Shown: positions 1 to 64,000 of the stretch, in pieces
Layout: each line of letters opens with the position of its first letter
Numbering within the stretch: position 1 is the stretch's first letter
Assembly: GCA_027919835.1 (NCBI GenBank)
Contig: JANVFP010000003.1
Location: 806,001 to 870,000 of the forward strand
Reading direction: 5' to 3'
Source of the DNA: Lentinula raphanica
Taxonomy: Eukaryota; Basidiomycota; Agaricomycetes; Agaricales; Omphalotaceae
DNA length: 64,000 nucleotides
Notes under the pieces: generated by a model
Databases searched by the model: none
Seen by the model: only the letters and a program-made list of their open reading frames with translations
Told to the model about the DNA's origin: nothing
Position numbers and translations under genes: made by a program

Positions 1-7
1 AAAAATC

Positions 8-3000
8 TTGCCTTGGCGTCCATCCAAATGTCCCGAAAAGTTTCGGAGCCAATGGGCGGAGAAACGGGATGCCTATCTGAAATCGGGTAGGTGGAAGATG
101 ACTAGTTCGGGAAACACTGTACCAATGATGTTGATTCCCAAACCAGGAAGTTTGAAGATGCGCGTCGTGGTGGATCTTCGAGCGCGGAATGCAAACACGA
201 AGAAATTATCTTCACCGATGCCGGATATCGAAGGCATCAAACGACGAGTCGCTCGTGCAAAGTACCGGTCGATTATCGATGGAAAGGATGCGTACGAACA
301 GATACGGATTGTACCTGAACACGTACCTCGTTCGGCGGTCACCACTCCTGATGGGAATATGGTGAGTCTTGTTATTCAACAAGGCGATTGCAATGCGCCT
401 GCAACTTACCAAGCTCTGATGAATTATCTCTTCTCAGAGTATATTGGGAGATTTATGGATGTTTACCTCGATGACATAGTAATCTATTCAGAATCTCTGG
501 AGGATCATGTTAAACATGTTAAATTGATCATTGACATTCTCAAGCGAGAAAAGCTTTACCTTAGTGAGGAAAAACTGAACTTCCTGCCAAAGGAGTTCAA
601 GGTACTCGGATGTATCATTGACGATAAGGGTATCCGGATGGATCCCCACAAAGTCGACGCCATCATTCGATGGCCAACGCCTACTAACCGCGACCTTCTT
701 CGTGGTTTCTTGGGATCGGTAGGATATCTTGCCGATGATATTGGTCTTGTCCGGATTCCTATGGGACATCTAAGCGCCATTACCGGGGATACAGTACCTT
801 TTCGTTGGACTCATGTTGAGCAACGAGCCTTTGAAAATGTGAAAGAACTCACCAGTGGGGCTCGGGATCACCACCGAGTCCCTCTCGATTATTCTGAAGG
901 TGCGCCTCCAGTATGGATGATTACCGATGGTTGTGCCACGGGGATCGGTGGCGCGGTCTGCCAAGGTCCATCGTGGAAGGATGCAAAGGCGGCAGCTTTC
1001 TATTCCGCGAAGTTGAATCCTGCACAGCAGAATTACCCGGTCCATGAGATCGAGATGCTGGCAGGTGTCGAAACGATGCTTCGTCATCGTGACATCCTCC
1101 AGGGAGTTGAGTTCACCTGGATCACAGACCATAAGGGTCTTGAGCATCTTCTCAAGCAGAAGGACTTGTCAGGACGACAAGCTCGATGGCTCGAGAAGAT
1201 CTCAGAATTCAACTATAAGATTGAATACGTACCGGGTGTTGACAACATACTCGCGGATGCGCTCTCGCGAATCTATTCAAATGATAAGCCTGGTACTGTT
1301 CGTGCAAGGAGTGAATACACGTACCACGATGTCATCGATAACGATGTTTTGCTCTCGCACAACATCTCAATGCCTTTACTTGTTGATATTGAGGCATCTT
1401 TTGCTTCTCCTGAGTTATTTGCGATGTCCACTCGTAATGAAGGGAAGCGAGTCGAAACCAGCCACGAGTTTGCTAAACGGATGGTTGGAAAACGTTTCGT
1501 GTTGCACGGTCCTCGTGAACAACGAAAGGAGGGCGGGAGTACCCATCCGGATCCTGCTAAAACTTCAAATCAGATTGAACCCAGTAGCGTTCAGCCTGAA
1601 CCTACTGATACCGCCGCTAATCCAGCTGTAGAGGTGCCGGAGGTGTCAACGGACACCTCACTGCTTACTGCATTGGCAGCAAGCCAGTCAAAACTCGATC
1701 TTGAAACCCTGCTAAAAGATCAGTATGGAAATGATAAAATGTTCAAAGAGATTGTTGACAAACCAAAGGAATACCGAAACTTCGAGGTATCTGATGGTTT
1801 GGTATACCTTGTGCAGCACGACCGAAAGGTTCTCTGCATACCAAAACTCACAGTCAATGGACGGAACATTCGAGAATGCATCATTGATGAAGCACACTCA
1901 CTTTTAGCTCACCTTGGTCCTAAGAAGACAATCAATTACCTTCGAGACTATGTGTGGTGGAAAGACTTGATATCGGATGTCAAAGTTTATTGTGATTCAT
2001 GTCGAACGTGTAAGCGTGCAAAGCCTAACAATGCACGACCTTATGGATTATTGAATCCATTACCGGTTCCTTCATATCCTTGGGAATCCATTGCGTTGGA
2101 TTTCGTAGGGCCTCTGCCTGAGTCGAAGGACCGAAACGGGACATACGATATGATAACGGTTGTTATTGACCTATTAACGGGTATGGTACATCTTGTACCT
2201 AGCAAAACCACCTACAAAGCAAAACAAGTTGCCGAACTTGTGTTTGCGGAAGTCTATAAACACCATGGACTGCCTAAGAACATAGTTAGCGACCGAGATT
2301 CGTACTTCACGAGTACATTTTGGACTCACCTACACAACCTGATTGGTACGAAACTCAAAATGTCGAGTGCTTACCATCCGGAAACCGACGGATCAACTGA
2401 ACGAGCTAATCGGACAGTCACTCAAATGCTTCGCCAATGTGTTGCTGTCGACCAGAAGGACTGGGTAATCAAATTACCTGCAGTCGAGTTCGCAATAAAC
2501 TCAGCCCGCTCGGAGACAACAGGATACTCACCTTTCTTTTTGAACCACGGCCGAATGCCTCGTTCTTTCCTGTGGAATTCCGCTGATAAGAATGAATACC
2601 CGGGAATCAGGGTATACGCTCAAAAGATGAAGCAGGCTGTAATGCAAGCCCACGATAGCATCTTGAATGCACGAGTCAAACAGACGCGCGATGCGAACAG
2701 GCGTCGCCGTCCGGCTCCCTTTGAAGAAGGAGATCTGGTGTATATCTCCACAAAGAATATTTCGTTTCCTAAGGGATATGCAAGGAAATTAGTACCGAAA
2801 TTCATTGGACCCTACAAGATCTTGAAGGATTTTGGGAACTCTACCTTTAGAATAGACATCCCTGCTCGTCTGAAGCAACGAGGAGTGCATGACGCATTTC
2901 ATGCATCGCTCCTTCGGATCCATGTCCCTAACGACGACCGACTGTTCCCAGGACGGCTGGAAACTCAAGTAGCTGACTTTGAAGACTCGGAGGGTGAATG

Positions 3001-4234
3001 GGCGGTTGACCGTATCGTCGCACACTCTGGAACACGCTCAGATGCGCTATTCCATATCAAGTGGAAGTCCGGAGATTTGACCTGGCTGCCGTACCACCAG
3101 ATTGACCATCTGGACGCAGTTGGGGAGTATTTTGATGCGCTTGGAATCTCAGATATTTCCGAGCTGATGGATGGAGGGCGCGACGTCCCAGATCCGAATT
3201 CAATCCCACATTTGGGAGTTGACGACGCGTCCACCTTGCGATTGAATTTCCTCCTCTTGCCCCTAGATGACTCAGGGTTAGACAAGGAGGAAGATATAAA
3301 AGACAAAGTTGACGCACCTTATTCCCCAGAATCCACCATGTCTTCCACTCAGCAAACCCCATCCACACCGACGAAACCCCTCGAATGGCTCAAACGAGTC
3401 AACGCGAACCGGAACACCATCTCCTCGTCCGATGGAATCACCTATAGCATCACCCCGGCCGAACTCTCTGCCTGTCTTGATTTCGATGCTGTCCTTCGAC
3501 GACCGGGTGCCGTATTGGGGAATCTACATGTCCCCATAGCGTATCCTTACCTTGCGACCAGAGTTAACTCGGATCCACTCATTGGAACCATGAAGATGGC
3601 CATCGTGGATCCCGACGCCGGTACTATCCATGTTCCTATAAATCCGGTTGATCGTTCTTTCTTCGCGCCATTCGTTCGTGGACCGAATTCCGAATCGTCG
3701 ATTATGAAAACCCTTGGATTGTCTAACCTATCCCACAAACAACAAGCATTATATGGGAAACTACTCTTGGATAGCGCCGAACGAGGAGTAGGTGTCTCTG
3801 TATCCGAGAAGAAGGGAAAGAAGAAGAAAGGGAAGAAGAATGGTCAGATGAATGTTGATCATGGTGTCAAAAAACAGGACTCACCTATGCCTGCTGGTCC
3901 CAGTACCTCGAGCAGTCCTCATCCTCCCTTTGTCTTTGGGTCCATACCCGCCAATAACCCCGCTGTGCAACTCGGTCCAAATGCAGCCCATAACCCACTC
4001 CATGTCCCTAACAACACTCCTGTTAGCACCACATCTCCCAATGACTCTCAACCCGCATCTAATTCTGGCCTCTCCGAGTCAGACTTGACTGCATTCTTCA
4101 GCAATTTGAGCCATAACAATAACACCGCTTCTGGTTCCAACAACTCGACAACCGACGAATTTGGATTTTCGGATCCCGATTCAATGATTCTTGAAGGTGA
4201 CAATCAGCCGATGAATGAAGGAGCTCCCGCGTAG
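8..4234 (+). CDS. Ty3/gypsy chromovirus Pol polyprotein, 5' end outside window
   Basis: Reverse transcriptase, RNase H, integrase and chromodomain of a Ty3/gypsy (chromovirus) retrotransposon. The 1408 codons visible begin inside RT, so gag, protease and the 5' LTR lie upstream of the window. Visible landmarks: RT active site YLDD near residue 153 in VYLDDIVIYS; RNase H start MITDGCATGIGG near 303; integrase HHCC zinc finger about 625-665; DDE triad as LDFVGP (about 697), VSDRD (about 762) and TERAN (about 797), with the usual 35-residue D-E spacing; chromodomain about 997-1052 ending in WKSGDLTWLPYHQI. The frame is uninterrupted, so the element looks young. Odd point: the ORF continues about 355 residues beyond the chromodomain, with a Lys-rich stretch near 1275 and a Ser/Asn-rich tail; I do not recognise this extension. 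Confidence 0.93.
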   Translation: MPWRPSKCPEKFRSQWAEKRDAYLKSGRWKMTSSGNTVPMMLIPKPGSLKMRVVVDLRARNANTKKLSSPMPDIEGIKRRVARAKYRSIIDGKDAYEQIRIVPEHVPRSAVTTPDGNMVSLVIQQGDCNAPATYQALMNYLFSEYIGRFMDVYLDDIVIYSESLEDHVKHVKLIIDILKREKLYLSEEKLNFLPKEFKVLGCIIDDKGIRMDPHKVDAIIRWPTPTNRDLLRGFLGSVGYLADDIGLVRIPMGHLSAITGDTVPFRWTHVEQRAFENVKELTSGARDHHRVPLDYSEGAPPVWMITDGCATGIGGAVCQGPSWKDAKAAAFYSAKLNPAQQNYPVHEIEMLAGVETMLRHRDILQGVEFTWITDHKGLEHLLKQKDLSGRQARWLEKISEFNYKIEYVPGVDNILADALSRIYSNDKPGTVRARSEYTYHDVIDNDVLLSHNISMPLLVDIEASFASPELFAMSTRNEGKRVETSHEFAKRMVGKRFVLHGPREQRKEGGSTHPDPAKTSNQIEPSSVQPEPTDTAANPAVEVPEVSTDTSLLTALAASQSKLDLETLLKDQYGNDKMFKEIVDKPKEYRNFEVSDGLVYLVQHDRKVLCIPKLTVNGRNIRECIIDEAHSLLAHLGPKKTINYLRDYVWWKDLISDVKVYCDSCRTCKRAKPNNARPYGLLNPLPVPSYPWESIALDFVGPLPESKDRNGTYDMITVVIDLLTGMVHLVPSKTTYKAKQVAELVFAEVYKHHGLPKNIVSDRDSYFTSTFWTHLHNLIGTKLKMSSAYHPETDGSTERANRTVTQMLRQCVAVDQKDWVIKLPAVEFAINSARSETTGYSPFFLNHGRMPRSFLWNSADKNEYPGIRVYAQKMKQAVMQAHDSILNARVKQTRDANRRRRPAPFEEGDLVYISTKNISFPKGYARKLVPKFIGPYKILKDFGNSTFRIDIPARLKQRGVHDAFHASLLRIHVPNDDRLFPGRLETQVADFEDSEGEWAVDRIVAHSGTRSDALFHIKWKSGDLTWLPYHQIDHLDAVGEYFDALGISDISELMDGGRDVPDPNSIPHLGVDDASTLRLNFLLLPLDDSGLDKEEDIKDKVDAPYSPESTMSSTQQTPSTPTKPLEWLKRVNANRNTISSSDGITYSITPAELSACLDFDAVLRRPGAVLGNLHVPIAYPYLATRVNSDPLIGTMKMAIVDPDAGTIHVPINPVDRSFFAPFVRGPNSESSIMKTLGLSNLSHKQQALYGKLLLDSAERGVGVSVSEKKGKKKKGKKNGQMNVDHGVKKQDSPMPAGPSTSSSPHPPFVFGSIPANNPAVQLGPNAAHNPLHVPNNTPVSTTSPNDSQPASNSGLSESDLTAFFSNLSHNNNTASGSNNSTTDEFGFSDPDSMILEGDNQPMNEGAPA

Positions 4235-4283
4235 CCTTGAAGACGAAGAAGAGATACCCTCGAGAGGATATCTGGAGGGCGTA

Positions 4284-4566
4284 TGTAGCGGTCGTGAACG
4301 AACCGCGAGCATTTCCTTATCTCAAACGTATGACAAATCCTTCATATCTTATCTATGCCCTATGTTCCATGCCCTATGCCGAATCTCTCATATATTTCTC
4401 ATTATGGATACCTTATGCTCTCGTACAGTATATAAGGCGACGCTCCTGTATTCGTTACCTTAGGTTCTCTCGAAATCTACCCCAGTTTACAACGGTTATT
4501 GCCTGAGCACCTACTTTGTCCCCCATCTCTCGTGTCGTGTTACCGTGATCCCACGCTAGCGCTACA
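4284..4566 (+). repeat. 3' LTR of the Ty3/gypsy element
   Basis: 283-bp LTR bounded by an inverted repeat, TGTAGCG at 4284 and CGCTACA ending at 4566. It lies 50 bp after the pol stop and follows a purine-rich stretch. A TATA-like TATATAAGG near 4429-4437 is the probable Pol II promoter. The next five bases, GTAAC, are the probable target duplication: the homologous uninterrupted sequence upstream of copy B reads AAGTAACCACC at this point. The 5' LTR is outside the window. Confidence 0.85.
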
Positions 4567-4875
4567 GTAACCACCATCTACCATCGTCAAGTCATCACTT
4601 AGGCTACATTACTTGATTCTTCCATCTTCTTCCACCTTCTCAAGTTTCACCACAGTCTTACTTGAATCTCAAGTATTCTTCCGCCTCTAGCATCACAATA
4701 TCTGCTGGTCAGAGACTTGTGTAACTCCATCGTTGTATGCATTTTTGCTGTTTGAAAAAACGGGCACAAAGATCTAACTTTGACACGACTTAGGCCTAGT
4801 AGTGGTCCTCCTTTTGACAATCAACTCTTTCGAGTACTTTCAAAATCATAGTAGCAATCAAGTCTTGGGTCAACG
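4567..4875 (+). promoter_or_regulatory. Promoter/5'UTR block of family copy A, with 5'UTR intron
   Basis: Nearly the same sequence as 25619-25930 (minus) upstream of copy B. It holds the family motif TATCTGCTGG at 4699 and a 5'UTR intron running from about GTATGC (4735) to CACGACTTAG (about 4795). The gypsy LTR abuts its left end, so any promoter further upstream was displaced by that insertion. Confidence 0.65.
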
Positions 4876-5205
4876 ATGCCAATTCAAACTTTGCTATCCG
4901 TCTATGTTCTGGCTACTGCGCTCCTCGGTTCTTTCGCCGTTGGTCGTCCTATGCCAAGTATTAGTACCCCTTCTTCCCAACTCCAAAGTTTCCCTGGATC
5001 TCATAACCAGATCGCGCGCAGGGAAGATAGTGGGTTGATCTAACTACGTCTCGTTTTGTGAGAGGCTGATAAAGCTCTACCAGGTCCAGATTATCATCCT
5101 CACTTGCAACGCCGACAACGGTTCTCCGAGCCTGAGCTCCTACTACAGATTGGTCGTGTAGGACCGGATGGTCAATATCTTCTCCGAAGCGAACCACATT
5201 CTACT

Positions 5206-5383
5206 TATAAGGTGGATGCCTCGATGCCTCGACTGGAGGCGAGTCTTGCTTAAGTTCAGACGATGAACACGACAAGTTATATTGAGCGTGTAAAGGTCAA
5301 AACAAAAGAAGAACTGAAGTATCAATATGTGCAAATAATAGATTTTAATGGTGATTACTAAGTGAGATTCCATGGGCGTTACA
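5206..5383 (-). repeat. Downstream (3') LTR of the gag-only element
   Basis: 178 bp, matching 7941-8110 throughout except for one 8-bp duplication (GATGCCTC repeated near 5216-5231). Near-identity of the two LTRs implies a recent insertion. Confidence 0.87.
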
Positions 5384-5625
5384 CCCTCCCCGGCCAGGTT
5401 GAACTGAGGGGTACAACCGAAAACTAATGACAAAGATTGTCGATAGTCGGTTCCGTTATGGGACTTCTAATGAACAAAGTCAAGGCAACGTTCCAAGATT
5501 GAATGTCCATGAGGTGAAGAATAATTGAGAATGAATAGAGTCGAGGTAACGTTCCAAGAACATCTATTCATTCATTAGAATAGGGTTGAGTTATGAAATA
5601 TAGGCGTACCGAGTCTCGACAATCA

Positions 5626-7800
5626 TCACACTGTGTCCATAGATGCATCAGCAGACTCAACGTGCGAGAGACTCGTTTTGGCTGTATCCATAGTGTCGTC
5701 TGCAGATACAGCCAAGGTGGTATGCGAGGAGGATGTAGGGGCGATGTTTGAAGCAACCTGAGGGAAGATGTTGATTCCATCCAATTGATCACCAGGGATA
5801 GGCGACGAAGATTGGTGAGTGATTACACCATCCTCATTCATATGATCATCATTTCGTCCGGTGGGGAGACCATGCGTGATTAGCAAGGGGTATAGGCGAA
5901 ACCTCAGCTGAAACACAAGGTTCACCACGTCTACATTGACCGCTTTGACGTCTCGGAGCCACATGTAGGCGAACAGCGCGGCATCGTGAATATCTTTGAA
6001 CGCGAGGCCTTGCGAGGCGAAGAATCTAGCCACGCTGTCCATAGATATGTTGCGTGGGTCTCCCGGATACCGAGATAATGCAGGAGTTGGGTATGCGATG
6101 ATAATGGCATTATCATGGAGGAATGAAGCATAGTATGATGGAGTGAGTATAACCTCGATGGCGGTTATGAGATACGCAATCCTAGTAGAAGCTGTCGCAC
6201 TTCGATCAACCTCAGGTTGTTGGAGAAATATCATTTGTCGCCCACGTATAGACCGCAAGGATACCGTATTGGTATCCTTGAAATGCCTAACTCCAAGGAT
6301 ACTGCGAGGCTTCGCTGAGTGCGCTTGGCATAGCCACTTAACGATAGTCTCGAGGTTGGCTCCAGTAGCGGGAGGTTTGGCATCTGCTCGACGTTGTTCG
6401 GCGGCAGCATGTGCTGCTTCTTGTCGCGCTTGGTGATCTCGAGCACGATCGCTCAGTTCAGTCATCGAGCCTTTCGCCCGACTGGATGACACAAACAATG
6501 GGACATAGAATCGCGAGATGATCTCTCGTTGTACCGGAGTACGAACGTTTTCCGGCGTCGCCTGAGCGCGATGGTACACGGTCTCCAGCATGTTGAATAT
6601 AGGCCATGCTGGTTTTCTGTTCTGTTGTTGGGATTCACGGAGATGTCGCACGTAATCCTCAACTTGTGTAACAGTGACCGGTTCCGTGGGTGTGCGACGA
6701 CGTTTGGACAAGGGAATACTGGAATTTTCGTAGGGCAGTGACGATGAGGTTGGTAAGAACTGAGCAGCTTTGGCCGGGCTTATTACGAATCCGATAGGGC
6801 TTTCCGACCGATCTGTGGAGATGGATGGGGTGTACGAATGGGATGGTGTGTGTAGATAATTGAGATTGGAGGATATTTTTTGTTTCTTCGTTGACAAGTT
6901 GGATTCAGTGTCGCCATTTTTCCACTGGTCGATTTCTTTCTTCAGATCGTGGATGTGATTGTCCCGCGATCGGATAGATTTTTCAAGGGACAGACCCAGA
7001 CTCGCAACATGTATAGTGGTCAATTCCGTGTATCGTGGCATTGGATTAGTATATTGTGGTCTTGTATGTGGTGGTGGTAATGCCGCCGGACAATTGTCTA
7101 CAGGGAGAACTGGGTTCTGTAGTCGAAGGCTTGAAGTGTTGGACTGATCATGTGGTGAATGAAGCGACCGGTTGGGTGTTGGTAATGGACTAGGGCTTCT
7201 AGCCATTACACGGTGGGTGATACCAGTGCTACTTGCACTGAATTGATCGAGGTTACGCTGTACCGTGTCGTATTCGGGACGCGTTAGCAGGACGTTGTTG
7301 ACAGTATTGAAGTACCGAGTGTATTTCTGTTCAATCGAAGAGAAGCTATTAACAATATTCGAGTGTACTTGTTGAATATCATTAATGACCATCTCTTGGA
7401 AAGTGGTCATAAAAGATAGAGGATCTGAACGAATGTCTTCTAGCACTTCTACACTCACAACTTCATTGTTGGTTTGTGGACTGTGTACAGATCGTGCCGG
7501 TGAGGTAGGAATTGGGGAATGGGACAGAGATAGAGGGATGTGAATAGGTGACAGAAGAGTTTCCTCGATTACATTGGCCTCGACGGGTTTGTTTGACAGT
7601 GATAGGATGTTTTTTCGTCGACTCGCTGGTCTTGAGAACATGTCGTGAGGTTGTCGCCACGAACTGACAGTGTCCGCCATTGACACCGGTTGTGGGTTGC
7701 CACGTCCACCGAATGCTGTCCTCGCAGTTCTCGTAGGCGTGATACTTCCGCTTTGGGGTGTTTGGTATGTAGTTCTTTCACTAGCTTCTGGGAAAGACAT
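5626..7800 (-). CDS. Gag-like protein of the gag-only LTR element
   Basis: 724-residue uninterrupted ORF, the only coding region in the element. The N-terminal half is Ser/Pro/Thr-rich and probably disordered. A short charged helical stretch (RDNHIHDLKKEIDQW) lies near residue 290, and basic clusters STKKQK and LSKRRRTP near 310 and 375 could be nuclear signals. From about 385 to 650 the sequence is denser and more helical (VEDYVRHLRESQ, IFNMLETVYHRAQ, NISMDSVARFFASQGLAFKDIHDAALFAYMWLRDV), as expected of a capsid fold. There is no CCHC zinc knuckle and no protease motif. I call it gag-like from its position in an LTR element rather than from a recognised domain. A captured host gene is the alternative. 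Confidence 0.6.
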   Translation of the reverse strand: MSFPEASERTTYQTPQSGSITPTRTARTAFGGRGNPQPVSMADTVSSWRQPHDMFSRPASRRKNILSLSNKPVEANVIEETLLSPIHIPLSLSHSPIPTSPARSVHSPQTNNEVVSVEVLEDIRSDPLSFMTTFQEMVINDIQQVHSNIVNSFSSIEQKYTRYFNTVNNVLLTRPEYDTVQRNLDQFSASSTGITHRVMARSPSPLPTPNRSLHSPHDQSNTSSLRLQNPVLPVDNCPAALPPPHTRPQYTNPMPRYTELTTIHVASLGLSLEKSIRSRDNHIHDLKKEIDQWKNGDTESNLSTKKQKISSNLNYLHTPSHSYTPSISTDRSESPIGFVISPAKAAQFLPTSSSLPYENSSIPLSKRRRTPTEPVTVTQVEDYVRHLRESQQQNRKPAWPIFNMLETVYHRAQATPENVRTPVQREIISRFYVPLFVSSSRAKGSMTELSDRARDHQARQEAAHAAAEQRRADAKPPATGANLETIVKWLCQAHSAKPRSILGVRHFKDTNTVSLRSIRGRQMIFLQQPEVDRSATASTRIAYLITAIEVILTPSYYASFLHDNAIIIAYPTPALSRYPGDPRNISMDSVARFFASQGLAFKDIHDAALFAYMWLRDVKAVNVDVVNLVFQLRFRLYPLLITHGLPTGRNDDHMNEDGVITHQSSSPIPGDQLDGINIFPQVASNIAPTSSSHTTLAVSADDTMDTAKTSLSHVESADASMDTV

Positions 7801-7940
7801 TGTAGAGGTTTGGATATTGAGGTATGGACTTCAGTGTTTGTGAACGCGAATTTTGTTGTTTGAGATGTATTGAGTGTAAACTTTGCACAATTATTGAGAC
7901 TTTTAGAACTTCTAGTGTGATTTCTAGGTGTTCAAAAAAG

Positions 7941-8110
7941 TATAAGGTGGATGCCTCGACTGGAGGCGAGTCTTGCTTAAGTTCAGACGATGAACACGAC
8001 AAGTTATATTGAGCGTGTAAAGGTCAAAACAAAAGAAGAACTGAAGTATCAATATGTGCAAATAATAGATTTTAATGGTGATTACTAAGTGAGATTCCAT
8101 GGGCGTTACA
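7941..8110 (-). repeat. Upstream (5') LTR of the gag-only element
   Basis: 170-bp direct repeat of 5206-5383. On the minus strand it begins TGTAACG right after the AGTAG target duplication. I see no standard TGG-type tRNA primer site just inside it; the adjacent internal sequence is CTTTTTTGAACACC. Confidence 0.87.
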
Positions 8111-8734
8111 CTACTCCTGGTCCCACGGGCCTTCTTGTTGGAACGGAATTCTTCGATCTCCCCTCATCGAAATTCATGACATCGAGCTCCCCTGTCCCAG
8201 ATTCCAGCCAGTACTCGCGATATTTCCAGTCTTTGGAGGTCACCGTGGAGTTTGGCTCAGATGAGGTCAAAACCAAGGTGTTCGCATCCTTGAGAGACTT
8301 GAGCTATCTCAGAAAAGAATGCAATCAACCGAATGGGTTTGTAAATGATCTTGACTACATCAATTGCGCTCTGGTTATCATGAAGCCGTATGTCGTGGGT
8401 CAGGATAAGCACCGTATATTGGATGAAAATTGGGGAAGATACAAAGATAACGCTAGTGAGTGTCTTACTATATATATGCAAAGGGCAGCAGGATTAACCT
8501 GCGCAGTATTATCCTCTCAGTCCGCTTCTGCTGCTCCTCCTGCTCCTCCGAGTGTTGCTGCTCCTGCTCCTGCTCCCGGTTCTGTTGCTCCTCAGATGGT
8601 GCAACCTGCGCCTGTTCCTGCTGCTCCCGTTCAGATTGTGCAACCAGCTTGTGGTAGGTTTGGATAAAACTAGATTCTAGTCTATAAAGGCTAAAGCGGC
8701 TAAAAAGCCAAGTAAGCGTAGGAAGACTCGATGA

Positions 8735-9608
8735 TCTCAATGGATTCAACGTGAGTGACTTATCATGGACACTCCTGGAGCTCCCCCCCCCGCGCGTAGG
8801 TAGGATTATCATTGACATGCCTTTGCAGCGAAGCCCGTTGATTCTTCTGGTCCTGGACCCAGTACTTTCAGTGTTCACCGAGTCGCAGAAGTAGCTACTA
8901 CTTAGTACTTGAAGTTCTTTTGACAAAGTTCTTGTAAGTTAATTCGTTGTAGAATCACCCGTCCGAATGAGTGTGGATTGCAGTATGTCAATGAATGCTA
9001 GTGAACGCTCTCATGAGGAAATTGAGGACCGACATCGATGTTCATGATATGTTTTATCGTTGAATCCACGGGAAGGAAGGACTTGAACGCGGTTTCAACG
9101 TTTCAACGTGGAACTTGAACTAGCGCCCGACGCTAAAAATATCTTGCCATTCGTTTTCACTTCTGATTCCTAAAGGCTAAACGTGAACGTGAACCCTTTC
9201 TGAAGAATCTGCAAGTTGGATGTATCACAGCCATCTCGTTTGAGTAGAGGCAAAAAGGGCAGAAATAAACATACACTTTTGTTTATTCATCGATCGTCGA
9301 TTGGGTTGGTACAAGAGATAAATACAATAATGATACTAGATAGGAAAAGTACATTTAGTAGCATGGGTGGCTAAGTCTAGAAGTATGGGTTGAGAGCGAG
9401 TTGGAGAGCAGGTGAGTCGAAGACTCGAAAACAGCGGAAAGGGTATTGGGAAAGCAATTGGAAAGCGATGGAGAGCGATGGAGAGCAGTAAGAGAGAGCA
9501 TGAAAGTACAGTAAGAAAGCATAAACGCATGCATGAACAGACAAGAAATGGGAAGACATAAAGGGAACTTGAGAGCACGAGTTCCAAAACTCATATACTC
9601 ATATACAC
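8735..9608. other. Intergenic: copy A 3' flank and Clp1-like 3' UTR
   Basis: 8735-8930 still matches the 3' side of copy B, including a relic of the last family intron (GTGAGTGACTT ... TTTGCAG) and the start of the family last exon (CGAAGCCC). 8930-9330 shows no feature. 9330-9608 is purine-rich and is probably the 3' UTR of the Clp1-like gene. Confidence 0.5.
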
Positions 9609-11066
9609 TCATACCTCTCCCGGCGTCTTCGCCATCGCCACATACACCTCCCTCGGAACCGCGCCAACGGCCAACGCGCCCAACATCACCTCATACCCCA
9701 CACCAATCGCCCCCCAAAGCCCTTCATCCACCGCACCGAGCGCACACGCGTTCTGCCATACCCCATGTATCACCTTCGTGTGCTTCAGGATCACACCAGG
9801 GGTGAACGTCTGACCGATGTGTGTGGCGAGGGCGTGGATCTCCTTCTCAGACTCAGACTCAGACTCAGAAGAGGGAGAGGGAGAGGAGGAAGAAGAAGTA
9901 CAGTGTCGGACAAAGTCCGTGGAGAACTCGCACGGGAAGAAGGCGCGGAAGAGGACTTCGGGGCGGCGGAGGTAGAAGTAGTGCAGGAGGTGGGGGAACG
10001 TTGGTGGGCTGGGGAGACACAGCGGGCGGACGGGCACGGTCAGGGTCCGTGGTTCTTCCTCGGAGGCCGGAACAGCAAGTTCGGATTCAAACGCAGAAGG
10101 AGACGGAGAAAGAGAAGGAGACGGAGGGAACGGTCCGAGTTTACCACAGTGTGCGGCGAGGAAGAGCGCGTGGACGGGGTACATCTTCACGTCTGTTTTC
10201 GGAGGAACCCACGATGCTTGGGGGGAGGCGTTCGACGGTTTCTTCGGGACCGGAGCGTACACTGCTAGCATGTGTGTGGGGTAATCCACCGCGGTGCGGT
10301 CGGTGACGACGATAGGGAGTTCTTTGGGAAGCACGGAGGGGTTGATGACTTGGGTTTGGACGCTGCAGAGCGTTCGGAGGGATCTACATAGAAAGGAAGA
10401 AAGATAAGAGTATGAATATGAATATGACTTGGAGGAAGAAGAAGAAAAGCTTGTTTACCTAGGTCCAGAAGCCTGCAGCTCATCACGAACAAACGCAGCG
10501 GGTTGTCCACAATACGAAGGGCCAGTTGCTGCGGCGATAGCCTCATCGGAGGGCTCGCATACCGGAGGCTGGTTCAACGCGCGTGGGAGCATCACAGGGA
10601 CAATCGACGGTTGCTGTTGCCGTTGCTGCTGTGAGCAACTAGGACCAGCCACGTCCTGCATCTCCACATCGACATCCACATCGACGTTGTTCTCGCCCGA
10701 ACCATACAACACGACATTAAGACGAACAGACTGATTAGTCTGGGTAGTAGTCGTCGTCGTAGTAGTAGTAGTCGTCTTCTTCGCCTTCTTCGCCTTCTTC
10801 TTCGCCTGCTCAGCGTCGAATTCCGCCGCAGTCAGGTTTTTGTTGTGTTTCCGGGTTCGAACCCTGCGAACACGAGCACTTGCACTTTTTGGGCTTGGTT
10901 TGCCGGGCGGAGTGTTCTCTGTAGGTGAGAGTGAGAGTGTGGGACGTTTGGAGAAGTTGCGGGCACGAAGGGCGCGGATCATCGTGGATTTATGGATGAG
11001 AAAAAGGATAAGTTGTTGAGGAAGAACGAATTTGGGCGGGGAGGGGGGAGCTTGCTGATGGGACAT
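9609..11066 (-). CDS. Clp1 (clampless-1)-like protein
   Basis: Two exons, complement(9609..10383, 10459..11066), 460 residues; the intron 10384-10458 joins AG|A as Arg in frame. The N-terminal third is low-complexity: basic KKKAKKAKK, a Thr run, an Asp/Val run, Gln/Ser stretches. The C-terminal 240 residues carry the conserved part: DYPTHMLAVYAPVPK, VHALFLAAHC, LTVPVRPLCLPSPPTFPHLLHYFYLRRPEVLF and VWQNACALGAVDEGLWGAIGVGYEVMLGAL. These resemble the clampless-1 family of basidiomycetes, which in Ustilago and Coprinopsis acts downstream of mating-type genes in clamp-cell formation and dikaryotic growth; family assignment is from memory. A later ATG at 10982 is an equally good start, because the sequence before it translates as pyrimidine-rich leader. 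A degenerate copy lies at 39.8-40.2 kb. Confidence 0.7.
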
Positions 11067-11987
11067 TGGTTAACGCTCTGTCGCATTTATATCGAGTGGC
11101 TACAGAAGTGAGTTGTTCGCCAATCCGCAATCCTTCCAGGAACGAAATTACCTGATTGGGAATTAATCATTGGTATAATTACCTAAATAAGTAAAAGTAA
11201 GGCTTGTTTGCATGTGTGTACAGCCAGCCAATCGTATAGAATTTACCTAAATGGGAAAATTTTTGGGATAACCCATCGTTCTTGAATGGGAATTTTTGTA
11301 TTCAAAGGTGAAAGCTGCCGTTTAATACTGTTACGATTTCAAAATTCAAAGTAGGGCTGTTCTTGCAGACAGCAGATCCGTCATGGGGAGAGGAACGACC
11401 ATCAAGGAGGGCCCGGGTGTGCAGTGAGTCGCGACGGGCGTAGTATCCATGACCCAAGTTAGGAATCCGCCAGGGGGTGTTCCAATGTAGTCCAATGTTT
11501 CACTGTGAACGTTCATTAAGTAGTAAATGTCATTGTTCAAACTCACCGAGCTGAATCGTCGTCGAGCCTTCGGACGCGTAGAGACGGACGGACAGTAGTG
11601 ACTAGGCTTGGCTTTGTGAGTCCTGACTAGGATTGTCAATGAGACTCAGATAGCGGTACTATACCAATGCACTAGTAGCGGTAGCGGTAGCGGGACTCAA
11701 TGCACCTTGGATCGATCAGCTTGGACGCTTGGACGCTGAGGCTTGGGCAAGCTTGGATGGGCTTGGTTGAGTTATAGTAGGTTATAGTACTAGGTTGAAC
11801 TCGATTCTGCACGGAGTTTATGAGGTGTCTTGGAGACGACTAAGAAAGGTCCAAGGATTTATGAATTGCTTGTCCAAGTACAGCAATGACATTGACCTGT
11901 CTAGTTGGATAGCCAAGATATGTATGCTTGTTTGTTTGGAATTCGGCGTTAGAGTGGCGATGAATTTAGAGGGGTCAAATTTTCTTA
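11067..11987. other. Intergenic, no gene seen
   Basis: Upstream region of the Clp1-like gene. It contains a short GGTAGC-type repeat (about 11674-11692) and repeated GCTTGGA words (11720-11765) but no ORF or RNA gene that I can support. The last three bases, TTA, belong to the MITE target duplication. Confidence 0.5.
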
Positions 11988-12303
11988 GGGCCCGTTCGCG
12001 ACGCAGGAAAATGTTTTCCGACCCATTCAAAAATGTTCCCACGGGAAAAGGTCCGGAAAATGACGCAATTTGGAAATATCCACAGATTTTCGTAGTGTTC
12101 GTGAACGACACAATTTTCCAGGATTTTCCATCACGCCGTGACAGTAGCTCATAGTATTTGCCTATATAAAGCAAAAGTTACAGCTGACTAATGTGTGACA
12201 AGCAGTGAAAATCCTGGAAAACTCTTTGGCGCTGGATTCTGACGTCATCCAGAATTTTCCGGAAGGAATCCGCGAAAACTTTTCCCGCGTCGCGAACAGG
12301 GCC
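11988..12303. mobile_element. MITE with PIF/Harbinger-like ends
   Basis: 316-bp element whose ends are inverted repeats of about 25 bp: GGGCCCGTTCGCGACGCAGG on the left and, reverse-complemented, GGCCCTGTTCGCGACGCGGG on the right. It is flanked by TTA on both sides (11985-11987 and 12304-12306). TTA duplications with GGGCC-type termini are characteristic of PIF/Harbinger (Tourist-like) elements. No ORF, so non-autonomous. Confidence 0.85.
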
Positions 12304-12385
12304 TTAGCCGCTCAAATGCCGGATTCCGGTTTTATTAAAAAAAGCTGATTGGTCTCTTACCCTCATCCCACCCCATTCCTTCCTC

Positions 12386-13347
12386 ATGACAGACATAGAG
12401 AAACGAGGTTCGATGGACAGCACTGTTCTCTCCTCAACATCCAAAGCCCACACTCTCTGGACCTACCTCAACACCGAAGTCGATCCCAACCAATCCACCA
12501 TTCCTCTCGCCGCGTTCTGCTTCATGACCGGATTCATGTCAGTCTCTTCTTCTCCTACTAGAACTCACCCCAAAACTCACCCCTCCCCCTAGAGACTCCA
12601 TCTCCTTCTCCTCCGTCTTCGTCTGGTGCGGCTTCCAAACCGGGAACTTTGTCCAACTCTCCCTCGCCCTCGCCCGTCTCTTCAACACCAACACCTCCCC
12701 CGGCGGCCCCGTCGACCACACGTTCCACAAAGCAGACCAACAGGCACTCACGTCGCTCATCGCGTTCAACATCGGTGCCTTCCTCGGTCGGCTCGGGGAC
12801 AGGATTGGGCCCCATAGACGGATCTGGCTTGTCCTAGGTACTTTTCTACAGACGCTGTTCACCATGGCGGCCGCGGTGGCGATATGGAAGTCGGGTGAGG
12901 GGAGTGTGGCGGATGACCGGGGAGATCCGAGTTGGACGGATCTGTTGTCGTTTGTGTGTCTGGCGTTTATGAGTATGAGTCTGGGGACGCAGGGGATCAT
13001 TGGGAAGAGGTTGAATACCCAGTTTACGACGACTAGTGGGTTTTGCCTTTCTTTTTCACTAACACAAACTAACACACACTTCATCTCAACCACCAGTCGT
13101 CCTGACCACCGTCTGGGTCGAACTCATGGCCGATCCGAACCTGTTCAAACGGAAAAAGGTCATCAGCAGAGACCACAAGCTCATTGCTGCCAGCTGTCTC
13201 TTCCTCGGTGGCTTTGTCTCTCGTGCCATTCTGGATAGGGTCGGCTCGGCGGGGGCGCTTGGGGTGGGTACCGGGGTCAGGCTCCTCGTCACTGTGGGTT
13301 GGTTGTTCGTTCCGGGGAAGAAACCGGCTGTGGCTGGTAAGGCTTGA
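12386..13347 (+). CDS. DUF1275 (YoaK-type) integral membrane protein
   Basis: Three exons, join(12386..12537, 12593..13035, 13097..13347), 281 residues, with all splice phases consistent. A polytopic membrane protein of the DUF1275 family, for which I know no established biochemical role. Visible features: hydrophobic segments starting TIPLAAFCFMTGFIDSISF, then VFVWCGFQTGNFVQLSLAL, SLIAFNIGAFLGRLGDRIG, WLVLGTFLQTLFTMAAAV, LLSFVCLAFMSMSLGTQGIIGKRLNTQFTTT, IVLTTVWVELMADP, LIAASCLFLGGFVSRAIL and VRLLVTVGWLFV. The D-S-I-S-F and QTGN motifs after the first segment and the QFTTT-T motif are typical of the family. The start is the first ATG in frame, 80 bp after the MITE, whose insertion probably sits in or near the promoter. 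Confidence 0.88.
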
Positions 13348-14100
13348 TTGCCCCAAGTGACCTCAAGTCCTGGATGTAACCCGATAATATCCCTCTACGA
13401 CAGGATGTATCTAGGGAATGCGATACCAAATTTAGTAAAAGCCAAGGGACTCGGGCGTTGTGCTTGTGAGAGTGGACTCGGTTGGGATCGGAATGTTGAA
13501 CGTCTTACTTACTTGACAGTTTTCATAGATTTCATAGATTCTATATTTTACTCTACCCACTACGGTATCCAGTCGTGCGTCCGTGAAATCTTTCTCGCCG
13601 CACACCTCGAAATGTTATGTAAAACGTTAACACTGTGGTGTATACTAAAACTCGTCGGACCCTTTGCCCCCCCCCCCTCGTGAGTCCTTCTCCTTCCGCG
13701 TTTGGATTTGGAGCTGTTCCTCCTAAAGACAATGAGGAGGACGACGGCGAGCACAATACGCATAACACGCAGAACACGCATCCTGGGTCCCTGGACCCTC
13801 CCCTCCCCCCCTCCTGTGTCTGTCTCCCCAGCCCCCCAAAAGTTCCATACCTTCCTCTAGTAGATCTACCTTTCGAACGAAATATTAATTAATTCGCAAC
13901 ACTCACCTGCTTCAAGCTTACCAACTCGCAAAGCTTAAAGCTTAAAGTTCCAATTCTTCATTATATATAATGTAGTAGTACACTAGCCGTATCAGTACGA
14001 CTATGTAGGTCGCGCAGAACCCGCCGCCGGAAGGAGGCCGATCGTTGTTCTTTTTCCTGACGGAAACGGTAAACCGCGCATGGTCCATGGACGGGTGTTG

Positions 14101-14132
14101 AGAGATTGAGAGATTGAGAGATTGAGAGATTG
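14101..14132. repeat. 8-bp tandem repeat (AGAGATTG)4
   Basis: Four perfect copies of AGAGATTG in the gene-poor region. Confidence 0.95.
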
Positions 14133-15354
14133 ATTGGAGATAGGTCGCGTCCAGGTGGCCTTTGTAGGCTGTAGCTGTTGGAGACTTCTGGGGAAGGGAG
14201 AGTCGCGTTTGGTCGCTGTCGCGGTGCCCTACTTAGATCAAACATATGGGATCCAACGAGGAGAACGTGTGTGGCGTCTGTGATTCTGAATTTCCCGTGC
14301 GAGAAAGGTTTTCTTGAGCCAAGCAGTGGCACTATCGGGTGTTACACACTGACAGGCTAGGCTCAGGACTCACTCGTGGAATGGGCCGTTGTGTACTGAA
14401 GCTGGAGATACATACATACTTCAAGAAACTAACTCTGAGTGAACCAGTGGACACTGGAAGACAGTCACACTCGCCCTTTTTTAAAAAAAATCCTTATACT
14501 CTCCTCTCAACATCCGATTCCCCTCACTGGCCTGAGGAACCTTAGTTATCATACCAAACAGCCTGACAGTGACACCATGATAAACCTCGTCACGTAATCC
14601 AACGCGCAATCGATGAACTCGAAAAATCAGTACTCAGTCTCGAACGGGTTACGGATTCGTCGGGCAGGTATGTTTGTTTGAGTTTGTTGAGAGAGGTCTC
14701 TCTCAGGAAAAAGTGAAATAGTGAAACGCAGAGTCTCGGACCTCGGTTGGCTGGTGGGGTACTAAAGCTCGCGGTGAACCGTGCGCGTGAACCCTAGGGA
14801 TTCGAATTTCGAAATAGACCTGAGAAGAGTCATCGCTGGGATGGTCTGGGACGAGGACTCAGGAGCCGTGGTGGTTAGGGATGGGGTTTTGGAGATCCTA
14901 CTATGTACTAGCGATGAGAGACCAAAGTATTCGTCTCGACTCTCCGAAGAGAAGAGAAGGACGGTTTTGTCGGCAGTTGTACCAGGTTGCGTTCGGAGAA
15001 CCCAAGAGAACCCATTGACGATCTAAACTGATGCGACTGATCATCAAGGTCGCATCGTCCAAGGCTGTATGTCACAACGACGAAAGACGATTCGAATGAG
15101 TTCGAACGAGCGACCAAAGACTCTGTCACTGTGCGTGAGGTGCAACCGATACTAGTACTCACCTTTAACCGGTAGAGAGTCCCTATATCCCGTTCAGCTC
15201 TATAACCATCCCGATTCCCAACTTCCAAGCTTGATCAAACTTCTCAAGGTCAACAGAAGAGACAATGACATACTAGTGCTTCCTGATCATGATATACTTA
15301 TCCCAGCGCACAATCAACATAGTCGAATAGTCGAAACTATCCCGGATCCGCGAA

Positions 15355-15381
15355 CCCCCCCCCACCCCCCCCCCCCCCCCC
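15355..15381. repeat. Poly-C tract
   Basis: 26 C in 27 bases with one A at 15364. Length in the assembly is likely uncertain. Confidence 0.95.
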
Positions 15382-16437
15382 TCATGATCAGCAGCGGCGG
15401 GAGTCCGCTTGCATTCCTCAGTCCTGTCTGAGCGTGTGGAGATCTCCCAGCGTCGCAAACGCAGCACGCTGAGGTTTTTTGTTTCCAACTTGGTGAGTAC
15501 CTGAGTACCTGAGTAGTTGGGCACGCACACACGCCGTTCAGGTGTTGAACATAGGCTTAGCCTGGATCAAGCACTGCTCGAGCCTCGCGGGATCTCGTGG
15601 AACGGGTTTTCTAGTCAGTCTGGTTCAAGACCGTTGTCGTACCGGCCGGTTGAAATATCCGAGTCGTCTCGACTCTTGAGATCGAAACTGTCCAAGGGTC
15701 TCTGATGAAGAGGACATAAGTATGTGAAACTGGTAATAGTATCAATGAGGACTCGTGGACATTGGGATCCAACCAATGACCCGTCCACGGTCCAATGCTC
15801 CCCGGGCGGCCCACACTCAAGAAAAACTTGTCATCCCAGGACGTTCCTTGGACCTTCGCGTTGCGAAAGCTGATCATGAGGCTGAGAGTCTGGGACTCAA
15901 AGAGTCGATAATTAGCCTTCATTGAAGAAATATGAAAAAAAAAGTTCAAGTTGGTCAACTTACCTTACGAGTCGTCTCTGCCCCCAGGGGCGCACGCCGC
16001 ATTAACTGACTGGTACTAGTACTAGGAGGAAGAGGTGCCGGAACTTGAGATGATATATCATATGGATGCAGGCTGAGATATCGTTGAAAGGGCGGGAAGA
16101 GGACGAGGACGAGCGGTGATGATGGATCAAGTGAGACTCAGTGCGGTAGCTAGAAGGCTTAGGTAGGAAGGAAGGAAGGAAATTACACGGCTCCATCAGC
16201 TGATGGGGTCCCACAGGGGAACAGCCGGGCCCAACTGTCAACACTGCAGCGAATGCTCATCCCGCAAGGAGACGGTAGACTGCAGAGTGAGCAGAGGGTG
16301 ACAGGAACAGCTACCGAAGTACAAGTAGTCTAAATGTAGTATGCGAGACTATAGATGATGTAGTGTACGAGACTATAAATGTGATCATAGTAATATATAG
16401 GTGAAAAGGTAGCTAACCTGCCGCGCGAGAGCAATTG

Positions 16438-19022
16438 TTATAGGCTCTCTTCATCGGAGCTATCGTCCGAGGTAGCAGAGTGAAGTATTAGGTCAGGCGA
16501 GGGACCAAGGATAATGAAATCCCTCCAGTACAAGCTGGATCTGTATATGAATTGTGCGGTGATAGGAACCAAGGACCAGTCGAAGACCAGTCTTTTGAGG
16601 TAAAATAGAGCATCGTCGTCCGAGAAAGTGAAGGACATCGGAAGAGCAATAGGGACAGACATGAGGAAGTCTGAGCGGAGCAGACATAGAGGAGGCAAGG
16701 TTTGGCATTGGAGGAAAACATGTTGTGGAGTTTCCACTGCAGCATGACATGCACGACACAAGCGAGAGTTGGTTTCAGTCGGTGACAGGGTACGTAGAGT
16801 GGAAGGAGATGCGCGGAAAAGGACGGGGACGAGATCACCGCAGAGGAGTCTGGTGAGCTGGCGACGATGGGAATGATTACGGACCTGTGTAAGGTAGTGA
16901 CGGAGGTATAGCGCCTTGTTCGTTGGGTGACCTTCTTCTCTTGGTTCAAGGCGCTCGCGAAGAAGGGACAGTCTGGACCACGTATTGAGGCTAGACACGA
17001 GGTCATTCTTGATAGAGGATGATAAGGACTTGATAAGTGAGTCAATGTGGGATCCATCGAGATCCGAGGGCGATGGTAAGAGGAGATCTGGAGCGAGAAG
17101 GGTGAGTGCCGTTTGGAGGTCTGTTAACCAACAGGCCGACTGAGATTGAAACAAAGTGATATTTTCCGCTAATGCTATTGCAGCAAAGTGATTAGGAGGA
17201 AGTGAGATGAGGTATTTGAGGTAGCGGAGGGCTAGTATCAAACGTCGTGTTCGGATGGGGAGGATACCGGTTTCAGTGAACAAGGGGGCTATGATGGAGT
17301 TTGAGGACAAGCCGAGCATACGACGGAGAAACTGGGTCTGGACTCCTTCAAGGATGGAAACAAGTTTTGGGTCACGATCAATGACAATCTCGCAGCCATT
17401 TGTGAGGTGGCAATCCACTAGGGCCGTGTATAGCTGTTTGCAGATATCGACGGGCATTCGGTGGTTACCAACAAGGAGGTCGGAGCTTGTTATAACACGA
17501 GCAGCAGCAACGGCAACGTTCCGTTTTAAATGGTAGTGGGAGGCAAAAAGGTTGGTGCGCGGCTCCGACTGGAAAAAGATACCCACATATCGACTGGTCT
17601 TGTGGAAAGGTAGTGGTTCATTGCAGAGGGTGATGGGTGGTAGATACGAGGGCAAGCGACCGAATCCCATTAGCCATGATTTGCCGGCGCTGACAGTTAA
17701 GGCATTAGAGAGGCACCAGTGTTCGAAAGATCGAAGATGCCGCTGAAGGCCGAGTGGCGAGCGAGAGATGATAACCATATCGTCAGCGTGTTCGAGGTGT
17801 GACATGAGCGTGGTAGCTAGTGCGATATCATCGGGATCAGTCTCCAGGGAGAAAGCGGAGAGGAAGATGTTCCACAAGGTGGGCGATGAAGGGTCACCCA
17901 TGAGAACCCCTGATAGGGCCTGGAAGTGATTGGAGAGCTCACCATTGTGAGCAATGACATAGGTCATGTTAGAGTATAGGTGGCGGAGCCAGTCGAAGTA
18001 TTTGCCGGTGAGACCCGCCTCGGCGAGACGATTCCATAGGCCATTCTGATTTGTAGAGGGGAATGCATTGGAGATGTCCACAAATGCCACAAAAGTGGGG
18101 TGGTCAGCTGCCTGAGACTTTTCAATAATTGTCCGCAGAATAAATGTGTTGTTGTTCGTGCGGTAACCTTCACGGAAACCGTTCTGCGATGGAGGGATTG
18201 TTTGAGATTGTTCCAGAGCCAGGCAGAGTTTGTAGTGTACGAGGAGGGAAGCGAACTTGAGGACGCAGCTTTCCAAGGCAATCGCGCAATAATTGGACGG
18301 GTTAGTGTTGTCTTTCCCAGGCTTAGGTAAACCTATGATGATAGATGTGAGCCACGAGGTTGGTATTTCACAGTCCTCGATAGCTCTGGTGAAAAGTGGG
18401 AGGAGGATGTCATTGTCATGATGGCTGAGATGCAGTCATACGTAGCGAGATCAGTACCAACAGCGTTGGAGTGAGAGATACGTTTAAGATAAGCTTTGAT
18501 GGCTGCGATGTCTTTGACATGGATGGGCTCGTTGAAAGCAGGGTGGATGGATGGAGGAGACGGCCAAGGGATGTTTTGGGCCAGGATATCGTTGGCGGTG
18601 AGTAGGCGTGGGTCAAAAGAGGAGGAAGATGGATCAGGGGGGTTCATTCGAGGGATGAACGTTGATGTAAGTTGTGTCAAAGAAACTTTTGGGGTTGCAG
18701 GGGTGCCTGAGTGCAAGGTGTTGTAGTAACGCCAGAAAGAGCCACTACCCTCCTCAGCGGCATTCTGCAATCGAGTCCGGATGATTGTTTGTTGGAGACG
18801 TTGATGTGAATGACCACGGTGGGAGGAAGGTTGGGACGGTGGGGCAGTTTTAAGAGGCGGGGCGGGCACGTCCTCTGGTAGCGAAGAGGAGACCTTGCTA
18901 ATGTTAGAGGGGGGATAACATGAGTAACGAGGAGGAGGGGGGATAACATGAGTAACGAGGAGGAGGAGGGACAGATAAGAAATCCTCGGGGGAGTCGGCC
19001 AGAGGAATAGGCAGTGATGCAC
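16438..19022 (-). pseudogene. LINE reverse transcriptase region, frameshifted
   Basis: Two overlapping frames that should be one: 19022-18333 and 18276-16438. RT landmarks: AFVDISNAFPS (box A), GVLMGDPSSPTLWNIFLSAF, and HLEHADDMVIIS, where HADD replaces the usual YADD. The thumb region is followed by a CCHC motif, CRACHAAVETPQHVFLQC, near the C-terminus. The frames join around 18.41 kb, where TYDCISAIM must shift to reach NDILLPLFTRAIEDCEIPTSWL, a conserved pre-RT segment. The 28-bp tandem duplication at 18911-18966 also disrupts the linker to RNase H. Not functional as it stands. Confidence 0.85.
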
Positions 19023-19029
19023 CTTTTTT

Positions 19030-19496
19030 AGCTAGCGAGTCCGCTGAATCGTTATGTTGATTGTTTGTGTGAGCTCTCACATGGTGCAGAATTAAGGGAG
19101 CCTGTTGTGCGGAAATCCAGGAAGTAATGCAGTCGAGGAAGTAATGCGGTCGAGGATGTCACTGTTCGAGCAAGTCCAGTTGGCCTGTGACTCGGTCGGG
19201 GCACGATAGACTATAGACCGGATGGCATATTCGGAGTCGGAGTAGATTTCCAGTGAACGCATCAAAGGAACTTTCTGCAGAAGCACAAGAATAGCATATA
19301 ATTCGCCGCGGTTATTGGTCTGAGAACCAGTGACGCGAGCCGCTATGTTAGATGGGTGCCTTGGGTTGCCAAAGTAGACACCGGCACCGGCACGAGCATT
19401 TGGCTGGGAGTTGTTGAAGCAGGAACCATCGGTGTAAGTTTTCAGGGGGGCGCGTATAATGTGTTCCGATGTAGCATGACCGAACAGTTTGAGCTG
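19030..19496 (-). pseudogene. LINE RNase H domain, frameshifted
   Basis: RNase HI-type domain located between the endonuclease and the RT. Catalytic carboxylates are visible as LKTYTDGSC, NNRGELYAIL and IYSDSEYAIRS; the late motif HVRAHTNNQHNDSADSLAKKG continues in another frame because of a 17-bp tandem duplication (19120-19136 repeated at 19137-19153). Upstream it is in the same frame as the endonuclease, separated only by a TGA, so the two were probably a single ORF2. Confidence 0.8.
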
Positions 19497-20393
19497 TCAA
19501 GAAGCCAGTGTCGGGGCACCGGCATGAAGGATGTCATGTTGGAGTTGGTCTATGCGTGATTCAATTGCAATGTTGACGTGGGGTCGTTTGGGGTGCTTGT
19601 AGGATGTGGGCAGAGAGCAGGGAGAGGGAGAGATGATGTTGAGAATCACGGGGGCATGATCAGACCATTTTGTTAGAGGGTGGACTGAAAAGGAAGTACA
19701 GAAGGGAAGTAGAAGGGGTGGGAGGAGGAAGTAGTCAATAACGGTCTTGGACAAGAAGCGGGCACCGTTAGCGTCTTTTCGTCTCTGAAACGAAGTGGGC
19801 AAGGAGTGAGAACCGGGGAGGGAGGTGTAGCCATTAAGGATGAGGAGATCCCGCTCATTGCACAGGTTGATTAAAGCGCGACCACGAGGGGAGACAGTTT
19901 TATCGGATGAGTTGCGCGGAAGTCTGCCGGGTGCCATATCACCAGTGCGGGCATTGAGATCGCCGGCAGAGACAACGGGGAGGTCCAGTTGAGAGCAGGC
20001 AAGTGTGTTATCCAAAAAGGAGTCCCAGGGATTTTTATCAGACCAGGTTGTCCAGTCCGAGCGAGAAGACTCAGGTAGTATGTAGCAGTTCCGGAACAGG
20101 ATCCCATTGACTTCTACGACAAGAATATCTGGCTCACACAGGTCTGTACAGAGACGGCTGTGCAAGGAGTCCCAGACCAAGGTTGCGACACCGCCCCATG
20201 GATTCTCGAGATCAAGATCGAGTTGACGTCGGTTGCGAACATAGCAGGAGAAGCCAGGTAGAGTTTTCATCAGAGATTCACTTTGAAGTCTAGTCTCTTG
20301 AAGCATGACAATATCTGCAGAGTCAAGGAAGGAGAGAAAGTCAGAAGAGAGAAAGTTCAGCAAATACCGTCCATTGATGTTCCAAGACATCAC
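19497..20393 (-). pseudogene. LINE AP-type endonuclease domain
   Basis: Exonuclease-endonuclease-phosphatase domain of the LINE ORF2. Motifs in order: VMSWNINGR, DIVMLQETRL (catalytic Glu), NPWGGVATLVW, VVSAGDLNARTG (Asp/Asn), TVIDYFLL and KWSDHAPVIL (SDH catalytic triad). All active-site residues are kept. The frame extends upstream of the first ATG towards 20555, so ORF2 may start at or overlap the end of ORF1. It terminates at a TGA just before RNase H. Confidence 0.85.
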
Positions 20394-20552
20394 TCTCAGA
20401 GGGGAGAAGGGGGAGGTAGGAGGAGAAAGAGGAGTACAATTAGAGGTAGAAGGAATACAGGAAGAGTGATGTACATCAGAATGTAAAGATACATTCGTAG
20501 AGGAAGATAAATGTCTAAGGGATGGAACTCGAGCTCTCTTCTGACCTAACCG

Positions 20553-21827
20553 TCATTCTTCCGAGTATCTGGACAGGGAGATACCATGAAGCTCTGGAAG
20601 GAGAGAGTGGTGAGCATTCCAAATGTTGAGAAACATGTTGAGCGCCCCATAGTCGAAGAAGAGAACGATCTGAATTGGATCGTTGTCGTGAGAGGATCGA
20701 TGCTGAGCAGTGAACTGTGCCGAACAAGGCAGCGGGAGCAATTGAGAGTTGTTCAGCATAGCAAAAAGTGTGCGCCAGCGATCAATCATTTGAATGATTG
20801 ACGTCGGAGAGCTGGGCAGATGCCAGTATGCGGGAGCCGTAAGGAGTGCCGCTTGGGACAGGCTCCGCGCGGGGTTCAGGCAAGGTTTCTTGTGAGGTGG
20901 AGGTACGAGGGGTTCTGGTGAAGCGGATAGAGACGAAACCGGTGAGACCAGGTCATCCGATAAGCATTCAATGAGAGAACATCTGGGAGCCATCACTGGT
21001 GCCCAGGGTAGATTCGGTGGAAGAGAGGCGCTGGCGCCAGAAGACAAGGGCGGGGTGCCGGACAAGATTTTCGCCTCAATGAGACAGAGGGATGCAGCGG
21101 AGGACTTGATCTCCTGTTCGAGAGCCAGTAGCTGAAGTTGAACATCAGCGAGGTTGGAGTCGTACCGCGCATAACGATCTGCGGCCTTCTCTCTTGTGCG
21201 ACTCGGTCCACCCTCCACCGAGGTGAATGAAGGAGAAGCAGAGGCTGGTGTAATTGAAGAAGAGGAGGCAATAGTGGTGATTGACCGTTTAGGTTCCCCC
21301 TTTCTCTTTTGCGATGTAGAGAACCTACCACCGGGCCCACGTGGTACCTCATGTGAAGGCAAAGGCGTGGATGAGGTTGAGGGAGGCGAGATGATCAGGG
21401 AGGAAGAGGAGCGAGACGCCAGAGGCTTTGGCGGCAAAGGAGCACTGGGTCTGAAAGAGAAGTGAATGGCCCCCTTGGAGTCATCCCGACGAGTGATAAT
21501 GGGAAAGTCCGGGGAGCGCAAAGGGAGTTGTAAAGGTGAGGATGGGAGAGTGGGTACCTCTGCTTCTGCACTGCTTTCTGGTTCAGGCAACCATAGCCCG
21601 TCGGTAGCGTCGTTGGTGGACTCATCCGCAGCTCGTGCAACCTCATTCGCAGTGGCCGTAGGGTTGGTGTCGGAAGAGCCCAAGCTGACACCTTCAGCAT
21701 CCTCAACGTCCTCTTCATAGTCGACAGGGGTGGCAAATTCTACGTCGTCGTCCACGATATCCATTGTGTGTAGGGTGGGAGATGATGAGGCGGGAAGGGC
21801 CAACATGCCGATATAAGAGAACAACAA
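20553..21827 (-). CDS. LINE ORF1-like protein
   Basis: 424 residues immediately upstream of the endonuclease. Acidic N-terminus (DIVDDDVEF, DYEEDVEDAEG), Ser/Pro-rich middle, basic QKRKGEPKRS, and a short helical stretch DSNLADVQLQLLALEQEIKSSA about residues 225-250. No CCHC knuckle or RRM is apparent, so assignment rests on position. A later ATG at 21764 (MDIVDDD) may be the real start. The ORF is intact although ORF2 is not. Confidence 0.6.
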   Translation of the reverse strand: MLFSYIGMLALPASSSPTLHTMDIVDDDVEFATPVDYEEDVEDAEGVSLGSSDTNPTATANEVARAADESTNDATDGLWLPEPESSAEAEVPTLPSSPLQLPLRSPDFPIITRRDDSKGAIHFSFRPSAPLPPKPLASRSSSSLIISPPSTSSTPLPSHEVPRGPGGRFSTSQKRKGEPKRSITTIASSSSITPASASPSFTSVEGGPSRTREKAADRYARYDSNLADVQLQLLALEQEIKSSAASLCLIEAKILSGTPPLSSGASASLPPNLPWAPVMAPRCSLIECLSDDLVSPVSSLSASPEPLVPPPHKKPCLNPARSLSQAALLTAPAYWHLPSSPTSIIQMIDRWRTLFAMLNNSQLLPLPCSAQFTAQHRSSHDNDPIQIVLFFDYGALNMFLNIWNAHHSLLPELHGISLSRYSEE

Positions 21828-22187
21828 GGATCAGGGGTGGAGGAGTCAGACTATCAGAAGTCTGAGATGGCCCACGATGACGACTGGAAGGAGCAGGGAC
21901 GATGCGGCAGAAAAAGGCAAAAAATTGAGAAAAAGGGGGAGGTAAGTGAAAATTTTTGTGGGGACTGTTGAAGACGCTGTGTACTCGAGGAGGAGACACC
22001 TTGTGAGGGACAGTGCTAACAGGAACCGGCCCAGGAGCGAGGAGAGTTGTTAAGGGCACCGAAAAGCAGGGAGTAGATGAGGAAGCGAGGTGCAGAAGAA
22101 CTCAGACCGAGTCTAATGCTCTCCACAGTGACGAAGATCTAATAGGGTGATCTGTAATTCCAGTGGTGCGAATCGACGTCTGAGGTG

Positions 22188-22670
22188 TCAAGACGTCCTT
22201 AGCTGTCTTTTATCCGACGTTAGCTGGGCAGTCGTGTCAGTTTGTGCTTTTTTCGTCAATTTTTGGGTTAGGCGCCCGTTTGATGGTGGTGGTTGAAAGG
22301 TATAGGGTAGGTGTAGTATTGCATTCAAAATACGGTCCGGGTCATCATCGAGCAAGAGATTATTGAGAGAAGAACAGCCAGAGTTGATTAATTGATTGTT
22401 GACAGGACAGCTACAGTGACCAGTCGTGCCACGGTACGCACAACGATGGGCGACAGAAATGACAAGTCCCTGGCCAGCAGAGTGGATGACTATTGTGCAA
22501 TGTGCGGGAGGTGGGAAGACGAAGATTTGGGCAGGATGGGTGCCAGTATGACCTGGCATGACGGCGTCGGGGGAAGATGGTTTATTGCAAAAAAAAAAAA
22601 AAGCTGTGAAAAACTTTGCTCTCTTATTAGCCAATTTCCGACAACTATATGTAAATAATGAAAGACTCAA
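22188..22670 (-). other. Unassigned reading frame at the LINE 5' end
   Basis: 160-codon frame on the same strand as the LINE and upstream of ORF1. It includes a His/Cys-rich stretch (HCTIVIHSAGQGLVISVAHRCAYRGTTGHCSCP). I cannot tell whether it is coding or part of the LINE 5' UTR. An A14 run (22589-22602) on the plus strand lies inside it, which argues against a conserved protein. Confidence 0.25.
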
Positions 22671-22799
22671 AAGGTGCTATGAAAAGAATCAAAAGATTCA
22701 GAGAGTTGCAAAAAACATGGCAGGTCAGTGAACACTGAATGGATGTTAAGATGTTGACCATCGGGGCGCTTAGCGCTCGTAGTCCTTCAACGTCAACCA

Positions 22800-23539
22800 C
22801 CGTAACGGAGGACATTCACACCAGCGACAACTTAAATGAAAGTAGAGTAGAGGTAGAGTAGAGGTAGATCAGAGGTAGATCAGAGGTAGAGGTAGGAAGT
22901 AGAGCTTCCCTCTCTACTCTGAGGGTGGCTTTCAAAAGTAGAGCTCCACCGTAGCTGAATCAACTGGAGTCACATTGCCGAAATAACACAGTTGCCGGCG
23001 GCCGCTCAGAGCCATTTGGTCTTTGTACCTTGCTCACACCAATGGCCGGATAAGAACAACGTCGTCGAACCTTGAAGATGCATCTTCATACATATTTATG
23101 CAGCGTTGCACAAAGTCTCAAGAAAAGAAAAGAAATCATTCAGTTGCTGACTGTGGAAATGCCGGATGACTGCAGCACCAAATATTGCTATTTATAATCT
23201 CTGGCAATAGTATTGGGAGATAGCTAGTAGTGTTGGGACTCTCAGTGAGAGGGTCTCTTCCAAGATGATACTTAGAAGCAAATGCAGATCCTCAAACAGT
23301 GAGTACCGTCCAGTCGGCGGTGTTCAAGCTTTTGGCAGGCTCGCCGTCAAGCGGCGAGCATGAATGCCGGTGGTGGCCGAAATACAGCACTCCGGTGAGC
23401 GCTTATGTACTTGTGCTTTGAACTCAGAAGTAGAGGCTTGGTAGAGGCATCGTAGGATCTACTCCTAGCAGCTTCTCTACTTAAAACTCCACCTCTACTT
23501 TGCTTCGTTTTCGCTGGTGTGAAAGCTCTGCCGTAACGG
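22800..23539. mobile_element. Non-autonomous DNA element with terminal inverted repeats
   Basis: About 740 bp bounded by imperfect inverted repeats of some 30 bp. The left end reads CCGTAACGG, six bases, then TTCACACCAGCGA; the right end, reverse-complemented, reads CCGTTACGG, six bases, then TTTCACACCAGCGA. Inside each end are GTAGAG/GTAGAGG repeats in opposite orientation (22843-22910 and 23420-23510). No ORF of note. I could not identify a target duplication, so the superfamily is open. Confidence 0.6.
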
Positions 23540-24063
23540 GCTCATCAATGAAACTTTGGACTTTCTGATTGAAACATACTCTACCAGTGAACAACACAGT
23601 CAAAGTTTATGTATTCTGCTCTCAATCTCCTCTGAGCGTTCATAGGTCAGAAAACAACGGTTGTCGCTGCTCAGAATCAGATATCAGATCAGGTCTATGG
23701 TCTTCGAAAGTGAATTCATTTTCTTGAATGCAGTGGCCTCAAGGCTCAGAGTCAGGGATGGAAAACCCCACTGGATGTTCCTGCAGAACCGCCTCAATCA
23801 TGGTCTTGAGGCACCCTACTACCTTTTTAACCTTATGTACAGTACACTCATTCGGATGAATAACGACAGATGAAGATTCTCAGAGAGTGAAACAATAGAT
23901 GAAATTAGACGGACACCTCGTTGAAAGAACTTGAGTGCTACTACTCCTGCGACTCGGTGGGAGTACTGGGTCCAAGGCCAGAAGAATCAATGGGCTTCGC
24001 TACAAAGTCATGTCAATCCTACGCGCGGGTGTCCATGATAAGTCACTCACTGCGTTGAATCCC
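23540..24063. other. Intergenic, 3' flank of copy B
   Basis: 23930-24063 matches the 3' flank of copy A (8735-8930), including the relic of the last family intron and exon. The rest shows no gene. Confidence 0.5.
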
Positions 24064-25618
24064 TTAAGTCTTCCTACGCTTACTAGATGTGCCTTTCTGA
24101 GCGTTGGCCCTTCCCGCCGCCCTTTCCTTTTGAGCTGAAGCGGCCTCAGCAACTCTAGCCCTTTTAGCCGCGTTTTTAGCCTCTTCAGCTTTGATGTCCT
24201 CCTCCCGTTTGGCTTCGATACCATCCCAAATCTCTTTCCATTCATACCAGACATTCACAACGTACTCCGACCCCCCAACATAGTGCACAGCGCAATCAAC
24301 ATATTCAAAACTACCTTCAATCTTATTCGTCCTACCGCATGCGACCCTGAGTTGTTCAAGATCTCCCAGAGTTCCGAAAACCTCTTTCCTTGAGTCTTCA
24401 TCCAGTCTTACACGTGTTTTGAGGGTTGTGTAATATTGAGGGCTAAAGCCCGACGACTCTGATGAACCACTATGTGACTGCCAAGTGTGAAGTTGAAAGG
24501 GGGGCTTCTCTGCTGTGTCCGCCGGTTTGACGATCGATGGATAATCAAAACAGTGGTCGTCTATCATGAAGACATATATATCATCATGCCGATGTAAAGA
24601 TGCCGCGGTTCTCCAACGATTTGTTGACGGATTTATACGACCAAACCTCAATTGACTGGTTCGAGAGTTTGAAGGATGAGACTCAGAGTCTGATATGGTT
24701 GAATTAGCTTTTATAGACCAGAATTTAGTTTTATCCAAACCTACCACAAGCCGGTTGCACAATCTGGACGGGAGCAGCAGGAACAGGAGCGGGTTGCACC
24801 ATCTGAGCGGGAGGAGTGGCAGGAGCAGGAGAACCGGGAGCAGGAGCAACAACACTCGGAGGAGCAGGAGGAGCAGCAGAAGCGGACTGAGAGGATGATA
24901 CTGCGCAGGTTAATCCTGCTGCCCTTTGCATATATATAGTAAGACACTCACTAGCGTTATCTTTGTATCTTCCCCAATTTTCATCCAATATACGGTGCTT
25001 ATCCTGACTCACGACATACGGCTTCATGATAACCAGAGCGCAATCGATGTATTCCAAGTCATTTACAAAGCCATTTGGTCGCTTGCACTCTTTTCTGAGA
25101 TAGCTCAGGTCTCTCAAGGATGCAAAAGCCTTGGTTCTGACCTCATCCGAGGCAAACTCCACGGCAACCTCCAAGGACAGGAAATATCGCGAGTACTGGC
25201 TGGAATCTGGGACAGGGGAGCTCGATGTCATGAATTTCAATGATGGGAGATCGAAGAATTCTGTTCCAACAAGAAGGCCCGCAGAACCAGGAGTAGAATG
25301 TGGTTCGCTTCGGAGAAGATAATGACCATCCGGTCCTACACGACCGATCTGTAGAAGCTCAGGCTCGGAGAACTGTTGTCGGCGTTGCAAGTGAGGCCTA
25401 TGATAGTCTGGACCTGGTAGAGCTTTATTAGCCTCTCACAAAACAAGACGTAGTTAGATCAACCTACCGTTATCTTCCCTGCGCGCGATCTGGTTATGAG
25501 ATGCAGGGGTACTTTGGAGTTGGGAAGAAGGGGTACTTGGCATAGGACGGGCAACGGCGAATGGACCGAGGAGCGCAGTAGCCAGAACATAGATGGATAG
25601 CAAAGTTCGGATTGGCAT
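24064..25618 (-). CDS. Secreted modular family protein, copy B (two domains)
   Basis: Four exons, complement(24064..24689, 24745..24900, 24952..25413, 25468..25618), 464 residues; every intron is phase 1 and 51-55 nt. Exon 1 encodes a signal peptide (MPIRTLLSIYVLATALLGPF, AVARPMP) and ends at QIARREDN, which contains a possible Kex2-type dibasic site. Exon 2 is one whole domain: LLQIGRVGPDGHYLL, LLVGTEFFDLPSLKF, RYFLSLEVAVEF, ASLRDLSYLRKECKRPNGF, YIDCALVIMKPY. Exon 3 is a Pro/Ala/Val/Gln linker (PAPGSPAPATPPAQMVQPAP). Exon 4 is a second, divergent domain (LRFGRINPSTNRW, HCFDYPSIVKP, FGTLGDLEQLRVACGR, FEYVDCAVHYVGG) plus a basic Ala-rich tail ending SSKRRKT. Predicted secreted; function unknown to me. 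The only apparently intact two-domain copy here. Confidence 0.75.
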
Positions 25619-25935
25619 CGTCGACCAAGACTCGATTGTTACTATGATTTTGAAAGGACTCGAAAGAGCTGATTGTCAAAAGAAGGACCACTAGGGCCTA
25701 AGTCGTGTCAAAGTTCAATCTTTGTGCCCGTTTTTTCAAACAGCGAAAATACGTACAACGATGGGGTGACACAAGTCTCTGACCAGCAGATATTGTGATG
25801 CTAAAGGCGGAAGAATATAGTACTTGAGATTCAAGTAAGACTGTGGTGAAACCTGAGAAGGTGGAAGAAGATGGAAGAATCAAGTAATGTAGCCTAAGTG
25901 ATGACTTGACGATGGTAGATGGTGGTTACTTGGCT
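25619..25935 (-). promoter_or_regulatory. Promoter/5'UTR block of copy B with 5'UTR intron
   Basis: Matches 4567-4875 upstream of copy A. It contains TATCTGCTGG (complement of 25783-25792) and a probable 59-nt 5'UTR intron, complement(25698..25756), from GTACGT to CTTAG. The same arrangement precedes copies C and D. Confidence 0.65.
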
Positions 25936-26823
25936 GATGTCGATGAGAGCTGATGTCGCGCAGTGTTGCGCGTGGATCATTGCCATCTAGTACTCTCCTT
26001 CCGTCTCCTTCCGTCGGGAGCTTCGGCTCTGCTTGCACAGGCTTCAACACTCTTCAACACTACCAGTACAACCTGCGTTTCAGGTTCCCTGCCTCAAGTA
26101 TTGAGCTGAACCGACTTGTTCTTGTTGATATCCTGCAGTGGTCCCGGCAACAATGTTCAATAACAACGTTGATGTTGAAATGTAGGACGTGTCAGATACG
26201 GTCACCACTGAAGATTCCGGGCGACCGACTCGAGTTGTTCTTTTTCAATCCCATACATTTTAGAAACGAACCCGAAACGGGTGACTCGCATGAGGGATAG
26301 CCAACGCAGATTCGAGCTATGACGATTACCAGTGGGCCGACTGATCTTTCGTCCCCTGGGTCAAAGCAAAAAGTGAAATTTGTTCATAAACGAAGCATCT
26401 ATGAAGATAAGTTAACTACACTATGTTACAAAATCGATCAGTGTCTAGTCTCTAGAACGACAGACGGGAATTGTATAAATAGTCTAAGCGAAGCGAACAT
26501 GTATCGAATGAGGTACATATGAAGAAAGTTGAAGTAGTAATATCGATAGAGGGACGAAAAATGGAAATAGTATTGAGAAGATGTAAATACGATGCCCGCT
26601 TTGTCGATGTCGATGACAGTATACGATCTCTCTAACAAGACCCGGACCAAAAGAAAAGCCACAGACTACCGCCCCAGGGGGATCGTCCTCACCAGCGTTC
26701 AAAAAGCTCAAAAGAGGGAGATATCTGTGAGCCCCAAATGCCCTTCCATCATGTACTGGCGCAGCGAGTCTAATAGTCTAATTATTACTCAGAGATGAGT
26801 GGTTTGAGTTTGACGAACGTACC
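25936..26823. other. Intergenic between copies B and C
   Basis: No gene recognised. Short frames at 25953-26300 and 26438-26711 have no conserved motifs. Confidence 0.45.
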
Positions 26824-28077
26824 ACTAGTTTTGTTCTTCTGCATGGGATACACCCATGAGTGTTTCGATATTCTTCCAATTGGTGACCAATGAGTGACGG
26901 TCCTCATCCAAGACGTACTGTCCAAGGTACTGCATCACGGCGCATTGAAGGTAATCGAACCCATTCGGGTCTTCAAACCCTGTCCTTTGGTTGTCTGTGC
27001 GTGAGATGAGATTCGTAGAACCTGGAAAACACGATTTTTTCTCGCGACCATGGAGAATTGTGCAACCCCCAAATAGTGGTAAAAGTTTGGGCTCTGAAAC
27101 AATACTGCTTCTGGGTGACGGATGGGGTTGGTAATTCGTGGAAATGGGTGTGGATTGGGTGGCTTTGCTGCAGGGGAAAAGAATATATCTTCATTCCCGA
27201 TGAGGAGTACCGCAGCATAAGTGACACCGGCAGGCAGCGGATCAGTGTTGGGAACCCATGAACCGTCCGGTCTTATACGAGCCATCATCAAAGGTAGACG
27301 CAGTGGAAGCCTCACTAAGTTAGCTATAGGTATCTGTTAATCTATGTGCGTGCGCGGAAGGAGTCATCTCATGTAACTCACCTAAGTCAGCCGTCCGATC
27401 CGCCATGTATCTATTCAAGCGACGACTCATTCTGGAACGGTCATCTGGCTTGACGTAGTCACGGTCTGAAGTCTTCAGCCAGTTCGCAATGCAAACAAGG
27501 TAATCAATGTTTTTGTAGAGGAACTCCTGCATATGGCATTTCTCCCGGACCCAAAAAGGGTTCGTCAGATTCCGAAAGACCGCGTTTCTTTCCTCCCCTG
27601 AGCCAAAGTAGGCTTTTGCTAAAGGCTGGAAATAATTGTAGTCGTTGGGCGTTGGGGCCCGGGGAATATGTGGCAGCCTCAAGCGGTAGGCCGAAATGAG
27701 GTCGAGATATACGAACTGTCCGATGCGGAGGGCATCATATTCATTTGGAGAACCGGTGCGTGGGCTGCGCAGGGAAATCATATGAGGCGGTAAACTGGCA
27801 TCGAGACGACCGATACTGATGAGTAGAGGTTCTAAAGGCTGACGCGGAGGGTCTGGGGAGTTCATCACATCATTCGCTTAGCTTCGGATATGTTTAGATG
27901 TAGTTCAGTCAACCTACTAGGATTATCTGCCCGGGGCGCAATCTGACTACTGTTAGGGGGCGTGGCAGGAAGTGATGGAGGCTGAGATGAAGGGGTGGGC
28001 ATGGGATGAACAACGGCGCATAAGCCGAGAAGCGCAGTAGCCAGAAGAAATACGGAGAAGGAATTCCGAGTCGGCAT
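26824..28077 (-). CDS. Secreted modular family protein, copy C (second domain frameshifted)
   Basis: Three exons, complement(26935..27323, 27382..27852, 27918..28077), as encoded 339 residues; introns phase 1. Exon 1: signal peptide MPTRNSFSVFLLATALLGLC, then VVHPMP and QIAPRADN, where the dibasic site of the other copies is changed to APR. Exon 2: a divergent domain (LLISIGRLDAS, FVYLDLISAYRL, ERNAVFRNLTNPF, VREKCHMQEFLYKNIDYLVCIANWL). Exon 3: a domain starting MARIRPDGSWVPNTDPLP and FYHYLGVAQFSMVARKNRVFQVLR, after which the annotated frame loses similarity and stops at 26935. The expected continuation (GFEDPNGFDYLQCAVMQYLGQYVLDEDRH) is intact in another frame down to a stop at 26824, so about one base is missing or extra near 27.0 kb. 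Either a decaying gene or a sequence error. Confidence 0.65.
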
Positions 28078-28521
28078 CGTCAACGAGAAAATTTGAGCGG
28101 GTTGTGTCGGAACAGTCGAAAAGAGTTTTGAAAGCTAGATTTGTTCAGTAAGAGGCAAGCTACTTGATACAGCGATGAAATATGATACGTACAACGATAG
28201 ATGAAGCAAGGCTCTGGCCAGCAGATATTGTGTTGGAAGGTGGAAGTAGAAGGAATTCGAGCAAGAGGGTAGACGCAGTGAAGGTGAAAGTCTGGGAGAA
28301 GGGGGGAAATTTCGTTTCTGAGGGCTTTCTACACGAACCTATTGAACATCTCGTCGTTTCATGTGGCATGAGGCTCAACCGATAGGGGGGATTAAGTATA
28401 GGATCAGATTGAGCGAAATATGTATGGACCAATTTTTCGTGATTCGGATCAAAGGATACACAAGTCGATGCACTTGAAAATCTCTTGAAACTTGAAAGAG
28501 TTTCGCCTTCGAAGCAGGTAG
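28078..28521 (-). promoter_or_regulatory. Promoter/5'UTR block of copy C
   Basis: Contains the family motif TATCTGCTGG (complement of 28228-28237) and a probable 68-nt 5'UTR intron, complement(28135..28202), from GTACGT to ATCTAG. It aligns loosely with 35.3-35.75 kb upstream of copy D, including AAGCCCT(T/C)(C/A)GAAACGAA. Confidence 0.55.
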
Positions 28522-28529
28522 ATTTACAT

Positions 28530-28986
28530 TAGTGCTGGGTAAAATTCAACTTGTGGCAGTAAAAAATGTAAGGGTCCTGCGAGGACCATTGTAAGGCTTT
28601 TTTTACAGTGTAAGTTTGTAAAAAATCGCGCGCGCAGCGCGGAAAATTTTACAGGTTTTTTACAAATTTTACATGTAAAATATGGATGTAAATAATGTAA
28701 ATTTGCGTGTCAAGTATGTCAGTCCACAGTGGACTACCTCCTGCATTGACCTGAGTCCCCTTGAGTTCATTGTCATCCATAGCTACCCTTGTTGGCTGAT
28801 GATCTGCTGGTGATTCATGCACCTTGATAGCGGCACAGCCTGCCCTGAGCTAGGTATATATGATGAATATTTACAGGTATTTTACAGGACAATTTGGGGG
28901 GTTTCAGTAAAAAATGTAAATTTACATGTAAAAAACCTGTAAAAAATGGATTTGTAATTTACAAGCTTTACATTTACCCAGCACTA
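28530..28986. mobile_element. hAT-type MITE
   Basis: 457 bp with inverted ends TAGTGCTGGGTAAA and TTTACCCAGCACTA, flanked by a perfect 8-bp duplication ATTTACAT (28522-28529 and 28987-28994). TAGTGCTGGG ends with an 8-bp duplication are diagnostic of hAT elements. The interior is AT-rich with repeated TTTTTTACA/TGTAAAAAA words and has no ORF, so it is non-autonomous. It splits the upstream region of copy C. Confidence 0.92.
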
Positions 28987-28994
28987 ATTTACAT

Positions 28995-29250
28995 ATTCAT
29001 GATGTTTCTGTGCAGCTTCTGAAAGCATAATACTGAAGAATGAGCCGGGCAATCGTGAGGGTAGACAGCAGTGGCCAAAAGTTCGAACACACCTTCAAGA
29101 TATTCCTCCCCCGACGGGGCCTTGTGCTTGTGGCATCCTCCTGCATACAATTCAGTATATCTCTCGCCGATCCGGCTCCTGCGACATTTCCTTTCATACA
29201 ACGATCTTGAGCATAGCCTGCTCGAGCTTCAGTTGCCAAACAACAGATTA
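28995..29250 (-). repeat. Diverged repeat shared with 34.86-35.25 kb (inverted)
   Basis: Reverse complement matches the region upstream of copy D, for example ATGAAAGGAAATGTCGC versus ATGAAAAGAAAATGTCGC and GCTTTCAGAAGCTGCACA versus GTTTTCAGAAACTGCACA. Without the hAT insertion it would lie about 460-720 bp upstream of the copy C start, similar to its place in front of copy D. Best explained as old upstream sequence shared by both copies. Confidence 0.65.
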
Positions 29251-29395
29251 TCGCTTACAAGTTCCATAGATAGCAATAAGCAACAAAGTAGAAAGAGAGA
29301 AGGCGTAGTATTTGAAAGACCTAGCAAAGCGATATATGAGAACGCACACATAAACATAGATAAGACCATAAATCGTCAAGAAATCGTCAAAGGCA

Positions 29396-32300
29396 TCATG
29401 CAGGTCCCCACCAGATCAGCTCTATGATCTTCCACACTGGACCAAATGTTCGTTTGAGCGTTTTTGTAGTGGAATTCACTAGAGGCGTCAGATCCTCCCA
29501 TTGGAAGTCCTTAATGGCTCGCATAGGTATAAGGGCATATGTTTCTGCTATTGAGAAGGAGGACGAGGAGGAAAAAGGATGCGGAGCGGATGCTGAAGGG
29601 GAGGAAGGAAATCTCGCGGGAATGCTCGAAACCGCAGATGACGGCGTGGAACTTGAAGTGATAAAAGGATTATCCGGATGACCAGATCGGATTGACGAAG
29701 ACACGGATGATGTAGGTACCGTCTCCGTTGAACTCGAGTCAGTCCTCAGCCATGTCATGTCTTCATAAATCGTAGTAGTTACTATGAATGGTTCTTGATG
29801 AACGCCCCAATTAGGATCGACAATTGACGAGAGGCCAGGTGAACTAGCAGAAAGGCGAGCTTTGGAATGCATTTCGGTAAGGAGTAAGAGAGTTAATGGT
29901 ATTGCGAAGATCAGAAACAAGAAGTAGGTCCAAGAGGTGAGAGGCTTTCTGGAAGGGTCCGGATAGATGTGGAAAGATAGAAGGGGATAGAAGAGTTCTT
30001 CTGTCGAGAAATGAAGCAATCTCCTTTTGCTTGTAGGTGAGGTTGAATGATGTAAATTCGTCTGCAGCGAAGACAGTTTCCAACCTGCTGAATTCGATTA
30101 GTAGCCATCTAATGCGAGATACTGTCCTGGTTAATCTCACCTGGGGCATCTTCGATCACAACCTCCAACCTCCCTACGGGAAGAGAAAACGAAGGAAGGT
30201 AAATATCCATCGGGACATTATCGCGAGCCTTCCTTTTTCCCTTTCCTCCCGCCTTTTCGCCCAAACTGTCATCAGTTCTTACAACATAGTCCACGAGAAC
30301 CATAGCACCTCCCGCACCACCAACCCGGACTCGTATCCAGCTTATCCATTCCTTGCTGCTCATCTCACCAAACTTGACCCCACCCAGATCGATTACGTCC
30401 AATTCCTGTGTCGACGTGGGCGCAGTGGCAGCCGTCGTCTCGAACCGAACCGGTACACCCTCCACACTCGCATGGACGAGGTCTATTTTCAGTCGTCCAT
30501 GATCTGCACTGTCCGAACCAGGTGATGTACCAGGTTTTGCTAACCCAAACTCGAGCCACTCCGAATCCATATCCGCAGGTGCTGGAAGGGATAGTCTGAC
30601 AGCATAAGAGTCAGGAAGGCCTTCTGACATCGAGGGTACCAAGGCCGTTACGGTCGCGTGGACCCAAGGAATCATCAATGGTCCATCTCGAACTGGTCTC
30701 GCGACGACCATCGTCCCAGACGGAAGTTTGTTGAGAGTAGTGAGTGATGTGCGATGAACACGATTGTTCATTGGTCCGTTGATTGGACTGGAGCTTCTGC
30801 TCCCTATACTCCCGTTCGGCGTAATAGGTCGAGTTGGGGGTCGTAATTTGTCTTTTTCTGACTGTGATTTGTTGGTAGGTCCATCGGTAGACGACACCGG
30901 GAATGGCACAGATTTGAGAACGATCCGTAATCCACTGTCTCCGTTAGACTTGGTCATGGCACCTTTATTCAACTGAGATGGGCGGTTTTTGAGTGAAGAA
31001 GATGATAATCCAGAGTCCCTGTAGACTTCTACGACAGCACCGTCGGGAAGATCATTCTTGACAACGACAGAAATACTTTCCGAATCTGCAGCATGCACAG
31101 TGAACCGTGGTAGTGTGATAGACAGGTAGTCGTCTGAGTCACTTTCACCCTCTGAGCCAGAATGGACTGTAGAAGATCCATTCGGACGGGAATGTTTAGG
31201 ACGCGGTTTGACCAATATCGTCCCAGAGATGCCGAAGATGAAATAGTTTCGAGAGGCTGGTAACAGCTCATTCATATTGAGGTGTAATGTAATTGGATGT
31301 TCAGGCCCTCGAGAGGCATCCATCCGAGACTGGGACAGTGAAGTCAAATTGGATACGGAGCCAGGAATTGAGGACAACGATTCACTGCCGTTCAAAGACG
31401 CTGTCTCGGAGTCAGCAGGTGTACCCTCAAATGAATATTCCGCGACATTCTGAGTAGGGAGAGGCGCACGGAGGAGTGAAGACGTTGAAGATGCAACGGA
31501 AGAGGTCGAATTCTGTCTGGAAGCAATCCCTGATGCACGAGGAAAACGGAGAACGCTATTGGGACTGGACGGTTGGACGTTGATGGAAGGCTGCCCGTTG
31601 GGTTCAAGAGAATCTTGTCTGAACAATTTGTGGTTGAGACCAACATCAAAGCCGGTGTATCCTGTTCCGCCATTGACTTGCCACTCGTTCGGAGACTCGT
31701 CAGCCCATGTAACATCCGAATTCTTCGCGACTAGTCCGACATCCATTCCCAGCATCGTAGCGACCCCGGCGAACCATACACCTTTGCAAGTTCCCTTGTA
31801 GGAGACATCCATCAGGACACCGTTGTTTGTCTTCCCTTTGATAACGCACGTCATCTCTCCCTTGACGTCTTTCACGCCAACCCTTCGACGACCGTCACCC
31901 GTGTCTCCCAAGTCGAAGAATCTCATGGGTTTAGCCCAACGGATGCGTATTCGCTCGGCACTAGGAAACGTTCCACGGATTCCACAACCATATGAGAACC
32001 CTACAGTGGAGGAATCACTCGACTCGTCGTCTGCAAAATTGTTGCTGTACGAATTCGAACGGGAGCGGAAGGATGCACTTCGAGTCACTGTCGGTTCTGA
32101 GGCAAGATCCCAAGATCCTGTGTCATCATTGTCTGTGGACGAAAGAGAGGCGAAGGAGGAAGAAATGTTGGGGTTGCTGGGAGGGAATATACGAAGGCTG
32201 ATGCTGTTTTGGAGACATCGAGGAGTGGGTATCGAGAGTAGGTAAGGCGAACGCGGGGGTCGAGAGATGTATGGCACGACCATATCGATGGCAGCCATGA

Positions 32301-33022
32301 ACTGAACCTGGCTCCGTTCGGTTACGGATGTCCTACGCCTTGAGATAGAAGGTGTTGATTCCACTGGGAAGGACTTGGGAAGGACGTATGAGATGTAATA
32401 GTTACTGACCAAAATGTGACCAGTATAAGTGGCATCAACGACTGTTGAAGATTCCTCGGAAGGTAGATTGAAAGTAGACTGAAAAGTCTGTTTTGAACGC
32501 TCGGGTAGCTTCAAAGCACGAGCGGCGCGATTGAGGAGGGGCGAAACGGCGGAATCAAAGTTGTAGGGCACGGAGTTACTGTCCAATGGATGGACCTGAG
32601 AAGACAGGATCTTTACGTTTTCCTCTTTAGAACAGTATGAGTTCATAGATGTACGCGTTGGCTTCAACGACTTCACTGACCTGGAAATAGTTGTACAGTT
32701 TGTCCCGGGGACACAGAATCCAACGTGAGCGACATCTGTCGAAGAATATCAGTGCATGAGTTCAGTACATGAACGAAAGACACACCTTGAGATACATTTT
32801 GATTGAAACACTATCTTCATTTTGCTTGGCTTTGCCCTCGATGGCCACTTTGTTGACATTAACCTTCTGCTGCGTGCCAAGAGGCGTGATAGTTGGTGAA
32901 CTATAGCTAGAAATCGACGCTGGTGGACTGAGTGCGCGACTCAGACGACTAGGAGTGGTGTAAGATGATAGCGGTGGGCTCGTTTGTTGCAAACTTTGTC
33001 TGGAATTGATTAGAATGGGCAT
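29396..33022 (-). CDS. Large putative single-pass membrane protein, unrecognised
   Basis: Four exons, complement(29396..30087, 30141..32624, 32681..32735, 32786..33022), 1155 residues with consistent phases; the acceptor of the last exon could also be 3 nt downstream. N-terminal Ser-rich leader, then MSLTLDSVSPGQTVQLFPEENVKI and mixed globular and low-complexity sequence. Recurrent conserved-looking blocks: FSYGCGIRGTFPSAERIRIRWAKPMRFFDL, ITLHLNMNELLPASRNYFIFGISGTILVKP, EWISWIRVRVGG and MVLVDYVVRTD. One clear membrane helix, SWTYFLFLIFAIPLTLLLL, lies near residue 985, followed by a Ser-rich stretch and a hydrophobic C-terminus IIELIWWGPA. The beta-rich blocks before a C-terminal anchor suggest a large luminal or cytosolic part at an endomembrane. 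I do not recognise the family. Divergent from VPS28, 241 bp between starts. Confidence 0.75.
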
Positions 33023-33263
33023 CGCGGTTAGACGCGTCGATGAGAGGGCGTTTGGAGACGTGAAATGTTGTACAAGGAGACGTGCACGCGTTATACAGAC
33101 AGACAGAGCATCAACAAAGGAAGGATGTTCAAAGACAAAAAGAAGTGAATTAAATTTCTGTGAACTCCGGGACCGTTGCGCGACAACAAAAGTAAAGTCA
33201 CGTTGAGAGCGGTTCAGGGCCGAACAACGACTTTTCCGGCTACTACCACCACCAAACGCGAAA

Positions 33264-34143
33264 ATGTCTGCCTCGTTTTCTCTAGATGAAGAAGTTCGAC
33301 TCTACACGACTAATGCGGAAAGAGAGAAATACAGCTCTCTTGCTACGCTTTTTGGTATAATAACCGCCATTCACTATCTCGAAAACGCTTATCTACGGGA
33401 TTCAATCACTGCCGCAGAGTATGTTATGTTCTTCGACATCGCTCTTGAGGCTGTATAGACTTAGCGAAAAATTTGAAAGAGATATTCGCCAGCATGCTCC
33501 AGATTGCTTTCACAGTACAAGACTATGCTGAAACTGGTTGGAGATGACGTTCCTTCCATTGAGGAATTCATGAAGAGATACAGGGTTTGTTATCACATTC
33601 ATGCTTCGACATTAACATTCATAACCAGTATACTCTACAGATGGATTACTCTGCTGCTCTGGAACGAGTTAGAGTAGGGGTACCGGCCACAGTCGAGCAT
33701 CCTACCGATTCTGGCCCGGAGACTGCGAAATGGGTTGCGGAGACTACCCAAGTATGGCTCAAAACTCCTCCGCTAGTATATCTATTTACGTCCTTTCATT
33801 TATGCGCAGAGCTTCATTACCTTCATGGATGCTCTCAAACTTCGCCTCAGAGCCAAAGATCAGCTCCATCCTCTGCTTCAAGAGCTCGTAACCGGTTACG
33901 CACGTTTTAAAGGAAGCAAGGACTGGGAAGGCAGAAGTCGATTGGTTGGTTGGTACGTTCCACTTTGCCTTCGTGCATGGATCAGCTTTGAATATGATCT
34001 TCATAAGGTTGATTACCCTCAATGGCATGAAAGCGTCAGAGGAGATAACAGAAGAACAATCGCGACAGTTACTGTTCGATGTGGACCATGCATATGCAGA
34101 GTTCTTCCGTAGTCTGAGTGGAAAGGGAAATGATCCTTCATAA
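33264..34143 (+). CDS. VPS28: ESCRT-I subunit VPS28
   Basis: Five exons, join(33264..33418, 33482..33584, 33641..33751, 33810..33952, 34008..34143), 215 residues, near the usual length. VPS28 is the ESCRT-I subunit that binds VPS23/TSG101 through its N-terminal core and ESCRT-II/III partners through its C-terminal four-helix domain, acting in multivesicular-body sorting at endosomes. Signature sequence: EVRLYTTNAEREKYSSLATLFGIITAIHYLENAYLRDSITAAEYSPACSRLLSQYKTMLKLVGDD in the core, MDYSAALERVRVGVPATVEH, FITFMDALKLRLRAKDQLHPLLQELVTGY, and LITLNGMKASEEITEEQSRQLLFDVDHAYAEFFRSL in the C-terminal domain. Phases agree at all four junctions; the exon-2 acceptor (33480-33481) is fixed by the E-Y-S-P-A-C reading. 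Confidence 0.96.
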
Positions 34144-34859
34144 GACATAAGGCATGACTGCTATGCGCCTGAGCGAAGTCGGTACGGTTAAACTCCTTTT
34201 ACCCTCAAAAATCATAGGTTTCCATCTCTGAATCTTCCATCTCGTTGTACAGATCTTCCTTGTTACATTTGTATGACTATATGTACCAAGCTCAATGAAC
34301 ATGAGTGCCCACTACTCTATCATAAAGGAGTGCATATCGTACAATGCCAGACTTTCCTGGTTTTGTGAGAATGAATGGCACTACTTGGGCGTTATGATAC
34401 TATGGTCTTTGTGAGTGCATTGTATGTCAATTCTGACTGTAACAAACCTCGAATTCTTGTCTAATCCTCATGTCCGAACTTGTTCTGTAGGATGAAATTG
34501 ACTCATTATGGCTCGGTCAAAGTCAGGCCGTCTATCTTATATCCCGAAAGTATCAGCGGCTTTGAGCTAATAGGATGTTCCTCGTCAAGCAAGGGAAACC
34601 CTGCGAATGTACATACTCGAATTAAGACATGGAGACAGGTTTACTGGGAATGCTAACTGGTCATCCTACGTTCATATGGATGGTCCTAGTCCAGTGCGTG
34701 GTTAGTGATTTGTTCCTTACGCGACCCGATAACCATGCTCACCAACCACTGTTTAGATCAAAAGTTTGTGGTGGGTGTCGCCCGGTGTCACCTATAAATA
34801 GACTATCATCCTTGGCACGTACATGGTCAAGTCTAGCTGAAACACTGAGAGATTTACAA
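34144..34859. other. Intergenic, no gene seen
   Basis: 3' flank of VPS28. Part of 34500-34610 (ATCCCGAAAGTATCAGCGGC, TTCCTCGTCAAGCA) loosely resembles 39270-39340, so it may be another scrap of family 3' flank. No supported gene. Confidence 0.4.
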
Positions 34860-35250
34860 TCACATAGGCTATGTCCAAGTCTGTTCTATGAAAAGAAAAT
34901 GTCGCCTCAGGAGCCGATTCGGCGGAGATGCACTGAATGTCAAAGGGTGTCCCAAGGCTGAAGGCCAGTGAAGGCCCCGCCGGGGTAGTAACAGGTAATC
35001 ACAGCATTCAGGCCTCAGGTCTTAGGGTTTGCATATTCGAACTGCCGTCGCGGAAATATTGTGCTGAATGTTGGAGGACTGCCACCTGATGCCAAGGCTT
35101 GAGCGGCCCCGCCAGAGTAGTAACATTATGCGGGTGTGTTTGAACTTCCCTCACTATGTACTACTTAGTGTTTACGCTCATGATTGTCCATTCTCTATCA
35201 AGATATGTTTTCAGAAACTGCACAAGAACATCACAAGTATTAATAATTAT
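34860..35250 (+). repeat. Diverged repeat shared with 28995-29250, upstream of copy D
   Basis: Counterpart of the inverted repeat at 29 kb. It is itself partly duplicated: CAGTGAAGGCCCCGCCGGGGTAGTAACAG (about 34970) resembles GAGCGGCCCCGCCAGAGTAGTAACAT (about 35100). Interpreted as ancient shared upstream sequence of copies C and D. Confidence 0.6.
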
Positions 35251-35299
35251 ACCTGCTTCGAATGTGAGGCGAAACTCGTTCAAGGTTGAAGCACAGCAA

Positions 35300-35749
35300 C
35301 ATACATGTGCATCTTCTGATCCAAGCCCAGATATCAGCGCATATTTCGCTATTCAGTCCTACTTGACCCTACTTGACCTCCCGTATCGCCGCCTATCGCT
35401 CGAGCTTCATTCAACGGTTAAAATGGCGAGCTTTTGCCACCAGTTTGTGCAAGAAGCCCTTCGAAACGAATTCTTCCTCCTGCTTCCAAAAAGTGTCGCC
35501 TTCACCGCGACCACCCTCGTGCTCAAATAAAAGTTTCGCCTCCACCCTCTTGCTCGAGTAACAGTTTCGCGTTCACCGCGTTCACCGTCTTGCTCGATTC
35601 TTTCATACTCCAACCTTCGGCACGATATCTGCTGGCTAGAAATTGTGTTATCTATCATTGTACGTATTCTCCCTGAATGATTAGACTTAACCTCTAACTG
35701 CACAACCGTAGCCCTCTTTTCGACAAACTAACTTCTCGAGTGCTTTCAA
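35300..35749 (+). promoter_or_regulatory. Promoter/5'UTR block of copy D with 5'UTR intron
   Basis: TATCTGCTGG at 35626-35635, followed by a probable 52-nt 5'UTR intron 35660-35711 (GTACGT to CGTAG), the same order as before copies A, B and C. A Ser-rich frame across 35434-35676 is repeat-like (CACCGCG...CTTGCTCGA repeated) and is not supported as coding. Confidence 0.6.
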
Positions 35750-38700
35750 ATGATGAATCTGTGGTCAACGACGCCGACTCGAATGTTGTTGGTCTACCTT
35801 CTGGCCACTCAGAGCCTCTTTGGTTTATACGCCGTTGCCCGTCCTATGCCCATCCCCTTATCTCAACTCCCATCTCCTCCTGCACCCCCGAATCAGATTG
35901 CGCGTCGGGCAGATGGTATGTTCATTCAACTACATCTCATTTTGTTGGAGGCTGACAAAATTTTACCAGACTCGCAACGCTCAAAATCGTCCCCCAGACC
36001 CGGTTATTCCTTGCAGATTGGTCGTAAAGGACCAGATGGTCGATGGCTCAAAATCAATTCAGCACCAACTACCACTGATGTCATAGCCCTTGTCATTCAA
36101 GACGAATCATTCGATCTCCCATCGATTCTATCTAAGCCGAGGGCAGCACAAAAAGTCGACCTCGAAGCTTCTCTCTGGTCAGATTATTTTGTGTCCTTGG
36201 AAGCTTCTGCACTCTTTGGCTCAACGAGGGAGAGGGATTCTGCCTTTAAAACCTTAAGAGACATCAACAAACTCAAAAAGAAATGCAAGAGGCCTGACGT
36301 GGACTTTGTGGATAGTTCTGACTACGTTGACTGCGCTCAGAAATATAGCCGTCAGTTCGTCCACCCGGATGACCTCCAGACGTTCAACGAAGCTTGGAAG
36401 ACTTACAAGTTCAAACGAATTCAGGATCTGGCTAGAGCTGGTATGTATCAGTGCTCCTCACTCATATCTTGGAGGCTAATTATACATAGACGAATTGAAT
36501 GCGCCGTTGATGATTGGTCGTAAAGGACCAGATGGTCAATGGCTCAGAATCGATTCAACACCGACTGCCACTGACGTCACGGCCCTTATCATCGGAAACG
36601 ATTTTTTCGATCTCCCATCGCTTCAATCTAACCCGAGGACAGCACAAAAGGTCCTCCTTGCAACTCGTCTCTGGCCGGATTACTTCGTTCACTTGGATGC
36701 TTCTGTGCACTTCGTCTCAGTGGGGAAGAAAACCTCCACCTTTCAATTTTTGAGAGACATTGTTCGATTGGGACGCATCTCCGAGCGGCCAACAGGTTTC
36801 GCAAGTAATCTCGACTACATCACTTGCGCTTTGTGGTACATGAAAGCGTATGGTGGAGTCAAGTATGCTGAACATCACGAAATGGACAAAGTTTGGAAAA
36901 CTTACATGGCCAGCAGTGAGTGTCTTCCTGATGTACAAAGGGTGACAGAGGTTATTAACCTGTGCAGTGCCATCCCTTCAGCCTGCTCCTCCTGGTTCTG
37001 CTCAGATTGAGCAAATTGAACAAACGGCTAGTGGTATGTGTATCAACTCAAATTCTGATATTTCAAAGGGTGACAGAGGTTATTAACCTGTGCAGTGCCA
37101 TCCCCTCAGCCTGCTCGTCCTGGTTCTGCTCAGATTGAACAAATTGAACAATTGGCTAGTGGTATGTGTATCAACTCGAATTCTGATATTCCAAAGGGTG
37201 ACAGAGGTCATTAACCTGTGCAGTGTCATCCCCTCAGCCTGCTCGTCCTGGTTCTGCTCAGACTGAGAAAATTGAACGATCGGCTAGTGGTATGTGTATC
37301 AACTCAAATTCTGATATTTCAAAGGGTGACAGAGGTCATTAACCTGTGCAGTGTCATCCCCTCAGCCTGCTCCTCCTGGTTCTGCTCAGACTGAGCAAAT
37401 TGAACGATCGGCTAGTGGTATGTGTATCAACTCGAATTCTGATATTTCAAAGGGTGACAGAGGTCATTAACCTGTGCAGTGTCATCCCCTCAGCCTGCTC
37501 CTCCTGGTTCTGCTCAGACTGAGCAAATTGAACGATCGGCTAGTGGTATGTGTATCAACTCAAATTCTGATATTTCAAAGGGTGACAGAGGTCATTAACC
37601 TGTGCAGTGTCATCCCCTCAGCCTGCTCCTCCTGGTTCTGCTCAGACTGAGCAAATTGAACGATCGGCTAGTGGTATGTGTATCAACTCAAATTCTGATA
37701 TTTCAAAGGGTGACAGAGGTCATTAACCTGTGCAGTGTCATCCCCTCAGCCTGCTCCTCCTGGTTCTGCTCAGACTGAGCAAATTGAACGATCGGCTAGT
37801 GGTATGTGTATCAACTCAAATTCTGATATTTGACCCTCAAGCTTCACACTCGCAAGATCCTCTGAAAATGCGCTTAAGGCTTGGTCGTGTCCGGAACCGC
37901 GATGGTAGCTGGGCTGTAAAGAAAATTCCCCATTCGAGAACGGATTTGACTTATGTTGTCCTGTTCGACGACCAGGAATGTTTTGATCTCCCGTCGATCT
38001 CCAATCCGGAGACCACATCAAAGAAAAACCCCATTCCAAGAGTGCGTGACGGCGGCATAGATCGGCAGTATTTTTGGTTTTTGGGGGATGTGAAATTTCC
38101 AGGCGAAAAAGAGAAACAGTCGGTCTTCGAAACTCTGGGAAACCTCGACGAACTCAAAGGCATATGCAAGACCGAAATACAAGACAGTTTTGGATATGCT
38201 AGCTGCGTTGTGGATTATATCGGCACGACAGGATACATCGCTGCGGCCATTTTGTCCAAGAATTGGAAAAGTAAGGTCGTAGACAAGCGGGATAAAGAGA
38301 ACAAGGCTGAATTGAAAGACGCAGAGGGACCTCAGACTGGTATGTTGACGCACTTGTAGCTTGTTTCGTTGGAGGCTGATCAAAATACTCAAGTCTCATT
38401 GCGCCTAAGGGCTGGTCGTGTCTCGAAACGGAATGGTGCTTGGCTTGAAAAAGGCCAAAAACCCTCACAATCGGGTTCAGCGTATGTTGTCCTGTTCGGC
38501 GAGACAACTTTATTCGATTTCCTGTCGATCTCTGATCCGGAACATCCACTAAAGAAGAAACCCATTCCAAAGACCAGCCAAGGGACAGTAATTCGACAGT
38601 ATTTCTGGTCCTTGGGATATGTGTCTTTCCCAGATGAGAAAACGAAAAATGAGGCCTTCTCATTTATGGCCGACCTCGAAAAACTCGAAGCGCAGTGTCA

Positions 38701-38980
38701 GATGCCGATCACAGACGATTTTGAGTACGCTGATTGCCTTATGAAATACATCGAAACGACATGGGACTTCAAAAAGGAGGTTAGGAAGGGTGCGGGTTGG
38801 GGCAGCGTTGTAGCTAACCGAATGAAGGAAATCGATGCTCAAGCGGCTGATAACGCAGGAGCAAAGTGTGAGTGTTCTATTGTGCATATATCTTGCGAGG
38901 GCTGACGTGGCTTTACAGCGAAGCCCAAAGACTCATCTGCGCATGCCGGCCCCAGTGGTGGAGGATCATCGCGGACGTAA
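35750..38980 (+). CDS. Secreted modular family protein, copy D (four domains, repeated linker exons)
   Basis: Thirteen exons, join(35750..35915, 35970..36440, 36490..36915, 36968..37033, 37096..37161, 37224..37289, 37352..37417, 37480..37545, 37608..37673, 37736..37801, 37857..38339, 38394..38867, 38919..38980), 847 residues; all introns phase 1. Exon 1: signal peptide (LLVYLLATQSLFGLYAVARPMP) and QIARRAD. Exons 2 and 3: domains 1 and 2 (LQIGRKGPDGRWLKI, ESFDLPSI, LRDINKLKKKCKRP; MIGRKGPDGQWLRI, FFDLPSLQS, YITCALWYMKAYGG). Seven 66-nt exons each encode a 22-residue SPQPAPPGSAQTEQIE-type linker unit. Exons 11 and 12: domains 3 and 4 (LRLGRVRNRDGSWAVKK, CFDLPSISNP, FGYASCVVDYIGTT; LRLRAGRVSKRNGAWLEK, LFDFLSISDP, FEYADCLMKYIETT). 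Short tail SKPKDSSAHAG. Probably secreted; function unknown. The usual family ATG is mutated to ACG, so translation must use 35750 or 35753. Confidence 0.78.
37034..37801 (+). repeat. Exon-intron minisatellite in copy D, 128-bp unit
   Basis: Splice donors GTATGTG recur at 37034, 37162, 37290, 37418, 37546, 37674 and 37802, exactly 128 bp apart. Six full units run from donor to donor; with the leading exon 36968-37033 there are seven exons. Each unit is a 62-nt intron (GTATGTGTATC ... CCTGTGCAG) plus a 66-nt exon with no frame change. Units from 37290 on are almost identical; the first two differ at several bases, so the array grew from its 3' part. Confidence 0.95.
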
Positions 38981-39339
38981 TGAAATTTCGCAGTTTGTTT
39001 TTCACCTATCTATTCATAGAATCTCCCCGTTGTTATATCTAGAGCACTACAGCAGACTTTTTCATCCTGCGTAGTTATGTACACAAAACGTTTAACTTAT
39101 TTTCACAAACCGTTGTATATACATTTATTCATTCATCCGATAGAGTCAGATCGAGAGAGCCTATACTGGTTACTACTACTTGTTTCAGAGACTGGTCGAA
39201 AGTGAGTTCAAAAAATACATAAACAATGGGCTCTAATATGGATCGTTCGAAGCCATGCAATCTATACTATATTCCGGAATCATCTGTCCCTTCTAGCCAC
39301 TGATAGGGTGTTGAACACCTCGTCAAGCATAATCGGCGA
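38981..39339. other. 3' flank of copy D
   Basis: Probable 3' UTR (CACCTATCTATTCATAGAAT, GCAGACTTTTTCATCCTGCGTAGT) whose sequence recurs at 39450-39570. No gene. Confidence 0.5.
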
Positions 39340-39580
39340 ACAATATATCTCATAAGGCCTGACAAGGCTGTACAGTGAAGCCGAATTTCGAAAGACTCAT
39401 CTGCCGGTCCCAGTCATGGAGGGCCCTCTGGCACATCACGGACGTAGTAAATTGTTTCCAGTTATATCTCACCTATCTATTCATAGAATTTCCACCTTTC
39501 ATTCTATCTAGAGGGCTATAGCAGACGTCTTCATCCTGCGTAGTCATATATATAGCTGTTTACCCTACATTCACAGGCCC
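39340..39580 (+). pseudogene. Relic of a family 3' end
   Basis: Second, diverged copy of the last intron/exon and 3' flank of copy D: GGCCTGACAAGGCTGTACAGTGAAGCC, AAAGACTCATCTGCCGGTCCCAGT, then CACCTATCTATTCATAGAAT and CTTCATCCTGCGTAGTCATA. No domain-coding part remains. Either a local duplication of the 3' end or the remnant of a fifth gene. Confidence 0.65.
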
Positions 39581-39799
39581 TTGTTAAGTCATTATCTAAG
39601 AGATTGGTTCGAGAGGAAGTTCGAAAACAGTTCAAAAGCATCAGAAAGGAGACTCCTGCTTGTGTGGGTAGAAACAGCATTGCCAGGACTGCTAGTATCG
39701 ATAGCCGTCCAACGTACATTCAAACGCGCCAAGAATGCAAGCATTCTGCCTGACTCTGCGTATCGCCTGCGCATGCTTGAGTAATAAGTATACCTCCGG

Positions 39800-40200
39800 A
39801 GTAAACCAACTTGTACGTCGGGAACCCCGGAAGAGGACTTATCCGCGACGAAGGTAGAAGTGGTGTAGGAGGTACGGGAACATTGATGGGCACGGAAGAC
39901 ACAGTGTCAACAAACAGTGAGAATGAGTTCCCGGGGTTCGTCAGATAGAGCGAACAATTTGATTGCGGAAGGGCAGGAGGGAAATGCCCAAGCTCTTAGC
40001 TTGGAACAGTGAGCGGCTATGAACACACTCGGTATGTTTCGAAATCCGATGAGATAGGTACCGGCAGGCGGGTCCTTGGGATCCTTGGGTAGTGGAACAT
40101 AAATTGCGTCCATATCTGTAGGGTAGTCCGTCGCTGCAGGATCTTTTGGCGAATATCGATTATGTGGAAAGAACGCCGAAGGTGTTTGTCCATTCCACTA
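39800..40200 (-). pseudogene. Degenerate Clp1-like fragment
   Basis: Minus-strand reading matches the conserved half of the Clp1-like protein: DPAATDYPTDMDAIYVPLPKDPK (cf. DRTAVDYPTHMLAVYAPVPKKPS), VFIAAHCSKLRAWAFP (cf. LFLAAHCGKLGPFP), DEPRELILTV, then in another frame LPCPSMFPYLLHHFYLRRG, stop, VLFRG (cf. LPSPPTFPHLLHYFYLRRPEVLFRA). One frameshift and one stop are visible, and the C-terminal block is absent. Clearly non-functional. Confidence 0.85.
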
Positions 40201-40390
40201 TCAAGACGCAATGACGAGGCTGATCGTCAACGTGTGTGAACCAGAACCGCACTGCTTGACTCGACCAACGTCTGCTCCTGACCCTGACCCAGTCAACGTA
40301 GACTCTAGAGACACCAAATCGTCTCCACAGAAATAACATAGAGTGGGTCTGCTTGCAGCAGGTAAGAGCATGGTTTCGAGCAGTCTTGTA

Positions 40391-41219
40391 TTATCGACGT
40401 CCAGCTATGAGGACCGCGAAAACCGTAGTGACGATTGCGAGCAAGCTCAGGGCAATTCCGCCTATCATCAGGCGAGAGACAGGAAACTTTCCTTCCGTAA
40501 GAGCGGTCTGTACAGTGAAATATCGTAGGAGCCCTAGGCGAAGCACAACATAAGACGATATCTCGAGAAACTGAGGTGGAAAAATACACAAACCGATCAG
40601 AAGCACAAGTATACCTAGGCCTACGCTGGTACTTCCTAGTGGGCGTGCAAATGACTGGATTTTACTTGCGAATCCAATACTCTCGCTGGAAGTGTTTGAC
40701 GAAATAGTGAAGAGTTGAACGAGAGCTGTAGATGTGCTTAGCTCATTCACTGCTCGACGCATAAGACGTGACGTACTTACCAACGCCCGTTGATGCTATA
40801 GCCAAACTCGTCCTGACGTATGCTAGAAATGTCCTCTCTAGAGCTAGATGATCTCTTGCGACACTTCCACTGTTTTCTAATACTAGCATTGGCTTGAGAG
40901 TAGTCCTCGTTCGACGCGATTCTGAAGTGTTTGCGTTATTCTGCTGAGTGGTGTCATTGATTTCAGCTTGACTGTCTGTATCCTCTGTGTCAGGAGGTGT
41001 GTCCACTGCCGTAGATATAATAGTAGGCGAAGTACTGGCAACCGGAGATGCTGGCCTTCCTGATTTCAGATGCGGTGACGGTGACTCGGTCTTTGGAAGT
41101 TTAAAGGACACGGAGCGTCTCAGTGCTGAAGTAGAAGAAGACGGGCGGAATTCCGATTCAGAGTTTGAATCGTTGCCAACAAAAGGTGAGGTAGTTGTAT
41201 TTGATGATGAGAGTGTCAT
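40391..41219 (-). CDS. DUF202-domain membrane protein
   Basis: Two exons, complement(40391..40725, 40781..41219), 257 residues. N-terminal 130 residues Ser/Thr-rich and probably disordered; then the DUF202 signature RDHLALERTFLAYVRTSLAIASTGVALVQLF, two further hydrophobic segments (STSVGLGILVLLIGLCIF and LMIGGIALSLLAIVTTVFAVLIAG). In fungi DUF202 is found alone in small membrane proteins and also in VTC polyphosphate complex subunits; no SPX or VTC domain is present here. Start is the first ATG (41219); divergent from the P450 gene. Confidence 0.88.
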
Positions 41220-41530
41220 GAGGAGAAGCGTGCCAGTGAGAAATTCTTTCAAAACTTTCTCTCATCCCTCACAGTCTCTTATTTTCTTCCAAAATCTCTT
41301 TTTACAATTTTGGTTTGAAGTCTCGCATTCTTTGAGCAAAACACGTCGCATTTTCGCGTCTTAGAGGCCGGCGACAGTGCTTTCCGGTCGAGGGAGCCCA
41401 ATAATTGGCGTCCGTTCCCGTTCCGACTGTCAAACTTAAGGTTACTTTCATACCTCTTAGGTTAAATCTCTGACACAAACCACATTCTCTCCAAGCCGCT
41501 TATGTTCCAGCAGGTGACCTGATTCATGAG

Positions 41531-41540
41531 TATATAATAA
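41531..41540 (+). promoter_or_regulatory. TATA-like box of the P450 gene
   Basis: TATATAATAA, 36 bp before the ATG at 41576. Close for a fungal promoter, which would give a short 5' UTR. Confidence 0.45.
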
Positions 41541-41575
41541 GCCAACTATCTCTCTTCCACGTCCCGACGTTCCCT

Positions 41576-44155
41576 ATGCATATCACATCGCTACTATCTC
41601 TCTTGGCTATCGCATATTTGTTAGCTTCATTCCTGCGTCGAAGACTAAGACTCAAGTCACTAAAGTGCGTACAAGGTCCTCCTGTATCCTCCTGGCTCTT
41701 GGGTATGTCCATCTCCTTGACATCATATACCACCGTCTCATATCTCTCGCGCAAGGCCATGAATACGAGTTGGCAAACCAAGCAGAAGTAGGAGACTTGG
41801 AATTCAGGTGGTTTAGTGAATATGGCACGATCTTTCGAAGTGCTGGATGCTGCGGGGTACGTGCAAACCCATCCTCACATCCCACGCCAGTCGATCACGT
41901 CTCGTTGAACCCTCCATGCCTATTCTTTGCATTTCCTAGGAAGACATTTTGATGGTCTCGGACGCGGAAGCTCTATACCATATTCTCAACACTGGCGGTT
42001 ATCGATACCCAAAAACCAAAGACGCAGTCAGGTTCATCAGGCAAATCAGTGGAAGAGGACTTACTTGGGCACAAGGTGATCTCGTCCGGTGTCCATCGCT
42101 CGACTTCTTCGCCTACTAAACTCTCTCACACCGATTGCTGATAGGAGCGGTACATCAACGTCATAAGAAAGCACTCAGCCCGGCATTCTCAGAGTCCCAG
42201 TTACGCTTACTGCTTCCGTTGTTCCAGATGTACTCGAACAAGGTGATCTTAGTTGACGTTTCCGATCCACTGACGGACTCTGACTGCGTTCATACCAAAT
42301 TCATAGCTCGCCCTTCGGTGGCGAGAACGATTTGCTGATAATCAAATCATCGATGTGTCTCATTGGTTGCCAAAAGTAACCCTGGATGTTCTCGGTGAAA
42401 GTAAGGCCTTGGTCCTTTCGTCTACTTAGCCTTATTTTGCTATACTAAGCTCCGTATCGATATAGGCTCCTTCGACTTTCAATTTGACTCGCTTGATGAC
42501 AAGGCTAGCGATCTTCGTGTAGCTTTGCAAACCATGTTGTAAGTATCCTTCCATATCTGGCTCGCTCTATCGCCCGCTAACGAAGATAATCCACAGTGCG
42601 AGCTCTCAACGGCCGTCCAAGTTTACTGCCCTTCTAAGGGCTTGGAAACGAGCTTTACCCGATTCTATAGTCGAATGGTTCGAAGGAGTCTACGTGACCG
42701 ACGAAGACATTCGGTTCAAGAATTATGTGGATACCGCCAAAGGAGCTGCAAAAGATTTGTTGGATCAAACCGCTTCAAATCCAAGCACTAGTGGCCAAAA
42801 GAACAATAGTGTTTACCCCAATGGTATGGAAGGAAAGAAGGATATGCTGAGCATGCTTCGTGAGTGTTGCGTGCGCCAAAGGGACACTCCACTCAATACT
42901 GCCGGTTTAATGGTTTATTCTGCAGTTCGCTCCAAGATGGCAGAAGATCCCAAGAAACGGTTGGACGATGATGAGGTACTCTCTCAAGTCTCGTCAGTTT
43001 TCTCTCTGTGCTTACCTCTCCGTCGAATGAACGCTAACCCGAATTGCAGCACAATGATTTTTGCGGGATTTGAAATAACTGCCTGCACACTGACATGGAT
43101 ATTGTGAGGTGGCTTCAAACGTCGTAACTCATAGAAGCCTAACCCAAGCTAAACAGATACGAACTAAGCCGTAACCTTGAGGACCAGCAGAGATTAAGGG
43201 CGGAAATAGATGCAATATGGGCGAAAACAGGCGAAGATGCTGAACTAACGTCAAATGACTACGATTCCATGCCTATCCTGAATGCATGTATCAAGGTCAG
43301 CATTATTCACCGTGAACAACCTGGTATGACTGATGTCTCCGCTCCCCAAACTAGGAAGGACTCCGGCTCCACCCCGGTGTACAATTCACCACACGGGAGG
43401 CTGACATCGATGATGTAGTCCCTTTGGCGCAACCGGTACTTTCAACTTCTGGCGAAGTTTTGAATAAGATACCTGTGATGAAAGGACAGCGGATACATAT
43501 AGGTATCGCTGCATACAACCGGTACGTGGCGGCATCGCTGAAACAAAATGTGCGATTCCCGTTCATGTCGATCGTTCAGTTCGCCCAGTGTGTGGGGTCC
43601 AGACGCTGACCAGTGGAAGCCATCCCGGTATCTGGATTCTCCGCCAGATTCAAAGAAACAACAAGTGGCGATTGGAGTATTCGGGAATGTGTATGTCGTA
43701 TAGCACTTCATATGTCCAAGTTTGCTAACACGTCGAAAATCAACACCTCAGTATGTCATTCGGTAAGAGAAATCACTTCATATGCTTCATAGTACTCATA
43801 CTCTGACTTGAGGTTCTGGAGTTCGTGCATGCATCGGGTAAGCAGTGTTCTAATCTGCGACAAGGCGTTTCTAATATCATGATCCCGCAATAGCTGGCGT
43901 TTCGCGTACGTTCTCCACCTTGACACTTCACTCATCCCCAAAAGAAAAAACTCATAAACCTCCTTTAGTGTTATTGAAATGCAGGCCATCCTCGTCTGTC
44001 TGCTGACCCACTTTGAGTTCCAACTTCCGCCAGGTGGCTTGGATATCCAGACTGTGCCACTGAGATCTATGAATGCCCCCATGTTGAGAGGGAAGCTGGA
44101 TCAAGGATTGCAGATGCCGTTAGTGGTCAAGAGGCGGAGAAGAGCTGATATTTGA
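41576..44155 (+). CDS. Cytochrome P450 monooxygenase
   Basis: Sixteen exons, join(41576..41702, 41756..41856, 41940..42075, 42145..42242, 42307..42400, 42466..42538, 42597..42859, 42926..42992, 43050..43103, 43157..43295, 43355..43521, 43589..43690, 43752..43762, 43813..43837, 43894..43905, 43969..44155), 551 residues; phases close at every junction. Membrane P450: N-terminal anchor ITSLLSLLAIAYLLASFL and basic RRRLRLK, PPVSSWLLG hinge, helix C WAQGAVHQRHKKALSPAF, helix I FAGFEITACTLTW (AGxxTT-like, here AGFEIT), K-helix EGLRLHP (ExxR), VWGPDADQWKPSRYL, and heme loop FGSGVRACIG with the cysteine ligand, then WRFAVIEMQAILV. The heme region is spread over exons of 11, 25 and 12 nt. Substrate unknown; family number not assigned. 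Neighbour of an aldo/keto reductase on the opposite strand. Confidence 0.94.
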
Positions 44156-44467
44156 TAGTTTCTACATACAGTATATACCCTCAACAGGTGTAATATAATG
44201 ATCAAGTCATAGCCTTACTTTGAAGTTTGAACTTGTGGTCAAACTTTCTGGATGGTCAAATGAACGCAGCGTGCGATGTTCGACAAGCACATCAAATTGA
44301 AATAGTCAGTACTTACGGACAGCTCGAATATGACATCAAGATCTCTGAGTTGAACCACGTCTTGTTACAAAAGGCGAATAGTGCTTATATTGCAGACAAG
44401 ATAACAAAGAATTCCATCCATTGACTGGGCGTTTAGTGCTTAAAACAACTGGGATAATGTCCGAAGA
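44156..44467. other. Intergenic between convergent P450 and aldo/keto reductase genes
   Basis: 312 bp between two convergent 3' ends; presumably both 3' UTRs. No other feature seen. Confidence 0.5.
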
Positions 44468-45953
44468 TCATCCCCAAAGGAAAGCCTTCTCATCCGAACC
44501 GTAATACCTATCGCCAATTGTAGGATTGGCAGTGATCACCTCGTGAATGGCTTTCGACTCTTCAGGCGTAAGCTCGATGCTTCCGGCCTTGAGATTCTCT
44601 AGAGTGCGAGAAGATTTCCTAGAGAAGAAACAAATACGTACACGACGCTTTTGTTTCAGAAAGCTGATGAATCCCAAAAGTGGAACCAACTTACGAAGAT
44701 CCTGGAAGGGGCAACATATGTGGTCCGAGTGAAGCTACCCAGGCAATGCATAACTGAGCGGCAGTGATACCTTTCTTCTCGGCGATGGCTTTCAGACCCT
44801 CGACAATGGCCCAGTTGGCCTTGAGATTTTCCTCCTTGAAACGGGTCAAGTGTATGCGGACATCATTCTCTAAATAATGACGGGGGTATCAATGAGCGAA
44901 AAGCGAACGACGTCGACAACGTCATCACAAGAAACAAACCAGGTAAATCGCTAGCCGTCTTGATTTGACCAGTCAGGTAACCTCTCCCCAAAGGCGAATA
45001 CGCAACGACGGTGATATTGAGTTCGCGCGCGACTTCAATGACTGCCTTTTGGTTGTCATCATAGGACCACGGACTGACCTCGATCTCAGCAGCAGTTACA
45101 GGATAGACCTAGTATACAAAAGCCATTATGATTTTACAAATCATAGAGGGACAATGACTGCAACTAACCGCATTAGCTTTACGCAAGGTGTTGGCATTGC
45201 ATTCCGAAAGACCGATGTGGAAGAATTTGCCTTCCTTGACGAGAGTGGCCAAATTGTTCATGATGGTTTCTACAGGGGTGTTGCGGTCGATACGAGCGGG
45301 TTCGAAGAGATCGAGCTTTTTGTTGGGACCGAGGACCTTTTGGATATTGTCAACGCTTGCTCGCAAGGAATCCATGCTAAGTATTCATACAAATCGTTCA
45401 GGTATTTCGAAATGGAATTTCGAACTAGCGAGGATCACTCACGAGCCATCTGGGACGAGGTTGGGAACACCACCCTTGACGGATAAGAACGTCTTGTCTG
45501 CGTAGTCGGGGTACTTTGCAAAGAATCTGGAGAGTAGCTCCAAGTTGCCGGTACCCCTGTCCATGGCATAGAATTCGCCTAACAGGGTTCTGAATGCTCG
45601 CAAATCATCGTCAATGAGTGAATAGAGAAGAAGATACTCACCGCTATTCAAGAAAGCTTTGGTTCCAGGGGGTAACGCATCAACTCCAGCTTTGATAGAC
45701 TCAAAAGCTTGTTCATCGCTGACTGGATTGGGTGTCCATCTGTTGATTGTTTACTATCAGATGCATGTCTCGAAGAGCTTGCAACAAAGTTGGCGTACGT
45801 CATCATCATCAAGCCATGCTGCGAGGTAGGAGAATATCATGATGGTAAGGAAACCTGAACACAGTGAGCTCGAAAGAGGAAGAAGCTCACAGCAACAGGA
45901 GCTACAGTTATATCTGAAGCGGTGCCACCAAGCTTGACTGATCGAGAAACCAT
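44468..45953 (-). CDS. Aldo/keto reductase, probably pyridoxal reductase (AKR8)-like
   Basis: Eight exons, complement(44468..44618, 44695..44869, 44940..45108, 45169..45376, 45443..45578, 45642..45739, 45799..45818, 45891..45953), 339 residues with all phases consistent. NADPH-dependent TIM-barrel oxidoreductase. Visible: MVSRSVKLGGTASDITVAPVAHGLMMMTW, AFESIKAGVDALPPGTKAFLNSGEFYAMD (catalytic Tyr), KTFLSVKGG (Lys), LDLFEPARIDRNTPVETIMNNLATLVKEGKFFHIGLSE, VYPVTAAEIEVSPWS, VVAYSPLGRGYLTG, and cofactor loop MLPLPGSSKSSRTLENL. The canonical active-site His segment is replaced by FEPARID, as I recall for fungal pyridoxal reductases (Plr1 type), which interconvert pyridoxal and pyridoxine. Exon 2 is only 20 nt. 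Alternative: another AKR acting with the neighbouring P450. Confidence 0.92.
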
Positions 45954-45992
45954 CTTTAGCTGAATGAAGATGTTATGAGAAGAGGGAGGCCT

Positions 45993-45999
45993 TTATAAA
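45993..45999 (-). promoter_or_regulatory. TATA box of the aldo/keto reductase gene
   Basis: TTATAAA-type sequence on the minus strand (GTTTATAAAGG), about 40 bp upstream of the ATG at 45953. Confidence 0.45.
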
Positions 46000-46990
46000 C
46001 TCGTTGAAGTCGTCGTCGTGACGCGTCGATGCCGGCTTGATTACGGGTAGAAGGAAATGTACTTACGAATTTCTAGTTTGTTGAAGTAACCAGGATTGAT
46101 TCCGGAGAAATTATCTTATCATATCTGATTACCCAATCAACTCATGGATAAATCCGATCTCATTCCGAACCCGAAATAAAATAATTCTGTCCTCCTAACT
46201 CCGTGTATCCAGAAATGTGAAAACATCTATCTCGTCTCTTCTCGTCTGAGCTACAACATCATGCCAAGGCCAAATTAATAATTACTGCCATCTACTACAA
46301 GGAAGCACTTTGTTGAACGCGACGGTCCATACGTGTTTTACATTCTCCACAAGTTGAAGCGAGTCAAGCTCGCAATTCCAGTCGCCTCCAGTCGCCTCCT
46401 CGAACCTCCCTTGACTCTAACCCACTCGCTTCCACCTTTTGCAACCTCCCGTTATTGATCATCTTTCCCTTTGCTTCGTAACGCTCACTCTGTAGCCCCC
46501 ATTTTTCGGAATCTAGATGCACGCATTGCATTGGCAAGTCGAAGTCCAACGACTCCGACGGGGGACCATTTGTGAAGCTCGCAGTCATCGGGGCAATAGT
46601 GCCAATGTGTTTCAAACCCGTTCCAGCAGGTTCCAGCCCGTCCCCCGATGAATGGAATTCGTGTTGGCGTCGCTGCCGTCGCAGATGGTTGCTGCAGATT
46701 GCTGGTAGGCATCACCCAAACAAACTGTTCTGTATAGCCATTGATTGATCATCGACATCTGTCATCGCTGATAGAACATACCCATATAAAGCAGGATGAG
46801 GCGGGGGATAACGCTAACTCGTAGCCCCCAACTAACCTGTCTCGGTCTTTTGCTGGTCAAAAGCTTGACATAAGTTCTGAACGCTTTGCTTTGGTTCGGA
46901 ATTCTCTCTCTTCCAGCTCTCTACCTCAACTAATCATTCGGTCGCATACAGGCTGTCTACTCTGAAAATTCAAGCCTGGAGCCATCCACC
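46000..46990. other. Intergenic between divergent genes
   Basis: About 1 kb with no supported ORF. CAGTCGCCTC is repeated at 46379-46398. A TATATAAA-like element lies at 46783-46790 on the plus strand, about 200 bp before the secreted-protein gene and followed by CT-rich sequence, consistent with its promoter and leader. Confidence 0.45.
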
Positions 46991-47538
46991 ATGTATTTCA
47001 TTAAACGCCATACCGCGCATATCATTGTAGTCTTCCTGGGATTCGCCTCCATTACGCTCGGAGCTCCTACAGTGTGTGATGCTCATTTCGAATCTCCAGT
47101 ACATATCCCTGATCCACGATGTAGAAAGCTCCTCAATTTGTCAAAGTGAAGTTTACCGGTGAAAGAAAGCCTAAAAATTTCGACGAGGATGTCATAATGG
47201 AAAAAATCGCTGTTCAAACCCTGTTGTATCACCTTGGGTCGAAGCTGCCTGGCAAGCCACAGTTGACTGTCAACAGTTTAACCGGCTGGTTCGGACATCC
47301 CGAGGTCGATCCTGCGAACGATAATCGCATTATGTTCACCGCCTTTTTGGACGGGCTTTCGGGGTCGAACTTGGATACTAGGAATGGTAAATATCCAGGA
47401 TCTTTCAAATTCTACCATGGAGAAAGCCCGAACGAGGATGTGCAGTTCATGACTGGGGAGGTGAGAGATCCTAAGGGTAACCCGATTGTAACAATTGATG
47501 AGGCGAAAGATGGGAAAACAAGCAAAGTGGTACCTTAG
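46991..47538 (+). CDS. Small secreted protein, unrecognised
   Basis: Two exons, join(46991..47071, 47125..47538), 164 residues. N-terminal signal peptide (IIVVFLGFASITLGAP after a basic KRH) with cleavage likely after LGA. The mature part is hydrophilic and has no cysteines that I can see: APQFVKVKFTGERKPKNFDEDVIMEKIAVQTLLYHLGSKLPG, LTGWFGHPEVDPANDNRIMFTAFLDG, KYPGSFKFYHGESPNEDVQFMTGEVRDPKGN. The signal exon is separated from the mature part by a 53-nt phase-0 intron. I do not recognise a family; a small secreted effector-like or wall-associated protein is possible but unsupported. Confidence 0.75.
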
Positions 47539-47885
47539 AAAGAAGTAGGAATCGATAAACGGACTCGTTGACCATTATACTAGTGACTCCTACTATTATA
47601 GCCTTACTACTTAGTAGTTGAGTGCGAACAGCATAGCACTCCCTCTAGAATATTCCCGTTTCTGTAACATGTACGATAGAATTATCTTCCAAGCCCGTCA
47701 CACCAGTGACATAAAAGAATTATCGCTAGGTCGAGTAAGTATCGCTGGACAAGAAGTTGAACGACTGAGAGAGGCTCAGAGAGCTCTCCCAAGCGTGGGA
47801 GGAAGCTTATGTCAGATATCACCCACTGAAAAGTAGACACAGATCAGGCGGCGCAGATACGACTACCAAGCTCCCGACTCTCAGG
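47539..47885. other. Intergenic, eS26 promoter region
   Basis: 347 bp between the secreted-protein gene and eS26; no other gene seen. Presumably contains the eS26 promoter. Confidence 0.45.
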
Positions 47886-48653
47886 ATGGTAAGTCGACGC
47901 TGTTACGAACGCCATCTGCTCGCATCGAACGTCTAGTATCTTCTTTTGCGTGAAATCGAAATTGGACAAAGAGATTTGGGATGGATTGAACGAAAGAGAT
48001 CGAGATGTCGTTGAATTCGCAGTCGAAGGATTTCATGCCGGCTTTGTTGGATGAACATAGATATCCTGTGGTTCATCTCGATCGCACACGTTTGGGCTGC
48101 TGAACTCTTTTCTCGTCTCGGACTTGGGTTATCAGCGCATTGCTCACTGGATTTTTTCAGACCAAGAAAAGAAGAAATGGCGGCCGCAACAAAAAAGGCC
48201 GTGGCCATGTTACCTTCATGCGTTGCTCCAACTGCTCGCGATGTGTACCCAAGGATAAAGCCATCAAACGCTTCACTGTGAGGAATATGGTTGAGAGTGC
48301 GGCAGTTAGAGATATCAGCGAGGCTTCAGTGTATTCTGGTGAGTATCTACGTCCCATCTATCTAGCGTATATGGTCTGATTGGTCGTCTTCAGAATACGC
48401 CGTCCCTAAGCTATACATCAAAATCGCATACTGTGTATCGTGTGCTATCCACTCCCATGGTGCGTCTACACTTCTCGGTTTTATCGTTTCGACAAAGGTT
48501 GTTGATCTTATGTTATTCCTAGTTGTCCGGGTGCGCTCACGCGAAGGTCGTCGTAACCGGGCTCCCCCACCTCGTGTCCGCTGGAAGGATGGCAAGAAGG
48601 TTAACCCTGCTGTCGCCGCTGCAGAGGACGCAAAGGCGGCTGCAAAGGTGTAA
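47886..48653 (+). CDS. RPS26: 40S ribosomal protein eS26
   Basis: Four exons, join(47886..47888, 48161..48338, 48394..48459, 48523..48653), 125 residues, the normal size. Small-subunit protein at the mRNA exit channel. Sequence is near canonical: [99 protein letters not shown]. The two cysteine pairs of the zinc site (CSNC, CVSC) are present. The first coding exon is the ATG alone, followed by GTAAG and a 272-nt intron, much longer than others in the window; such long first introns are common in fungal ribosomal-protein genes and may be regulatory. Confidence 0.96.
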
Positions 48654-49111
48654 ATCATATTTCTTTATGCAATGCATGTATTTTCGCTTTCAGATATTAT
48701 CAACCTTGACAGCACCATGTAACATGCCAGTTCGCCACCTTTTTGATAGAGTGTAAAGCTCGGATCGAAAACAAGGAACGCTTGACCGTATTTCTGGTCA
48801 GTATAAAGTAACCTAGTGCATTCGTTGAAGAAGCAGGGTCTGATTTCATACAACTGAATGTCAGTTAGGCTGAGTTGCAGGCAACCTCGAGGCAGATGTG
48901 GATACAATGAATCCTTTCAGGTCTTCAGATTGGTATCGAATATACAGAAAACCTGGAAATGGATTAGCGCAGCAACACCCTGAAAATTGCACAGTGCACA
49001 TGCAGTGAACTCGTGCCACTGCAGTCTCAGGTTCTTATGTCCATTGTACTTAAAGATCAACCACGGTCTACTTTCATCATCTCCCCTTCGCACTTTACGG
49101 ATATCTAACCA
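48654..49111. other. Intergenic, no gene seen
   Basis: 3' UTR of eS26 and the promoter of the downstream coiled-coil gene; a repeat of CAGTGCACATGCAGTG near 48990 is the only pattern noted. Confidence 0.4.
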
Positions 49112-50770
49112 ATGGCATCTTGGTTGAAATCGATTTACGGTCATCGAACTGACAATCCGAACACCAACGATCTGTCCATGCCGCACGATACTGATATCGC
49201 CATCCCGGATGATTCTGATCCTAAAGATACATTCCAACACAATAACCGTTTCCCTGCATCTTACATCGACTCTGAAGCCAAACCAACAGCAGATTTCTTC
49301 CCATCAGTACTTGGTGCTGCTCCGAATCCTTCTGAACCACTCAGCGCCGGAGACGGGTTCGTGACTGCACAAACAGTCAACGAGAAGGACGAAAGCGATA
49401 CCCAGCATATTCAGTCGATCGAGGATTCCAAAGTCGAGAAACCGTCTACCGGCAAAGCCTTGACTGCGTCCTCTGAACCGAGGCAAGACGGCAAAGCTTC
49501 GGGTCACTGGCACTATGGGCATAGAAGAGCCAGCGTATCTGCGGCAACGAATGACAGAGGGCTACGACAATATCCACGTTCAAAGGATGATGAAATTTAT
49601 GAGTTGAAGAAAAGTCACAGAGAACAGCTAGAGAGACTGGAGCAGAGGATACAGAGGCGTGATGAGACGATAGGCAAACTGAAGCAAGACCTACTTGCGA
49701 AAGAGAATGAAGTCGTCTTGTTGCAGCAGAATCTGCTCGCATGTACCCAGGAGAAAGCGAAATTGCAGGACAGGTATCATCATGCGGAGGCAGAGATCCG
49801 CAGATATACAACTCAAGCTGCCCACGACCAAGAGTTGTTAGAGTCACGAAGGAAGGAGCTACAGGGTACACGTGCGTTTCTTAGCACCTCCAACGTACAT
49901 TCTGGTGAAGAAATCGTTTCGATGGTGAAAGCGTTGAACGCAGAGATATTTCAAGCTGCTGCTTCCATGACAGATATGATCGTCGAGTCAAACATCGATC
50001 GAGCTTCAGCGAGGATTATCCCTGATCATCATCCAAAGCGAGAGTCTGCCCTCGCACAGGCCATAGGAGAAGAGGCTACGAAGTTGCTTCAATGCAACTT
50101 GGCGGCGGACGACTACATAGTACTGGTCCAAACCGCTCTCCAAGCTTTACTGAATCAACGAACCGATTACATTTTCCGCCTATGGACGTTCCCTGGAAGC
50201 TTGAACGATGGTCTAGCGCGTATATTTACTGTTGTTCAACAAAAGCAATGTAAGTACATTCTGATCGACTTCGAAAGCTCTGTTTACGCACTATGTTTCA
50301 TAGACCAAGTCGTATCGCGTACGTGGAGGGCAATGACCAAGGCTGAGACCAAAAAAGACGTGTATCAGAACCCAAAGACTCGACATCATATCGCCAACAG
50401 CGTGAAAAACCTCTTCTTTGTGGCAGGCTGGTGGACAAGTGAGAATCCCGAGCTCGAGACCCAGTTCTACAGTGACATAGAAGGAAGGGTCTCCACCATC
50501 CTATCGCACCTCCAAAAGCTGGATGAGGCGATCGCAGGATTCACGTCTATGGATTTGACCCTATATCTTCCCTTACAAGGAACTAAGTTTGTTCCTGCTA
50601 CGATGGATGACGCGGATAGGAAAGCGTCTTCTCGCACGCCATCGACTGGGGTCGTCCTCTTCACGAGTGAGATTGGTTTGAAGGACATGGATGTTGATAG
50701 GGGACAGGATGAGTCGATTTTGTTAAAGCCCAAGGTGGTGCTTCGAGAGGCGTTTCTCAAAACCAAATAG
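49112..50770 (+). CDS. Coiled-coil protein, unrecognised
   Basis: 552-codon open frame. Residues 1-150 acidic and disordered-looking; 155-255 a strong coiled coil (SKDDEIYELKKSHREQLERLEQRIQRRDETIGKLKQDLLAKENEVVLLQQNLL); 255-510 a helical C-terminal region (EEIVSMVKALNAEIFQAAASMTDMIVE, YIVLVQTALQALLNQRTDYIFRLW, VVSRTWRAMTKAETKKDVYQNP, FYSDIEGRVSTILSHLQKLDEA). Probably contains one intron, 50250-50303 (GTAAGTAC ... TTTCATAG, 54 nt, stop-free and a multiple of three), which would leave 534 residues. I believe this N-terminal coil plus helical domain type occurs in many Agaricomycete gene expansions, but I cannot name a function. Confidence 0.7.
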   Translation: MASWLKSIYGHRTDNPNTNDLSMPHDTDIAIPDDSDPKDTFQHNNRFPASYIDSEAKPTADFFPSVLGAAPNPSEPLSAGDGFVTAQTVNEKDESDTQHIQSIEDSKVEKPSTGKALTASSEPRQDGKASGHWHYGHRRASVSAATNDRGLRQYPRSKDDEIYELKKSHREQLERLEQRIQRRDETIGKLKQDLLAKENEVVLLQQNLLACTQEKAKLQDRYHHAEAEIRRYTTQAAHDQELLESRRKELQGTRAFLSTSNVHSGEEIVSMVKALNAEIFQAAASMTDMIVESNIDRASARIIPDHHPKRESALAQAIGEEATKLLQCNLAADDYIVLVQTALQALLNQRTDYIFRLWTFPGSLNDGLARIFTVVQQKQCKYILIDFESSVYALCFIDQVVSRTWRAMTKAETKKDVYQNPKTRHHIANSVKNLFFVAGWWTSENPELETQFYSDIEGRVSTILSHLQKLDEAIAGFTSMDLTLYLPLQGTKFVPATMDDADRKASSRTPSTGVVLFTSEIGLKDMDVDRGQDESILLKPKVVLREAFLKTK

Positions 50771-50930
50771 TTAAATAAGCTCGAGCTGGAAAGAGAATAT
50801 GTACTCCCACATTCTGTAGCATGCAGGAAATTACAACTACCGTCGACGTTGATGAGCAAAATTTAAAGCGATCTAAGCGCTGAAAAGAAACTCACGTGTG
50901 CGTTTAGGCCGTTGCTCAACTCTTACTTCG

Positions 50931-53208
50931 ATGCCTCCTCCTATAGCGAACGACCCTTGGCTGGCTGGTCGTCACTTTGGCATTGTCATAGACGCTGGAT
51001 CGTCTGGCTCTCGCCTTCAAATCTACAGCTGGAAGGATCCTGCACTCGTCTCTTCTCATTCGTCCTTACATTCATTGCCCAAGGTCGAGAAGGGTACGAA
51101 AGATGGAAAGTATTGGTCTACCAAGGTTGAGCCAGGTCGGCTACGCACTGTCGAATGTCATTCTTCTACTCATCTGCTTGCTAGGCATATCAACGTTCGC
51201 GAACAATCCCGAAGACATTGGAGCTTATCTTCGTCCCCTCCTTGGTCATGCCAGAGATAAAATACCTCCGTCACTTCACAAAGACACGCCTCTTTTCCTC
51301 CTGGCTACAGCTGGAATGCGTCTTCTCACTCCAGATAAGCAGGCCGAAATTTTGAAAGAGACCTGCTCCTTCCTTGTCCGTCATTCATACTTCAAAATCG
51401 ATGAACCTTCAGAAAGTGGTCCCTGTGGTTCAAGTGTGCTCATCATCACCGGAGAGGAGGAAGGTTTATTTGGCTGGATAGCCGTGAACTATCTCATGGA
51501 CGGTTTTGCGAACCAACAGGGGCATACCACGTATGGCTTTCTCGACATGGGCGGCGCGTCAACTCAAATCGCTTTTGAGCCAGGAAAGGACCACGAGTTG
51601 GACTCGAATAGGATGATAGACGTTCGCTTACGCTTGCTCGACGGAGAAGAGATACACCACAAGGTTTTCGTCACTACCTGGTTAGGTTATGGCACGAATC
51701 AAGCTCGGGAGAGATACATTGGGATGACTATCGAGGCCTTTGAGAACACTCGAACAGGCGAAGCCGACGTGGTTCCTGATCCATGTCTTCCCAAAAACCT
51801 TGAGCTAACCGAGACTCCTGCTTTTGTGGGATATGCCTCCGACCACGTTCAGGAAACGCATCATATGAAAGGCACCGGCTCCTTCGAACAGTGCATGAAG
51901 CAAACATCCACGCTACTCAACAAAAACGCTCCTTGTCCTGATGTGCCTTGTCTCATGGATGGAGTTCATGTCCCTCCTATCGACTTTTCCGTGTCTCACT
52001 TCATTGGCGTGTCCGAATACTGGTTTTCTTCGGAACATGTCTTTGGGCTTGGCGGACCTTACAATTTTGTCCAATACGAGCGAGCTGCTTCCAATTTCTG
52101 CTCGAGAGAGTGGTCAGATATCGTGCGCGAACATGAGGAGTCAGTCAGACATCGACCTTTGGATGGCGATGGAGAGGTAGAGGGTGAGAACGGAGAGGTT
52201 GTAGCTGTAGGGAAGTGGGGTCCACAGGTGGAAATACCTCGGTTACAGATGCAGTGCTTCAAAGCTGCTTGGATCGCGAATGTACTTCACGAGGGTATAG
52301 GTTTACCTCGAATAGTGGACCCAGATGGTAATTCCACGTCCGAAGCTGATCCCGTAGCCGCAAAAGCAGCACAGAAAGGGTTGGGTAGGCCGACCTTTCA
52401 ATCAATGGACTCTGTCGGTGATATCGCTATCAGCTGGACACTGGGAAAGATGGTTCTCGAGGCTAGCAAAGAGGTTCCTCCTCTACATGGTACCGTTCCT
52501 CCCATCAGTGATCCCCAAATACCCGAAGACTTTCCTGTCAAACCCATCCGCCCCTGGATATCTCTCGATGGCTTGGAGGACCGCCTCACACCTCACTTAC
52601 CACCGTCTCTCCACAGAAACTCCCTCGGATTCTCCCCTATCCTCCTCATTTTTTTCACTATGCTCCTTTTCGTCGCTGTCCTGTTCGCATGTCCTCTCCG
52701 TCGTCAATCTCGCTCGTTCTGCCTGCGCGCCTTACGGAAGGTTGCGAAACATGATTCGAACGCTTTTGCATTGGAGGAAGGGAAGTTCCTCAATGGCAAT
52801 GTATCAATTTCTCGACCGCCTTCTCCTACATCTGGTCCTATAAGATGGTTGCGCCCCTTACGACGATTACTTGTCTCGAAGCCAAAACGCACGCGGACTC
52901 GCCCTTTGGTACTTACAGGTTTGAACTCCAATATCCGTGATGGACCACTCACACCAACTCGAGGTTCTCCTATTCGACCGTACACGTTTCCTGCAGGGAT
53001 GATACTAGCAAACTCAGGTGGTTCCAATAGCACATCGCCTCTGCCTCCGTCTCCGAACAATGCCATTTTTGATGATGCCAATGGCGGTTCATCATCCTTC
53101 TCGCCTTCAAGAAATGCCTCCCAGATGAATCTATCCAGTATGGTCCCTCGATCTGTAACGAGAGTCAATAGCGGTTATCAGATTTCGGATGGTTATCTGC
53201 ACGACTGA
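50931..53208 (+). CDS. GDA1/CD39 apyrase (Golgi nucleoside diphosphatase, Ynd1-like)
   Basis: Two exons, join(50931..51135, 51185..53208), 742 residues. Hydrolyses NDP/NTP; in yeast the Golgi member removes UDP/GDP left by glycosyl transfer. Apyrase conserved regions in order: ACR1 VIDAGSSGSR (about residue 20), ACR2 LLATAGMRLL, ACR3 ITGEEEGLFGWIAVNYL (catalytic Glu), ACR4 FLDMGGASTQIAFE, then ISWTLGKMVLEAS. A C-terminal membrane helix FSPILLIFFTMLLFVAVLFACPL follows, with a cytosolic tail rich in basic and Ser residues. The single C-terminal anchor and lack of an N-terminal one fit the Ynd1 type rather than Gda1. The 49-nt intron closes VEPG|ISTFANNPE in frame. Confidence 0.94.
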
Positions 53209-53654
53209 AAGGGGCATGGCTCATACTTGGGCTCATGTTTTCCTCTTCTGTGCTTCGCCTTTGTGGCTGCATAGCTTACGGTCGTTGACGGGCTCGCCTT
53301 CCCGAGGGACTAGGTCAATGGTTCAGGATGGTTCACGCACGGATCGAATCGTAGATCGAAACTCCGCAATTCTCAGCACACAAAAGTGCAATGGATCTAG
53401 CGACTTCCGTTCGAAATCCAGTCGCATCAGTAGGGATAGAGGGTCTTTGTGCGGAGGGTCTTTGTGAAAATGACGTTATGTGAGCGGTTCTCATCATGCG
53501 CAACGATTGGCAGTGAAAGACCTGATAACGACACTCCATGGTATGGACACTATGATTTATGTTTCTTAGACAGATCAAAGGTGTAACTTATGATAGCAAA
53601 TCACTTATTCTACAAGTATTATCCATTGTTACCTACCAATTTTTGATCTTGTGT
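53209..53654. other. Intergenic between convergent genes
   Basis: 446 bp with only a GTCTTTGTG(C/A) repeat at 53440-53470; presumably two 3' UTRs. Confidence 0.45.
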
Positions 53655-54689
53655 CTACTGCACTCGACAACATGATGTCAAACTCCAAGGCAAGTGCCAT
53701 CTTTTTCTTCGTGTCAGTGCCATTTCAAATGTCCTTGGCTGGAAGTTGTGAAGTCTTCTCATTTCCTCCTCTACGTCTCTGTCAATCACCCAGCCGTAAA
53801 ATGCCCAGTCATCTTTCATAGTAGGCGACATAGTCTTTTCTCGATCGATCAACCACTCGTTTTCGAGCACACCTTCCACCGAAAACCTCACTAACCTGAC
53901 TCGATCAGATAATGCACCTGCGGAACAAAGTACATCGAGGAAGAACTTCAATCGCATGACACTGTCCGTCAGAATTTCGATGGGCACCGTATGAATTTGG
54001 TTGTTGTAAAGAGGATCTGTGAATGATTCAACACTCGACAGATTCACGGATAAAGTGTCTATGCTCCAAACATGGTTGGTATCTGTGTTTCTGTATAAAC
54101 CTGCAGGTCCGTAGAGCAGAAACCTGGCCAGCATGGTAAAGAGGTTTCGAACGATTTTGGAAAGTCCTCCATTGGCGGACCAACGAATGGTTAATTCCGA
54201 CTGCAGTCTGAGTGAAACATCTAGATTTTTGCATTTTGGATTGAGGTCTACCGAGATTAACGACGAGGCGTTCAATCCTTCTGGATAGGTGCATAAGGGT
54301 AACACAATCCAGGTTGGCCATATCTCATCCGTCCAGTAAGTCCAAAGACTTCTCTCTGGATTCGTTATCCCAACCAGAATAACATCGAGCTCGAAGGACA
54401 TGCCACCGAGTTTTTGTTGCCTTTCGAAGCACTCGACGACTTCGGTGTATGTCTGACGGCAAGTATACAGAATCCCGAAACAAGAGCCTCGACTGGCATG
54501 GGTCTGCCACTTCCAATCAAGTTTAGGACGAGTCACGGTATGACGCTCCGAGACGTCTATGAGATGCCCAGGTACAGAGGGCGAAAGCGATCCAATAGGT
54601 GCGTAGAGCAATGAGTCGTAAATTTGATCACGGAGCTCGCGAGGAAAGGAAAGAAATGGGCTGCTACCGGGAAGGGATTCAGTGAACAT
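53655..54689 (-). CDS. F-box-like protein, paralogue 1
   Basis: 344 residues in one exon. N-terminus FLSFPRELRDQIYDSLLYAPIGS resembles the degenerate F-box start of many fungal proteins (L-P-x-E-[LI]-R-x-x-I-Y). It is followed by RGSCFGILYTCRQTYTEVVECFERQQKLGGMSFELDVILVG, where L-x-x-[TV]-C-R-Q-x-Y-x-E is the usual motif after such a box, then PTWIVLPLCTYPEGLNASSLISVDLNPKCKNLDVSLRLQSE and TLSVNLSSVESFTDPLY. If an SCF adaptor, the target is unknown. About half its residues are shared with the next gene upstream, so they are tandem duplicates. The C-terminus (RRKRWHLPWSLTSCC) differs and may be shaped by an unseen intron. Confidence 0.7.
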   Translation of the reverse strand: MFTESLPGSSPFLSFPRELRDQIYDSLLYAPIGSLSPSVPGHLIDVSERHTVTRPKLDWKWQTHASRGSCFGILYTCRQTYTEVVECFERQQKLGGMSFELDVILVGITNPERSLWTYWTDEIWPTWIVLPLCTYPEGLNASSLISVDLNPKCKNLDVSLRLQSELTIRWSANGGLSKIVRNLFTMLARFLLYGPAGLYRNTDTNHVWSIDTLSVNLSSVESFTDPLYNNQIHTVPIEILTDSVMRLKFFLDVLCSAGALSDRVRLVRFSVEGVLENEWLIDREKTMSPTMKDDWAFYGWVIDRDVEEEMRRLHNFQPRTFEMALTRRKRWHLPWSLTSCCRVQ

Positions 54690-55097
54690 CGTTGAAGAGT
54701 CAAGACGGTTAGTTACATAAATAAGCGCTTATCAGCGCTTCCGAACGATGAATCTTCCTCTTGACAGCGTAGACTCGTCCCTAGACTCAAAGAGCCTCAA
54801 ACAAGCTCAAACATCGCAGCATCACTGAGGCGCCGGGTCACACCAGTCTGTTGGCAGCGTGCATTTTCATTGGCTTTCAGACTCTTAGAGTCTAGCTCTA
54901 CGGTTTTCCTCAAACCCAAGGTGTAGATTGCTACAATGAAAGCTCATCGAACAGGGTTATAAGTACAACCTGTACCAACTTGTACATAAGTATACTGAAA
55001 TCTGAAAGTTGTGAGGGATCGAGGTACCACATTGGGAAGTATTAGTGGGGCTACTATGAGAAAGGGTATCGAGAGTACTAGTAAGCATGGGGGAAGA
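54690..55097. other. Intergenic between the F-box-like paralogues
   Basis: 408 bp. Presumably the promoter of paralogue 1 and the 3' UTR of paralogue 2; repeats of GTACAACCTGTACCAACTTGTACATAAG (about 54960) were noted. No gene. Confidence 0.45.
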
Positions 55098-56144
55098 TTA
55101 AGCACTGATAGTATGCATACCGAACAAAAGTAAGCTTACCAAGTTCAGCTTTTGCAACTTGTGCCAAGATATTCTACGTTCTTCCGAGTCCGCATCAATT
55201 ACCCATCCGTACCTTGATGCCCATAATTCTTTCTCCAAGGACGACATAGTTTTGCCTTGATCGACGAGCCACTCGGTATCGAGTACACCTTCCAGAGAAA
55301 GCCTGACCAGCCTAATTCGATCGAATAATGCACCTGCTGTATGGGCTTCATCCAGGTAATTCTTCAAGTGAGTGATGCTGTCCTCTACAACTTCGTCGGG
55401 TACCGTACAAGTCTGGCCATTGTAAGGATCCGTGAATGATGTGACACGGGATAGGTTTATAGACAGAGTATCTATTTTCCAGACACGATGATCGGGGTTT
55501 GTGATTTTGCAAAAACCTGCTGGTCCATAAAGCAGGAATCTCGCCAGCATGGTGAAGAGGCTCCGCGTAAGTCGTTCTAGTAGGTCAGGATCGCTCCATC
55601 GCAATGCCATCTCTGATTGCACTCTCAACGATACCTCCAGAGTTTTGCATTTCGGATGACGATCTGTCGCAATCAACGAGGAACCGTCGAAACCTTGAGG
55701 ATATGTACATAAGGGGAGCACAGTCCAGGTAGGCCATATCTCGTCGCCCCAGTTGACCAAATTCCACCCCCTGTCATAGTCAAGAACTACCCCACGCAGA
55801 ATAATGTCGAGCTCGAACGACATGCCACCAAGTTTCTCTTGTCTTTCGAAGCACTCGACAATTTCGGTGTAGATCTGGCGGCAAGTATACAGAATGCCGA
55901 AGCAAGAACCTCGAGGAGCATGCTCAGTCTGCCAGTTCCAATCGAACATGAGATCAGGCGAATAAGAATAACTGTTTAGATCTTCTATGAGATGCACGGG
56001 TATAGACGGCGAGGGTGTTCCGATAGGTGCATAAAGCAGCGTTTCGTAGATGTTATCACGTATTTCGCGAGGCAGAGAGAGGAATGAGCTGCTATGAAGG
56101 GTGCTGGACATCATTGAAGATGGATACGAACGTCCAGACGGCAT
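55098..56144 (-). CDS. F-box-like protein, paralogue 2
   Basis: 348 residues in one exon. Same layout as its neighbour: SFLSLPREIRDNIYETLLYAPIGTPSPSIPVHLIEDL, RGSCFGILYTCRQIYTEIVECFERQEKLGGMSFELDIILRG, DEIWPTWTVLPLCTYPQGFDGSSLIATDRHPKCKTLEVSLRVQSEMALRW, LFTMLARFLLYGPAGF, KIDTLSINLSRVTSFTDPY, DRIRLVRLSLEGVLDTEWLVDQGKTMS, YGWVID. A possible donor (GTAAGC) near 55138 leaves the last dozen codons uncertain. Divergent from the Rap1-like gene, 115 bp apart. Confidence 0.72.
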   Translation of the reverse strand: MPSGRSYPSSMMSSTLHSSSFLSLPREIRDNIYETLLYAPIGTPSPSIPVHLIEDLNSYSYSPDLMFDWNWQTEHAPRGSCFGILYTCRQIYTEIVECFERQEKLGGMSFELDIILRGVVLDYDRGWNLVNWGDEIWPTWTVLPLCTYPQGFDGSSLIATDRHPKCKTLEVSLRVQSEMALRWSDPDLLERLTRSLFTMLARFLLYGPAGFCKITNPDHRVWKIDTLSINLSRVTSFTDPYNGQTCTVPDEVVEDSITHLKNYLDEAHTAGALFDRIRLVRLSLEGVLDTEWLVDQGKTMSSLEKELWASRYGWVIDADSEERRISWHKLQKLNLVSLLLFGMHTISA

Positions 56145-56259
56145 CCTCTGAAAATACGTACAAGTTGAAGTTAGGACTCAGGAGTGAGAAAAGTTCTGGT
56201 TACGTAAGTGCCGAAACTCGACGATGTAAGCCACGTGATCCACTTGTTCCCTTTCAACC

Positions 56260-58141
56260 ATGATGATGGAGTTGGACGCGACTCAAATTTTCATGCGAGA
56301 TGGCATTCCAATTTATTTCGTTTTCCATAACTCTATACGAAATCGTGGTGCTATCAAGGCTCTCGCTGAAAACATATGGGTGCGCTGTATAGATTCTTTG
56401 GTAGTTTGTCACAAGACTCACTATCTCGTTATCATTATCTAGGCTCACGGTGGTGAAGTAGTAGACAGCGACGATGGAGCTGATATACTACTCATAAATC
56501 CAACTCGCCCAGGAGCGAGTCAACGGCTCTTACAGAGCGCGTATGACTGTCACCCTGATGAAGACAAGAGCAAGATCTGGGTCCGAGAAATGTCGTTCGT
56601 TGACCAATGTATAAAATGTGGTTCTTTGGACTTGGAGCCTCCACCCAAGAGACCAGTGCCTGGATTGCCTCCTGGAAGAGGGTATGTCTCTCGCTCAATA
56701 CCACATTACTGGAAAAAAATGACTCTGTTACCTGCAGGAGAATCGCTTTCACACAAGAAGACGAAGAGAATCTCTGCGAGCATTTAGCTCGTACCCTTCC
56801 TGATCCTACCCTTGGTGGTCGTCAATCTCTGATGCTGTACAAGAGCCTTGTATCCATGGTAAGCGAACGACCCCTTTTAGCCAATGACAAACCTGATGTT
56901 CGGTACAGACTACATGTCTTCCGGACGTGTATAGTTGGGCGACAAGACACACTGCCCAAAGCTGGCGTGAACATTACAAGAAGAACCGAGAACGCCTTGA
57001 CGCCAGAATAGCAGAAATCGTCGCCGAAATCGGTGTGAATCCCAAGGCTTTCTTCTATCAAAAGCGGGAAAGCAATTCCGAAGAGCCGGAGACGGAGGAA
57101 GACCAGGAAGAAGCGAACAAACTTGCAGATAATGAAGAGGCAGCTTTAGAGGCGCAACATCGAGAAAACATGGGCCAGGCTTCTACCTCAGGGAAAGAAC
57201 TCGCCGAAGAGGATGGTCATGATGAGAACGCTGATATCCCACCAGTACCAAAACCCAAACCTCAACGTCGTAAGCGTCGAATCCATGTTGTGCCCAACGA
57301 TACGAACGAAGTCAACCCTGAACCCCCCTTGCAACCGATTGACCAAGATGATGGTATCGTGTCTGATCCAGAAGCTGCGCCCGAGGGCAGCAAACCACAG
57401 AATCTACCGCCGCCCACACACACTCTCGACCCGCCAACACCTTCAGCTGAGCCCGCCACCGTCGAAGAACCGCCTTATCGTAATACACGTGACCGCTCGC
57501 GTTCGCGCTCTGTGTCCGTGAACCCAGCTCCAGAAATCGTTCCAAAGAGACGGGGTCGAAAACCGAGTGCGAAACGCGCTGCACTTCGAGTCCGTGACCC
57601 TTCTCCGATGGAAGATATCCAGGAAGCTTCACCTGAAGCAGAAGAATTACATTCCGACCGCGAGCACGGATCGTTGTTTTCAGATACTGAACCTCAACAA
57701 GATACACAATTGAATGCTGCTTCCGGACAGCTCCAAGAAGCAACGAACGTTCCTGACAAACGCGCACGGGCTGAGGATGACGAGTCGGAGGACGATAGGC
57801 AGGTTCGGGATATTCTGGAAAAAGTTGGCGAAAACGAGTCTGCTCCAGTTCCGGCTGTCGAGAGAACACCACCACCGCCTCGTCGTGGGCCTGGCAGGCC
57901 AAGAAAGCAGACGCCTGCGGTCATACTCGTACCTGGAACGCCTGCTCGTGGTCGTGGAGGACAAAGGAAGAAGCCGGCTTCTGTTGGATCTATGAGCAGC
58001 GATTCTGTGGTCCCGATTGACGGTTCGCGTGCTAGTGCGCACAAGAAGAAACGGGCGGCGGAGGAGACGTATAATACACCGTTCAAACCTATACCTGGAA
58101 CCGAGGCAGCTCGTAAGGCTAAACGAATGGCAATGGCGTGA
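56260..58141 (+). CDS. Rap1-like telomere protein (BRCT plus Rap1 Myb domain)
   Basis: Four exons, join(56260..56379, 56443..56681, 56738..56858, 56909..58141), 570 residues, phases consistent. Rap1 proteins bind telomeric complexes through shelterin partners or DNA directly. N-terminal BRCT-like region: TQIFMRDGIPIYFVFHNSIRNRGAIKALAENIWAHGGEVVDSDDGADILLINP. Rap1 Myb (about 127-200): RIAFTQEDEENLCEHLARTLPDPTLGGRQSLMLYKSLVSM, then YSWATRHTAQSWREHYKKNRERLDARIAEIV, matching the W-A-x-R-H-T-x-Q-S-W-R-x-x-Y-K-K signature. A long disordered part follows with basic AT-hook-like motifs PKRRGRKPS (about 215) and RRGPGRPRKQ (about 487) and a KKKR near the C-terminus. No recognisable C-terminal RCT domain. 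Three ATGs in a row start the ORF. Confidence 0.83.
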
Positions 58142-58250
58142 TGCTTGTTGTGAGGATCTGGTATATGATTTTTATCTTTATTGGTATTGGTTCGAGATAC
58201 ATTCAGGTACATTCATTCTATACACAATGCTATATGCAGTTCTACGATAG

Positions 58251-59456
58251 TCATGTACTAATGCTATCACCCTGTAATTCCTCGAACTTCTTACGGGCCA
58301 TACGGATATTCAGCTTGATGGCTGCAGTCTCTGAAGAATAATGTAAACTCATTTTCGGCATCATACACCTATTAATTTCAGGCCTCACCTATTGTTGGAT
58401 CGTGGACGACGACCATCACATACGTATTCCTCGTCATTTCATCCAACACCGCAGTAAAATCATACATGTCCAGCTCGAGAGAATGGAATTCTTCTCGAAC
58501 CCGTGAACAGGACCATTTAAAAGCTTTGATTAGTTCAGAGGTGCGTTCGTAACGTTTGGGATGCATCTGATGTGGATCTAGAGGAGACGGCGGGGCGAAT
58601 GTATATGTGGGAGAGGTCGCGTTATTAGGCGAGGAGGCGGAAGATTCTGAGGGAGAGGAGGTCGAAGGTAGTGTAGAGGTGGCTATGACGAGGAAAGTTG
58701 TGCGTTCGAATAAGATGACTTCTGTTGCGCTGCATGCTGCAGCAACAATATTGAGATGCTTGTTGAGGACCTCAGCGTTAGGTATCAGGGTATGGACTAT
58801 ACTCGACCAGGCCTATAAGGTAAACATTAGGAAAGTTTATCATAATCATTGGTCACTTACCCTGTAGAGGCTCTCATCATAGATACTTGTCCCAAAAACG
58901 GTGATAGCAACATCCCCACTAGCCTTTTGCACTTCTTCACGCTTCCTCTCAAACATCAACGTCTTTGGCTCCTGCACCAGGTCCATCTTATGCACGAGTA
59001 GGAACACAGCCGCGTTTGGACTATACTGTGTTAGACCATCCAAACAATCCCGGTAATATTCCAGATCCTTGTTCATCTCTCGAGTCTCGATGTCGAAGAC
59101 ATAAATTAATACACCGACATGTTGGAAAATTGTTGCTCGCTGAGTGGACAGATAAGAGTCCATGAACGCGTCTTGGCCACCACAGTCCCAGAGGTTCAGA
59201 ATGAGGTCACCGAGGAAACGAACGTGGTTTTGCTCTACGTCGATTGTGGCACCGAGACGAGCGGTTGAAGATGCGGGGTTGTTTGAGCTAGGGAAAAGTT
59301 GAGCGTCGAGTGCCGCAGAAGGAGAAAACTTGGAAGTACAATATAAGGGAACGCATAGACGTCTTGCCACTGCCAGAGGCACCCATGAGAAGGACCTAGG
59401 GATATAATTCACTTCCTACAGTGAAGAACACCGTTGAACCCTACCTTCTTTTTCAT
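58251..59456 (-). CDS. GTR1: Gtr1/RagA-type Rag GTPase
   Basis: Five exons, complement(58251..58330, 58389..58812, 58861..59287, 59340..59395, 59445..59456), 332 residues. Rag GTPase of the EGO/Ragulator-bound heterodimer that passes amino-acid signals to TORC1 at the vacuole. P-loop GASGSGKTSMRS (G1), LGATIDVEQNHVRF (G2), LNLWDCGGQDAFMDSY (G3), LLVHKMD (G4, HKMD as in RagA/Gtr1), GTSIYDESLYRAWSSIVHTLIPN (G5), and the C-terminal roadblock-like part YVMVVVHDPTIETAAIKLNIRMARKKFEELQ. The first coding exon is only 12 nt (MKKK). Convergent with the Rap1-like gene, 109 bp apart. Confidence 0.95.
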
Positions 59457-59575
59457 CGTGGCAGGCGAGGTGGAAGTCAAAGCGAGAGAGAGATGTGTGA
59501 GAACAGTGTACAATTTGATTGCGAGTACAATTTTTTTGTGATTCCTATGTACAATCCACGGAACTCTTCTTCTCT

Positions 59576-60265
<690 letters not shown>

Positions 60266-60396
60266 GGCCGTGAGTTTGATACAGAGTCAAGTTCGGCGTT
60301 GCGTACGTGCATGAGCAACCAGATAGGCGCCGTAGTCACGTGGCTGAGCAATGAGCAATCAAAATTTTCCTTCGTCTCCGCTTGTTTCTCTCCATT

Positions 60397-62475
60397 ATGG
60401 GAGACCAACATGTCGCCGGTAAGCTCACAAAAACTGAAGAGGAATCATCTACTTATTTTGTACCAGCTGCATACACGCATATCTATGCATTTCTGAAAAG
60501 TCGTCAACATAACGACGTCGCAAAGGCTCTCAAGAAGGCTGCGAAAGGCGTCGTGATTCTAAAGGATTGGGAGGATGATACGACGCCCAAGTTGGATGAA
60601 ATCCTCAAGGAATGGAAGTCCTATAGAGAGAAAGTAGAGAACAAGAGGTGTGTCGTCGTGACTGGGGACTTGTACATTATATTCACTTCACCTTTCATTA
60701 GCACGTCCGAAGAATCTGATTCCTCATCCGAGTGAGTTCACAATGAATATCATCAAGCACCTCACCCTTGATACTTAGTACTGTTTCTCAGAAGCGACTC
60801 TAGCTGTATGTGTGCTGTGAATAATGTTTCCTTCCCGATGTTCAGAACGCTCCCTTGCTATACCTGTTCATACCCATACAGCCTCTTCAGATTCTAGCCG
60901 TACCTCATCCAAGCAAAATCAACCCTCAGGGAAGAATAAGCAAGGAGATAAATCCAGCTCGAGGAAATCCAAACAACAGAAGCCATCCGGCTCATCGTCT
61001 GATTCTGATTCCGACTCTGAGTCCTCAAGTGAAGAGGCGGAGGAGCAAAGCAAAGCGACAACACCAGTGGATGACTCTGATGGTACTTGGCTTGTCGCTC
61101 TTGAAATCTAATCTTTGAAATATATCACTTTCTCAGATTCAGATTCAGACTCTTCTTCTTCTGACGGATCTTCTGCACCTGGTGAAACTCACATATTATC
61201 TCGATCCAACCGAAACTGACTCTCAGTTAGACAAGAAGGACAAGCACAACAAGAGTGACGTGCAGAGTCTAGACCGACACGAGTCCAGTTCCACTCTGTT
61301 GAGCGAGTCCGAAAGGGAGAAGAAGAAGAAGAAGGGAGGAAAATCCACTCAGAAAGTGGCTTCCATCGCATCGTCAGCTTTCCATGAAGTCGAAGTCTCC
61401 TTCTGTGACTCATCAACATCTATTGTAGAGTGGCGAAATCGGATAAGAAAGGCAAGGCAAAGAAATCTAGCCCTTCTTCGTCGTCGTCGTCGTCGTCATC
61501 TTCAGACTCGGATCCCGAGGACAAACCTCGAACAAAATTGGAAAAAGTCGCAAAGAAGAAGGGAGGCAATAGCTCCAGCTCGTCCTCTTCGTCATCTTCA
61601 GAACCGGACTCCGATGATGAGACTAGTGAAGCGGAGAGTTCGAACGACTCGTGCTCAGATTCCGATTCCGATTCCGATTCCGACTCCGACTCCGACTCGA
61701 AGCCCAAAGCGGCGTCAGCGAAACACAAAAAAGCTGCTAACCAAAAGAACGTCTCTGCCTCTTCCAAATCATCAGCTACCTCATCATCTGATCCGGACCC
61801 AAGCTCCTCGGATTCTGAACCGAATCTGAAATCTGACACCACCCACAAGAAACCAACCCGATCGGAAGAGGACAAACTGTCCACGAAATCTCAGGCTGCG
61901 AAACGGCCTACAGCTGACCTCGCTGACGAAGACAAGATTGCAAAGAAACGTCGAGTTTCCGAAGGTGGGACGGCTGTTCCGGCAGCGACTGTGTCTATGA
62001 CTGTGGAGGCCTCTCCCGCTGCAGACGCACCTAAAGCTGGAGGCCGGCGAATGCCTCAAGAACGATTCCAAAGAATCAAAGTTGACAAGGTTCCTACTCA
62101 TCTTATCAGAGACAACAGATATGAGAATAAGGTGTGTGTTAATCAATCTCAATCACCGTCTCGGCTTCGATATCTCGTTTCCGATCTTCGTTGATCTGTT
62201 TTAAGCTCGTTCGCTGAACGCTGAACTGAACTATCAACATGCTCACCAATCCATTTTTGTAGGCTGCACCAGAGAACGACTACGGTGCAAAAGCACATGC
62301 CGACCTCATTGTCACTCGTGGAGCGGGATTCCGCAAGGAAAAGAACAAAAAGAAACGCGGAAGTTATAAAGGTGGAAATATTACTGTAAGCCTTTGTCCT
62401 GTGTGCCGGTGGAAATTTCTCAACGATGGACAGATGGAAAGTCATAGTTACAAGTTTCCTGACACAGACGACTAG
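60397..62475 (+). CDS. Nopp140/SRP40-type nucleolar phosphoprotein
   Basis: LisH-like N-terminus (YTHIYAFLKSRQHNDVAKALKKAAKG), long acidic serine tracts (SSSDSDSDSESSSEEAEEQSK, SDSDSDSDSD) alternating with Lys-rich segments, and the SRP40 C-terminal domain (RMPQERFQRIKVDKVPTHLIRDNRYENKAAPENDYGAKAHADLIVTRGAGFRKEKNKKKRGSYKGGNIT). These are chaperones of snoRNP assembly. Proposed exons: 60397..60647, 60702..60731, 60792..60805, 60882..61082, 61137..61181, 61231..about 61350, about 61430..62131, 62263..62385, 62434..62475. Exon 3 is 14 nt. The junction between about 61310 and 61430 could not be resolved: no GT-AG pair with a good donor keeps the frame. A 48-nt in-frame segment at 60419-60466 may also be an intron. 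Confidence 0.85.
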
Positions 62476-63151
62476 GCGGGGGATGAATTCGTCTGTTTTC
62501 TAGTCTAATCATGCTCTTCAACCACATCTCCATCAGCCGATGATTATTCGGTGTCTTCCTTCTGTATGGTTGCCAACGAGTGCTGACAACTTGCGGGACT
62601 TTGTGCTACTACCAAATAATCACTTTAATCCGCGTATGGCTCGCGACGAATATACTCATTCGAAAGAAGGACTGCTTTCATCTACTCTCACAAACAGGCT
62701 ACTTATCCCGCAAACGTCAATTCAATGAATCGAGTTTCTGTCACTCTTTTGTATCCGTTCTTTTTGTCTTGAAGCTCTCTCACAATTCCTCGGAATTTCA
62801 TGCAGCTTCGAAACAATATAATTTCGGTAAGATAACAACTTCGCTCAAAATTTGGCGGCAGTTTCCTTGTCCAAAAGGTTGGGTGAATATCAGACTCTTC
62901 GGTGTGTATTCATCAAAGTTTTGTGTTGTTCTTTGCGCGCGGTCCGCTGGAAAGCTTTCCTCGCTAACCGCTTCGTGGCTCTCACTAACCAGAATTTTAT
63001 TGCACGCACGTCTTTGCACGTCGACTCTCAATCGCTTTGCTCTTCTGAGTCGGTTAGAGAGCTTTTTTCGAATTCCCTTCCTTCTGTTGTTCATAGTTCT
63101 TTATGCGAAAACTGAAAACTCGGCGGCTCATCTGTTTCCCCCTCGCAGATT
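62476..63151. other. Intergenic, no gene seen
   Basis: A long plus-strand frame across 62580-63374 is Ser/Leu/Phe-rich, lacks motifs and overlaps the next gene in another frame; not supported. Confidence 0.4.
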
Positions 63152-63661
63152 ATGCATCTCAATATCAGCTCGGTTGTCTGTGCCCTTGTGTACTCGAGCA
63201 CATTCCTCCTCACGGCTGGCGGTCGTCCGATGCAATCAGACATCGTCGCGTGAAACCAATTTCCCACATTTCACTACTATTTCGACACCGAAAACGGAGA
63301 ACCGTCGTTTTATGGCAATGCGCGAGTCGCCGGTTCAGCCCCTTTGCTCTGTAAGATCGCCAAAGCAGAGATAGAGGAATGGATGCTCGTTACATTTTGG
63401 AAATCTGTCGGTTTCAGTATCGACGTTCTCTCAGTGGACAACATGCCAGCACTGGCAGATCCTGCTCCTTCGGCTGCGCCTAGAGATCTAGGAGATGGAA
63501 TGCAAGAGTTGGAATTCACTGTCCGTTTTCTCTCGAACTCGAATTGTCCAATCAAACCCGAATTCGAGCGTGGCTATGCGACAATCAGAATCCCGTACGA
63601 TCTACGCAGCCGCAAGTTTTCAGCGGACCGGTCGAAAGTCCAGATGTATCTTTATGCATAA
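63152..63661 (+). pseudogene. Possible secreted-protein gene with an in-frame TGA
   Basis: ATG 63152 starts a signal peptide (MHLNISSVVCALVYSSTFLLTA) followed by GGRPMQSDIVA, then TGA at 63251. The same frame continues open to 63661: FPTFHYYFDTENGEPSFYGNARVAGSAP, KIAKAEIEEWMLVTFWKSVGFSIDVLSVDNMPALADPAPSAAP, MQELEFTVRFLSNSNCPIKPEFERGYATIRIPYDLRSRKFSADRSKVQMYLYA, ending in TAA. The codon pattern downstream looks protein-like, so either the stop is a recent lesion, or a short intron starting at GTCGCG (63245) removes it; I found no convincing acceptor. RPM after the signal peptide recalls the A-D family, but the rest does not match. Confidence 0.45.
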
Positions 63662-64000
63662 TCAGTGTAGTGCCGATGAACGGCATAGCCCGCTACCCTA
63701 TTGAAGAATGTATGATCATTGTAGCCCACCCCCCCCACCCCCCACCTTCCTAGGAAATAGATAGAGTATTGGACATACAGCAGCCCAGGAACTGCAGGGT
63801 TTCAGTTTAATGGAAGCAGCAAAAAAGGGAGGAAACAAAAACCAAGGGAAACCCAGAGGGCGGGCCGACAGGTCCTGGCAACTGAATTGAAACCGGCCCG
63901 GAAAACAGAAAAATGCATCGAGCACTCAAAAGCAAAAATTCCGGCCCGATAGCGATGTATGTGGGATTTCACGAAATTAAATCAAAAAGGAAATTTTCCA
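63662..64000. other. Window end, no gene seen
   Basis: CCCACC-rich stretch at 63726-63748; otherwise purine-rich, no supported feature. Confidence 0.4.

Follow-up and report, generated by a model that had tools for sequence, protein, structure and literature searches.

A tandem array of linker exons with chimeric introns in a gene of Lentinula raphanica

In a gene of the mushroom Lentinula raphanica, a 128-bp unit made up of one whole exon between two intron halves is repeated in tandem exactly 7.0 times, and each join between neighboring units forms a complete predicted intron whose halves match the two dissimilar introns that flank the array. We consider it highly probable that a symmetric linker exon was duplicated together with halves of its introns, yielding an array with chimeric introns and a linker that changes length in steps of 22 residues. 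On this reading, the case shows how new introns can be formed from the fused halves of two unrelated ones through the duplication of a single symmetric exon. Relatives with a single linker exon are found alongside the array and exon number may then vary within the species, which opens the birth of introns and the evolution of linker length to direct tests in a mushroom. All coordinates refer to the 64,000-nt stretch of contig JANVFP010000003.1 analyzed here (positions 806,001 to 870,000, forward strand), which we call the window.

TRF places the array at 36936-37831, with a 97% match and a score of 1666. Cutting it at the splice sites gives seven 66-nt exons and six complete 62-nt introns, with all seven donors, from 37034 to 37802, spaced at steps of 128, and with every exon/intron border in phase 1; the exon and intron numbers and lengths, the spacing, and the donors listed in a first-pass annotation of this DNA were all recovered. 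The six internal introns, which are predicted introns recognized by consensus only, all run GTATGT...CAG over 62 nt. The donor octamers are identical in all seven units, and the acceptor hexamers are identical too. Each unit consists of 32 nt of the 3′ part of an intron, the 66-nt exon, and 30 nt of the 5′ part of an intron, with both ends inside introns. The annotation had described the unit as a complete exon plus intron, and it does carry its own intron sequence, but in the form of a half-intron on either side of an exon, so that the introns between units are chimeric. The annotation had also placed the array at 36968..37856, and an array is indeed present there, but the repeated DNA starts 32 nt upstream at 36936, within the intron that precedes the first array exon. 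Array exon 7 stops at 37801 and the repeat itself at 37831; the terminal intron has two candidate acceptors, 37841 and 37856, and position 37856 marks a possible splice site and not the end of the repeat. By reading, these acceptors are 15 nt apart and both are in frame. The junction after the array in P0001, an L. raphanica protein described below, agrees with acceptor 37841, and the length of the intron at the corresponding position in a minus-strand paralog fits acceptor 37856 by eye. The features of the host gene and the array are as follows.

35750..38980, plus strand: host gene, spliced model with 13 exons, 12/12 introns in phase 1, 852 aa; stop at 38978-38980 placed by eye
35750..35915, plus strand: exon 1 (spliced model), hydrophobic signal-like N-terminus ending ...IARRAD; signal peptide and RR site by eye
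35970..36440, plus strand: exon 2 (spliced model), domain D1; AlphaFold2 mean pLDDT 89.6
36490..36915, plus strand: exon 3 (spliced model), domain D2, 47% identical to D1
36916..36967, plus strand: intron A (spliced model), 52 nt; its final 32 nt are the start of repeat unit 1
36936..37831, plus strand: tandem array, 7.0 x 128 bp (TRF)
36968..37033, plus strand: array exon 1, 66 nt
37034..37095, plus strand: chimeric intron 1, 62 nt, exactly 30 nt of intron B plus 32 nt of intron A
37096..37161, plus strand: array exon 2
37162..37223, plus strand: chimeric intron 2, differing from the B and A parts at 3 positions
37224..37289, plus strand: array exon 3
37290..37351, plus strand: chimeric intron 3
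37352..37417, plus strand: array exon 4, identical to exons 5-7
37418..37479, plus strand: chimeric intron 4
37480..37545, plus strand: array exon 5
37546..37607, plus strand: chimeric intron 5
37608..37673, plus strand: array exon 6
37674..37735, plus strand: chimeric intron 6
37736..37801, plus strand: array exon 7
37802..37841, plus strand: intron B, 40 nt (55 nt with acceptor 37856); its first 30 nt close the array
37842..38339, plus strand: exon 11 (spliced model), domain D3
38394..38867, plus strand: exon 12 (spliced model), domain D4, 41% identical to D3
38919..38980, plus strand: exon 13 (spliced model and sequence), short C-terminal tail and stop

The host protein contains four related domains of ~130 residues (D1 to D4) and is probably secreted. 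None of seven translations (D1-D4 and three paralog ORFs) scored above the curated Pfam cut-off, a PDB sequence search with D1 gave a single chance-level match (E 0.71), and a structure search gave no clear relative, with the PPPDE/DeSI fold (3ebq) weighed as a candidate match. SP7-like effectors of arbuscular mycorrhizal fungi have been described as having an SP7 repeat signature and a conserved intron before the first repeat (PMC11333574). The exons encoding D1-D4 are also phase 1-1, and they seem to have been doubled. D1 and D2 match the first domain of two paralogs at 38-42%, versus 26-33% for the second; the corresponding values are 32-34% to the second and 30-32% to the first paralog domains for D3, and 29-32% and 27-36% for D4, and D3 and D4 may correspond, if weakly, to the second paralog domain. 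The intron preceding D1 is similar to two others, namely that between D3 and D4 (matched in score by 0 of 300 shuffles) and that between D1 and D2 (matched by 1 of 300), which would fit copying of the domain exons along with parts of their introns. Among 36 domain-exon pairs, all 32 that are unsaturated have a dN/dS below 1 (0.15-0.74, with 0.37, 0.62, and 0.74 in close pairs), many of the dS values being above 1 and poor estimates. The 3′ end of the host gene (38967-39081) is duplicated ~467 bp downstream (39434-39550), and the duplicate may be what is left of another copy of the gene.

The chimeric make-up of the introns is clearest in intron 1, which is identical to the start of intron B at 30/30 positions and to the end of intron A at 32/32, with no base left over; chimeric introns 2-6 have 1-3 mismatches each to the B and A parts. 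The duplicated segment thus starts after the first 20 nt of intron A and ends 30 nt into intron B. Such a make-up is in part expected of any tandem array of whole units. Introns A and B are dissimilar, however, with 292 of 300 shuffles scoring as well as the true pair, and because the breakpoints lie inside two dissimilar introns, the join would have built a new intron from two unrelated halves. By eye, a CTGAT word is present near the breakpoints in both introns.

We propose that the ancestral gene had a single symmetric (phase 1-1) linker exon between unrelated introns, with A upstream and B downstream, and that a 128-bp segment reaching from mid-A to mid-B was tandemly duplicated. The new join would have put the 5′ 30 nt of B ahead of the 3′ 32 nt of A, creating a complete 62-nt chimeric intron, and unequal exchange or replication slippage could later have brought the array to seven units and homogenized the later ones. 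As the exon has 22 codons and all introns are in phase 1, each unit would add or remove 22 residues of a Pro/Ser/Ala/Gln-rich linker between the domain pairs D1-D2 and D3-D4. The earlier proposal that units can be gained or lost without a change of frame agrees with the symmetric 66-nt exon and with the shared phase of all 12 introns.

The single-exon state postulated for the ancestor is found among the paralogs of the host gene. The host protein has at least 19 matches in its own genome (49,059,867 bases in 75 contigs), all within one ~46-kb cluster on both strands, C3:799207-844977, which corresponds to positions 1-38977 of the window plus sequence upstream and makes up a local gene family. 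All three linker-bearing paralogs have one linker exon each at the place of the array, of 147, 156, and 147 nt.

24064..25618, minus strand: paralog; its single 156-nt linker exon lies between an upstream relative of intron A and a downstream intron at the position of B
8110..8694, plus strand: second paralog, part; gene split by an inserted element; one 147-nt linker exon
just upstream of the window: paralog L028 with one 147-nt linker exon

In all three, the intron preceding the linker exon is a 51-nt relative of intron A, with 0 of 1000 shuffles scoring as well in each case, and the array exon aligns to the paralog linker exons with scores of 20.3-24.3, whereas no shuffle in six sets of 1000 scores above 7.5. 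The intron following the linker exon occupies the position of intron B but resembles it no better than chance, with 71, 339, and 548 of 1000 shuffles scoring as well, and its correspondence to B is one of position. On the minus strand, a fourth relative running from 28077 to about 26900 is apparently without a linker exon, as judged by reading.

Several mobile elements lie in the same cluster. The first domain exon of one paralog is disrupted by a ~2.9-kb element at 5223-8111 that has an identical 162-nt direct repeat at each end. The element carries a 724-aa ORF for which no Pfam match was obtained at E≤0.01, has a 5-bp target duplication on its flanks as judged by eye, and looks like a short-LTR, non-autonomous retroelement. 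The plus-strand ORF at 8-4231 has RT, RNase H, and integrase domains and the minus-strand ORF at 16438-18276 has a reverse transcriptase domain, and we read these as Gypsy-like and LINE-like elements, respectively.

The number of units differs in other L. raphanica proteins. A search with the host product gave two matches at E≤0.001 among the best 7991 candidates, P0001 and P0002, both from L. raphanica, and further relatives may exist. A homolog search with D1-D2 gave nothing at E≤0.001 among 2073 candidates, a set whose length limits left out P0001 (682 aa) and P0002 (787 aa). By reading of the protein sequences, the 22-residue unit is present in seven copies in the window gene, four in P0001, and two in P0002. 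In P0001, which is a partial record, one unit is letter-for-letter the same as unit 2 of the window and another the same as units 4-7. In P0002, the second unit is three residues short and the last linker junction differs from that in the window: residues at about 385-400 read ...EQLASEFDPQASHSQ, and part of the junction corresponds to intron sequence of the window gene. The gene for P0002 may have undergone a change or a loss of the intron here. Over the aligned parts, D1-D4 of P0001 are 95, 91, 76, and 70% identical to the window protein, and those of P0002 are 81, 93, 55, and 44% identical; judging by these values, P0001 is probably an allele of the window gene, and P0002 may be either an allele or a paralog. 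We infer that introns separate the units in the genes for P0001 and P0002 as well, and the copy-number states could be alleles of one locus. Linker length probably varies within L. raphanica, and the window gene, P0001, P0002, and the three paralogs all have a linker at the corresponding site, 41 to 154 residues long.

The units are not equally similar along the array. No differences are found among exons 4-7, and a single site is variable among introns 3-6, whereas exons 1-3 show 2-7 differences from one another and from the later exons; divergence is seen at the 5′ edge only, and the 3′ edge is uniform. This is as expected if exchange is hampered at the edge, and the identical exons 4-7 fit the recent expansion or homogenization suggested in the first-pass annotation. 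Between units, 9/66 exon columns and 3/62 intron columns are variable, and by reading, 8/9 exon changes replace an amino acid. Conservation is therefore no higher in the exons than in the introns. This is consistent with units turning over as wholes and offers no evidence that the linker sequence is strongly constrained.

These numbers lend weight to the view that the array is a neutral by-product, in which in-frame units drift within a tolerant, disordered linker and neither the copy number nor the introns serve any function. We rate this view as only somewhat less probable than its opposite. In addition to the exon variation, the paralogs carry a longer single exon (147-156 nt) instead of an array, and the fourth relative apparently does without a linker exon altogether. 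Set against this, donors and acceptors are intact in all seven units, and a linker is found at one place throughout the window gene, the two L. raphanica proteins, and the three paralogs; its length may carry functional weight. Duplication of a symmetric exon with its intron halves is our preferred account of how the array arose, whether or not its length matters.

If the array is spliced as predicted, intron retention and exon skipping would have different outcomes. Read through in phase, the six internal introns each run into TAA and the terminal intron into TGA, so that retention of any of them would truncate the protein, whereas the loss, gain, or skipping of whole array exons keeps the frame in the spliced model. 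Because the array donors and acceptors are identical, one allele could in principle give rise to mRNAs with differing numbers of linker exons, and as any pairing of donor and acceptor inside the array keeps the frame, all of these would be in frame. We think this unlikely: short fungal introns are recognized by intron definition, which favors neighboring sites and makes exon skipping rare. Intron retention is the commoner alternative splicing event in fungi. A little more doubtful still is the idea that the array acts as a molecular ruler, in which the unit number is set genetically and isoform length is set per transcript, such that a strain shows a ladder of linkers and intron retention serves as an off-switch. 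If true, linkers would be available in 22-residue steps between the domain pairs, and the stop inside each array intron would end the protein.

The array itself is not a chance pattern, given its TRF score and match and a spliced frame that links flanking exons whose domains are related to each other and to those of the paralogs. Unspliced, the array has stops in all six frames. We consider it very improbable that the exon pattern is accidental and that the locus represents a non-coding minisatellite or a pseudogene in decay; although one neighboring paralog is interrupted by an inserted element, no stop breaks the spliced frame of the host gene across its 13 exons, all 32 unsaturated exon pairs have a dN/dS below 1, and two L. 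raphanica proteins have unit boundaries fitting the junctions in the window. A chance non-coding repeat was rejected on the basis of the open frame and the dN/dS values. As a control, we ran TRF on the window and on 100 kb from each of contigs C1 and C2 (200 kb in all), which gave 18 rows with a period of ≥55 and ≥1.8 copies. Three of these pass a crude splice-consensus test, namely the array and two L040 rows of 2.2 and 2.0 copies, and taken alone, the test thus passes 2/17 other rows, which gives a sample of how common candidate arrays are in this genome. Near-identical introns at regular spacing could also suggest that the 62-nt segments are introner-like mobile elements inserted into a coding repeat, but this is scarcely credible, as every base of intron 1 derives from one or other flanking intron, the exon is repeated along with the intron, and the matches to the unit found in the 49-Mb genome (at least 8) all lie at the array locus.

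Intron-bearing tandem repeats are already known in a few genes, and the present array is a very compact and clear case, set apart by its short unit, its whole-exon register, and the single-exon relatives beside it. The statement in the first-pass annotation that arrays carrying their own intron are unusual may hold, but close precedents have been published in CNN00420, SmPoMuc, silk, and LPA genes. One precedent is a basidiomycete gene, CNN00420 of Cryptococcus neoformans, which has intron-carrying repeats of ~107 nt with exon ends and a full-length intron; the repeat number differs between strains, the introns are identical within the gene, and slippage, unequal crossing over, or conversion has been proposed (PMC2395259). 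The CNN00420 repeat comprises one whole intron with exon ends, whereas the Lentinula repeat comprises one whole exon with two half introns, and a single-exon state is present in the Lentinula paralogs; the likeness concerns gene architecture. Coccidioides, in which a second fungal example is found, is an ascomycete. The repeated exons and introns of its surface protein gene SOWgp are nearly identical and evolve together, with polymorphism in repeat number and a center that is more homogenized than the edges (Johannesson et al. 2005, described in PMC2576457). Here too the likeness concerns architecture, and the SOWgp array is homogenized at its center relative to both edges, whereas in the Lentinula array only the 5′ edge is divergent.

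Silk proteins are mostly repeats, rather than having a repeated linker between folded domains. The MaSp2 and flagelliform spider silk genes have repetitive exon-intron pairs with strongly homogenized introns, and their exon borders are backed by RNA-seq, whereas those in Lentinula are predicted (PMC9779670). In the SmPoMuc mucins of Schistosoma mansoni, one exon and its flanking introns are tandemly repeated up to 20 times, and the repeat number differs between individuals; these form a multigene mucin family in a metazoan, with units of ~1 kb and polypurine tracts between them (PMC2576457). Kringle IV type 2 of human LPA is a copy-number polymorphic unit of exons plus introns, present in 1 to >40 copies, but the unit is 5.5 kb and has two exons encoding a kringle domain (PMC4378929). 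Earthworm metallothionein was considered as a parallel and rejected, as its minisatellite-like repeats lie inside an intron and the duplicated exons are absent from the final transcript (PMC12783039). Our literature search gave no paper on this Lentinula gene among the matches listed.

Elsewhere in the window, two adjacent and related minus-strand ORFs at 53655-54689 (344 aa) and 55098-56144 (348 aa) are probably a tandem gene duplication. The nucleoside-diphosphatase encoded at 51103-53208 is 99% identical to an L. raphanica protein and 88% identical to one from L. boryana.
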